DNA from: Chloroflexota bacterium
Lineage (GTDB): Bacteria; Chloroflexota; Anaerolineae; Anaerolineales; UBA11858
DNA length: 43,810 nucleotides
Assembly (NCBI GenBank): GCA_018263575.1
Contig: JAANWX010000108.1
Span: 9,872-53,681, forward strand
Direction of reading: 5' to 3'
Shown: positions 1-43,810 of the stretch, piece by piece
How positions within the stretch are numbered: position 1 is the first letter of the stretch
How the letters are laid out: each line of letters begins with the position of its first letter
Translations under genes and position numbers: made by a program
The notes under the pieces: model-generated
What the model was told of the DNA's origin: nothing
What the model saw: only the letters and a program-made list of their open reading frames with translations
Databases searched by the model: none

Positions 1-78
1 CCCGACATTATCCCCCACCACCATTTTTACCCCAACGTCCAAGCCATACCCAATTCCTTAATCACAACAAAAACCACC
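1..78. other. C/A-rich gene-free margin
   Basis: A G-poor, C/A-rich stretch on the + strand lies just past the 3' end of the GH36 gene. Its composition resembles the C/A-rich leaders seen elsewhere in this window, for example before the M16 peptidase gene and the GH31-like gene. It does not lead into a + strand gene here. No promoter, terminator or open frame was recognised. Confidence 0.3.
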
Positions 79-2613
79 TCAGTAACTAATCTCTAGTTCT
101 CCTTCACCGTGAAATTGAACTTCGAACCGATAAAGAGTCCCCTCGGCCTTTTGCCAGGGGATTTCTTTTTGGTTGAGGGATGCCCTGCGGGGCGGGGCGG
201 GGAGAGAAAGGATAACCTGGCCCTGAACATGACCGGGACGGGAAAGGTCGGCTTTCAGACGTGAACCAGACTCAGACCAGTCAGCAACTTCTAAGCCCTG
301 CGCAATGTGCAGGTTGCTCCCCACGTATTGGGGTTTTTGGCCCTTGCTAGGCCGCAGGGCCAGCACCCGGACGCCATGGGCGGGGATCGCTTCCAGGGTC
401 AACGTCCCCGCAGCGATGCGTGCGCTTTCCTCTGCCCAGAACGAATGCGCGTAATAAACTCCACCCTCATCCAAACCTACTCGTTCCAAGTCCAGTTCCA
501 GGTCTTTCTCCGTTTTCTCCCAATTGAAAATCGCCAATAGATGCCACGCGCCAGACGCGTTCTCCAAATCCAGGCGCAGGAGGGACGGAGTAGGCGCGTC
601 GAACCAATCCACCACGCGGGGACGTTGGCCAATGGGCGGCAAAATGGCTTGGGCAATTCTCAGGCGTTCCGGGGGGAGTTTGGTGAGGTCGTCAGAGAGC
701 ATGGTCAACCCACCAGAAAAAGCAATCGCTGTGGCCATAGCCCGAATCTCATCCACGGTGAGGTCCGTTTCGGGGCGGAGCAACAGGCAATCGGGATCGT
801 TGAGCCACCAGCGGCAGTGGAGAAAGGCACGCGTGAGGGTGTTCTGGAGGGCATTACGGACAGAGGGCATGTTAGGCTCAGGCCTAAAGAGCGCTTTGTG
901 GTTCCCCAGGGAGGGTGTCCAACTGGGATGGACATCAGCCCCAATTCGCATGGCGTCCACCAGGCCAATGGCCGGCCCCAACGGTGCGCCGCATCCCAGC
1001 AGAGTGACCTCCTCTCCCGCTGCTTCTCGAATAGCCTCCAGCCCCCGGCGCAAAACTTGTGCGCGTGTTTTAGTAGGATCCTGGTACCGGCCAGGGAGGG
1101 CCGCCGCGTAGAGAAAGTCGAGTTTGAGAAAGGAGAATCCCCATTCTTCCACGGCAGTTCGAACCACCTTTTGCACGCCTTCCAGCGCCCCGGGTTGGGT
1201 GATGTCCAAGGCACGGGTGAAGGCGTTCCATACGAAACCAGCGTTGACTGGCAATTTCCATCGGTTGCGCAAAAGCCAGGCACGGTGCTCCTTGGCCAGG
1301 TCAGATTTGGGATGGAGGATGAAGGGTGCCAGCCACAGTCCCGGCCTGAAACCGGCCTCTTTGATCTCATCCGCCAGCGGACGCACGCCTTCCGGGAAAG
1401 CGGGGTCGAAACTGAGCCAATCCCCAACTTCAGCTTGGTAACCATCGTCAATTTGGATCACATCCAAAGGAAGGCTTTCTTTGATTTCTTGGGCCGCGCC
1501 CAAATTAGCACGCACCTCCTCGGCAGTGATATCCTGATAATAATCGTACCAGGAGCACCAGCCGGTCGTGTTTTCCCTCGCCTCTGCCCTCACCCCCCGC
1601 CCCTCGCCCGAGGGGAGACGGGAGTCGGATTCCCTCTCCCTGTGGGACGCTGTGCGTGGCTTGGCAAGGGCTGGGGTGAGGGCAGAGAGACCATTCTCGC
1701 GCGTTACAGCTTCTACATAGGGAGCGAGAGGATCGGGAGAGTCAATATCCACAAATTGAACAGCGGCCCAATCCGTGGTCATCCTCGCGTCGGGGTCAAG
1801 GCGGGTCTGGTCACCATTAGCCCACAGGTATAAGGCTGGGTAAAGGGGATCGTCAAGGCGGGCTTTAAGCGTGCCAAAATGCTCCTTCTGAGAGAGATAA
1901 CCGGCCAAAATTCCGCTGCGATGCTGGCGGTCTCCCAGCACGCCGAACATGTCGCTCACCAAATAACCCGGCTTTTTGGGGAGAGGTGTCCCCGCGTTGT
2001 ACCACATGGGAGCGCCAAAAAATCCCAGCCGGGTCTGGCGGTAGATCTCATCGGCCCCATAGCTTCCGGTGTGCGACCAGGATTGCCACCCGTTGGAAAA
2101 AAAGGCCAACTCGCCCGGGGCGGGATGGGGACGCACCACGCCTTGCCCCTGGGGGATGATATTCCTGCGCAGGGTTATAGGCCCTGCTTCAGGAAGAAAG
2201 GTCTTTTTAGGAAAGAATCCCGCCCGGAGCATCTCAATTTTTCCAATCCAAACTGGCCTATCACCCCGATTTTCCAAACTTATTTTCCACAAAAACAAGG
2301 GATGCTCTTCCGCCAGGGCAAAGGTGAGCGTACTTCGAAGCCCGCAGCTTTCGGGAGCTAGTGTCAGTCTTAGTTGTTGCAAATCCCCGTGCGGCGAAGA
2401 GACACGCTCTGGGCCTGTGATTTGCGGGTCTTTAAAAGTTTTCAGGGCCTGGGCAGATTTTCGCCTCCAACCATGCCAAGTTCTTGGCGTCTGGTAGTGG
2501 AGGCGCATCTTTACGCCGTCCAGGTAGGGGGCATTCTCCTGGGTGCTGTACAGACTCCAGGCGGCGGTTTTTGTGTCAAGCGTGAATTGTAGGAAAGGGG
2601 TTTTAAGAATCAT
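79..2613 (-). CDS. GH36 alpha-galactosidase-like glycosidase
   Basis: An 844-residue protein of the GH36 family (melibiase-type), expected to hydrolyse terminal alpha-galactosides or related alpha-glycosides. An N-terminal beta-sandwich (about 1-300) precedes a TIM barrel with the family signatures CSWYDYY, QIDDGYQ and FLKLDF. The nucleophile is probably Asp499 (in LKLDF) and the acid/base Asp560 (in GADVHP). A C-terminal beta domain follows. No signal peptide is visible, so it is probably cytoplasmic. Its ATG overlaps the stop of the LysM gene by 4 nt (ATGA), so the two are translationally coupled at the end of a sensor-LysM-GH36 operon. Residues about 310-344 are a charged insert encoded by a palindromic repeat element, placed just before the CSWYDYY strand. 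Substrate specificity cannot be read from sequence. Confidence 0.93.
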   Translation of the reverse strand: MILKTPFLQFTLDTKTAAWSLYSTQENAPYLDGVKMRLHYQTPRTWHGWRRKSAQALKTFKDPQITGPERVSSPHGDLQQLRLTLAPESCGLRSTLTFALAEEHPLFLWKISLENRGDRPVWIGKIEMLRAGFFPKKTFLPEAGPITLRRNIIPQGQGVVRPHPAPGELAFFSNGWQSWSHTGSYGADEIYRQTRLGFFGAPMWYNAGTPLPKKPGYLVSDMFGVLGDRQHRSGILAGYLSQKEHFGTLKARLDDPLYPALYLWANGDQTRLDPDARMTTDWAAVQFVDIDSPDPLAPYVEAVTRENGLSALTPALAKPRTASHRERESDSRLPSGEGRGVRAEARENTTGWCSWYDYYQDITAEEVRANLGAAQEIKESLPLDVIQIDDGYQAEVGDWLSFDPAFPEGVRPLADEIKEAGFRPGLWLAPFILHPKSDLAKEHRAWLLRNRWKLPVNAGFVWNAFTRALDITQPGALEGVQKVVRTAVEEWGFSFLKLDFLYAAALPGRYQDPTKTRAQVLRRGLEAIREAAGEEVTLLGCGAPLGPAIGLVDAMRIGADVHPSWTPSLGNHKALFRPEPNMPSVRNALQNTLTRAFLHCRWWLNDPDCLLLRPETDLTVDEIRAMATAIAFSGGLTMLSDDLTKLPPERLRIAQAILPPIGQRPRVVDWFDAPTPSLLRLDLENASGAWHLLAIFNWEKTEKDLELDLERVGLDEGGVYYAHSFWAEESARIAAGTLTLEAIPAHGVRVLALRPSKGQKPQYVGSNLHIAQGLEVADWSESGSRLKADLSRPGHVQGQVILSLPAPPRRASLNQKEIPWQKAEGTLYRFEVQFHGEGELEISY
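1583..1686. repeat. Palindromic element inserted in frame in the GH36 gene
   Basis: A 104-bp element is bounded by a perfect 14-bp inverted repeat, TCTGCCCTCACCCC on the left and its complement GGGGTGAGGGCAGA on the right. It lies wholly inside the GH36 coding sequence and is read through without a stop, giving about 35 extra residues rich in Arg, Ser and Glu. A related, end-truncated copy lies between genes at about 5988-6073. Confidence 0.75.
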
Positions 2614-3518
2614 TCGGTGGGGGATGGCGTAAAGGTATCAGTGGGGGCCAACGTGTCTGTGGGAGCCAACGTGTTAGTGGGGATCAATGTATCGGTGGGT
2701 GTCGGTGTGTCGGTGGGCGTCAACGTATCCGTGGGGGTTCGTGTATTGGTGGGTGTCAGCGTTATGGAAGGTGTGAGGGTTGGCGTGTTGGTGTAAATGG
2801 AAGTGGGCGTGCCCGTTGCTGCGGGCATGGCCGTTGCCGTGGGTGTGTGTGTTGGAGAGGGAGTCAGTGTAGGTGTCGCTGAAGGAAAGGCGGTCAGGGT
2901 AGGCACATTGGGGACGTAAATTCTTTGCCCAACTCGAATGTAGGTTGAATAGCCAAGGCAATTGGCAGCTTGTAATTCCCGTACCGAAGTGCTAAAAGCG
3001 ATACTCAGACTGTACAAGGTATCATCATCCTGGACGGTGTAGAATACCCAATTGGGGGGAGGGCCGCACTGGGGAGCAGGTTCGGTAGGTTCTATTCTGG
3101 GAACGTATAACGTTGAGCCCGCGCGTATCTGCGAGGAGAGCAAGCAATTGGCTTTGGCGAGCAAGTCTGGGGTGGTATGGTAAGTCTGGGCCAGGCTATC
3201 CAGCGTGTCGCCTACCTGGGTGGTGATTTTTACCCAACCAGAGGGATGGGAGCAGGTGGTGGGCCGGGAGGTGGTCGAAGGCTCCGGTGTGAGGCTTGGC
3301 TCGGGGAGCGGAGTCTCGTCCCCACCGGGCGAAGGGGTGACCTCTCCCCCAGGCGTCGACTCGGGCCGGGAGGTGGGCGTCGCGCTGGGGAGCGGGGAGA
3401 CCTCCGGGGGGGGAGGGGTTTTCCCCTCTGCCAAGGAAATTGCCAAGCTGCCCAGAACTAGTCCCCCCGAAACGAGGGCGGTTAGTATTCCTGTGAATAG
3501 CTGCCGGTAAGCCTTCAT
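2610..3518 (-). CDS. Secreted LysM-domain protein with Thr/Pro-rich tail
   Basis: A 302-residue protein starting at the ATG one base after the TAA of the upstream kinase part (an in-frame GTG at 3536 is an alternative). An N-terminal hydrophobic segment (about 8-30) acts as a signal or anchor. A Pro/Thr/Ser linker leads to two LysM domains (about 95-145 and 155-205), each ending in a YVP motif, which normally bind the GlcNAc backbone of peptidoglycan. The tail (about 206-302) is a low-complexity Thr-Pro-Thr-Asp/Asn repeat typical of Chloroflexota surface proteins. A weak Shine-Dalgarno (AGGGA) lies in the end of the upstream gene. The protein probably binds the cell wall. No catalytic domain is present. 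Confidence 0.85.
   Translation of the reverse strand: MKAYRQLFTGILTALVSGGLVLGSLAISLAEGKTPPPPEVSPLPSATPTSRPESTPGGEVTPSPGGDETPLPEPSLTPEPSTTSRPTTCSHPSGWVKITTQVGDTLDSLAQTYHTTPDLLAKANCLLSSQIRAGSTLYVPRIEPTEPAPQCGPPPNWVFYTVQDDDTLYSLSIAFSTSVRELQAANCLGYSTYIRVGQRIYVPNVPTLTAFPSATPTLTPSPTHTPTATAMPAATGTPTSIYTNTPTLTPSITLTPTNTRTPTDTLTPTDTPTPTDTLIPTNTLAPTDTLAPTDTFTPSPTE
2614..2790. repeat. Tandem repeat encoding the Thr-Pro tail
   Basis: Degenerate 6-bp-based repeats, with higher-order units of about 18-24 bp, encode runs of PTDT and PTNT in the LysM protein. Such tracts expand and contract by slippage, so tail length probably varies between strains. Confidence 0.7.
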
Positions 3519-3519
3519 T

Positions 3520-4191
3520 TTAATCCCTGTCGCCACTTGCCAAGGGAAGGAGTAAGCTAAATGTTGCCCCTACGTCTTCTTCGCTATCCGCCCAAATACG
3601 GCCTTGTTGGGCTTCTACGAGGGTTTTCACAATTGATAATTCTACCCCTTTTACCCCAACGCCCTCTATGCTGGCATGATTGTTATAGAGGTGTGAGAAG
3701 ACGCGCGGCAATTCATCGGCGGGAATGCCTCCTCCCTGGTCCGCTATTTGAATGAGGGCAAATTCTTGTTCGCTTCTTACGTCGTAGTCTCTGGCCCTGA
3801 TGAGGATTTCCCCTTCAGGATGCGTTGCGCTGCTGGCATTTTTGAGGAGGATGAGGAGTATTTGGTGCAGGCTGTCCTGGTCCATGTGCAAGTTGAGTTT
3901 TTTGTTGGTCAGGTCAACACGCATGGATATGCGCTTTTCTCGAATTTGGTCGCTGATTTCGGTGATGGAATGGTCAATGGCCTGGCTCAGATTCACCGCG
4001 CTTGGGGTAAGAGAGAGGGAGTCAATATCAATGGCGGCCTCTTCGATGACCGTATTCAACAGAACGCTTATGCGCTCAGCGGAGGCTCTGATGCGCTCTA
4101 AGAATTGTCTTTGTAAGGTACCTATAATGCCGATCGATTCCGCCAAGAGTATATCCGTGTAACCGACCATAGAAGAGAGCGGTTGCCGCAA
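3520..4191 (-). CDS. Histidine-kinase-like C-terminal part of a stop-split sensor protein
   Basis: At least 223 residues of a HisKA-HATPase module. The frame is open back to the TAA at 4267-4269 and is the same frame as the upstream 536-residue sensor. The pair therefore reads as one protein of about 785 residues interrupted by a single in-frame stop. Reading upstream of the TTG chosen here gives SLAQELRQPLSSMVGY, where the phospho-acceptor His of the usual HELRTPL box is Gln. The ATPase part keeps an N-box (LLILLKNAS) and a DQGGGIP G1 box, while the G2 box (GVGVKGVELSIVK) is degenerate. Independent translation would need a TTG or similar start, and no clear ribosome site is seen. It could be a pseudogene fragment, a split gene, or the product of readthrough or a consensus error. 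Autophosphorylation on His is unlikely in any case. Confidence 0.7.
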   Translation of the reverse strand: MRQPLSSMVGYTDILLAESIGIIGTLQRQFLERIRASAERISVLLNTVIEEAAIDIDSLSLTPSAVNLSQAIDHSITEISDQIREKRISMRVDLTNKKLNLHMDQDSLHQILLILLKNASSATHPEGEILIRARDYDVRSEQEFALIQIADQGGGIPADELPRVFSHLYNNHASIEGVGVKGVELSIVKTLVEAQQGRIWADSEEDVGATFSLLLPLASGDRD

Positions 4192-4266
4192 CTCCTGGGC
4201 TAAGGAGGAGACCGATTTTACTTGTGCTGGAGATAAAGACCTTGATTCATCAGATTGATGTTTGGC

Positions 4267-5877
4267 TTATACTAGCTTCTGATCAGCGTCTGCAAGAAGG
4301 TTTTTGAGACGGGCTATTTCTTCCAAGGCTAAAATAAGTTCGGCCTCTACTTGCTTATCCGTTTCTTCTGGCTCACGTTGATGTAATTTTTTTAGTTCTT
4401 CTTCTAATTCTTTTTTTTCTACTTCTAAGGTAGCAATTGTTTGGTGGGCTTTTTCTTGGGCTGCTTGAAGTTTGTCTAGTTTTTGGGCGGCATCATTGAA
4501 GGTTTCTTTTTGTCTTTGGAAAGAATTAACCTCGGCTTGGAGAGCCTGGGTGTGAGTTCTGGTTTCTTCTAATTCTTTTTGTGTTTTTTCTAATATCTTT
4601 TGGGTATTAGAAAGTTGCTTGCGCAACTCTGGCGTTTTTTTATCTCTAGAAAGTGTGCTTTGAACAGCTTCTGTAAAATTGTGAAGGTATTGTTGATCCT
4701 CCTTGTTCCAACTACGGTTTGAGTGAGGGGACAACAAAATTAACCCGAATTTTTTCTCTTCATCGAGAAGCCTCAGCGGGACGGCTAGCAAGTGCCCCAC
4801 CCGCCCCAACAACAAGTGTTGACTCAAATTAAGAAAGTCTTGGGAAGTGCTGCTAGCGGGAAGGCGCAGCGATTGTTCTCGGCGGAGCGCGGTGGAAATC
4901 AGGGGAAGTTTGCTGCTGGCAATAGAAATCCTGCCCAGGGATTCTTCTCTAATCAAGTCGTACCCACATAAAATGTTTATCTTGCCCTCCGCATCAGGGG
5001 GGGAGATTAAAAGGCTCAAATCGGCCAGCATGATTTGTGAGCTTATGCGGGTGATATCTCGTTGTAGGTTTTCCTGGCTGACTTCCGGCGAGATGTTGAA
5101 AATGCCTTCTAGGATGTGGGGCTCCACGGTATATTGGCGGCGTTTGTGAATGAGGTCAGGCTTTTGTTGGGGGGAAGGCGGGGAGGGGGCCGGACTCACA
5201 GTGGGAGCAAAGCGTTGGGGGAGAGAAAACAGCAGTGGGTAGGCCGCCATTTGCGCCAAACGCACCATACCGGGAAAGTCCCCTTCCAACGAGGGTAAAA
5301 TCAGGTGGAGAATGTGTCCCCCGGCCATTAGGCCCAGCATGGCCAGGCCGTACGCCCAAGCATTGGGACGGCGGATCACGGCCAAAACCCCGCCCAAAAG
5401 GAGTATGAACAGGGCGGCCGCCTCCCATACCAGATTTAGCCAAGTTGCATTAAAGGGGGTTTGGGTTGTTTGTGCCGACACCCAAACATAGTTGAAGATG
5501 ACCAGGATAAGGGTAATTAACGCCAACAAGAGACTGGCCGCGTCGGCCGTTTTAAGTGGTTCCGGAAAACACCATAACCACACAATGAGTATGATGCCCA
5601 GCATGGTGGTGGCTCTATCCAGAATGGGGAGCAAGGCTTCTGGGGGCGTGACACCCTGCCAAACGAAGCCCGCGCCCAGGAAAAGCGCCACCCGGATGAT
5701 CAACAGGACGAAGAGACCAATCACCATCCGCCGGCCTTGGGGAAAATCGCTTTGGCGCCAATTGCTCACCGCGCTTTGTAAGGCCCCGGCAACCGCAAAG
5801 GCAAGCACCAAGTGATAAGTAAGGTTGCCGGGCGGGGTGGTAAGGATAGTGAGAATTTGGTTGTATAGAGAACCCAT
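4267..5877 (-). CDS. Multi-pass membrane GAF sensor protein, N-terminal part of a split sensor
   Basis: A 536-residue protein. The N-terminal ~220 residues carry about seven hydrophobic segments (approximately 18-38, 48-70, 90-106, 112-133, 145-167, 172-195 and 203-220). A GAF-like domain (about 250-415) and a long Glu/Lys/Gln-rich coiled coil (about 420-535) follow. The frame ends with TAA at 4267-4269 but continues in the same frame into a histidine-kinase-like module, so the original protein was probably a membrane GAF sensor kinase. If the stop is real, the product is a membrane sensor ending in a free coiled coil. It is the first gene of an operon with the LysM protein and GH36, and a promoter lies about 45 bp upstream. 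The ligand is unknown. Confidence 0.8.
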   Translation of the reverse strand: MGSLYNQILTILTTPPGNLTYHLVLAFAVAGALQSAVSNWRQSDFPQGRRMVIGLFVLLIIRVALFLGAGFVWQGVTPPEALLPILDRATTMLGIILIVWLWCFPEPLKTADAASLLLALITLILVIFNYVWVSAQTTQTPFNATWLNLVWEAAALFILLLGGVLAVIRRPNAWAYGLAMLGLMAGGHILHLILPSLEGDFPGMVRLAQMAAYPLLFSLPQRFAPTVSPAPSPPSPQQKPDLIHKRRQYTVEPHILEGIFNISPEVSQENLQRDITRISSQIMLADLSLLISPPDAEGKINILCGYDLIREESLGRISIASSKLPLISTALRREQSLRLPASSTSQDFLNLSQHLLLGRVGHLLAVPLRLLDEEKKFGLILLSPHSNRSWNKEDQQYLHNFTEAVQSTLSRDKKTPELRKQLSNTQKILEKTQKELEETRTHTQALQAEVNSFQRQKETFNDAAQKLDKLQAAQEKAHQTIATLEVEKKELEEELKKLHQREPEETDKQVEAELILALEEIARLKNLLADADQKLV

Positions 5878-5920
5878 GGTTGTTTTATCTCGATTTTTAA
5901 TATGACATCAGCATAGTTAG

Positions 5921-5948
5921 ATTATAGCATGGGTTTAGGCGTGGGCAA
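5921..5948 (-). promoter_or_regulatory. Probable sigma-70-type promoter of the sensor-LysM-GH36 operon
   Basis: On the minus strand TTGCCC (5943-5948) is followed by a 16-bp spacer and TATAAT (5921-5926). The predicted start, near 5914, leaves a leader of about 37 nt before the ATG at 5877. Confidence 0.5.
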
Positions 5949-5987
5949 GTATGAGGGGGGAAAAAGGTAGGGCAAACGCATTTGGAT

Positions 5988-6073
5988 GCCCAAAGGGAGA
6001 AGGGACAATCCCCTCTCCGCGTGGGATGCCCGGAGGGCACGCAGAGCGAGGGCTAGGGTGAGGGCAGCAATTC
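5988..6073. repeat. Truncated copy of the GGGTGAGGGCAG palindromic element
   Basis: This matches the internal part and right end of the element found inside the GH36 gene (CCCTCTCC..GTGGGA.GC core and GGGTGAGGGCAG end) but lacks the left inverted repeat. It lies in the gap between the divergent sensor and DUF6391-like genes. Confidence 0.6.
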
Positions 6074-6162
6074 TAAAATGGGGATTTTCTTTAAGTGCAT
6101 ATTCTAGTAGAATAGACTTCGAGGCCAAAATCAATCATTCCTAACCAAAAAGGATTACCATT

Positions 6163-6660
6163 ATGCTCATCACCTTAGTCTCACGCGCGAGACGTAACCA
6201 CGGACTAGAACACGCCACCATGAACTTCTTGAACTCACGGCATCCAGGCCAAACCTTTGCCGGACACGCCGACTGGCACGGTTTCTGGATTATGGGAGAA
6301 ATCTCCACTGAAGAGCTTAGCGAGGTGGTCAAAAAAGCCCTTCAAGCCTTACGAGGGGGAAAGCGGGAGCTGGCGATTCATACCAATTGTGGCACGAACC
6401 TGGTCGCGTCGGGGACGATGGCCGGGTTGGCGGGGGCAATCGGGATGATGGGCGTGGGCGACAAACCGCGCCAAAAGCTAGAACGCATCCCCCGGGTGGC
6501 GGCTCTGGCCACGCTGGCTTTAATGGCTTCCCGCCCCTTAGGCCCTCTCCTCCAGAAATACGTCACCACCACCGGCGACCCGCGAAAGCTGGAAGTGGTC
6601 AACATCTCCCGCCACAAACGGGGAAATGTGACCGCTCACCGCATCACCACCCAGGGCTGA
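6163..6660 (+). CDS. DUF6391-like conserved membrane protein
   Basis: A 165-residue protein opening with RARRNHGLEHATMNFL, the N-terminal signature I associate with the DUF6391 family of Chloroflexota and cyanobacteria. Two hydrophobic stretches (about 82-105 and 110-132) suggest a membrane-associated protein. The function is unknown. The conserved HGLEHAT motif could bind a metal, but this is speculation. A Shine-Dalgarno (AAGGA) lies 9 nt before the ATG. Its stop is one base from the holA start, so the two genes are co-transcribed. The family call is from memory and was not searched. Confidence 0.65.
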   Translation: MLITLVSRARRNHGLEHATMNFLNSRHPGQTFAGHADWHGFWIMGEISTEELSEVVKKALQALRGGKRELAIHTNCGTNLVASGTMAGLAGAIGMMGVGDKPRQKLERIPRVAALATLALMASRPLGPLLQKYVTTTGDPRKLEVVNISRHKRGNVTAHRITTQG

Positions 6661-6661
6661 T

Positions 6662-7642
6662 ATGAGCAAAACCAAACCCACCATTTATCTCTTTTACGGA
6701 GATGACGAATACGCCCTGCAGGGGGCGGCCAACATGCTCAAGGCCAAAGTGGCCCAATCGGGCAGCGTGGATATGAACGTCACCACGCTGGATGGGAGCA
6801 CCACCACCCTCGAAAAATTGACCTCCATCACCCACGTCATGCCTTTTTTGGCCGAAAGGCGAGCGGTCATTTTAGTCAACCCCCTGGCGTTGTCGAAGGG
6901 CAGCGGGCAGAGGAAGAAATTCTTATCCGCCTTGGAAACTATTCCTCCCTCGACCGCTTGCATGTTGAAGGTCGAGCGTGACCTGAAACCCAGCCATTGG
7001 CTCCTTAAATGGGCCAGGGAACAAGGAGGACGGGTTTTTGTGAAAGCCTATCCTCTTCCCAAAGGCCATAACATGACCAGGTGGATACAAGACAAGGCCC
7101 GCGAGTCAGGCGGGGAATTTTCACGCCAGGGAGCGGCCCGGCTGGCGGTTTTGGTCAACGAAAACCCCCGCATGGCGGCCAAGGAGATCGAAAAACTCCT
7201 CGCCTATGCGAATTACGAGCGTCCCGTGACCGCAGAGGACGTTGACGCCCTTACCCCCGACGTCCGCCCCGGCGACGTTTTTGCCATGGTGGACGCCATC
7301 GGCTACAGAAACAGCGAAAAAGCCACCCGCATGCTCCACCGCCTGCTAGCAGAAAGCCACCCCCTCCAACTTTATGGTATGATTATTCGCCAATTCCGCC
7401 TTCTCATCCAAGTTCGAGAAGAATTAGACAAAAATCCCCGCGCCAACTACCAAGATATTGCCAAGAAAATGGGAAGCCACCCTTACCCTATCAAAAAAAT
7501 CATCCCGCAAACCCGCTTCTTCACCCTCAAAAGCTTGGAAAAAATATACCACCAACTCCTGGAAACCGACGAAGATATAAAAACCGGAAAAATCGAGCCA
7601 ACCCTGGCCATGGATATTCTAATTGCGGAGCTGACGGGGTGA
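6662..7642 (+). CDS. holA: DNA polymerase III delta subunit
   Basis: A 326-residue HolA-family protein, the clamp-loader delta subunit that opens the beta sliding clamp during replication. It begins with the typical IYLFYGDDEY strand-loop. An AAA+-like fold follows (ERRAVILVNP; GQRKKFLSALE), then the helical lid and the C-terminal collar, containing DVFAMVDAIGYRN and QLYGMIIRQFRLLIQVREEL, which are characteristic of the family. Its length is close to the usual 320-350 residues. It starts one base after the stop of the DUF6391-like gene. Confidence 0.92.
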   Translation: MSKTKPTIYLFYGDDEYALQGAANMLKAKVAQSGSVDMNVTTLDGSTTTLEKLTSITHVMPFLAERRAVILVNPLALSKGSGQRKKFLSALETIPPSTACMLKVERDLKPSHWLLKWAREQGGRVFVKAYPLPKGHNMTRWIQDKARESGGEFSRQGAARLAVLVNENPRMAAKEIEKLLAYANYERPVTAEDVDALTPDVRPGDVFAMVDAIGYRNSEKATRMLHRLLAESHPLQLYGMIIRQFRLLIQVREELDKNPRANYQDIAKKMGSHPYPIKKIIPQTRFFTLKSLEKIYHQLLETDEDIKTGKIEPTLAMDILIAELTG

Positions 7643-7679
7643 GGGGGCAGAGGGTACCGAGGAGGCAGAAGAGACAGAG

Positions 7680-7793
7680 GCTGCAAAAAACATCGCCGCC
7701 ATCCAACATCCAACATCTAACTTCCAACGTCCAATATCTAATACCCAATATCCAATATCAAGCTGACCAACTAACAAACCACCCAACTAACCA
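7680..7793 (+). repeat. 7-8 bp tandem repeat leader of the M16 peptidase gene
   Basis: A G-poor array with a 7-bp period (ATCCAAC-type units) shifts to about 8-bp units (ACCAACTA-type) and runs directly into the ATG at 7794. No purine-rich Shine-Dalgarno is present in the last 30 nt. It belongs to a class of C/A-rich leaders seen at several genes here. Confidence 0.75.
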
Positions 7794-9089
7794 ATGCTAA
7801 AACCTGTTAACAAAATCACCCTAGACAACGGCTTACAAATCATGCTCAAAGAAATTCACACCGCGCCAATCATCAGTCATTGGCTTTGGTATCGGGTCGG
7901 CTCTCGTGACGAAATACCAGGCAAAACCGGAATTTCCCATTGGGTCGAACATCTCCAATTCAAAGGCACCCCCCAATTCCCGGCCAAGGAAACCGAAAAG
8001 GCCGTGGCGCGGACGGGCGGAATGTGGAACGCCCTCACCTACCTGGACTGGACCACCTACTACGAGACCATGCCAGCCGACAAAATTGACCTTGCCCTGC
8101 AATTAGAGGCCGACCGCATGGTAAACGGCGACTATAAGCCTGACGAGGTCGAGTCAGAGCGCACGGTGGTCCTATCCGAGCGGCAGGGGCGGGAAAATAG
8201 CCCCAGTTTTCTGCTCGGAGAAGCTGTCCGAGCGGCGGCCTTTCGCGTTCACGCTTACCACCACGAAGTCATCGGCGACACCGCCGACCTGAAAACCATG
8301 GGGCGCGACGACCTCTACAACCACTACCGCACATTCTACCGCCCCAACAACGCCATACTCACCATGGCCGGAGATTTTGAGACCGAAACCATCCTCGAGC
8401 GCATTCAGCAGCTTTATGCCGCCCACCCAGCGGGGGAGGAGCCGCCCCGTCCCCAGCGCGCCGAACCACCCCCACGCGGGGAGCATTCCCTCACCGTGGA
8501 AGGCCCCGGCGAAACCACCCTGGTCGAAGTCGTTTACCACGCCCCGCCCGCCGCCCATCCCGACTTCTTCCCCCTCCTCGTCCTTGACAGCCTCCTCTCT
8601 GGCCCCAGCGGCCTCAACCTCTTTGGAGGAGGAGGAATCTCCAACCATACCTCCCGCCTCTACACCGCCATGGTTGAGGAAAAGAACGTCGCCGTGGACA
8701 TTATGGGCGGTCTCCCCGCTACCATAGACCCTTTCCTCTACAGCCTGCATCTCATCGTTCATCCCCAAAAAACGGTTGAAAAGGCGCTGGCCGTCATGGA
8801 TGGAGAAATCCACCGCCTTCAAGATGCGCCCCCCACTCAGCAAGAGATAGACCGCGCCGTAAAACAATCCCGCGCCCTCTTTGCCTACGGAGGAGAGAGC
8901 ATCACTAACCAGGCTTTCTGGCTGGGATTTTCCGAAATGTTCGCCTCCTACGAATGGGTCACAAAATACATAGACCGTTTGGCCGCCGTCACCCCCGAAG
9001 ACGTTCAGCGCATCGCCCAAACCTATTTACGGCCCCAAAATCGGGTCGTCGGCACCTATTTGCCCCGCAACGGGAAAACAAGATCATGA
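7794..9089 (+). CDS. M16 family zinc metallopeptidase, catalytic subunit
   Basis: A 431-residue M16 (pitrilysin/processing-peptidase-like) protein. The inverted zinc motif HxxEH is present as His49-Trp-Val-Glu-His53, with Glu-rich sequence (DEVESERTVVLSERQ) downstream that should supply the third ligand. Two M16 half domains of about 210 residues make up the whole length. The stop overlaps the next gene's ATG by 4 nt (ATGA), and that gene encodes a second M16 protein without the zinc motif. The pair therefore probably forms an active/inactive heterodimer, as in other bacterial M16B pairs. No signal peptide is visible. The start follows a repeat-built leader without a Shine-Dalgarno. Confidence 0.92.
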   Translation: MLKPVNKITLDNGLQIMLKEIHTAPIISHWLWYRVGSRDEIPGKTGISHWVEHLQFKGTPQFPAKETEKAVARTGGMWNALTYLDWTTYYETMPADKIDLALQLEADRMVNGDYKPDEVESERTVVLSERQGRENSPSFLLGEAVRAAAFRVHAYHHEVIGDTADLKTMGRDDLYNHYRTFYRPNNAILTMAGDFETETILERIQQLYAAHPAGEEPPRPQRAEPPPRGEHSLTVEGPGETTLVEVVYHAPPAAHPDFFPLLVLDSLLSGPSGLNLFGGGGISNHTSRLYTAMVEEKNVAVDIMGGLPATIDPFLYSLHLIVHPQKTVEKALAVMDGEIHRLQDAPPTQQEIDRAVKQSRALFAYGGESITNQAFWLGFSEMFASYEWVTKYIDRLAAVTPEDVQRIAQTYLRPQNRVVGTYLPRNGKTRS

Positions 9090-10378
9090 ATCAACCAACC
9101 TACGCCTCACTCAAGAAATCCTCCCTCCCCGGCCCCGATGACATCACCCGTACCCAGCTTCCCAACGGCATCACAATCCTCGTCCGCCCCAACTTCAACT
9201 CCATGTCTGTGTCTGTTACCGGCTATCTCCATGCCGGCAGCTTATACGAACCGGATGAAAAACTGGGACTGGCAGATTTCACCTCCTCTTGTCTGATGCG
9301 CGGCACGAAACAAGGCAGTTTTCAGGAAATTTACGAAAAACTGGAATCCATAGGGGCCACCGTGGGCTTTAACAGCGGCTCGCATACGGCTGGCTTCGGG
9401 GCCAAATCACTGGTCGACGATTTCGATACCCTCCTGGAAATTCTCTCCCAAGCCCTGCGCGAACCCACATTCCCGGCCCAACCCGTGGAAATCGTCCGCT
9501 CCCAACTCCTGACCGGCCTCGCCATGCGCGCCCAAAACACCAGCGAAATGGCCTCCCTGCTTTTCGACGGCCTCGTTTACCAGGGACATCCCTACAGCAA
9601 ACCGGGGGATGGCTATCCCGAAACCATCATGGCCATTCGAAGGGAAGATTTACAAGATTTCCACGCCCGCCACTACGGGCCGAGGGGGATGGTGATAGCC
9701 GTTGTGGGAGCAGTCTCCCCAAACCGGGCCATTGACCGGGTCAGCGCCGTTCTGGGGGATTGGTCTACTCCCCACCAGCCCGAGGTGGTCACCGTTCCCC
9801 CTGCACCCACCCTGGGGAAGATCACCCGCGAACACGCTCCCCTCCCTGAGAAAAGCCAAACCGACCTAGTCCTAGGCGTGGCGGGGCCTACGCGCTCCTC
9901 CCCAGACTACGTCCCCGCAAAAGTAGGCAACAGCGTGCTGGGGCAATTCGGGATGATGGGGCGCATAGGTGAATCCGTGCGCAACAAAGCCGGCTTGGCC
10001 TATTATGCCTACAGCTCTGTAAGCAGCAGCATTGGCCCTGGGCCGTGGTTCGTTAACGCCGGGGTCGATCCCCAGAACGTAGAAAAAGCCATCACCCTCA
10101 TTAAAGCTGAAGTCGAACGCTTTGTTGGAGAACGTGTCTCCGTCGATGAATTGAAGGATAGTAAATCCAGCTACATTGGAAAACTTCCCCTGGCCTTGCA
10201 ATCCAACGCGGGGGTAGCCGGCGCGCTCCTCACCCTCGAGCGCCACAATTTGGGGTTAGACTATTACCAACGCTACGAGGAGATGATCCAAGAAGTCACC
10301 CCGCAAACAGCCCTCGACGCGGCCCAAAAATACCTTGACCTAGAGCGCTTTGTGATTGCCACCGCCGGGCCGGAATAG
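9086..10378 (+). CDS. M16 family peptidase-like protein, non-catalytic partner
   Basis: A 430-residue M16 fold protein starting at the ATG that overlaps the previous stop. At the position of the zinc motif it reads LGLADFTSSCLMRGT, so the HxxEH residues are absent and it should be catalytically inactive. The C-terminal half keeps the family signature around SVRNKAGLAYYAYS, the Arg/Tyr region that binds substrate in M16B enzymes. It probably partners the upstream catalytic subunit. Upstream in-frame start codons lie inside the previous gene and are not needed. Confidence 0.9.
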   Translation: MNQPTYASLKKSSLPGPDDITRTQLPNGITILVRPNFNSMSVSVTGYLHAGSLYEPDEKLGLADFTSSCLMRGTKQGSFQEIYEKLESIGATVGFNSGSHTAGFGAKSLVDDFDTLLEILSQALREPTFPAQPVEIVRSQLLTGLAMRAQNTSEMASLLFDGLVYQGHPYSKPGDGYPETIMAIRREDLQDFHARHYGPRGMVIAVVGAVSPNRAIDRVSAVLGDWSTPHQPEVVTVPPAPTLGKITREHAPLPEKSQTDLVLGVAGPTRSSPDYVPAKVGNSVLGQFGMMGRIGESVRNKAGLAYYAYSSVSSSIGPGPWFVNAGVDPQNVEKAITLIKAEVERFVGERVSVDELKDSKSSYIGKLPLALQSNAGVAGALLTLERHNLGLDYYQRYEEMIQEVTPQTALDAAQKYLDLERFVIATAGPE

Positions 10379-10421
10379 GATAAAAACCCTCTCCTCTAAC
10401 TTTCTGCATCTTTTACCCCCT

Positions 10422-10787
10422 ATGAATCTTTCCACCGGAGTCGACTTAATTGAAATCGAGCGCATCCGCCAGGCCATTGACCGCCACGGCGAGCGTTTTC
10501 TGGACAGAATCTTTACCCCCAGGGAACAAGCCCAAACAGGAGGCCATCCCGCCAATTTCGCCATCCGTTTCGCGGCCAAAGAAGCGGCCTCCAAAGCCCT
10601 TGGCACGGGCATAGGCAAAGTGCGCTGGCGCGATATTGAGGTTGTTTCCCTCCCCAGCGGGCAGCCGACCCTGGAACTGCATGGAAACGCCAAAAAAGTG
10701 GCCGACTATCTTGGCTATCAAACCTGGTCGGTCAGCCTCAGCCACTCCCGTGAGATGGCGGTGGCGGTGGTGGTTGTAATCGGTTGA
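10422..10787 (+). CDS. acpS: Holo-[acyl-carrier-protein] synthase
   Basis: A 121-residue 4'-phosphopantetheinyl transferase of the AcpS type, which transfers phosphopantetheine from CoA to acyl carrier protein. The metal-binding Asp8 is in STGVDLIEIERI and the second signature is FAAKEAASKALGTG. The C-terminal SLSHSREMAVAVVV strand is also typical. Length matches the usual ~120 residues from the ATG at 10422; longer in-frame starts overlap the M16 gene and add no homologous sequence. The leader CTTTCTGCATCTTTTACC is pyrimidine-rich with no Shine-Dalgarno. Confidence 0.92.
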   Translation: MNLSTGVDLIEIERIRQAIDRHGERFLDRIFTPREQAQTGGHPANFAIRFAAKEAASKALGTGIGKVRWRDIEVVSLPSGQPTLELHGNAKKVADYLGYQTWSVSLSHSREMAVAVVVVIG

Positions 10788-11179
10788 ATCGACTCTGAGG
10801 CGAAGGCCACTTCCCATTGTATAATTTGGATTATAATAATCTGTATTATATAAATGGAGGCAAGGGGAAAGGATTCACAAAACCAGCAACCCAGGCAGCA
10901 AGAAAGTCTGGCGCATTGTTGGTATCGCTAAGTAAGTCTTTGAAAGTTCCTATATAACTTTCAGACTACGTCACTTTATTTCGATGTGCGCAGCGTCTCC
11001 CGACCGCGCACCTGAAGTGACCGAAGGTCTTCCCTCTTGGGAAAAAATGTGGCTCAATTACCTGGAGACCTGCGGTCAGGACTAGATGGCTGGTCAGGAT
11101 GCCGAAGGCATGCTACGCAACACAGCCATATCTCGGTTCTTGAGGACATAATTCTATAAAGATACTTTTGCATACCTAC
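10788..11179. other. Gene-free gap between convergent acpS and prmC
   Basis: The first 140 bp are AT-rich with several TATAAT-like words (for example near 10820 and 10833) and a 25-codon open frame from the ATG at 10854 that stops at the edge of the MITE-like element. The remainder is the MITE-like element itself (10928-11183). No convincing gene or terminator was found. Confidence 0.5.
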
Positions 11180-11183
11180 TTAG
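10928..11183 (+). mobile_element. MITE-like element, copy A
   Basis: A 256-bp non-coding element with short terminal inverted repeats, CTAAGTAAGT on the left and ACCTACTTAG on the right. It matches, in inverted orientation, a 237-bp copy at 24886-25122 over almost its full length, with near-identity from about 10970 to the right end. Copy A carries about 20 extra bases (around 11098-11120) that are absent from copy B. It encodes no transposase. Its right end overlaps the 3' end of prmC and supplies that gene's stop codon. Confidence 0.8.
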
Positions 11184-12028
11184 ATATGCTGGATACTTAA
11201 TAATCTATCATACCCGGCCAGGTCAGGGTGGATGTGGACGTCCGCGGCGGGGAATGCCGTTTGGGCGAGACGCTTGGCCTCCCGCCTGTGGGAAGAGTCG
11301 ATTTCCAGGAGGAGGATTCCCCCCGGCGTCAGGTGGCGCGGGGACTGTTTGAGCAGGGTTCGGATCAGGCGCAATCCCTCCGGGCCGCCATCCAGGGCCA
11401 AGGTTGGCTCCCGCCCGTAAACGTCCAGGGTTCTTAAGGTGGGGGTGGGGATGTAGGGCAGGTTGGCGCAGATGAGGTCAAAATCCCCCTCGAGGCAGTT
11501 CATTAAATTTCCCCCCACAAAAGAAATTCGAGATTCTACGCCGTGTTTGTGGGCGTTTTTTTCTGCGACATCGAGTGCTTCGGGGGAAATATCGGTGGCC
11601 GTGACGTGGGCGTCAGGGACGTGAGCGGCCAAAGTGACGGCTATGCAGCCTGCCCCGGTTCCGATATCGGCACAGCGGCGGCGGGTGGGGTGCTGGCGCA
11701 GCCATGCGAGGGCTTTTTCGACCAGCAACTCGGTCTCAGGACGGGGGATGAGCACATCAGGGGTGAGGGTGAAATCCAGTTTATAAAATTCCCACCGGCC
11801 AAGCACATAAGGGAGCGGGACGCCGTTTTCCAGCCGGTCTAGGGCACGGTCGATGTCTTGGCGTTGCTGGGCGGTGAGGGCGGGGTCGGGATGGGCCAGA
11901 ATCCAAGACCGCCGCTGACCAAGAATGTGGCTCAACAAAACTTGGGCATCCAGGTAGGGAGTTTCGCTGAGCGCGGCCAGGCGGCGGCGGATGGTTTGGA
12001 GAAAGGTTTGGGAGTTAGTGAGTTGCAA
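11180..12028 (-). CDS. prmC: Peptide chain release factor N5-glutamine methyltransferase
   Basis: A 282-residue PrmC (HemK) enzyme that methylates the Gln of the GGQ motif in release factors using S-adenosylmethionine. The helical N-terminal domain (about 1-75) precedes the Rossmann-like domain with CADIGTGAGCIAV and the catalytic NLPY motif (ANLPYIP, where NPPY is more usual). It lies directly downstream of prfA, its substrate gene. The start is a TTG in a repeat-rich stretch; no in-frame ATG fits the family length and no Shine-Dalgarno is visible. The TAA stop lies in the terminal CTAAG of the MITE-like element, so the last residues (LLSIQHI) may have been altered by the insertion. Confidence 0.92.
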   Translation of the reverse strand: MQLTNSQTFLQTIRRRLAALSETPYLDAQVLLSHILGQRRSWILAHPDPALTAQQRQDIDRALDRLENGVPLPYVLGRWEFYKLDFTLTPDVLIPRPETELLVEKALAWLRQHPTRRRCADIGTGAGCIAVTLAAHVPDAHVTATDISPEALDVAEKNAHKHGVESRISFVGGNLMNCLEGDFDLICANLPYIPTPTLRTLDVYGREPTLALDGGPEGLRLIRTLLKQSPRHLTPGGILLLEIDSSHRREAKRLAQTAFPAADVHIHPDLAGYDRLLSIQHI

Positions 12029-12100
12029 GTTTGTGAGTTTGCGAGTTTGCGAGTTTGCGAGTTGCGAGTTGCACGTGGCAAGGGGCAGGTGGCAAGTAGC
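12003..12100. repeat. 8-bp GAGTTTGC and 7-bp GGCAAGT tandem repeats between prfA and prmC
   Basis: About seven degenerate copies of GAGTTTGC (12003-12070) are followed by GGCAAG-type units (12075-12098). On the transcribed strand this is a G-poor, C/A-rich leader immediately before, and slightly overlapping, the TTG start of prmC. Confidence 0.75.
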
Positions 12101-12117
12101 CTCATCACCTCGTCAGC

Positions 12118-13185
12118 TTAGTCCAATCCCGCTTCTGCCAGGCGAGCGGCTTCGTCTTCGGTGGCCAATTCTTCGATGAATTCTTCGATTTCGCCGTCCA
12201 AGATACCAGAAAGGTTATAGGAAGAATAGTTGATGCGGTGGTCGGTTACCCGCGATTGGGGGAAATTGTAGGTGCGGATTTTTTCGGAGCGCCCCCCACT
12301 CCCGACCTGGGAGCGGCGCATAGCGTCTTGCTCTTCGCGGCGTTTGGTCTCCTCAATCTCGTAAAGCCTGGCCCTGAGGATGCTCATCGCCCTGGCGCGG
12401 TTCTGGGCTTGGGAGCGCTCATCTTGGCATTGAATGACCATGCCCGTTGGCTCGTGTGTCAGACGAATGGCGGTAGAGTTTTTTTGAACGCTTTGTCCAC
12501 CCGGCCCGCCAGCTTTGAAGACATCCATTTGAATGTCATTAGGGTTAATGTCTATTTCCACATCATCTACCTCAGCCAGGACGGCCACGGTGGCGGTGGA
12601 GGTGTGTATCCGCCCCTGGGACTCGGTTTCGGGGACACGCTGCACGCGGTGAACGCCGGTCTCGTATTTGAGGCGGGAAAATGCTCCCTGACCTTTGATG
12701 AGGGCCGAGATTTCTTTAACCCCTCCCACACCGGTCTCGTGCATGGACATAATCTCCACTTTCCAGCCTTGGGTTTCGGCGTAGCGCTTATACATGCGGA
12801 ACAAATCCCCACCAAAAAGGCCAGCCTCATCCCCCCCGGCCCCGGCGCGAATTTCGATGATCACGTTCCGGCTGTCCCGGGGATCTTTAGGAATGAGGTG
12901 CTTTTTAATGCTCTTTTCTAAGCGCTCAATTTGGCTTTCCAGGCTTTCGACTTCCATCTCCGCTAACTCGCGCATATCGGCATCTTCAACATCCAAGAGT
13001 GTGCGCGCGTCTTCTACCTGTTGGAGGGCGTCCTTATATTCTCGTATTTTTTCAATGAGAGGATCCAGGTCAGACTTTTCTTTGCCCAGTTCCGCGGCAA
13101 GCTTATAGTCTTCTCCCACTTCGAGCAGACCCTGGTTGATTTCTTGGTATCTTTCTTCAATTCCAGATAATTTTTCAAGAAGCAT
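12118..13185 (-). CDS. prfA: Peptide chain release factor 1
   Basis: A 355-residue class I release factor that reads UAA and UAG and triggers peptide release. The codon-recognition tripeptide is Pro185-Glu-Thr187 (the PxT form of RF1, in RVPETESQGRIHTS), which distinguishes it from RF2 (SPF). The catalytic GGQ is at 229-231 in AGGPGGQSVQKN. Its length is normal for RF1. The operon prfA-prmC is conserved in many bacteria and places the factor next to its own methyltransferase. The ATG at 13185 gives the expected N-terminal helical domain. Confidence 0.96.
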   Translation of the reverse strand: MLLEKLSGIEERYQEINQGLLEVGEDYKLAAELGKEKSDLDPLIEKIREYKDALQQVEDARTLLDVEDADMRELAEMEVESLESQIERLEKSIKKHLIPKDPRDSRNVIIEIRAGAGGDEAGLFGGDLFRMYKRYAETQGWKVEIMSMHETGVGGVKEISALIKGQGAFSRLKYETGVHRVQRVPETESQGRIHTSTATVAVLAEVDDVEIDINPNDIQMDVFKAGGPGGQSVQKNSTAIRLTHEPTGMVIQCQDERSQAQNRARAMSILRARLYEIEETKRREEQDAMRRSQVGSGGRSEKIRTYNFPQSRVTDHRINYSSYNLSGILDGEIEEFIEELATEDEAARLAEAGLD

Positions 13186-13196
13186 AGTGATTTTTC

Positions 13197-13263
13197 AGTA
13201 TAGTATATAGTCGAGTAAATTCAATTACCAGAAGATTATACCATTCGCCATTAGAATGAGAAC
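13197..13263 (-). promoter_or_regulatory. Candidate promoter(s) of prfA-prmC
   Basis: On the minus strand a good TATAAT (13235-13240) has a poor -35 (GTTCTC, 13258-13263). Closer in, TTGAAT (13219-13224), a 16-bp spacer and TATACT (13197-13202) would start transcription only about 5 nt before the ATG. Which one is used cannot be decided from sequence. Confidence 0.4.
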
Positions 13264-13302
13264 ATAGGTTTGGCTATTCGATGCTTTTCGTAATTAACTC
13301 CC

Positions 13303-13407
13303 CCGCTCGAAACCCCTCCCCGGGGTGTTTTGGCCTGCGAGGCACGCCCGAAGATCGCGGAGCCACACGGTGTTGCCCAAGGGCATGGGGTACGGGCTTT
13401 CGAGCGG
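13303..13407. repeat. Palindromic element with CCGCTCGAAA arms
   Basis: Arms CCGCTCGAAACCC (left) and GGGCTTTCGAGCGG (right) pair with one bulged base and enclose smaller hairpins. The interior contains AGCCACACGGTGT, also present in the adjacent element at 13456-13573, so the two are related. Confidence 0.65.
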
Positions 13408-13455
13408 TAAGGGGCTTGTGCAGCAATTCTAAATTTGATCCTACTGGTGATAAAA

Positions 13456-13573
13456 GTAGTCGAGATTTTCGCGAAGCCACACGGTGTGCACCCATTTGGT
13501 GTACCCGAAGGGGTACCATATCTCGCAGTTGCGGGGTCACGGTGTGCGCCCTTGGTGTAGAAACCCCGACTAC
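13456..13573. repeat. Palindromic element with GTAGTCG ends
   Basis: A 118-bp element with GTAGTCGAGATTT on the left and the complement of GTAGTCGGGGTTT on the right. A shorter member with the same ends, about 50 bp, lies downstream of rpoC at 37946-37995. Confidence 0.65.
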
Positions 13574-13615
13574 GTATACTTCATATTTAGGATTCCTGAT
13601 GCTAAATTAACTTCC

Positions 13616-13644
13616 TTGCAATTTACGATAAAACAGTTTATAAT
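13616..13644 (+). promoter_or_regulatory. Strong sigma-70-type promoter placed for a leaderless mRNA
   Basis: TTGCAA (13616-13621), a 17-bp spacer and a consensus TATAAT (13639-13644). The ATG of the secreted-protein gene is at 13652, only 7 nt past the -10 box, so the transcript should start at or within a base or two of the start codon. Confidence 0.7.
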
Positions 13645-13651
13645 TCATGGT

Positions 13652-14593
13652 ATGAGAACTTCCAAGCGGTTTCTTTTCCTATTTATTATTGTTTTGGTCT
13701 TGGGTATAGGGGCGAGTGGCGCACATGCCCAAACCGGAGAAAGCCGCTACTTTCCTGAAACAGGTCACTGGGTTGAGGGGGAATTCTTAATAAAGTATGA
13801 GGGCACAAAAGACGCTGAACTAGTTTATGGAAACCCCACCACGGAAAGGTTCTTGGATAGTGTCAACGGCATCGATGTCCAATATTTCGAGCGCGCTCGT
13901 TTTGAACTTCATCCTAATCAGTTCCCCTTAGTACAACTAACTCCTCTAGGCGAACTCATGTACGAACCTGGAAACGCTTTCTCGCCTCCACCTACTACCC
14001 AGGCATGTAAAAGATTTAAAAGTGATGGCCCCCAAGTATGCTTGGATTTTTTAGAGTTTTTCGAAGCTCATGGCGGCGTTGCCCAATTCGGATATCCAAT
14101 TTCAACATTCGAAATGCGTAATGAGCGCATTGTACAGTATTTCCAGAGAGCTCGTTTCGAATGGCACCCTGAAAACTCTCCGGGGCAACAAGTTGTGCTT
14201 TCTAATTTGGGGTTGAGTTATTTTCTCTTCCGAGGTGAGAGCTTGGAATTTTTAAAACCTTCGGACTTTATCCCCCAGATGGCTACGAGTGCTTTGAAGC
14301 TTCACGCCTTCCCTCAAAAGCCACTTCTTCCTACCTCAGGCCATCAGACATTTTACATCATTGTCAAAGACCAATATTCCCAACCTGTCGCGGGAGCTGC
14401 AGTCACTGGTCTAGTCATTTTGCCTGATGGTCAAGAATTACCTCTGCCACGGCAAACGTCCAATGAAAAAGGTTTAGTTATCACCTCTCCAATCTTAATT
14501 TCTACACACGACACAGGGGTAGCCGAAGTCATCATCCATGTGGAATTCAACGGCATAGAAAAACAAACGGGAACATCTTTCCACATTTGGTAA
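13652..14593 (+). CDS. Secreted protein of unknown function
   Basis: A 313-residue protein from the ATG at 13652. The N-terminus (RTSKRFLFLFIIVLVLGIG) is a clear signal peptide with a likely cut after AHA. The mature part has two similar halves built on a repeated motif: RYFPETGHWVEG..., VQYFERARFELHP and later VQYFQRARFEWHP. This motif recurs in extracellular Chloroflexota proteins, in my recollection. A C-terminal domain (about 225-313, with GAAVTGLVILPDG) looks like an Ig-like or bacterial surface beta-sandwich. No enzyme motif is seen. The promoter position predicts a leaderless mRNA. The 3' end is 10 bp from the convergent TPR gene. The longer in-frame start upstream is rejected because it runs through repeat DNA. 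Confidence 0.8.
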   Translation: MRTSKRFLFLFIIVLVLGIGASGAHAQTGESRYFPETGHWVEGEFLIKYEGTKDAELVYGNPTTERFLDSVNGIDVQYFERARFELHPNQFPLVQLTPLGELMYEPGNAFSPPPTTQACKRFKSDGPQVCLDFLEFFEAHGGVAQFGYPISTFEMRNERIVQYFQRARFEWHPENSPGQQVVLSNLGLSYFLFRGESLEFLKPSDFIPQMATSALKLHAFPQKPLLPTSGHQTFYIIVKDQYSQPVAGAAVTGLVILPDGQELPLPRQTSNEKGLVITSPILISTHDTGVAEVIIHVEFNGIEKQTGTSFHIW

Positions 14594-14603
14594 GGGGGAA
14601 AGC

Positions 14604-15542
14604 TCATCCGCGCATTTGATCCAGCAATTGTTGGTATTGCTCCAAATTTGGGGGACGGAAATCAATGATCTTCGAGATAGCTTCAATGGCCAGTGTTTTT
14701 TGCCCACTATCTAGTAATAATTCTCCTAAAGTGTCTAGTTCAGCAATAGCTTCTTCGATCCGCCCTTGGTTTTCATAGGCCATCGCCAAATGTCTTCGAA
14801 GAGCGGGCTTGCGGGGCATTTCCTCTCGTAATTGCTCCAATACATCGATTACCTTAGCGTGTTCGGATTTGTTCTCCCAATATGCAACACAGCGTTGGAG
14901 TTCATCTTCTGCCTGGCCATCTTTCCCTAAGCGATACCTTAAACTGATAATGTTCAGGCAGGCTTTCTCATCACCGGGAAGAATGGTGTAAATTTGTTCG
15001 AATATCTCAAGCGCTGACTCCCATTCCAGCCGCTGGATATCAATATCGGCTAGACGATGCAAAATTCGTGCTTGCCAATCTGCTTCTTTGTGATATTTTT
15101 CCACCAGCCTCGAGGCTTTTGCGTAAGATTCCCGCGCGTTATCTAGCTCTGCTAAGCTGTAAAACACTTCGGCCAAGCTGATATGCTCTTCAATAGCTTT
15201 ATCAATATGTCCATACTCGACAAGCAAGTTGATCAAGCGCTGGCGAACATCAATATCCATTGGCGATAATTCAACTACCTTATTAAGCATGGAGATTGCT
15301 CGCTCAGTCTTCCCTTGAACCCCATACGTGTCCGCGACCATCAAATATTTCTTAATAGCATTTGGCACTTGGTCTTTTTTCAACAATAAATCGCCTATTG
15401 AGATATGCAAGGGCAAATATTGTGGAGCAAGTTCTAGAGCATAGAAGGCTTTTTCCATAGCCGCTCCAAAAAGCCCCTTTCGAGCTAAGCGTTGGATATT
15501 TGTGAGAGCATCCATAACCTGATTACTATGTGTTTCCAACAA
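14604..15542 (-). CDS. TPR protein, C-terminal part of a frameshifted gene
   Basis: 312 residues of helical tetratricopeptide repeats (for example LFGAAMEKAFYALELAPQY and ALEIFEQIYTILPGDEKA). It overlaps the 3' end of the upstream 478-residue TPR frame by 58 nt in a different frame. Adding one C to the C4 tract (G4 on the + strand, 15554-15557) would join them as ...EEFIPLAEALLETHSNQ..., giving one protein of about 772 residues. In the upstream frame the residues past this tract are Trp/Cys/His-rich and do not look like TPR sequence. It is therefore probably not an independent gene, and the TTG start has no clear ribosome site. The disruption may be real or a homopolymer error. Confidence 0.7.
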   Translation of the reverse strand: MLETHSNQVMDALTNIQRLARKGLFGAAMEKAFYALELAPQYLPLHISIGDLLLKKDQVPNAIKKYLMVADTYGVQGKTERAISMLNKVVELSPMDIDVRQRLINLLVEYGHIDKAIEEHISLAEVFYSLAELDNARESYAKASRLVEKYHKEADWQARILHRLADIDIQRLEWESALEIFEQIYTILPGDEKACLNIISLRYRLGKDGQAEDELQRCVAYWENKSEHAKVIDVLEQLREEMPRKPALRRHLAMAYENQGRIEEAIAELDTLGELLLDSGQKTLAIEAISKIIDFRPPNLEQYQQLLDQMRG

Positions 15543-16921
15543 AGCTTCTGCCAGGGGATAAATTCTTCCTCTGATCTATTTTGGCTGAATTGCTCTCTCA
15601 TATCTTCTAAGTGTTCTTTCCAGTTAGGACGCAGTAAGATATTGTCAACATTTCCACATAGTTGCTCCTGCTTCTCTTGATCTTCTTCTTTTTCTTGAGC
15701 GTCTATTAGCGGATCGTAGAACTGATGTAAATCAATCTCCTGGCTTTCTCCTAAAAGGCTGGCATCCGCTAGCTTTAAAGCCTCAAGATACTCTATACTG
15801 GCTTCCGACCAACGCTCTCCTGTAGTAAGCGCCTTACCCATAAGCAATCGAGCTCCTAAAGCAAAGTCAGCATGAGAGACAGACTTCCGTAAGCTCTTCA
15901 AGGCCATTCCGGTTTGGTCTAGTTCCAGGTATAAATATCCCAAGTTATAATGAGCAGCCGGGTGATCTAACCCTGTGTTAATAGCCTCTTTGAGCTCTGC
16001 GGCAGCTTGTTGAAAATTTCTTTGCGTCTGGTTTTGGATGGCTTGGCTTACGTGCATGAGCAAGCGCGTGTGAGAGCCTTTCTTGGCATTCACCCCCCCA
16101 CTTCCCTTTAAAATTGATGCCAAATTCCTATCTTCCCGGTTTGGTGTATCATCTTCGGTATCTTCGAAAATAACCTGAGCTAAAAGAGAAAGGGCGAGTT
16201 GCCGAGTCTCTTCGACTGGAGAAAGACCTGTCTCTTGCCCTTCCTGCCCAGAAGTTGCTACGAGTTGCGGTTTTTGGTCTTCTTCGAAGGGGCCTGTGCC
16301 TCCATGCGGCCGGGCCGGCTTGGGAAGCATCATGCCACGTTGTACTAAACTCACAGCCCGCTTGACCTTCTTATTCTCGGGCGCAATTCTCATGGCGCGT
16401 TCAATAGCCTGCTGCCCTTGCTGCTTTTTTCCTGCATGCTGCAATAAGCTGGCCACAATGAGATATTCACTAGCCGCTTTTGAGCTTTGACCTATTTGTT
16501 CATACACAACAGCTAGGCGAGCATGCGCCCGCAAATGTTCAGGGTGTGCGCCTACCGCCAGAGTCCAATTTTCAATGGCCTTTTTGACATCTTTGCGCTT
16601 TAAATGTAATTCAGCCGCCTGAGCTGCTGAAGAAGCCGCCTTTTGGTCATCGCCAAGGCGTTCATGTAAAATGGCTTTCTTTTCGAAAGATACCGGGTCC
16701 TCTGGAGATAATTCCGCAGCCCGCGCGTAATGCTCGAGGGCCTCTGCATACTCCCGCATCTCAAATAAGGCCAGGCCCAAGCTGGTTAACGCTTTCACAT
16801 CATTAGGGCGCTCATCCAAAGCTTGTTGATAATAAGCCGTCGCCCGACTCCAATCCTGGTCCCAGGCAGCAGAATGTCCTTGCTCAAGTGCTTCTTGATA
16901 ACGTTTTTCTTGTCCAGTCAT
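15485..16921 (-). CDS. TPR protein, N-terminal part of a frameshifted gene
   Basis: 478 residues as read, with TPR motifs throughout. The first blocks (about 5-110) are canonical, e.g. YAEALEHYARAAELSPEDP. A low-complexity linker lies near 215-290, and further repeats occur at about 305-410. It is a cytoplasmic scaffold-type protein with no enzyme domain; partners are unknown. It starts 15 nt after polA and is the last gene of the receiver/LC7-polA-TPR operon. The last ~23 residues appear to be out of frame after a missing C at 15554-15557, and the true C-terminus is probably encoded by the 14604-15542 frame. Confidence 0.75.
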   Translation of the reverse strand: MTGQEKRYQEALEQGHSAAWDQDWSRATAYYQQALDERPNDVKALTSLGLALFEMREYAEALEHYARAAELSPEDPVSFEKKAILHERLGDDQKAASSAAQAAELHLKRKDVKKAIENWTLAVGAHPEHLRAHARLAVVYEQIGQSSKAASEYLIVASLLQHAGKKQQGQQAIERAMRIAPENKKVKRAVSLVQRGMMLPKPARPHGGTGPFEEDQKPQLVATSGQEGQETGLSPVEETRQLALSLLAQVIFEDTEDDTPNREDRNLASILKGSGGVNAKKGSHTRLLMHVSQAIQNQTQRNFQQAAAELKEAINTGLDHPAAHYNLGYLYLELDQTGMALKSLRKSVSHADFALGARLLMGKALTTGERWSEASIEYLEALKLADASLLGESQEIDLHQFYDPLIDAQEKEEDQEKQEQLCGNVDNILLRPNWKEHLEDMREQFSQNRSEEEFIPWQKLCWKHIVIRLWMLSQISNA

Positions 16922-16936
16922 AAACGCTAACTCTCT

Positions 16937-19750
16937 TTATACACAGGATTCCAAAGATCCCCAATTCGAGCCACAGCGGGCATCTGTCACAAGGGGAACG
17001 TCTAATTGATAGGCCGATTCCATCGTAGAGCGTACCAAGCGAACGGTCTCACCCACTTCCTCTGAGGGAGATTCTAACACTAATTCATCGTGAACCTGGA
17101 GCAAAATTCTCGCCGAAAGAGTGCTTGCTGATAAGGCCTTGCCAACATGCAGCATGGCCAACTTCATTATATCCGCCGCCGTTCCCTGAACGGGAGCATT
17201 AATTGCCTCTCGCTCCTCTCGCCGGCGAACGTTATAATTCGAGGAGGTCTGCAAGCGCGGGAAATATCGCCGCCGCCCTAGCATAGTTTCCACATAACCT
17301 TCTTCTTTTGCCTGTTCCCGCATGGAGTCCAGAAATCGTTTGACGCCGGGGAAACGCTCAAAATAGGCTTGCACAAAATCTTCCGCCTCTGCTAAGGTCA
17401 ACTCTGTCGTCTGGGTCAAGCCATAGGGACTCATCCCATAAACCAACCCAAAATTGATTGCTTTGGCATGGCGGCGTTGATCTTTGCTCACCTCTTCTAA
17501 GGGAACGTTAAAAATAGCTGAAGCTGTAGCAGCGTGAATATCCTGTCCAGCCTTGAAAGCGTGCAGCATGGCCTCATCTTGGGCCATGTGGGCCACCACC
17601 CGCAACTCAATTTGTGAATAGTCGATGGCAATCAACGTCCATCCCGGAGAAGCCACAAAAGCTTTCCGTACCTGCCGCCCCATTTCCGTGCGAATGGGAA
17701 TATTTTGTAAATTAGGGTCAGAGGAAGCGATGCGCCCCGTCACCGTCCCCGCCTGGTTATAGGAGGTGTGTACGCGCTTGGTGCTGGGGTGAACTTGTTC
17801 CAGAAGCGCGTCCACATAGGTCGATTTTAATTTCGCCAATTCACGATATTCCAAAACCCAGGCCGGAACCGGATGCTGGCCCAGCATCCCTTCTAACACG
17901 CTGGCCGCGGTGGAATAATAACCGCTCTTTGTCTTTTTGGTTCTATCCGGCGGCTTGAGGCCCAAGGTAGAGAACAGCGCCTCAGAAAGCTGTTGCGGGG
18001 AGTTCAAATTAAAATCTTCCCCAACAGCGTTCACAACCTGGCGCTCTTTTTCGGCCAACCTTAGTTCCAGGCGAGAGGACATTTCCCGCAAGAAATCCTG
18101 GTCTAATCCAATCCCATTCATCTCCATTTTTGCTAGAATAGGAATAATGGGCATTTCAATTTCATCAAAGAGCTGCCGAGAGCTTACCCTCTCCAATTCT
18201 TTCTCCAAGATGGGTTTGAGACGAAAAACGACCACCGCATCATCGGCCGCGTAAGCTGCTGCATCCTTAATAGGCACCTCGGCCATGGTGATTTGGCTTT
18301 TCCCTTTCCCTATCAAATCCTCTATCTTCGTCATCTGGTGATTTAAACGCACCCAGGCCAATTTCTTTAAGCCCAAATTTCGAGAATCAGGATTCACCAC
18401 CCACTCCGCCAGCATAGTATCGAAACCCAGGGGGGAAACCTCAAGTCCCTGGCGTGCTAAAACCACGTAATCGTATTTAATATTATGGCCAATTTTGGGA
18501 ATATTGGGGTCGGTTAACGGGGGCCGCAAAGCCTCCAGGACATCCCCCATGGGGAGTTGCTCACCCAAGCCCGGCTTATGCCCCACGGGAATATAATAGC
18601 CTTGATCTTCCTCGACAGCCAAAGAGATGCCCACGAAATCAGCCATCATCTGGTCAGTGGAGGTCGTTTCCGTGTCAACGGCAATCACCTCCGCGGACCG
18701 CAAGCGCTTGGCCAGAGCCGCTAAACCAGCCGCCGTATCGATAATCTTCACCCGAAGGCCGTCTTCCTCTCGCAGGTCATCCCCTGCCGCAGCTTCCTGG
18801 GCTGGGGCGGCTTTCTCGTCCCCAAAAAGGAAGAGCTGCTCCCCCCTAACACGCTTGCCGTAGACCCCCTCGAGCGTATCCAGGCGCTTTAACAGAGAGT
18901 GAAACTCAAGCTCGCGGAACAAATCTCGCACCTTTTGGGGGTCAAACTTATCGGGCTGGGCGCGTTCCAAATCAATGGCTACCGACAAATCGGTCACAAT
19001 TTTGGCCAATTTCTGGCTCAAATAAGCGTCTTCTCGGCCTTCTTTCAACTTATTCCTAAAACGAGACTTGACTTCTTCTATGTGCTCATAAACCTTATCC
19101 AGCGTTCCATACTTCTCCAGAAGCGAGGTGGCCGTTTTCTCCCCCACACCATAAACGCCAGGAATATTGTCAGAGCGGTCGCCCATCATGGCCTTTAAAT
19201 CAACCACTTGTTCTGGCCAAACCCCCATCTTCTTCTTCACGTCCTCTCGAAAATAATCCCTGGCATCCGATATGGAGCGTTGGGGTAAATTGACACTCGT
19301 GCGCTCATCGACCAATTGCAGCAAATCCTTATCTCCGGTAATGATTTTCACCATCAAGCCCTGCTCGCCCGCCCACGTTGACAAACTCCCCAAAACATCA
19401 TCCGCTTCATACCCCTCCATCTCTACCCGAGGGATATTGAAAGTATCCACTAATTCCCGCATGCGTTCAATCTGGGGACGGAGGTCTTCGGGCATTTTTT
19501 CACGCGTGGCCTTATACTCCGGATAAATCTCATCCCGAAAGGTTTTTCCGGTATCAAATACCACTGCCAAAAAATCCGGACGTTCCTTCTCTAAAATGCG
19601 CAACAAAGCACTTGTGAAGCCGTATACGCCAGCCGTTGGTTCCCCGGCACTGGTCAACCACCGTCCGGTAGCCGTCCCCCCGCTGGTCAGGGCATAATAG
19701 GAACGATAGGCCAAAGCGTGTCCATCAATGAGATATAAAGTTGAAGGCAT
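16937..19750 (-). CDS. polA: DNA polymerase I
   Basis: A 937-residue Pol I with all three domains. The N-terminal 5'-3' exonuclease (about 1-300) has YLIDGHALAYRSYYAL and GYEADDVLGSL. The 3'-5' proofreading domain (about 330-530) keeps its catalytic residues: VDTET (Exo I), HNIKYD (Exo II) and YAADDA (Exo III). The polymerase domain has motif A DYSQIELRV, motif B KAINFGLVYGMSPYG and motif C QVHDELVLE. It acts in Okazaki fragment maturation and repair. The Phe in motif B predicts normal discrimination against dideoxynucleotides. A ribosome site (AAAGGA) lies upstream, overlapping the end of the previous gene, whose stop is 4 nt before this start. The two are clearly co-transcribed. Confidence 0.97.
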   Translation of the reverse strand: MPSTLYLIDGHALAYRSYYALTSGGTATGRWLTSAGEPTAGVYGFTSALLRILEKERPDFLAVVFDTGKTFRDEIYPEYKATREKMPEDLRPQIERMRELVDTFNIPRVEMEGYEADDVLGSLSTWAGEQGLMVKIITGDKDLLQLVDERTSVNLPQRSISDARDYFREDVKKKMGVWPEQVVDLKAMMGDRSDNIPGVYGVGEKTATSLLEKYGTLDKVYEHIEEVKSRFRNKLKEGREDAYLSQKLAKIVTDLSVAIDLERAQPDKFDPQKVRDLFRELEFHSLLKRLDTLEGVYGKRVRGEQLFLFGDEKAAPAQEAAAGDDLREEDGLRVKIIDTAAGLAALAKRLRSAEVIAVDTETTSTDQMMADFVGISLAVEEDQGYYIPVGHKPGLGEQLPMGDVLEALRPPLTDPNIPKIGHNIKYDYVVLARQGLEVSPLGFDTMLAEWVVNPDSRNLGLKKLAWVRLNHQMTKIEDLIGKGKSQITMAEVPIKDAAAYAADDAVVVFRLKPILEKELERVSSRQLFDEIEMPIIPILAKMEMNGIGLDQDFLREMSSRLELRLAEKERQVVNAVGEDFNLNSPQQLSEALFSTLGLKPPDRTKKTKSGYYSTAASVLEGMLGQHPVPAWVLEYRELAKLKSTYVDALLEQVHPSTKRVHTSYNQAGTVTGRIASSDPNLQNIPIRTEMGRQVRKAFVASPGWTLIAIDYSQIELRVVAHMAQDEAMLHAFKAGQDIHAATASAIFNVPLEEVSKDQRRHAKAINFGLVYGMSPYGLTQTTELTLAEAEDFVQAYFERFPGVKRFLDSMREQAKEEGYVETMLGRRRYFPRLQTSSNYNVRRREEREAINAPVQGTAADIMKLAMLHVGKALSASTLSARILLQVHDELVLESPSEEVGETVRLVRSTMESAYQLDVPLVTDARCGSNWGSLESCV

Positions 19751-19754
19751 AGGG

Positions 19755-21311
19755 TTAAATATCCTTTACGCTCCCCTGAAATTGACGTGTTTTATCAATG
19801 AACCCCCGTATGAGGGACATCGGCAGAGGTTTTCGCCCATTGACCATCAAATATCCAGGCGCCCAAAATGCCCCTGAAGGGTTTTCACGTGCCAATCGCG
19901 GAAAATCTTTAAATATTCGCTCCGAGGTATGTTGGCGTAACTGGCTCATCATACGCTCAGGAGCCATCTTGGGACGAACAGCCATAATCCACTGTAAATA
20001 ATTCGGGCGCACCGCCAAATGCTCTAACCGCCACCCAAAAGCTAAACTCAACTCTTTCAGCCACGCGTCAAGCTCCCGGGCCAAATCTCCCACCAGGCGA
20101 TGGCGGGGGAGACGTGGGATGAGCACGCAAACATAAGTCAGGTTTTGCAAGGCAGGGATGGGGGATTCGAGTTCAGAGAGTGCTAGGTCAAGCTCATCAC
20201 GAGCGGGGGGAGATTCCACGTCCGGCTCGGGGGGATGTGTCACCGTCCCGGCCCGCGCGCGGGGCTGCTCCGGGAGGGTGGTGGCCGTCTGTGGTGGGGG
20301 GGGCATCTCCTCTGCCGGGACAGAATCCACCACTTCTATTTCCGGCTCTTGCTGGGGTTCCGCCTTCGTCTGCGGGGACGGGGATTCTTGCGGAGCGAGT
20401 TCTATCTCTCCCGTGGCATCTGAGGGCGGCATATTCAACTCGGCCAAAAGGGCAGCAAAGGCCTCCGAACTAGTGCCTTCATCTGGGTCACCCAAGGGGA
20501 GATTCAGGGGCTGGGAGTCGGCGTTTCCCGCGTTAGGTTTTTCCGCTGGGATATTTGCCAAACTCCTGGCCAACTCCCCCGCTTGAGTTCGAATCTTGCT
20601 AAAGGGCACTTCTGTTTCGAAAGCTAAGGCCAAAACAAACTGAGCGCCCAAACTGGTAGCGTAGATAATATATTCGGCGTTGGTTTCTTCTAAGCCAATA
20701 AATCGTGATAAATCGCTCTCTCCATCGTGTCCCCAATAATGAGCAATTTTTTGAACGAGTTCATCGGCCGCGGGCTGTGATAATTGCCCGGCATAGGCCC
20801 ACATCTTTTTACCCCGAATGATAAGGGCGGCCTGGGCGGCCGTCTCGAGTGACAGGCGGGTCAGGTGCTGGGCCGTGCGGTCCACATCCTGGAGCCAAAC
20901 GGGAACTTCCTCCGTCCGGCGGGCGGTCGGGCCATCCCCTTCCTTCCCTTTGGCGACACCTGATGGCGACAAGATCTCTCCCACCGCCTCCAAAAAATCG
21001 GGAAGGTAAAAAGGTTTCCCCAGACAAGCATCAGGTTTCAGTTCAGGGAAGTCGGATGGTGAAAATGGTTCAGGAGAAATGAGGATGATTTTTATATCGG
21101 TCCGCTCTGCCCGCAGCCCTTTGACCACCTCTGAGAGAGGAATATCAACCTCGTCATCCACCACAGCCAGCGCATACTCCTTTTGCAGAACTTCTTTAAA
21201 AGCCTGCTTAGCGTCCGGAGCTATTGTTGGCTGAAAACGCTCATCCTCCTCGAGCACTTGCCGGATAAGCTCACCAAACGAGGTTGTGGGGGTGATCACC
21301 AGGATATTCAT
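19755..21311 (-). CDS. Degenerate receiver - roadblock/LC7 - inactive Y1 transposase fusion protein
   Basis: A 518-residue protein with three modules. Residues 1-115 have a receiver fold: Asp52/Asp53 at the beta3 end and Lys99 in LGKPF are present, but the beta1 acidic pair is replaced (ILVITPT). Residues about 136-255 resemble roadblock/LC7 (AAQAALIIRGKKMWAYAGQL), a fold that regulates small GTPases. A Pro/Glu-rich linker (256-385) leads to residues 391-513. These I align by eye to IS200/IS605 TnpA: YVCVLIPRLPRHRLVGDL fits the YHIVWCPKYRR.VLVG strand, and SERIFKDFPRL and FWAPGYLMV also fit. The HUH motif is replaced by NYLQW (437-441) and the catalytic Tyr by Phe504, so strand cleavage is not expected. 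It may be a domesticated nucleic-acid-binding domain. It is first in an operon with polA, and its promoter predicts a leaderless mRNA. Confidence 0.75.
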   Translation of the reverse strand: MNILVITPTTSFGELIRQVLEEDERFQPTIAPDAKQAFKEVLQKEYALAVVDDEVDIPLSEVVKGLRAERTDIKIILISPEPFSPSDFPELKPDACLGKPFYLPDFLEAVGEILSPSGVAKGKEGDGPTARRTEEVPVWLQDVDRTAQHLTRLSLETAAQAALIIRGKKMWAYAGQLSQPAADELVQKIAHYWGHDGESDLSRFIGLEETNAEYIIYATSLGAQFVLALAFETEVPFSKIRTQAGELARSLANIPAEKPNAGNADSQPLNLPLGDPDEGTSSEAFAALLAELNMPPSDATGEIELAPQESPSPQTKAEPQQEPEIEVVDSVPAEEMPPPPQTATTLPEQPRARAGTVTHPPEPDVESPPARDELDLALSELESPIPALQNLTYVCVLIPRLPRHRLVGDLARELDAWLKELSLAFGWRLEHLAVRPNYLQWIMAVRPKMAPERMMSQLRQHTSERIFKDFPRLARENPSGAFWAPGYLMVNGRKPLPMSLIRGFIDKTRQFQGSVKDI

Positions 21312-21317
21312 ACTTCC

Positions 21318-21346
21318 AGTTTATCACGGTATGCCGAGCCTATCAA
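21318..21346 (-). promoter_or_regulatory. Promoter of the receiver/LC7-polA operon
   Basis: On the minus strand TTGATA (21341-21346), a 17-bp spacer and TAAACT (21318-21323). Only six bases separate the -10 box from the ATG at 21311, so the mRNA should start at the A of the start codon. No Shine-Dalgarno is present. Confidence 0.55.
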
Positions 21347-21357
21347 GGAAAACTTTC

Positions 21358-21401
21358 TTCACATATCCCACATATCCTCTTCACAACTTCTTCATAACTT
21401 T
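21358..21401 (+). promoter_or_regulatory. Four tandem 11-bp repeats, probable OmpR-family operator
   Basis: TTCACATATCC, CACATATCCTC, TTCACAACTTC and TTCATAACTTT lie head to tail at an exact 11-bp period. OmpR/PhoB regulators bind such direct repeats as tandem dimers, one helical turn apart. The last repeats sit where a -35 box would be for a TATCAT at 21406-21411, as at PhoB-type activated promoters. The likely ligand is the regulator encoded at 22475-23161, and the likely target is the secreted protein gene at 21489. Confidence 0.55.
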
Positions 21402-21488
21402 GTTCTATCATGGAGGCAACTCAGGGATAACCGCCCTGAATAAGAAAATAGATTTTGGAATAGAATTTAGTTATAAAGGAGATTTACA

Positions 21489-22313
21489 ATGAAAAACCTA
21501 CTACTCATACTCACTGGTGTTGGAATCGCCGTTGTCGCCCTGGCCGGAGTGGGCTTTGCGTTTGCGCAAGGTGATACTCCTCCCGAATTCCCTCCCATAA
21601 ACCCTGAAGGCTTTGGTGAATGGGGACGAGGACGCGGCCTGGGGATGCGCGGAAACATAGAAGATAGCCCCCTCCACGATGTGATGAGCGCAGCCATCGC
21701 TGATGCTTTTGGCCTCACCGTTGAAGAGCTGGACGCCATGCACGAGAATGGCGAAACGCTCTGGACGTGGGCCGAAGCTCAGGGCCTCACAGTGGAAGAG
21801 TTCCAGGTCAAAATGCTCGAAGCCCGTCAAAACGCCCTCCAACAGGCCGTTGATGATGGCACAATCACCCAGGAACAAGCCGACCAGATGGCCAGCCGCC
21901 AAGGCGGCCCCGGCGTTGGACGGCCAGGACGTGAACCGGGAATGTTCGGCGGGGAAGCCAGCCCTCTGCATGACGCGATGAGCGCCGCTATCGCCGATGC
22001 CTTCGGGTTGACCGTGGAAGAGTTGGACGCCATGCACGAGAACGGCGAAACGCTCTGGACATGGGCCGAAAGCCAAGGCCTCACAGTGGAAGAGTTCCAG
22101 GTCAAAATGCTCGAAGCCCGTCAAAACGCCCTCCAACAGGCCGTTGATGATGGCACAATCACCCAAGAACAAGCTGACCAAATGCTCGAGCACCAGGGTG
22201 GCCCCGGTTTTGGCGGACAAACCCCCGGCGCAGGCCCTTGCCAAGAGGGAGATTTCTCTCCTCAAGGTATGCCCCACGGTGGACGCGGTGGAGGCGGGCG
22301 AGGTAAATGGTAA
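21489..22313 (+). CDS. Secreted protein with two DUF2680-like repeats
   Basis: A 274-residue protein with signal peptide (about 1-27, ending near FAFAQG) and two ~78-residue repeats at about 58-136 and 156-235. Each reads PLHD.MSAAIADAFGLTVEELDAM and ends TITQEQADQM, like the YckD/DUF2680 family of Firmicutes and Chloroflexota secreted proteins. The tail is Gly/Arg-rich. A good ribosome site (AAAGGAG) lies 8 nt before the ATG. The role is unknown. Position directly before a two-component system, and a tandem operator upstream, suggest it is the target or periplasm-like modulator of that system, comparable with CpxP-type arrangements; this is inference. The second halves of the repeats are identical in DNA over 89 bp. 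Confidence 0.85.
   Translation: MKNLLLILTGVGIAVVALAGVGFAFAQGDTPPEFPPINPEGFGEWGRGRGLGMRGNIEDSPLHDVMSAAIADAFGLTVEELDAMHENGETLWTWAEAQGLTVEEFQVKMLEARQNALQQAVDDGTITQEQADQMASRQGGPGVGRPGREPGMFGGEASPLHDAMSAAIADAFGLTVEELDAMHENGETLWTWAESQGLTVEEFQVKMLEARQNALQQAVDDGTITQEQADQMLEHQGGPGFGGQTPGAGPCQEGDFSPQGMPHGGRGGGGRGKW
21783..21871 (+). repeat. 89-bp identical direct repeat, unit 1
   Basis: Identical base for base to 22077-22165 inside the duplicated secreted protein gene. The flanking parts of the same repeat differ at many silent sites, so this tract was probably homogenised by recent gene conversion. Confidence 0.85.
22077..22165 (+). repeat. 89-bp identical direct repeat, unit 2
   Basis: Second copy of the tract at 21783-21871. 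Unequal recombination between the copies would delete or add one 78-residue domain. Confidence 0.85.
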
Positions 22314-22404
22314 ACTAACCTTGTCATAGCGCATTATCTAAGTACTTGATGCAGCGCTACGTTGAGAAAGTGGGCAGTGTGATACACGCTGTCCACTTTT
22401 TTCG

Positions 22405-22474
22405 GTATAATGCCACTTGCCACTTGCCACTTGCCACTTGCCTCTTGCCCCTCGCTCCCCATCCCACACCACCT
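22405..22474 (+). repeat. 7-bp CACTTGC tandem repeat leader of the response regulator
   Basis: About five CACTTGC-type units (22410-22450) grade into a C-rich, G-poor stretch that runs into the ATG at 22475. No Shine-Dalgarno is present. The reverse-complement unit (GGCAAGT) recurs at 12075-12098 and 26688-26728. Confidence 0.75.
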
Positions 22475-23161
22475 ATGTCCACCATTCTTATCATCGAAGA
22501 CGAACCAGAACTAGTCAGAGTCCTCCGCTCCTACCTGGAAAAGGAGAATTTCGAGGTGTTGAAGGCCTACCGGGGAGATACCGGCCTCAAGCTTTGGGAG
22601 CAAGAAAAGCCTGACCTTGTCCTCCTCGACCTGAACCTGCCGGGGATGAACGGCCTCGACGTGGCCCGTAAAATTCGCCGTAAGTCCCAAACCCCCATCA
22701 TCATGGTCACCGCTCGCGTCGAGGAAATGGATCAATTGATCGGCCTGGAGTTGGGCGCGGATGATTACATCACGAAACCCTTTTCACCTCGCGTGGTTGT
22801 CGCCAAAGTACGCGCCGTGCTGCGCCGGACGACATCTTCCCCGGAAGAACTCCGCACGATGGCCATAGGCAACCTAAAAATCAATATTGACGCCCATACT
22901 GTCACCCGAGAGGGGGAGGGGGTGGATTTGACGCCCACGGAGTTCACCCTCCTCCACACCCTGGCCGAGCAACCCGGAAGAGCCTTTTCCCGGCTGCAAT
23001 TACTAGAAGCCACCCAAGGCGCCGCTTACGAGGGATACGAGCGCACCATTGATGCCCACATTAAAAACTTGCGCGCCAAATTAGAAAAAGACCCCAAAAA
23101 CCCGACTTATATCGAAACCGTCTTCGGAGTAGGGTACCGCTTCGCTCACTCGCCATCATAG
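22475..23161 (+). CDS. OmpR-family response regulator
   Basis: A 228-residue regulator. The receiver (1-120) has the acidic pair Glu8/Asp9 (ILIIEDEPE), phospho-acceptor Asp52 in LVLLDLNLPG, the switch Thr in MVTAR and the conserved Lys in YITKPF. The C-terminal winged helix (about 130-225) has DLTPTEFTLLHTLAEQPG and a recognition-helix region ERTIDAHIKNLRAKLE, typical of OmpR/PhoB. It precedes its sensor kinase by 66 bp. The ATG at 22475 begins the receiver; earlier in-frame starts run through repeat sequence. It probably controls the secreted-protein gene upstream through the 11-bp repeats at 21358-21401. Confidence 0.92.
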   Translation: MSTILIIEDEPELVRVLRSYLEKENFEVLKAYRGDTGLKLWEQEKPDLVLLDLNLPGMNGLDVARKIRRKSQTPIIMVTARVEEMDQLIGLELGADDYITKPFSPRVVVAKVRAVLRRTTSSPEELRTMAIGNLKINIDAHTVTREGEGVDLTPTEFTLLHTLAEQPGRAFSRLQLLEATQGAAYEGYERTIDAHIKNLRAKLEKDPKNPTYIETVFGVGYRFAHSPS

Positions 23162-23227
23162 AATAAAATTAACTTCAAATTACTCTTTACCTCGTCACCC
23201 CATCACCCTATCACTTTATAACTCACC

Positions 23228-24640
23228 ATGCGCCTACGACTCTTCCTCTCCTTTGCACTTGTCATTCTCATCGCTATTTTCAGCGTGGTTTTAGTGATTG
23301 GCAAAAGTATGGCCTCCGAAGTGCGGGACTTCATGTTTCGGGGTGGCGCGCTTGGGTTGGAAGGTACGGTAGATCAACTAGAATCTTGTTACGCAGAATA
23401 CCAAAATTGGGAAAGTTGCTCCGAGTTCCTGGAAACAAGAAATGCACTGGGCGGTTCACCGTGGGGGATGCGGGGGGGGATGGGAACCAATAACGAGCGG
23501 GAGATGCGGGGCCGGGGAATGGACACTGAACAGGGAAGGCCAGCTTTAAGCCTCCAGATTATTGACACAAACGGCAACGTTGTGGCCGATACGCAAAACC
23601 CATCCCCCAATGCCCAAGTTGACGACAGCGTACTTCAGAACGCTTTTCCTCTCCTATACCAAGGCCAGGAGGTGGGATATTTGCTTCCAGAAGGATTTTC
23701 GGCCTTCACCTCTCAACAAGAGGAGACCCTGGTTTCCCAGCTCAATAATGCCGCCCTGATTGCCGCTGGCATATCCGGAGGAACGGCCCTAGTCTTAGCC
23801 ATTCTCTTGGCTTATAGTCTCTTACGCCCCATTCGAAAATTAACCAAAGCGGCCAACCTGGTGGGGGAAGGTGACCTGAGCCAGCGCGTCAGCATCAGCG
23901 GGGATGCGGAACTGGCCACCCTGGGGAACGTTTTCAACCAAATGGCACGCTCTCTTCAACAGGCCGAAGAACGCCGCCAATCTCTCACGGCCGATATAGC
24001 CCATGAGTTGAGAACCCCCTTATCCGTCCAACAGGCGCACCTGGAAGCTCTGCAAGATGGTATTTACGAACTCTCCCCAGAAAATCTACTCCCCATCACC
24101 GAACAAAATCGCTCTCTCACCCGCCTGGTAGAAGACCTTCGCACCCTGGCTCTGGCCGATGCCGGAGAATTGACGCTTGAAAAAACCAAAACCGATTTCC
24201 CCGAACTTGTGCGCCGGATCGTGACCCGATTCAAGCCCCAGGCCCAAACCCGAGGCATCACCCTAGATTTGTCTCTCGCGGACGATGTCCCCATCCTCGA
24301 CCTTGACCCGCAACGAATTGAACAAATTCTCAATAATTTATTGGGCAACGCCTTGCACTACTCGCCTGAAAAAGGAGTCATCAAGATAAGATTGACACCT
24401 AATCCTCAACACGTTATCCTGAAGATCCGTGATAATGGCCCCGGCATTCCCCCGGAGGAACTTCGCCACATTTTCGACCGATTTTATAAAAGCGACAAAT
24501 CCCGCACGCGCTCCAAAGGCGGAACTGGGCTGGGGTTATCCATCTCTCAAAAATTGGCCCAAGCCCACGGCGGAAAGCTGGAAGCAGGCAACCATCCCCA
24601 GGGAGGGGCCGTTTTCACGCTTATTTTGATGTTGGTTTGA
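23228..24640 (+). CDS. Sensor histidine kinase (HAMP type)
   Basis: A 470-residue membrane kinase. A first transmembrane segment (about 5-25) and a second (about 175-198) enclose an extracytoplasmic domain with a Gly/Met/Arg-rich loop (WGMRGGMG... MRGRGM). A HAMP domain (about 199-250), the HisKA motif ADIAHELRTPLS with intact His, and HATPase_c boxes (NNLLGNALHYS; DNGPGIPPEE; GGTGLGLSIS) follow. It is the cognate partner of the preceding regulator. The Met-rich loop could bind a metal such as copper, but this is inference only. The leader is C/A-rich (GTCACCCCATCACCC) without a Shine-Dalgarno. Confidence 0.93.
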   Translation: MRLRLFLSFALVILIAIFSVVLVIGKSMASEVRDFMFRGGALGLEGTVDQLESCYAEYQNWESCSEFLETRNALGGSPWGMRGGMGTNNEREMRGRGMDTEQGRPALSLQIIDTNGNVVADTQNPSPNAQVDDSVLQNAFPLLYQGQEVGYLLPEGFSAFTSQQEETLVSQLNNAALIAAGISGGTALVLAILLAYSLLRPIRKLTKAANLVGEGDLSQRVSISGDAELATLGNVFNQMARSLQQAEERRQSLTADIAHELRTPLSVQQAHLEALQDGIYELSPENLLPITEQNRSLTRLVEDLRTLALADAGELTLEKTKTDFPELVRRIVTRFKPQAQTRGITLDLSLADDVPILDLDPQRIEQILNNLLGNALHYSPEKGVIKIRLTPNPQHVILKIRDNGPGIPPEELRHIFDRFYKSDKSRTRSKGGTGLGLSISQKLAQAHGGKLEAGNHPQGGAVFTLILMLV

Positions 24641-24645
24641 TTGGT

Positions 24646-24695
24646 CTTATTGGTCTGAGTGGTCTGAATAGTCAGAGTGGTCTGAGTAGTCTGAA
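24646..24695. repeat. 9-bp GGTCTGAGT tandem array
   Basis: About five units (ATTGGTCTG, AGTGGTCTG, AATAGTCAG, AGTGGTCTG, AGTAGTCTG) directly after the kinase stop codon. The complement contains CAGACCACT, so it is roughly an inverted partner of the GACCAGTTC array that follows. Confidence 0.7.
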
Positions 24696-24808
24696 AATGT
24701 CACTTTGGCGGGTAGTAGCCCAATCTGATTGGGCGATTGGCATCTGGCTAACGGCCTAGCCACCAACTCGGTTGGCTCGATACCCCAAGGGCATTGAAAT
24801 GTGACATT
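24696..24808. repeat. 113-bp inverted-repeat element with AATGTCAC ends
   Basis: Ends AATGTCAC and GTGACATT are perfect 8-bp inverted repeats. Inside are hairpins GCCCAAT/ATTGGGC (around 24718) and CCAACTCGGTTGG. It is inserted between the two 9-bp arrays. Confidence 0.55.
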
Positions 24809-24814
24809 GTCAAA

Positions 24815-25160
24815 GCGGTCTGAGTAGTTCGACCAGTTCGACCAGTTGGACCAGTGAGATCAATTTGACCAGTAGACTAGTTAGACTAAGTAGGTATGCA
24901 AAAGTATCTTTATAGAATTAAGTCCTCATGAACCCAGATATGGCTGTGTCTCCTGACCAGCCATCTAGTCCTGACCGCAGGTCTCCAGGTAATTGAGCCA
25001 CATTTTTTCCCAAGAGGGGAGACCTTCGGTCACTTCAGGTGCGCGGTCGGGAGACTCTGCGCACATCGAAGTAAAGTGACGTGATATGAAAATAATAAAG
25101 GGATTTTCCCAGACCTACTTAGTTGGACCAGTGAGACCAGTTCGACCACTACGACCACCC
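24815..25160. repeat. 9-bp GACCAGTTC tandem array interrupted by a MITE-like element
   Basis: Units GACCAGTTC, GACCAGTTG and GACCAGTGA run from about 24830 to 24885, are broken by the MITE-like copy B (24886-25122), and resume as GGACCAGTGAGACCAGTTC to about 25160. This shows that the element inserted into a pre-existing array. Confidence 0.75.
24886..25122 (-). mobile_element. MITE-like element, copy B
   Basis: A 237-bp element with terminal inverted repeats CTAAGTAGGT and ACCTACTTAG (10 bp, perfect, extending imperfectly to TATG/CAGA). It is the reverse-complement match of copy A at 10928-11183. No open frame of note. It sits inside a 9-bp tandem array, whose units flank it on both sides. 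Confidence 0.8.
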
Positions 25161-25175
25161 ACCGGAGGTTAGTCC

Positions 25176-26672
25176 ATGCCTAAATATATTGCAGCCTTAG
25201 ACCAAGGCACAACCAGCACAAGATGTATTATTTTCGACCATTCCGGGGAAATAATTTCCAGCAGCCAGGAAGAGCATACCCAAATTTACCCTCAACCGGG
25301 TTGGGTAGAGCACGACGCCCTGGAAATATGGGGGAATACCCAGGAGGTGTTTCAGGGCGCTTTGGTGAAAAAAGGCTTAGCCATTTCGGACGTTGTCGCC
25401 CTGGGCATCACCAATCAGCGCGAAACCGTTGTGGTGTGGGATAGGACTACCGGCCAACCCATAGCCAATGCCGTTGTCTGGCAAGATACCCGCACCGATA
25501 AGCTATGTGACCAACTAGCCGCCGAAGGTGGACAAGATCGTTTTCGTCCCCAGGTTGGGCTTCCGTTGGCCACTTATTTTTCGGGACCCAAGGTCAAGTG
25601 GCTACTGGATCATATCGAAGGAGCGCGGGAGAAAGCTGAACAAGGGGAGCTTTTGTTTGGGAATATGGATACCTGGCTGCTCTGGAATTTGACCGGCGGC
25701 CCGCAGGGCGGGTTGCACATCACCGATGTCACCAATGCTTCCCGAACCATGCTCATGAATCTTGAGACGCTGGCATGGGACCCACAAATCCTGGCCATCA
25801 TGGATATCCCCGAAAGCATGCTCCCCGAAATTCGCGCTTCCAGCGAGGTCTATGGGGAGGGTGTTGGAGTTTTTAAGGGACTCCCTGTGGCAGGTATTTT
25901 GGGTGATCAACAGGCAGCTTTATTTGGGCAAACTTGTTTTGAGGTCGGGTCGGCCAAAAATACCTATGGGACAGGCTGTTTCATGCTCCTCAACACGGGA
26001 GAGGAACTCATTTTCAGCGAAAATGGATTATTAACAACCGTCGGGTATCAAATTGGGAATCAAGCGCCCATTTATGCCCTGGAAGGCTCTATTGCCATCG
26101 CTGGGGCCCTTGTCCAGTGGCTGAGAGATAACCTGGGTCTCATTGAAAGTGTTCCCCAGGTAGAAAAATTAGCTCTAAGCGTAGAAGATAACGGGGGAAT
26201 CTATTTTGTACCGGCCTTTTCCGGTCTCTTTGCCCCCTACTGGCGCTCAGACGCTAGAGGTGCGATTGTGGGGATGACTCGCTTCATCACCAAAGGCCAC
26301 TTGGCCAGGGCCGCGCTGGAGGCCACCGCTTACCAAACCAAGGAGGTCCTAGAAGCCATGGAAGGAGATTCTGGTGTGCCTCTCAAATCCCTGAAGGTGG
26401 ATGGGGGGATGGTCAAAAATGAGCTCTTGATGCAATTCCAGGCTGATATGCTCAATGTCCCCGTCATCCGACCTAAGGTGGCGGAAACCACCTCTCTGGG
26501 AGCGGCTTATGCTGCCGGTCTGGCTACAGGATATTGGAAGGATGAAGAATCCCTCCGTGTGAACTGGAATAAGGCCCAAGAATGGAAGCCTGGCATGAGT
26601 TCAGAGAAACGAAATAAATTGTACACCGGATGGAAGAAGGCCGTTACGCGCACTTTTGATTGGGTGGAGTGA
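25176..26672 (+). CDS. glpK: Glycerol kinase
   Basis: A 498-residue FGGY-family kinase that phosphorylates glycerol to glycerol 3-phosphate in the cytoplasm with ATP. Signatures include [38 protein letters not shown] (read as [10 protein letters not shown]), KNTYGTGCF and KVDGGMVKN. Length is normal (about 500). Ribosome site GGAGG is 7 nt before the ATG. No glycerol facilitator or glycerol-3-phosphate dehydrogenase gene is adjacent, so it stands alone. The upstream gap is full of repeats and no promoter was identified. Confidence 0.96.
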
Positions 26673-26687
26673 GTGAGGGCAAGGAAG

Positions 26688-26728
26688 GGGTAAGTGGCAT
26701 GGGGCAAGTGGCAAGTGGCATGGGGCAA
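26688..26728. repeat. 7-bp GGCAAGT/GGCATGG tandem repeats after glpK
   Basis: Alternating GGCAAGT and GGCATGG units just past the glpK stop. It is the complement of the CACTTGC array at 22405-22450. Here no start codon follows in the C-rich orientation, so it is an orphan copy. Confidence 0.65.
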
Positions 26729-26775
26729 GGTTCTGATGAGGTTCTTGGAAAAACTTATCACAGGATAGCGAAAGT

Positions 26776-26805
26776 TTGCAAGCGAACAGAATTAAGTGTT
26801 ATAAT
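26776..26805 (+). promoter_or_regulatory. Promoter of the secreted transglycosylase-like gene
   Basis: TTGCAA (26776-26781), an 18-bp spacer and TATAAT (26800-26805). Transcription from about 26812 would give a leader of about 215 nt containing the ACTTACGCA-ended repeat. Confidence 0.55.
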
Positions 26806-26849
26806 CAAGGACAGACGTCTCATCAAACTCTTGTACCATCTCTTAAAGG

Positions 26850-26954
26850 ACTTACGCACTGATAAAATTCTGTTAGTATGCCAGTCGAATTGGCCGTGGT
26901 TTTGCAAACAGAATCACCCAATGCGATTGGGTTACCTACCCAACTGCGTAATTT
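26850..26954. repeat. Small inverted-repeat element with ACTTACGCA end
   Basis: Left end GGACTTACGCA and right end TGCGTAATT are imperfect inverted repeats. Inside are ATTCTGTT/AACAGAAT arms and a perfect ACCCAAT/ATTGGGT hairpin. It would lie in the leader of the following gene. Confidence 0.45.
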
Positions 26955-27025
26955 CAATTTTGCCTCTATTTGGTGAATTGATACAGACAGGTCTCGATCT
27001 CAGCTACTGAAAAATCTTGCTGCCA

Positions 27026-28675
27026 ATGGATAATAAGAGTTTTTTGCAAACTACTTTTTCCATCAAGCCGCTTCTGATGCTGGTTGTGGTCATGGGGACG
27101 ATTCTGGGAACTTCTTCAAGCCATAGACAAACCTATGCTAACGGGGAGACTGGCCGCTCGACAACAATTGTGGTCGGTTATACAGAATATGAATGGTGGC
27201 TATCTCGTTGGCAGGATAATGAGAATCTTTGCCATATTTATACTGACCATGAAGGTTTTCCCACCGCCAGCGAGGTTTATATTTATTGTGGAGAAAGTGT
27301 TTACGAAGAATGGGCGGAAACGACCGCTTGCTCGGAAGCTGTGGAGGGGGATACAGAAAACTGCTCCGGCGTTTATCTCCACTTAATTGGCTCCACGCCA
27401 AGAGAAAAAGAAGTCACAGTGGAACTTCCTATACCGGAAGCAAGTGTGTCCTTAGAAGGATGTCATACCTCACAAACGGAGAACTTGTGTTCCAAGGTGC
27501 CTGTCTTGCGTATAGTGGCCCAAGACCCCCTTCCAAATGAGCACATAACCCAAATTCAAGGCCGCTTAAATGAAATCCCGTTTATGTGCCAAGGACAAAC
27601 TTGCGATGTGCCTCTGCGGGTTACTTCCACGCAGGGGGTGACATTGGAATTTTGGGCTGATTCCAGTTACGGCGACAGTACGAAACACTACCGGGGGCGG
27701 GTTAGGGTAGTGGACAGTGGGCTTTCAGATACCTCCGAAAGTAATGGCTGGTATGTAGATCTGATGAGTGAGGGTGGGGATGGGAAGCAAATAGATACTT
27801 GTGCCCAAGCTTGGGAAGCTTTTCCCCCCATAGGGACGCCTCCCCCATGGCTTGCTAATCCTACCCAAGTGGAGTTATTGGCTTCGAACAGACCCTTATC
27901 TTATTTGGCAGGTCAGTTGATTGCTAACGGCATAGTTGAAGTAAGGGATTGTAAGCATTACGGCCTCCTATCAAATGGCTATGCATCCCCATGTGGGCTA
28001 GAAGAAGCTCGTCGAGAAGTCTTCCGCTGGCAAAATTTATTCGACCCACAAATTATTAAAGCATCCCAAGAAAGCGGCATCCCCTCTCAAATCCTGAAAA
28101 GGCTCTTCGCCCAAGAAAGCCAGTTTTGGCCTGGGGTACTTTGGAAAACTCAAGAGGACGGTTATGATGAATATGGTCTCGGACAACTAACCGAACTAGG
28201 GGCTGATACGGTTTTACTTTGGAATCAGGATTTTTTCTACCAATTCTGTCCACTTGTCCTCAACGATGAAGTTTGCCAACAAGGGTATACAAATATGGAA
28301 GAAGAGAACCAGATTCTCTTACGGGGTGCTTTGCTGGCAAATTTAAATGCAGAATGCCCCGAGTGCTCTCAGGGCATTGACATGGAAAGCGTTAATACGA
28401 GCATTTCGTACTTTGCGCAAACACTGGCGGGGAATTGCAAGCAGGTGGGAGAAATTGTCTCTTCGGGGACCGGAAAGGTCCCTGGTGAATCCAGCTCTTA
28501 CGAAGATTTATGGCGCTTTACACTCGTAAATTACCACGCTGGCTCTGGTTGCTTAAAAGAAGCTGTAGAGCAAGTGGTTGCTACCCAAAAACCAGTAGAC
28601 TGGGAGCATGTTTCCCTTAAGCTAGAGACAGTATGCCCTCTTGCTATAGAATACGTTGAAGAGATTACTAAGTGA
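27026..28675 (+). CDS. Secreted lytic-transglycosylase-like (SLT fold) protein
   Basis: A 549-residue protein from the ATG at 27026 (a TTG three codons earlier is possible). A hydrophobic N-terminal segment (about 12-35) is a signal or anchor. The first ~280 residues are Cys-rich and extracellular in character, with no domain I can name. The C-terminal part carries an SLT/goose-lysozyme-like segment: FDPQIIKASQESGIPSQILK, FAQESQFWPG with the likely catalytic Glu, and YGLGQLTELGADT. It probably cleaves or remodels peptidoglycan. The many cysteines suggest disulfide bonds outside the membrane. Transglycosylase activity is inferred from motif layout alone. Confidence 0.75.
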   Translation: MDNKSFLQTTFSIKPLLMLVVVMGTILGTSSSHRQTYANGETGRSTTIVVGYTEYEWWLSRWQDNENLCHIYTDHEGFPTASEVYIYCGESVYEEWAETTACSEAVEGDTENCSGVYLHLIGSTPREKEVTVELPIPEASVSLEGCHTSQTENLCSKVPVLRIVAQDPLPNEHITQIQGRLNEIPFMCQGQTCDVPLRVTSTQGVTLEFWADSSYGDSTKHYRGRVRVVDSGLSDTSESNGWYVDLMSEGGDGKQIDTCAQAWEAFPPIGTPPPWLANPTQVELLASNRPLSYLAGQLIANGIVEVRDCKHYGLLSNGYASPCGLEEARREVFRWQNLFDPQIIKASQESGIPSQILKRLFAQESQFWPGVLWKTQEDGYDEYGLGQLTELGADTVLLWNQDFFYQFCPLVLNDEVCQQGYTNMEEENQILLRGALLANLNAECPECSQGIDMESVNTSISYFAQTLAGNCKQVGEIVSSGTGKVPGESSSYEDLWRFTLVNYHAGSGCLKEAVEQVVATQKPVDWEHVSLKLETVCPLAIEYVEEITK

Positions 28676-28741
28676 ACGAGCGGCAACCCTAACCTGGACA
28701 AGCAGGCGGGCAATATAGAGGATCTCTGTGCTTACTCTGTG

Positions 28742-28933
28742 TCATTTTATTAAAGTTTGAACCAAGGCTAGGAATTCATCCCACTCTTCTGCGAAAAAAT
28801 GGACCGTGGCGCTATTCAATTCAAGGTGATAGGTGCTTTCGCCATCCGGTTCATCGGCCCGCCAAGCCATATAGCGATTTGTTTCTGCGATGACTTCTGT
28901 TTTGACTTCTAAAGATTCTTTCTCTTTTGTCAT
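28742..28933 (-). CDS. Small conserved-looking protein, 63 residues
   Basis: 63 residues, acidic, with no signal peptide or membrane segment. A ribosome site (AGGAG) lies 7 nt before the ATG, which supports a real gene. The sequence alternates polar and aromatic residues (YMAWRADEPDGESTYHLELN, then VHFFAEEWDEFLALVQTLI), consistent with a small alpha/beta protein. I do not recognise the family. It lies between the 3' end of the transglycosylase-like gene and an inverted-repeat element, and is on its own. Confidence 0.65.
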   Translation of the reverse strand: MTKEKESLEVKTEVIAETNRYMAWRADEPDGESTYHLELNSATVHFFAEEWDEFLALVQTLIK

Positions 28934-28955
28934 TTTAATTCTCCTATTATAAACA

Positions 28956-29132
28956 CAACTTGTAACTACTCACCCATGTCATTTCGACGAGGTTTCGGCG
29001 TGGTTTTCCGCCGATGTTTCAGCCAAATACAGGCTGAATTGGGAGAAATCTTTGTTTCGACCAGCGATTCACCTCTATGAGCGAAAGATTTCTCGCTCCG
29101 TTCGAAATGACACCTGAGTAGTTACCACAACT
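28956..29132. repeat. 177-bp inverted-repeat element with GTCATTTCGA core
   Basis: Outer arms of about 30 bp: CAACTTGTAACTACTCA plus TGTCATTTCGA on the left, matched with small gaps by TCGAAATGACA plus TGAGTAGTTACCACAACT on the right. Nested inside are a hairpin CGGCGTGG..CCGCCG, a perfect TTCAGCC/GGCTGAA hairpin and AGAAATCTTT/AAAGATTTCT arms. It lies between the small protein gene and the M23 peptidase gene. Confidence 0.7.
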
Positions 29133-29192
29133 TTTTCCGAGGTGAAAGTTACATCCAATAGCTGTCACCTCAGAAAGCTTAACTCGATCAGT

Positions 29193-30248
29193 TCATGGTA
29201 ACACAAACCAGGGATTAACAAATCCTCCTAAATAGCGAACTTCAAAGTGAAGATGGGAGCCGGTGGACTTGCCCGTTGAGCCTCCTGTGGCAATTGTTTG
29301 GCCTTGAAGGACACTTTGCCCACACTCCACACGCACACTGTCGAGGTGGGCGTATAAGGTTTGGTAGCCATTTCCATGATCAAGCATGACCACATAGCCA
29401 TATCCGCCTGTTGCCCAACCGGCAAAAACGACCACGCCATGGTCCGCGGCCCAAATTGGTTCTCCAACGTAAACGCCGATATCAATGGCTAGGTGGCCGG
29501 CCCAATAATCATTTCCGGAGAGGGCATGGTTCGAGGTAGGCCAGATAAAACCACCACTGCCGATCAGTCCATCATAGATGCCTGAGCACACGCCGTTTCC
29601 GTAGACACCGGCCGATACGCCAGATGCACCGCGAGGTATGGTGGGGATTAGCCACTGTTGAAATTCTCGCTTGCCACCTGGAATCATGACCATGTCGCCG
29701 GTTTCTATGTGGGGGTTGGTTAGGTCCAGGTCATTGCCGATCCAATTGATGATTTTATCTGCTTCGGTCTTGAAGTTGTTGGCCACGCTCTCGAAGGTAT
29801 CCCCCTCTTTCCATTGATAATAAATGCCGTCAAGGGGAGGAATGTTAAGTTCCATGCCCACGGAGATAGCATGGGGGTTGTCTTGAAGCAGATCGTAATT
29901 GGACCAGAGAATTGTTTCTGGTCTCAAATTAAATTTGGCGGCGATCCCAAATACGGAATCATTAGGTTGCACGAGATAGGGGGTAATTTCTGTGCGATTG
30001 CCGGTGGGTATGATTGTATCAATTTGGGCGAGACGGAAGATGGCTTTTGGGGCAGCATGGGGGTCGAAATTAGGGACCTGGACCGGTTCGCTGGAGGAGG
30101 AATGTGAGTGCGTGCTGGTTGGCTTGGGCGGGGAAGTTTGAGGAATGTTCCTGGTTTGGAATCGGGTACCCCCCAGGTAGATGGCGCTCCCCACCAGGCC
30201 CAAGGTGACGATCCACAAGAGTCTGGCCCAGCTTATCTTCCCCCACAT
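29193..30248 (-). CDS. LysM-containing M23 metallopeptidase
   Basis: 351 residues from the ATG at 30248 (a TTG at 30263 would add five residues). An N-terminal transmembrane anchor (about 6-25) is followed by a Pro/Ser linker, two LysM-like domains (about 85-135 and 138-190, e.g. YLVQPNDSVFGIAAKFNL) and a C-terminal M23 (LytM) domain. The zinc ligands are visible in HLAIDIG (HxxxD) and HLHFEV (HxH). Such enzymes cut peptidoglycan cross-links at the cell surface. It follows rho by 46-60 bp on the same strand and may be co-transcribed. No separate strong promoter was seen. Confidence 0.9.
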   Translation of the reverse strand: MWGKISWARLLWIVTLGLVGSAIYLGGTRFQTRNIPQTSPPKPTSTHSHSSSSEPVQVPNFDPHAAPKAIFRLAQIDTIIPTGNRTEITPYLVQPNDSVFGIAAKFNLRPETILWSNYDLLQDNPHAISVGMELNIPPLDGIYYQWKEGDTFESVANNFKTEADKIINWIGNDLDLTNPHIETGDMVMIPGGKREFQQWLIPTIPRGASGVSAGVYGNGVCSGIYDGLIGSGGFIWPTSNHALSGNDYWAGHLAIDIGVYVGEPIWAADHGVVVFAGWATGGYGYVVMLDHGNGYQTLYAHLDSVRVECGQSVLQGQTIATGGSTGKSTGSHLHFEVRYLGGFVNPWFVLP

Positions 30249-30309
30249 CTTCTTAAAATTCAAAATAGTATCAACTCGCTACTGTGCTATTGTAGAAACT
30301 TGGTTTTTA

Positions 30310-31581
30310 TCATTCGTTTAAAGTGGTTAGGAACTCTTCGTTGTTATCAGTTTCAGCAAGCCGTTTGAGGATGGTCTCGGTGGCTGTGGCTTTGTCTAGC
30401 CCAGATCCATGGGGTGGGGCAGAGACCATTTGGTCGTACATGCGGCGCATTAGCCAAACTCGCGGGGTGAGGTCGGGGCCGAGGAGAAGTTCTTCCCGCC
30501 GCGTAGAGGAACGAGAGATGTCGATGGCGGGGAAAACTCTCCGCTCTTGAAGCTGGCGGGAGAGGTGAAGCTCCATGTTACCAGTTCCCTTGAACTCTTC
30601 GTAAACTACATCGTCCATGCGGGAGCCAGTGTCGATTAGACAGGTGGCGATAATTGTCAGCGACCCGCCGTTTTCGATATTTCTGGCGGCGCCATAGAAG
30701 TGCTTGGGGGGATATAAAGCGGAGGGGTCGATTCCGCCGGAAAGTGTACGTCCTGAGGGCGTGACAACCAGGTTATAGGCGCGTGCAAGGCGGGTGATTG
30801 AATCTAACATGACTACGACATCCAGGCCAGTTTCTACTAAACGCTTGGCGCGCTCCATGACCATTTCTGCCACGCGAACGTGAGAGGAGACTGGCTCATC
30901 GAAGGTGGAGGAGATTACTTCGGCATCCACAGAGCGATCCATGTCGGTGACCTCCTCTGGCCGCTCGCCAATGAGGGCCACAATCAGGTGCACGTCCGAA
31001 TATCGCATGGAAATGGCATTGGTGATTTCTTTGAGGATGGTGGTTTTTCCGGCTTTGGGCGGGGAGACGATAAGCCCGCGCTGCCCTCGGCCTATGGGTG
31101 TTATTAAGTTGATAAGGCGAGTGGATTTTATGTAGGAACTTGTTTCCAGATCGAAGCGAACGTCTGGGAATATGGGGGTGAGGAAGGTGAACTCAGGCCG
31201 GCGCTTGGCTTTGGCTGGCTCGAGCCCATTGATGCTTTCTGCTTTGAGAAGCCCATAATGGCGTTCAGAGTCGCGGGGTGGGCGGACGTGGCCGATGACC
31301 ATGTCACCACTTCGAAGGTCATAGCGCCGAATCTGAGATTGGGATACGTAAATGTCATCAGAGCCAGACCGGTAGTCCGCGGACCGCAAGAAGCCGATGC
31401 CTTCGCTCATGATTTCGAGGATACCTCCCCGAACTTCGCGACCTTGTTCTTCGGCTTCGGCCCGAGTAATGCCGAGAATCAGGGCTTCTTTTTTCAGCCA
31501 TCGGGCACGCTTAATGTCTAACTCTTGGCCAATTTGACGCAATTCAGCCAAGGGCATTTTAGATAACTCTTGTACTCTCAT
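30310..31581 (-). CDS. rho: Transcription termination factor Rho
   Basis: A 423-residue Rho, a hexameric RNA helicase that terminates transcription. The N-terminal helix bundle starts MRVQELSKMPLAELRQIG, and the OB-fold with GILEIMSEGIGFLRS and YVSQSQIRRYDLRSGD binds C-rich RNA. The ATPase core has Walker A SPPKAGKTT, Walker B DVVVMLDSITRLARAYN and the R-loop region CLIDTGSRMDDVVYEEFKGTGN. No large N-terminal insertion is present. The ATG at 31581 begins the family-standard N-terminus; an in-frame extension upstream to 31701 runs through the leader hairpin and is not protein-like. The leader has its own promoter and a terminator-like hairpin. Confidence 0.96.
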   Translation of the reverse strand: MRVQELSKMPLAELRQIGQELDIKRARWLKKEALILGITRAEAEEQGREVRGGILEIMSEGIGFLRSADYRSGSDDIYVSQSQIRRYDLRSGDMVIGHVRPPRDSERHYGLLKAESINGLEPAKAKRRPEFTFLTPIFPDVRFDLETSSYIKSTRLINLITPIGRGQRGLIVSPPKAGKTTILKEITNAISMRYSDVHLIVALIGERPEEVTDMDRSVDAEVISSTFDEPVSSHVRVAEMVMERAKRLVETGLDVVVMLDSITRLARAYNLVVTPSGRTLSGGIDPSALYPPKHFYGAARNIENGGSLTIIATCLIDTGSRMDDVVYEEFKGTGNMELHLSRQLQERRVFPAIDISRSSTRREELLLGPDLTPRVWLMRRMYDQMVSAPPHGSGLDKATATETILKRLAETDNNEEFLTTLNE

Positions 31582-31640
31582 AAATATCTCTGTTGTTTTG
31601 TAATAGGGGGATAGGGAATAGGAATTAAGTTCAATGCAAT

Positions 31641-31681
31641 AAAAACCGCCACTCAGGACTGCAAATAGAGTGTAAAGCGGT
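31641..31681 (-). terminator. Terminator-like hairpin in the rho leader (possible attenuator)
   Basis: On the minus strand ACCGC and CACTC pair with GAGTG and GCGGT, with four unpaired bases (TTTA), a 13-nt loop and a following T run. It lies between the rho promoter and the rho start codon. The ~60 nt after it are C/T-rich and G-poor. It could end transcription of the upstream CpaE-like gene, attenuate rho, or both. Confidence 0.55.
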
Positions 31682-31723
31682 ATGTATTGACTTTTTGCCA
31701 CCTCGAAAAGGGGGGATGCCTAA

Positions 31724-31752
31724 ATTATAGCACGTGGAAATAAAAGTTGCAA
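31724..31752 (-). promoter_or_regulatory. rho promoter
   Basis: On the minus strand TTGCAA (31747-31752), a 17-bp spacer and TATAAT (31724-31729), overlapping the region just past the CpaE-like stop codon. The predicted leader is about 135 nt. Confidence 0.65.
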
Positions 31753-31755
31753 GCT

Positions 31756-32844
31756 TTAATTTTTTCGTGCTTTATAACGCTTGACAACTCGTTTCCAGGC
31801 TTCAGTAGGTTTTTCTGGTTTTTTCTTCCGGTGTTCATCTTTGCTAAGGAAAAAAGCCAGGTCTTCTAACAAGGCGCCTATGGGCGTTTCGGGATCGTCA
31901 ATGACCGGAGGTCGGCCCAGGTTGATGGAAGAGACAAAGGTATCAGAAGCAAAGGGAATCACCAAGTCAATTTTATCTTGGAGGACCTTATTAATATCTT
32001 TTGGTGATAAACCACGCCGTTCGAAAATCCAGTTCAATACCAGGCGGACTTTATCCCTAGGATACCCTAAGGAAGCGAATACATCCAAAGCCATAGAGGT
32101 TCCCCGTACGGACGCTATCTCTGGGGCCATGAGAAGCATGATGGCGTGAGATGCATCTAAGCCGGCTAGGGCTGGGGGTGTGAAGTTGTGGGGCAGGTCA
32201 AGCACCAGGTAATGGTAGTTCGACTGAAGGAGGTCTAAGACATGGATAATTTTCTCTTCCTCGAGCAGCTCAGCGTCTTCGGGATGCCTGGGAGCGGCCA
32301 ATACTTTTAACCCACTTTTGTGAGACAAAAGCGCTTTATCGATGACGTCTATGGTAATTTCTTCTTTGGGAATAGGAACCAAGTCTCCCCATGTGTTTTT
32401 GAGAGGGGTATTTAATAAGAGAGCACTGTGACCTGAAACCATTGCTAAATCTATCAGAACGGCCGGGTGTTGCCATAGCTCCACAAGGCCGGCTGCTAGA
32501 TTTACGGCCATGCTTGATACGCCCACCCCACCTCGTAAAGAGAAGACGGAAATGGTTTTTCCTACAATTTGACCAGCTTCTCTTTCTACTGTCACCGCTC
32601 GGCGCAGCCAGACCTTGACACGCGCCTGAAGCTCCTTAGGCTCAAAAGGTTTGGTCATGTAGTCGTCTGCTCCAGCTTCGAAGCCTTTTACTTTTTCTTC
32701 CAGGGAATCATGAGCCGTGAGCATGACAATAGGGATACGATTTATTTCTGGCATGGCCCGCATGCGGCGACACACTTCATACCCGTTCAACTCAGGCATC
32801 ATGTTGAGCTGATCATCATCAACGATCAAAATGTGAGAAGGCAT
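31756..32844 (-). CDS. CpaE/TadZ-like ParA-family ATPase with truncated receiver
   Basis: A 362-residue protein. Residues 1-85 are a receiver that opens [10 protein letters not shown] and jumps straight to [15 protein letters not shown]. The ~40-45 residues normally between them, including the beta3 phospho-acceptor Asp, are missing in frame, although MLTAHD and YMTKPFEP remain. Residues about 95-340 are a MinD/ParA-type ATPase with atypical Walker [11 protein letters not shown], lacking the second P-loop Lys as in CpaE/TadZ proteins, and LVLDLPHNF as Walker B. Such proteins position Flp/tight-adherence pilus machinery; no tad/cpa genes are in the window. The tail is Lys/Arg-rich. Ribosome site GAGG is upstream. 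Confidence 0.8.
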
Positions 32845-32872
32845 GGTATTCCTCGCTTGAGAAGAAGTGTGT

Positions 32873-33032
32873 ACTCAATGTCATTTAGTTAAGGTTTTTG
32901 GCCCAGACCTGACAGGTTTTAGAGCACACTTTTAGACAGAAATATGCTCTTGGTTGCACCGAATCGAGATAAAAATGTCACGTCGGGAAACCTGTCAGGT
33001 CTACAACCGAGCTAAACTTAATGACATTGAGT
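32873..33032. repeat. 160-bp inverted-repeat element with ACTCAATGTCATT ends
   Basis: Terminal arms ACTCAATGTCATTTAGTT (32873-32890) and its complement at 33015-33032 match at 17 of 18 positions. A second pair of perfect 15-bp arms, AGACCTGACAGGTTT (32905-32919) and its complement (32988-33002), lies inside; each arm is itself nearly palindromic (ACCTGACAGGT). It has the form of a non-autonomous element and lies 29 bp upstream of the CpaE-like start. Confidence 0.75.
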
Positions 33033-33116
33033 GTGTACTAACTATCATTAAGGATAACATAAAAACCAGTTGCCGAATAGTTTTAAGTGAGCGCCCAAAA
33101 ATAACTTAGCACCAAG

Positions 33117-33226
33117 GTATCATCTCAAAAAATAGGGGACTTATGTAGGGCGATTTGGTAAATCGCCAGTCGAAATACCATTTCGACCTACATTTCCTAC
33201 ATTTCCCCGGAATATTGAGATGATAC
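33117..33226. repeat. GTATCATCTCAA-ended inverted-repeat element, copy 1
   Basis: Perfect 12-bp ends GTATCATCTCAA and TTGAGATGATAC, each followed inward by GGGGA/TCCCC. Inside, ATGTAGG/CCTACAT brackets two hairpins, GGCGATTTGGTAAATCGCC and GTCGAAATACCATTTCGAC. Related copies lie at 37921-38027 and 43171-43263. Confidence 0.75.
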
Positions 33227-33352
33227 GCATCAAGACCCTAAGGATTTGGCACTTAAAGCTCTTAGGGTCTGGCAATAAAAATGCGAAGTTATATCTGGAC
33301 AACTTCTTAGATGGCAATGTCCGATCTTTTGCCCCAACTTGAGGGAAATATC

Positions 33353-33381
33353 TTGACTGGCTAGTCAGCATTCTGTATAAT
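33353..33381 (+). promoter_or_regulatory. rpoC promoter
   Basis: TTGACT (33353-33358), a 17-bp spacer and consensus TATAAT (33376-33381). Transcription near 33388 gives a ~150-nt structured leader before the rpoC GTG at 33538. Confidence 0.75.
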
Positions 33382-33416
33382 TATACTTTGCATGCTGACA
33401 GAAAAAGGATAAATTA

Positions 33417-33482
33417 ATGGGCATACTAACAAGCGCTGAGAGAATATTCTCATGCGCTTGCTTTTGTATGTATGGTGATTAG
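33417..33482 (+). CDS. Putative 21-residue leader peptide of rpoC
   Basis: ATG at 33417 with a good ribosome site (AAAGGAT, spacing about 7) and a TAG at 33480-33482, all within the rpoC leader. The peptide ends ...CACFCMYGD with three closely spaced cysteines. A stable hairpin (33431-33459) lies inside the frame, so ribosome progress would control its folding, as in attenuators. Coding is inferred only from the ribosome site and position; it may be chance. Confidence 0.4.
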   Translation: MGILTSAERIFSCACFCMYGD

Positions 33483-33509
33483 CACATTTGTTCTACCCTT
33501 AAGTAGAAC
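33431..33509 (+). promoter_or_regulatory. Two hairpins in the rpoC leader
   Basis: Hairpin 1 (33431-33459) pairs AAGCGCTGAGA with TCTCATGCGCTT, with one bulge. Hairpin 2 (33490-33509) is a perfect GTTCTAC/GTAGAAC stem with a 6-nt loop ending 15 nt before the AGGAGG ribosome site of rpoC. They could tune rpoC expression, since rpoC here is not behind rpoB. Confidence 0.5.
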
Positions 33510-33537
33510 TTAACTACACGATTCAGGAGGTAGACGC

Positions 33538-36500
33538 GTGAAAACTAAGGGATTGACGAAACTTCGGATCGGTCTAGCTTCCCCCGAAACCATTCTGGGC
33601 TGGTCCTATGGAGAAGTATTAGAACCGGAAACAATCAACTATCGACGCTTGCGCCCTGAAAAAGACGGCTTATTTTGCGAAGCTATTTTTGGCCCAACGC
33701 GCGATTATCAATGTTATTGCGGAAAGTATAAAAACATTCGCTACAAGGGTATTGTTTGTGATAAATGTGGCGTAGAAGTTACCCGCTCTTCGGTACGTCG
33801 GGAACGTATGGGACATATAGAGTTAGCTGCTCCCGTGGCTCATCTCTGGTTTTCTAGGCGTATTCCTTCCATGTTGGGAAGATTATTAGACATGTCTCGC
33901 CGAGACCTGGATAGGGTGATGTACTTTGCCCAGTACATGGTGACGTACGTAGATGAAGATGGCCGCCAAAAAGCGCTTGATAATTTAAAGGAAGAATACA
34001 CCAGCGACGAAGGAAAAATTGGCGCAGATATTATAGCTCAAATTCAAGCTGTTGAGGCAGGCCGAGAGGAAGAACTAGCTGAATTCGAAGAACACAAAGA
34101 AGAGTTGAAGGCCCAATTCGATGAAAAAATTGCTGCAGAGCTAGAGCCTATCATTGAACAAGGCCAGCGTTTAGAACGCACTTTACAGGACCAAGTTGGC
34201 TCTACCACCAGCGACGATATTATTTTCCCGGAGACAGATGAAGTCATGGTGGAGGCTGGAGAAGAGATCAGCACATCTCATATCTCCAATGTTCAAGCCG
34301 TAGTCACGCAACGACTAAAAGAAATTGAAGATAGTCTCGAGACACAAAAAGAACATGACTTAGAGCACGTTAAGCTTGATATTGCTCGTGTCAGAGCTGA
34401 AACCACGCAAACGGTTCAAATGCTAGAGGAGCAACTTAATGAAGCCCGAGAAGCTGCTCAAGCTGAATATAAAAAACTGCGGCAAGATCTCCTAGATTTA
34501 CAACCTCTTACCTTCTTAAGCGAACCTGATTATCGGGATTTGCGTTCTCGTTTTGGGCAAATATTCGAAGCGGAAATGGGCGCAGAAGCGTTTCTGGACA
34601 TTTTGAAACGTTTAGATCTGAAAGCCCTAGCAAAGGATTTGTGGCACGAAATTCGTACTACTGGCAGCAAACAAAAACGCAGCAGAGCCACTAAACGCCT
34701 TAAGGTTGTCAACGCTTTCCGAGAATCTAAGAACAAACCGGAATGGATGGTACTCAAGGTTCTGCCGGTGATTCCCCCAGATTTGCGCCCGATGGTGCAA
34801 CTGGATGGGGGGCGATTTGCAACATCCGACCTGAATGACCTTTATCGCCGCGTCATCAACCGAAATAACCGCCTAAAACGCCTTCTAGAATTGGGGGCAC
34901 CAGATGTGATCATCAGGAATGAAAAACGCATGTTACAAGAGGCGGTAGATTCTCTGATTGATAACTCCCAACGCGGAAAAGCCCTTTCCCGCCGTGGAAA
35001 ACGGGAGTTAAGGTCACTCAGTGATATGCTAAAAGGCAAGAAAGGTCGTTTCCGTCGCAACCTTTTAGGCAAGCGGGTTGACTATTCAGGCCGTTCGGTA
35101 ATTGTATCCGGAGCTAAGCTTGAAATGCACCAATGTGGTTTGCCAAAGAAAATGGGATTGGAGCTTTACCGCCCCTTTGTCATTTCTGAATTAGTTCAAA
35201 AGGGATATGCTACCAACGTAAAAGGTGCCAAACGGCTAATTGAACGAAATCGTCCCGAGGTGTGGGAAGCCTTAGATTCAGCTATTCTGGAACGTCCCAT
35301 TTTGTTAAACCGCGCTCCTACCCTGCACCGCTTAGGAATTCAGGCTTTCGAGCCTCAATTAATTGAGGGCAGCGCCCTTCAATTGCACCCTTTGGTTTGC
35401 CCGGCTTTCAATGCTGACTTCGATGGTGACCAAATGGCGGTCCATGTGCCGTTGTCGAAGCAGGCTGTTAAAGAAGCCCGAGAATTAATGCTCTCTTCGA
35501 AGAACTTGCTTAAACCCGCCAGCGGTGAACCCATTATCCTGCCTTCCAAGGATATGGTATTGGGCGTCTATTACCTTACCCGCGAAGACGAACGTGATCA
35601 TAAAGGTGACGGTCGGGTTTTCTCCACTTTCGATGAAATCCTCATGGCCTATAACCTGGAACAGGTTGAGATTCCAACCAAGATACGCTTATTGGCCCAA
35701 ACCTGGTATGACGGGAAATGGAATCGACTGGATGAACCAGAAGAACGTTTGATCGAGACAACTGTGGGACAATCCATTTTTAATCAAGCTTTACCATCAG
35801 AAGTACAGTACGTGGACTGGACGATGGATAAAGGTGACGTCAAAGAGCTTATTACGAAAATTTACGAAGTTTGCGGTGAAGAAATTACCACAAAATCCGC
35901 GGATAGAATCAAAGATATTGGCTTCAAATATGCAACTCGCTCTGGATATTCAATTGCTATCACTGATTTCATGATCCCGCCCGAAAAGGAGCAATTAGTT
36001 CAGACTGCTTTGGGCCAAGTAAGAAAAGTAGAGCGAAGTTTTAGGCGTGGTATGTTGACTGAACAAGAGCAGGATGAACGCCTGGTAGAAATTTGGCAGG
36101 AAACCACTTCTAAAGTTGGGGACGCTGTTGAAAAGAACATGGATCCCTATGGAGACATGACGGTGATGGCCGTTTCCGGAGCCACAAAAGGTGGTTATGG
36201 GCCTGTTTCCCAATTAGCCGGGATGCGCGGCTTGATGGCCGATCCTTCTGGTCGTGTCATCACCGTGCCCATCCTCTCCAGTTTCCGGGAAGGGTTGACG
36301 GCCCTAGAATACTTTATCTCTAGTCACGGTGCACGGAAAGGCCTTGCTGATACTGCCCTGCGCACCGCTGATGCTGGTTATCTTACGCGCCGTTTGGTTG
36401 ATGTTGCTCAAGACATCATCATTAATGCCGATGATTGTGGAACTGAGGAATGCATCACTCTCGAACGAGGTGAAGAGATTGGCGGACAATCTTTCAACGA

Positions 36501-37860
36501 CCGTGTCTATAGCAGAATTGTGGCTGAACACATCGTAGACGAAGAAACAGGAGAGCTGCTCCTTGAGAAAGATTCCCCAGTGACACGGGAAATCGCTCGA
36601 AAGATTGATAAAGCTGATGTCAAAAATATCAAAGTCTACTCACCCCTAACCTGCGAATTAGAATATGGTATCTGTGCAAAATGCTATGGCATAGACCTTG
36701 GCCGAGGGCGTTTGGTGGATAAAGGTTCCTCAGTAGGAATTATCGCCGCCCAATCTATCGGTGAACCTGGCACACAATTAACCTTAAGAACCTTCCACAG
36801 TGGTGGTGTGGCCGCTGAAAGCGACATTACAACCGGTTTGCCCCGCGTTGAAGAGCTTTTCGAGGCTCGTAAATCCCCTAAAGGCGAAGCTGTCTTAACA
36901 GAAATCGCTGGAACTGTGAATATTGAGAAATCTGACCGTTATAGCGATATGCGCATTGTTCGCGTTGAAAATAATGAAATGGTTAGTGACTCTTACTCCA
37001 TACCCGATGGATGGACCATTGAGGTTGAAGAAGAAGACATCGTGGAAAAAGACGCCATAATCGCTTCCCATGAAGATGAAGATGAAGATGAAGGTGAGGG
37101 TGCTATCCTTGCCAAAAATGGAGGAAGAGTACGCTTCGAAGACGATAAGGTTATTGTCTCTTATGAAGTAAACGAAGAGAAAGTCTACCAGATCCCTAGC
37201 AACGCCCACCTCTCTGTTGAAGAAGGTGACAAGGTAGAACCTGCCCAGCCGTTGACCATAGGCTCACAAAACACGCACGATATTCTACGCATTAGTGGGC
37301 GTAATGCCTGTCAGAACTATATGTTATCTGAATTTCACAAAGTTTATCGTTCACAGGGGCAGAACATTCACGATAAGCACTTCGAAGTCATCATCTCGAA
37401 GATGATGTCAAAAGTTGTCGTCAAAGAATCAGGCGATTCTGAGCATCTCCCCAGCGATTTGGTAAATCGCATCAAGCTCATGAAGCAAAACGAGGAACTC
37501 CTCCAAGAGGGGAAGCGGCCAGCTCAATTCGAAGAGGCCCTTTTGGGAATCACAAAAGCGGCTTTGAACACCGAATCATTCCTCTCGGCAGCTTCCTTCC
37601 AGCACACAATCAAAGTCCTCACGAAAGCCGCCGTAGAAGGCGCTGAAGATCCCTTATATGGTTTGAAAGAAAATGTACTCATCGGCAAGCTGATACCTTC
37701 TGGGACTGGCTTTTCGAAGGGACATTTTGCTGAAAAAGATGAACTCGAAGAGGAGGAGCCAGAATTACCCGTTGTGGCCGATGTTGATACCCTGCCCGAT
37801 ACTGAAAATTTAGAGGATTTAGCAGAAAAAATTCCTGATGTGCCCGTTGAGGCAGAATGA
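33538..37860 (+). CDS. rpoC: DNA-directed RNA polymerase subunit beta'
   Basis: A 1440-residue beta' subunit of RNA polymerase. The N-terminal zinc site is Cys59, Cys61, Cys74 and Cys77 (CYCGKYKN... CDKCG). The catalytic Mg motif NADFDGDQMAVH has Asp627, Asp629 and Asp631. The bridge-helix/trigger-loop region is GGYGPVSQLAGMRGLMADPSGR, and a second zinc site follows (CGTEEC... CAKCYG). Between about 150 and 330 there is a long Glu/Gln/Lys-rich coiled-coil insertion in the clamp region. The GTG start follows a perfect AGGAGG at 7 nt. No rpoB lies upstream; instead rpoC has its own promoter and leader. A strong terminator follows the stop. The acidic C-terminal tail is Asp/Glu-rich. Confidence 0.98.
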   Translation: MKTKGLTKLRIGLASPETILGWSYGEVLEPETINYRRLRPEKDGLFCEAIFGPTRDYQCYCGKYKNIRYKGIVCDKCGVEVTRSSVRRERMGHIELAAPVAHLWFSRRIPSMLGRLLDMSRRDLDRVMYFAQYMVTYVDEDGRQKALDNLKEEYTSDEGKIGADIIAQIQAVEAGREEELAEFEEHKEELKAQFDEKIAAELEPIIEQGQRLERTLQDQVGSTTSDDIIFPETDEVMVEAGEEISTSHISNVQAVVTQRLKEIEDSLETQKEHDLEHVKLDIARVRAETTQTVQMLEEQLNEAREAAQAEYKKLRQDLLDLQPLTFLSEPDYRDLRSRFGQIFEAEMGAEAFLDILKRLDLKALAKDLWHEIRTTGSKQKRSRATKRLKVVNAFRESKNKPEWMVLKVLPVIPPDLRPMVQLDGGRFATSDLNDLYRRVINRNNRLKRLLELGAPDVIIRNEKRMLQEAVDSLIDNSQRGKALSRRGKRELRSLSDMLKGKKGRFRRNLLGKRVDYSGRSVIVSGAKLEMHQCGLPKKMGLELYRPFVISELVQKGYATNVKGAKRLIERNRPEVWEALDSAILERPILLNRAPTLHRLGIQAFEPQLIEGSALQLHPLVCPAFNADFDGDQMAVHVPLSKQAVKEARELMLSSKNLLKPASGEPIILPSKDMVLGVYYLTREDERDHKGDGRVFSTFDEILMAYNLEQVEIPTKIRLLAQTWYDGKWNRLDEPEERLIETTVGQSIFNQALPSEVQYVDWTMDKGDVKELITKIYEVCGEEITTKSADRIKDIGFKYATRSGYSIAITDFMIPPEKEQLVQTALGQVRKVERSFRRGMLTEQEQDERLVEIWQETTSKVGDAVEKNMDPYGDMTVMAVSGATKGGYGPVSQLAGMRGLMADPSGRVITVPILSSFREGLTALEYFISSHGARKGLADTALRTADAGYLTRRLVDVAQDIIINADDCGTEECITLERGEEIGGQSFNDRVYSRIVAEHIVDEETGELLLEKDSPVTREIARKIDKADVKNIKVYSPLTCELEYGICAKCYGIDLGRGRLVDKGSSVGIIAAQSIGEPGTQLTLRTFHSGGVAAESDITTGLPRVEELFEARKSPKGEAVLTEIAGTVNIEKSDRYSDMRIVRVENNEMVSDSYSIPDGWTIEVEEEDIVEKDAIIASHEDEDEDEGEGAILAKNGGRVRFEDDKVIVSYEVNEEKVYQIPSNAHLSVEEGDKVEPAQPLTIGSQNTHDILRISGRNACQNYMLSEFHKVYRSQGQNIHDKHFEVIISKMMSKVVVKESGDSEHLPSDLVNRIKLMKQNEELLQEGKRPAQFEEALLGITKAALNTESFLSAASFQHTIKVLTKAAVEGAEDPLYGLKENVLIGKLIPSGTGFSKGHFAEKDELEEEEPELPVVADVDTLPDTENLEDLAEKIPDVPVEAE

Positions 37861-37875
37861 CACTCCCCCTTTCTA

Positions 37876-37909
37876 AATCCCCAACTCTATGTAGAGTTGG
37901 GGATTTTTT
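37876..37909 (+). terminator. Rho-independent terminator of rpoC
   Basis: A 14-bp perfect stem (AATCCCCAACTCTA with its complement) with a 2-nt loop, followed by a T run, starting 16 bp after the rpoC stop codon. Confidence 0.9.
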
Positions 37910-38072
37910 GTTTAAGCGAGGTGGCTTCTCAAAAATCGGGGGGATGTAGCCGAGATTTCTATATCTCGCTTCCACGGAGCGTAAGCCCCGACTACAAATC
38001 TATTTCCCCAAAATATTGAGAGGATATTAACGATCAGAGAAATTCTTTTAGCAAATTTGTTCTATTTGGGGG
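37910..38072. other. Repeat-filled gap between rpoC terminator and gyrA promoter
   Basis: It contains copy 2 of the GTATCATCTCAA-ended element (37921-38027) with a nested GTAGYCG-ended element. Nothing gene-like was seen. Confidence 0.6.
37921..38027. repeat. GTATCATCTCAA-type element, copy 2, with a nested element
   Basis: Decayed ends GTGGCTTCTCAA (left) and TTGAGAGGATAT (right) with GGGG and CCCC inside them, as in copy 1. The core is a ~50-bp element (37946-37995) with GTAGCCGAGATTT and CCCCGACTAC ends, matching the ends of the element at 13456-13573. Confidence 0.65.
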
Positions 38073-38101
38073 CTGTAAAAGGTCGCCTTCGATGTTATAA
38101 T
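38073..38101 (+). promoter_or_regulatory. Candidate gyrA promoter
   Basis: CTGTAA (38073-38078), a 17-bp spacer and consensus TATAAT (38096-38101). The -35 box is weak. Confidence 0.45.
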
Positions 38102-38178
38102 ACCTCCTCGATAATAAGCAATAAATGTACCCACTGGGTACTTAGCTAGCATGACACTTTAGTGGTCAACGTAATGTA

Positions 38179-38200
38179 GGGCGGGTTTCGAAACCCGCCC
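38179..38200. repeat. Perfect 22-bp palindrome in the gyrA leader
   Basis: Half-site GGGCGGGTTTC with its exact complement, preceded by AATGTAG. It would fold as a tight hairpin in the gyrA leader RNA, about 60 nt before the start codon. The ATGTAGGGCG opening is shared with the core of the element at 33117-33226. Confidence 0.7.
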
Positions 38201-38262
38201 CATGGCTATGTGAAATTTTGCGCCACAAAGAACACGACAACGTGTTTAACTGGGAGGTTTTT

Positions 38263-40707
38263 ATGGAAGTAGGTTTGATCCGCCAAATAGATATTGATGA
38301 TGAGATGCAACAAGCATACTTAGATTACGCCATGAGCGTAATTGTTTCTAGGGCTTTGCCAGATGCGCGGGATGGCCTGAAGCCTGTCCACCGCCGCATT
38401 CTATATGCCATGCACGATATGGGCATGCACGCTGGCACAACCTTTAAAAAATCTGCCCGTATTGTCGGCGAAGTGTTGGGTAAATATCACCCGCACGGTG
38501 ATATGGCCGTTTATGATTCTATGGCCCGCATGGCCCAAGATTTTTCTATGCGTTATCCCTTGGTAGAGGGACAAGGCAACTTCGGGAGCATTGACGGGGA
38601 TTCGCCGGCCGCCATGCGTTATACAGAAGCTCGTATGGCCTCCCCTTCTATGCTCATGTTGGAAGACCTGGATAAAGAAACAGCCAATTTCCGGGAGAAT
38701 TTCGATGGCACGCTAGAGGAACCAGTAGTCTTACCAGCTTCTTTCCCAAACTTGCTAGTGAACGGGGTAACAGGTATTGCAGTGGGCATGTCGACCAGCA
38801 TTCCCCCCCACAATCTGGTAGAGGTGGTTGATGCCCTAAACTTCATGCTCGAAAATTGGAATAACCTAAATGAAATCACCGTAGAAGAGTTGACCGAATT
38901 CATTCAAGGACCAGATTTCCCAACCGGGGGCATTGTCCTTCAAGACAAGCGCCGCAGCGGACTTAAGAGCGCATATGGCAGTGGGCGGGGGCGAGTGCGC
39001 GTTCGAGCGCGGGCTATTGTGGAAGAAATGAGCCGGGGCCGCCATCGCATCGTCGTTACTGAACTTCCTTATCAAACCAAAAAAATCACTGTTCTCGAAC
39101 GCATCGCAAAATTAGTCCGCGAAGAACGCTTAGAAGGCGTGGCGGACTTGCGCGACGAGTCAGACCGGCAAGGCATGCGCATTGTCATTGAATTGACAAA
39201 ATCTGCCGAACCTGAAGAAGTACTAAGAATATTATATAAACGCTCCACCATGGAGTTAACCTTTAGCATTATCATGTTAGCTTTGGTGGACGGTGAACCG
39301 CGTTTACTTAGCCTAAAACAAGCCTTGCATATTTACTTATCCCATCGCCTGGAAGTTCTGAAGCGCCGGAACGAATACGAATTGGGCAAAGCGAAGGCAC
39401 GCGCTCATATTCTGGAAGGCTTGCAGGTCGCCTTAGATAATTTAGACGAAGTCATCGATACCATTCGCCGTTCACGGTCGGCCAGGACAGCGAAAAATAA
39501 CCTGATGCGCGATTATAGCTTGTCAGAAAAACAAGCTCAGGCAATCTTGAATATGCCTTTGCGACGTTTAGCCTCCATGGAGCGCAAGAAAATAGAAAAA
39601 GAATATAAGGAGATACGGGCGCGAATAAAAAAAATAAAAGCCATCTTGAAATCGCCTAAAAAGATGAGACAAACAATTGCTGAAGACCTCCAAAAGGTCA
39701 AAGAAGAATATAACGATCCCCGGCGGACTCATATTGCCAAAATAGAAGGGGGAGAAAAAGAAGCTCCCATGCTCCTCACCCAACTGACCCCCTCGGACGA
39801 TGTGTGGGTGATGGTAAACCGCGCCGGGAAGGTCTCCCGCACCCTGGGAGATGACACCCCACGCCCCAGCGGTTGGGATGTCCCGGAGCATTTAATCCGG
39901 GTCAACACGCGGGATACGCTTTACATCATTACCGAAAAAGGAGAAGCTGCCGCGCTCCCCGTTCATACCCTCCCTGAGGCAGAAAAACCCTCGCAGGGAA
40001 CGCATTTTTCGAACATCGCCCCCCTTGCTGAGAAAGAAACTATCGGAGCCATCTTCGCTTTGCCGCCCAAAAGAAAACGAGATGAAGAGTGGTACATTGT
40101 CACCGTTACCAGTGAGAGCATGGTCAAGAAAAGTGACATCAATGAAGTGCCAGGCCCCACGGCAAAACCCTTTACGCTCGTCAAAGTCAACCAGGGAGAT
40201 AGCCTAAGAGCCGTTCGCATGAGCAATGGGGAGCAAGATATATTCCTGGCCACCAAACAAGGCATGTCCATCCGCTTCTCCGAAGACGATGTGCGCCCCA
40301 TGGGCCTCGTGGCCGCGGGCGTAAATGGCATGAAGTTAAAGAAGGGAGACGAGGTTATCGGCATGGAAATTTTACCTTCCGAAGATGAGGTTTTCCTGCT
40401 CACCTCAACAGGAAGAGCAAAACGCGTTGCCGCCGCTGATTTCCCCAGCCAGGGGCGTTACGGGCAAGGTGTCATTGCCTGGAAACTGCCCAAAGACGCT
40501 ACGCTAATTGGCATGACAATTGGCCGAGGGACACTTCGGGTGACCATTCACCTCGACGAGTATGCCCCGAAATCGGCCCGCCTGGATGAGGCCCCCCTCC
40601 AGGGCCGCAGCGCTGTCCGAGGGGGAGAGGTGGTAGACATGCGGAAAGGGGACAAAGCCGTAAAGTTGACCATCCCCTGGGATGTGACCAGACCTATTGT
40701 CGAATAG
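38263..40707 (+). CDS. gyrA: DNA gyrase subunit A (type IIA topoisomerase A subunit)
   Basis: An 814-residue type IIA topoisomerase A subunit that breaks and rejoins DNA to introduce or relax supercoils. The catalytic Tyr120 is in [10 protein letters not shown]. The quinolone region is [15 protein letters not shown], where the residue matching E. coli Ser83 is Met and Asp87 is kept. The C-terminal beta-pinwheel (about 500-814) has a degenerate GyrA box, QGRYGQG instead of QRRGGKG, so supercoiling activity may be reduced and a topoisomerase IV-like role is possible. Ribosome site GGGAGG lies 5-6 nt before the ATG at 38263; a longer upstream frame is not needed. The stop is 10 bp from the convergent TPR-SAP gene. 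Confidence 0.92.
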
Positions 40708-40717
40708 GATAGATAAC

Positions 40718-43138
40718 CTATTTGAGCACCTCATCCAACAGGGGGCGCAGCTCCCGAGGGATCAACGTAACACGCTGATCGTCTAGCGTCCCTATTGCCA
40801 AAAACCCCAACATCTGCAAACGCCCAGGAATAGTTTCAGGGGCATGATATTGCCAATGGAGAGATTCGTCATAATTGTCTCCAAACCGCTCGACGAATGC
40901 CTCCCGGGAGCGCACGCCATCCCCCGCCAAGACCCAGGCCAAAGCCTCACGCTCCTCTCCGGTGAGTTCATGTTCGATCATCCCCCGCAACTGATCGGGA
41001 TCGGTAAGGGCCTCCACGAGACGGGCAACGACCTCCGCCTTTTTGCCTGATTTTCTAAGTCCCCAAGATTCTAAAGTGGCCTTCAGGCGGTCTTTGCTAA
41101 CACGGTCAATGCAGCTTTCCAAATCCTCATCTGCTATTATGCCCTTATTAAATTGACGGTTATAGTATTTATGCGCTCTCTCTGTGAAAAGATTGCTAAG
41201 GCCGCTAAAGGATTCTGCAAATTCTATGCGCTCAAGCCAATCTGTATAAAACTCCTCTGAATCGGGGTCAAGGCTAATCAACATCTCAAGAGTGGTTTTT
41301 GCGGCCTCATATTCTTTTTCTTTTATGGCTACTTGGACTTGTAACTCCATAGCGCCTATTATTACATTTATTATCACCCTCTTTGCTTTCATTATTTTCA
41401 CCAGGTGATCTTTACATAATTCGACATCATCTTCTTCAAAAAATGCGATACGAGCTAAAGTTAAATGGCCGAATAAATAATCAGGGTCTACCTCGACAGA
41501 CTTTAGCAGGAGCGGTATAGCTTCTTCTCTGCGATCTAATTTGTTAAGCACCATACCTTTATTATGAAGTGCTACGGGGAAATCTGGGTCTAACTCAAGA
41601 ACTTGTTCATAATAACTCATAGCTTTTATGAGGTCATCCTCTTCGTCGCTATGGGATAATTCGATCCCTTTTTCTATTAATTCTTGAGATTTTTGACTGC
41701 AAGTGAGTTCCATATAGGGCACAATTTCCATTTGCGTGAAATTAACTTCTGTCCAATTCTCTTTATCATCTTGCCATATCGTCACTGAAGTTTCACCATC
41801 AATGATTCCTTCTTCTGACAATATCTGAAGCGCCATTGAACGCAAATGGGGCGTACCAGATTTACTGGTCGCAAAACGCTCAATTTCAGCATAGGCTTGG
41901 GGGATATCGAGATCAGCTAAAGTGTTGAGGACGGTTTCCACCGTTATTTCGTTATCTATATTTTGCCAAAGCATAAGCCGAAAACTATATCCTAGATGAG
42001 GGTATTTCTCGACGATTTTTATTAGTCCGGCGTTTGGTTCTTCCATTACGGCTTGCTCAAATGAGTTATATATTTTCTTTCCCCAATATTGCGTAAAATG
42101 GATGGTAGGCAACCGGTCACCGTGTGCCAGTGGCTGATGGGCTTGTTTAGCTTCTCTTATGATCTTTAATCCTTTCTTAGCAAAAGAGGCATACCTAGTT
42201 TCCTCACCTGCTATTTCCTGAAGTATTTTCTTAGCCGCTTCAAATTGCCCCATATTTACCGTTCCAGCGCCTAGAATGTAAAAAGAAACATCATCTAAAA
42301 ACTCTTGCTCTTCAATATTCTTAGCAACTTGGGCCAGGGTTTCATCGTCTTCTAACCAACCCAAAGCTTCTATGGCTTTGTCGATATGATCGTGCATGCC
42401 TGTCAGGTTCACTAGTAAAGAGCGTAGTCTCGCTGCGTAAGATTCAGCCTTTTCTTTTTTCCAAGCATTGACGTTGAAAATAACCAAGTTGCTCAAAGTA
42501 AAGATGTTTTCAGGGTCAACTTCTTCAAGTACTGTTTCTGATTCAGAAATAGCTTCTTGGAGCCTTCCATGCATAAATAAAGCCAGGGCGCGATTGTTGC
42601 GAGGAGAAGGCCATTGAGGCACCAAGCGAATGGCGGTTTTAGTTTCCTTTAATACCCCCCTTAAATCCTCGTTTTGTAAATACATTTGAGCGCGTTCGTG
42701 GGGCATAATCGCTTGCCGCATCTTGTTGATCGATACGTCAAAAGCTGCAGATCTTTCTGAAATTTCAGTTTCAATAATGGTCAAAAGCTCTTCGAAATCC
42801 TCTCTAGCCTCATATTCATCATCCGGGTCGCGCCTGAGATAATTTTTAGCATGGCGCCAGGCATGCCCTATCCAACCCATGTGTATGTAGGCAGTAGCTA
42901 AATTAATATATGCAGGTATGTAATCTCTATCGCGTCGAACTACCTCTTCTAAATCTTCAATGCCGCCAAGTGAGTTTCCAAGCACCCCTTTCACCGTACC
43001 ACGCAAATACAAATAATCCGGGCGAAATTGGAAGTGGCGGGGAGCGTTTTCTAGGATGCTCAAGGCAAGCTCAAATTGGTCTCGCTCCATCATGTTTTGT
43101 ACACGGTCAATAAATTCATAAAAGTCTTGTTTGGGCAT
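40718..43138 (-). CDS. Large TPR protein with C-terminal SAP-like domain
   Basis: An 806-residue cytoplasmic protein. TPR-like helical repeats occur at about 5-215 and 485-640 (for example AMSYYEQVLELDPDFPVALHNKG and AIPLLLKSVEVDPDYLFGHLTLARI). Residues about 675-705 read VSKDRLKATLESWGLRKSGKKAEVVARLVEAL, a good match to the SAP helix-loop-helix that binds DNA or nucleoprotein. A further C-terminal domain (about 715-806) is not recognised. Ribosome site GAGGAG lies 5 nt before the ATG. The function is unknown; a scaffold linking nucleic acid to protein partners is plausible. An inverted-repeat element lies just upstream. Confidence 0.8.
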   Translation of the reverse strand: MPKQDFYEFIDRVQNMMERDQFELALSILENAPRHFQFRPDYLYLRGTVKGVLGNSLGGIEDLEEVVRRDRDYIPAYINLATAYIHMGWIGHAWRHAKNYLRRDPDDEYEAREDFEELLTIIETEISERSAAFDVSINKMRQAIMPHERAQMYLQNEDLRGVLKETKTAIRLVPQWPSPRNNRALALFMHGRLQEAISESETVLEEVDPENIFTLSNLVIFNVNAWKKEKAESYAARLRSLLVNLTGMHDHIDKAIEALGWLEDDETLAQVAKNIEEQEFLDDVSFYILGAGTVNMGQFEAAKKILQEIAGEETRYASFAKKGLKIIREAKQAHQPLAHGDRLPTIHFTQYWGKKIYNSFEQAVMEEPNAGLIKIVEKYPHLGYSFRLMLWQNIDNEITVETVLNTLADLDIPQAYAEIERFATSKSGTPHLRSMALQILSEEGIIDGETSVTIWQDDKENWTEVNFTQMEIVPYMELTCSQKSQELIEKGIELSHSDEEDDLIKAMSYYEQVLELDPDFPVALHNKGMVLNKLDRREEAIPLLLKSVEVDPDYLFGHLTLARIAFFEEDDVELCKDHLVKIMKAKRVIINVIIGAMELQVQVAIKEKEYEAAKTTLEMLISLDPDSEEFYTDWLERIEFAESFSGLSNLFTERAHKYYNRQFNKGIIADEDLESCIDRVSKDRLKATLESWGLRKSGKKAEVVARLVEALTDPDQLRGMIEHELTGEEREALAWVLAGDGVRSREAFVERFGDNYDESLHWQYHAPETIPGRLQMLGFLAIGTLDDQRVTLIPRELRPLLDEVLK

Positions 43139-43170
43139 TCGGTACTCCTCTATTTGGGAAGGGTTTCGTG

Positions 43171-43263
43171 GTGTCTTCTCAACACCTTGGGGAGGGGCTG
43201 AGACCGGGTCTTAGACCGGGTCTAAGACCTAGGAGGTCTTGCCCCGTATTTATGAGATGATAC
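43171..43263. repeat. GTATCATCTCAA-type element, copy 3
   Basis: Ends GTGTCTTCTCAA and ATGAGATGATAC match copy 1 at most positions, again with GGGG and CCCC inside. The core is different: AGACCGGGTCTTAGACC-type hairpins (43201-43240) with partial repeats of the unit GACCGGGTCT. Confidence 0.65.
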
Positions 43264-43318
43264 GTTTCGTGTTCCTAAAAACCTATTTTACCAGACATAT
43301 TGAGTATAATGGGGGTTG

Positions 43319-43487
43319 GTATGCTGGGAGATTGGGAAACAGGTATACTGGGAGACTGGTATACTGGGAGATTGGGAAACTGGTATATCGGTATACTGGT
43401 TTTGCCCAATTTACCAACCCACCAATATCACCAATTTACCATCAGACCAATCTACCAACATACTAATATACCGCTCCCCAATATACC
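43319..43487 (+). repeat. Inverted pair of 8-bp tandem arrays before the GH31-like gene
   Basis: Left array (43319-43402): 8-bp units such as GGTATACT, GGGAGATT and GGGAAACT. Right array (43408-43487): units such as CCAATTTA, CCAACCCA and ACCAATCT, roughly the complement of the left. The two would pair into a long imperfect hairpin. The right array is G-poor and runs into the ATG at 43488 with no Shine-Dalgarno. Confidence 0.75.
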
Positions 43488-43810
43488 ATGAACCCACTCA
43501 AACAACTCCTCACCTCCATCCAATTCATCGGCCTCCCCGACACCCTGCGCATCATTCGCTCCTCACTCCTGCGGGATTGGTACGAGTGGCGTTTTCGCGC
43601 CCCCGCGCCAGAATCCGCGCCCCACACGCCGGGGGATTTGCTCACCGCGGACGCCACGCCCCGGGGCGGACTCTTCACCTTCACCAACGCCGACCTCGAA
43701 ATCCACTTCCTCACCCCGCACCTCGTTCGCCTTTCCTGGAGTCCCGGCCAGCCGCCCCTGTCTTACGCTATTGCCAAAACCGACTGGCCCGAGGTCAAAG
43801 TCTCTCTCCT
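43488..43810 (+). CDS. GH31-like alpha-glycosidase, N-terminal part (runs off the window)
   Basis: 107 codons open to the window end from the ATG at 43488. The sequence includes LEIHFLTPHLVRLSWSPG and YAIAKTDWPEV, which resemble the N-terminal beta-sandwich of GH31 alpha-glucosidases and xylosidases. No signal peptide is visible. The catalytic barrel lies outside the window, so the family call rests on the N-terminal domain only. The start follows a repeat-built, C/A-rich leader. Confidence 0.6.
   Translation, partial: MNPLKQLLTSIQFIGLPDTLRIIRSSLLRDWYEWRFRAPAPESAPHTPGDLLTADATPRGGLFTFTNADLEIHFLTPHLVRLSWSPGQPPLSYAIAKTDWPEVKVSL

Follow-up and report, generated by a model that had tools for sequence, protein, structure and literature searches.

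Receiver, roadblock and Y1 domains in a protein encoded beside polA

The stretch of DNA analysed here (the window, 43,810 bp from a bacterium of the Anaerolineales, Chloroflexota) carries on its minus strand an ORF that starts and ends exactly at 19755–21311, is single-copy in its genome and encodes a 518-residue protein with a receiver-like domain, a roadblock domain and a degenerate Y1 domain resembling IS200 TnpA. The AlphaFold2 model (38 sequences) has three folded parts, with pLDDT >90 over most of each, joined by disordered linkers, and the three-part assignment made in a preliminary description of this DNA was borne out for every domain by sequence searches taken together with AlphaFold2 and Foldseek. 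No account of this architecture was found in the papers searched, all of them open access.

Four base pairs downstream lies polA (16937–19750, minus strand; DNA polymerase I, 937 aa), as established from its ORF and by locus comparison. It is followed by the usual next gene in this order, encoding a TPR protein and here read in two parts: an N-terminal one (15485–16921, minus strand; Pfam TPR) and, in another frame, a C-terminal one (14604–15542, minus strand; tblastn with an intact 778-aa relative). The frame changes between 15557 and 15572, giving 478 + 312 aa as against the intact 778 aa in L031, and is either an artefact of sequencing or assembly or a genuine frameshift. A divergent gene at 21489–22313 contains two near-identical copies of a unit of ~75 aa (SPLHD.MSAAIADAFGLTVEELDAMHENGETLWTWAE.QGLTVEEFQ...) and is adjoined by genes for a response regulator (22346–23161) and a histidine kinase (23228–24640); in one relative (L289), regulator and kinase remain beside polA and the fusion gene is gone.

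The receiver-like domain (residues 1–117; 20961–21311) adopts a CheY-like (βα)5 fold in the model, with Foldseek matches to CheY-like proteins at TMt up to 0.85; its Pfam match is weak in the window copy (E = 0.03) and clear in distant members of the family (3e-7 and 8e-12). The β1 acidic pair had been described as lost, and indeed ITPTT stands in its place, with Asp52 and Lys99 still present, so that the window copy lacks the full set of β1 acidic pair, phospho-accepting Asp and Lys. Of 113 members, 110 have the phospho-Asp and 86 the Lys, but only 18 combine a β1 acid with both; judging by these residues, phosphorylation by the usual chemistry appears unlikely in most members, the window copy included. 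The middle domain (residues 138–258; 20538–20900) has no Pfam sequence match to the roadblock family PF03259 in the window protein. Folded alone, it is predicted with pLDDT 90 to have a roadblock/LC7-type fold, with the roadblock proteins MglB and MP1/p14 as top PDB matches (TM about 0.6–0.7) and Ragulator also among the Foldseek matches. The Pro/Glu-rich linker that follows (residues 259–387; 20151–20537) is disordered (pLDDT mostly <50) apart from one short predicted helix (281–290), and its length between roadblock and Y1 ranges from 14 to 552 aa across 121 members. A strictly conserved docking motif in this linker was considered and rejected, DWxP and a short helix motif each being present in 15 of the 121 only.

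The C-terminal domain (residues 388–515; 19767–20150) matches Pfam Y1_Tnp (PF01797) at residues 389–491 with E = 4e-12 and a score twice the gathering threshold, and its nearest PDB sequences are the ISDra2, Sulfolobus and DR_0177 TnpA proteins (E = 4e-6 to 4e-5). A different fold for this region would have spoken against its description as a Y1 domain; Foldseek of the modelled part returned TnpA structures (TMt 0.63–0.80). No hidden similarity between the roadblock and Y1 domains was found. In the window protein the Y1 domain is basic (net charge +10, pI 10.9) and the receiver acidic (net −11); across the family the Y1 domain is mildly basic (mean +1.2, sd 3.6; median pI 8.7).

Loss of the catalytic set and descent of the family

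When aligned with stand-alone Y1 proteins from the same class (L107 and L108, with DHLHV and DHVHL), the window protein has NYLQW (residues 437–441; 19989–20003) where the active-site motif DHUHL would stand, Y438-L-Q440 thus replacing HUH as first described. Phe504 (19800–19802) occupies the position of the catalytic Tyr, with Thr508 where TnpA has the Gln at +4, and is followed by conserved Arg509 and Gln512. The two His positions are Y and Q in 87 of 121 distinct proteins with roadblock and Y1 domains, and both His are present in a single member (L254), which has Phe at the Tyr position; HUH and Tyr therefore occur together in none of the 121, so the window copy is not merely a decayed version of an intact family. 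The replacement of Tyr by Phe, correct for the window copy, does not hold as a family-wide loss, since the position is Tyr in 66 members, Phe in 53 and Leu in 2. By these counts, loss of the His pair is near-universal and came early, with Tyr and Phe varying afterwards. By comparison, HUH is kept in 17 of 19 stand-alone Y1 proteins taken from relatives.

Traces of the class-1 Y---Q signature, as defined along with the Y---NP motif of RAYTs in a survey of Y1 classes (PMC6006769), persist in divergent members: YIAYQ in L045 and F-I-x-Y-Q in L052 and L054, L052 having THVEV along with FIDYQ. These pieces of an ancestral class-1 signature suggest that the domain descends from an IS200-type protein, not from a RAYT-type one.

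The same fusion is found in ~120 distinct relatives from the Anaerolineae (121 with roadblock and Y1, 113 with receiver, roadblock and Y1). Matches occur in 28 of 41 related genomes, the best being full-length with 39–52% identity, and a class-wide search found longer versions in other orders, of as many as ~1150 aa, in which an extended segment separates receiver and roadblock. A contig scan with the single protein as query gave no matches, and one with an alignment of the Y1 domain only recovered the relatives: 160 in all, of which 80 were kept, labelled Chloroflexota and mostly Anaerolineae/Anaerolineales, a few of these MAG labels (e.g. Chloroflexus, Herpetosiphon sp.) being possibly wrong. 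In a phylum sample of 400 genomes the roadblock profile matched 34, all in Anaerolineae but for one weak match, and among them were all 24 listed genomes of the family f11.

In a tree of 36 Y1 domains of the family and 21 stand-alone ones, the former make up one clade (branch support 100/99, in a bootstrap not fully settled) separate from the stand-alone Y1 transposases. Median dN/dS, by the Nei–Gojobori method on 23 close pairs, is 0.044 for Y1, 0.049 for roadblock, 0.123 for receiver and highest, at 0.17, for the linker; the dead Y1 domain is hence among the most constrained parts of the protein, on a par with the roadblock. The proposed domestication of a Y1 nuclease into a conserved non-catalytic domain is thus well supported by a single origin, strong purifying selection, loss of HUH throughout and linkage to polA across orders. 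A paralogue of the dead Y1 domain that stands alone (194 aa, acidic with net −7) was also seen in one genome (G030, L058:7615–8199), without roadblock or receiver and away from polA.

Linkage to polA and palindromes at the junction

In loci chosen without regard to polA adjacency, 93 of the 113 distinct proteins with all three domains have a polA on the same strand no more than 400 bp downstream; in the other 20 polA is farther along (8), the contig ends (4) or there is no polA nearby (8). Conservation of the polA linkage and of the HUH and Tyr losses among homologues had been suggested as a check, and the Tyr loss did not hold up. Loci outside the order have other genes upstream (a CARDB/SH3 protein) and other genes following polA, and what they share is the pair of fusion gene and polA. 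Within the order, a TPR gene usually comes after polA, as in 95 of the 122 loci that have room for it. Proteins with receiver and roadblock and no Y1 also sit before polA (7 of 15), so the Y1 domain itself need not concern polA. Seven genomes of the same genus that have polA gave no match to the fusion gene, and polA and the TPR gene are intact in the six that were read: the sister species lost the fusion gene while polA stayed intact. Four family members (L092, L101, L102 and L104) have no polA found beside them, and since L104, on a short contig, is the earliest branch in the family tree, the fusion may predate the linkage.

The fusion gene had been taken to be co-transcribed with polA, and this is likely for the window locus and L031, where a gap of 4–12 bp without a TATAAT ahead of polA suggests an operon. 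The claim does not extend to the family: the gap exceeds 100 bp in 49 of 99 polA-linked loci, and 31 of 82 gaps of at least 30 bp contain a terminator-like hairpin. In relatives without the fusion gene, TATAAT is often upstream of polA.

An abundance of palindromic elements, invoked earlier as possible targets of the Y1 domain, could not be substantiated for the window. The window has three hairpins with a perfect stem of at least 9 bp versus 1.0 ± 0.9 expected, with no clear excess in the window or around the fusion-gene locus, and genome-wide palindromes were consequently rejected as targets. Perfect hairpins at 38179–38200 (GGGCGGGTTTCGAAACCCGCCC) and 43207–43229 (GGTCTTAGACCGGGTCTAAGACC) are distant from the fusion gene. 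The related family f11 has a palindrome, CGCAGAG-TATAAT(N)-CTCTGCG, in the gap before polA (L040, L110, L111, L113, L114, L166–L168, L171, L172, L203, L207, L221 and others), followed by a T-run and with paired changes in its outer arms; it is absent from the window locus, with its 4-bp gap, and from other families. In 12 of 14 genomes the exact form with the TATAAT loop is present a single time, placed by its coordinates at the gene–polA junction, and a repeat family was therefore rejected; its arms, a common hairpin sequence elsewhere, recur with other loops 1–15 times per genome. The palindrome likely covers the polA −10 site and may be an operator or, as the recurrence of its arms suggests, a terminator overlapping the promoter. 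It is the one concrete candidate for a hairpin bound by the Y1 domain.

Possible roles of a non-catalytic Y1 domain

The family shares with the class-1 IS200/IS605 TnpA proteins of ISDra2 and IS608 their fold, their Pfam family and, in divergent members, the Y---Q trace, but differs from them in its family-wide loss of HUH and its fused signalling domains: it is not a mobile stand-alone gene with subterminal hairpins but has one locus per genome, beside polA, and no cutting is expected of it. TnpA-REP/RAYT proteins (REPtrons) likewise have a Y1 domain that the host has kept for a role other than transposition, but their HUH and Tyr are intact, their motif is Y---NP and they are surrounded by REP hairpins, which they cut; none of this applies here. 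The roadblock fold is close to that of MglB, which together with MglC and RomR belongs to the MglA polarity system, and receiver and roadblock are here in one chain; the differences are a roadblock invisible to Pfam, the extra Y1 domain, the polA neighbourhood and no evidence of motility. Similar in layout are proteins near group 3 MglA genes (PMC4316618), with a receiver-like N-terminus, a variable linker, a candidate nucleic-acid-binding C-terminus and a GTPase/roadblock connection, but these end in a winged helix, whereas the fusion has a roadblock inside the chain and a dead Y1 domain at its end. Finally, the survey of TnpA Y1 proteins cited above kept 722 of 924, those with a complete core and both motifs, and suggested the motif-less ones to be non-functional; ours are of this motif-less kind, except that here a large set is conserved and under selection.

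The former transposase domain has lost the residues for cutting and has yet been strongly preserved, and probably now works by binding and no longer by cutting. We tentatively favour, at somewhat less than even confidence, a conserved non-catalytic adaptor whose dead Y1 domains pair to bind a nucleic-acid hairpin and whose receiver and roadblock connect it to signalling. A receiver-roadblock protein would have acquired a class-1 TnpA domain at its C-terminus in a single event; the domain would then have lost its metal-binding His pair and been kept for binding. MglB-type roadblock domains pair, as is also apparent from the entry titles of the PDB matches. In the Y1 enzyme of IS608, the active site is assembled in trans within a dimer (PMC5934647). 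Given both, the parts would most simply be used as a hairpin-binding adaptor that dimerises and does not cut. Hairpin binding by TnpA-REP has been assayed by EMSA without divalent metal (PMC8266576), and the Y132F mutant of ISDra2 TnpA was crystallised with left-end DNA (2xo6, from its entry title), and hence binding can outlive catalysis. We infer that roadblock and Y1 domains would both dimerise, and that the Y1 dimer would hold a folded single-stranded hairpin uncut, be it DNA at sites of replication or repair, or RNA; such nucleic-acid or hairpin binding is a plausible prediction. The degenerate receiver and the roadblock would signal to a partner whether a hairpin is bound; the most plausible such partner is an MglA-type GTPase/roadblock system of these cells. 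The protein would act at a place linked to DNA polymerase I, whose gene adjoins that of the fusion. Matches to the Arf/MglA-type GTPase profile occur in 41 of 41 relatives, and roadblock matches in 40 of 41, but those to PF00025 include long frames of translation-factor size, and GTPase presence alone says little. Counted against the adaptor are the weak family-wide basicity of Y1, the polA linkage of proteins without Y1, the sister genomes without the gene and the lack of a clear hairpin excess.

Rather unlikely, though to be taken seriously, is that the protein is purely a scaffold of Mgl-type (MglA/MglB/RomR-like) signalling, with the dead Y1 domain serving only for dimerisation or docking, the receiver akin to a pseudo-RomR, the roadblock MglB/MglC-like, the TPR protein as effector and the polA linkage an old gene order without functional meaning. 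The closeness of the roadblock to MglB, its combination with a receiver, the frequent TPR gene, the presence of GTPase and roadblock genes in almost every relative, the weak basicity of Y1 and the receiver-like proteins known beside MglA systems would all fit. However, families elsewhere in the class have different flanking genes and keep the gene–polA pair, which suggests that polA matters, and Y1 is as constrained as the roadblock, with its conserved Arg and Gln in the last helix.

Doubtful, in our view, is a local regulator that binds the palindrome at the gene–polA junction and adjusts polA transcription. The position and single-copy TATAAT-loop form of the f11 palindrome favour this, as does a TATAAT still upstream of polA in relatives without the fusion gene, but recurring arms and T-run are mostly explained by an intrinsic terminator overlapping the promoter, and the palindrome is confined to f11. 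We also give little credence to a bolder form of the adaptor, in which the silenced transposase domain would read DNA or RNA hairpins as sensor or output of the receiver-roadblock protein and thereby control DNA polymerase I, in f11 through the single-copy palindrome over the polA −10 site, so linking a Ras-like GTPase to DNA repair. That members retaining Tyr still cleave strands with other metal ligands is very improbable: Tyr is present in 66 of 121 members, but none of these has either His, the +4 Gln is mostly gone (TR or VR instead) and Tyr and Phe exchange across the family. A chance fusion, or a transposase remnant decaying in one genome, would account for the missing catalytic residues and nothing further, and is already refuted by the ~120 distinct relatives that share one architecture, one clade and purifying selection.

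Domesticated Y1 transposases in the literature examined keep cutting, whereas the dead Y1 domain described here is a long-lived and strongly selected part of a signalling protein, in a fusion tied to polA over the whole class. Use of the hairpin-reading half of the IS200 mechanism alone thereby becomes testable, and the family offers a lead to a possible coupling of roadblock/receiver signalling with DNA polymerase I.
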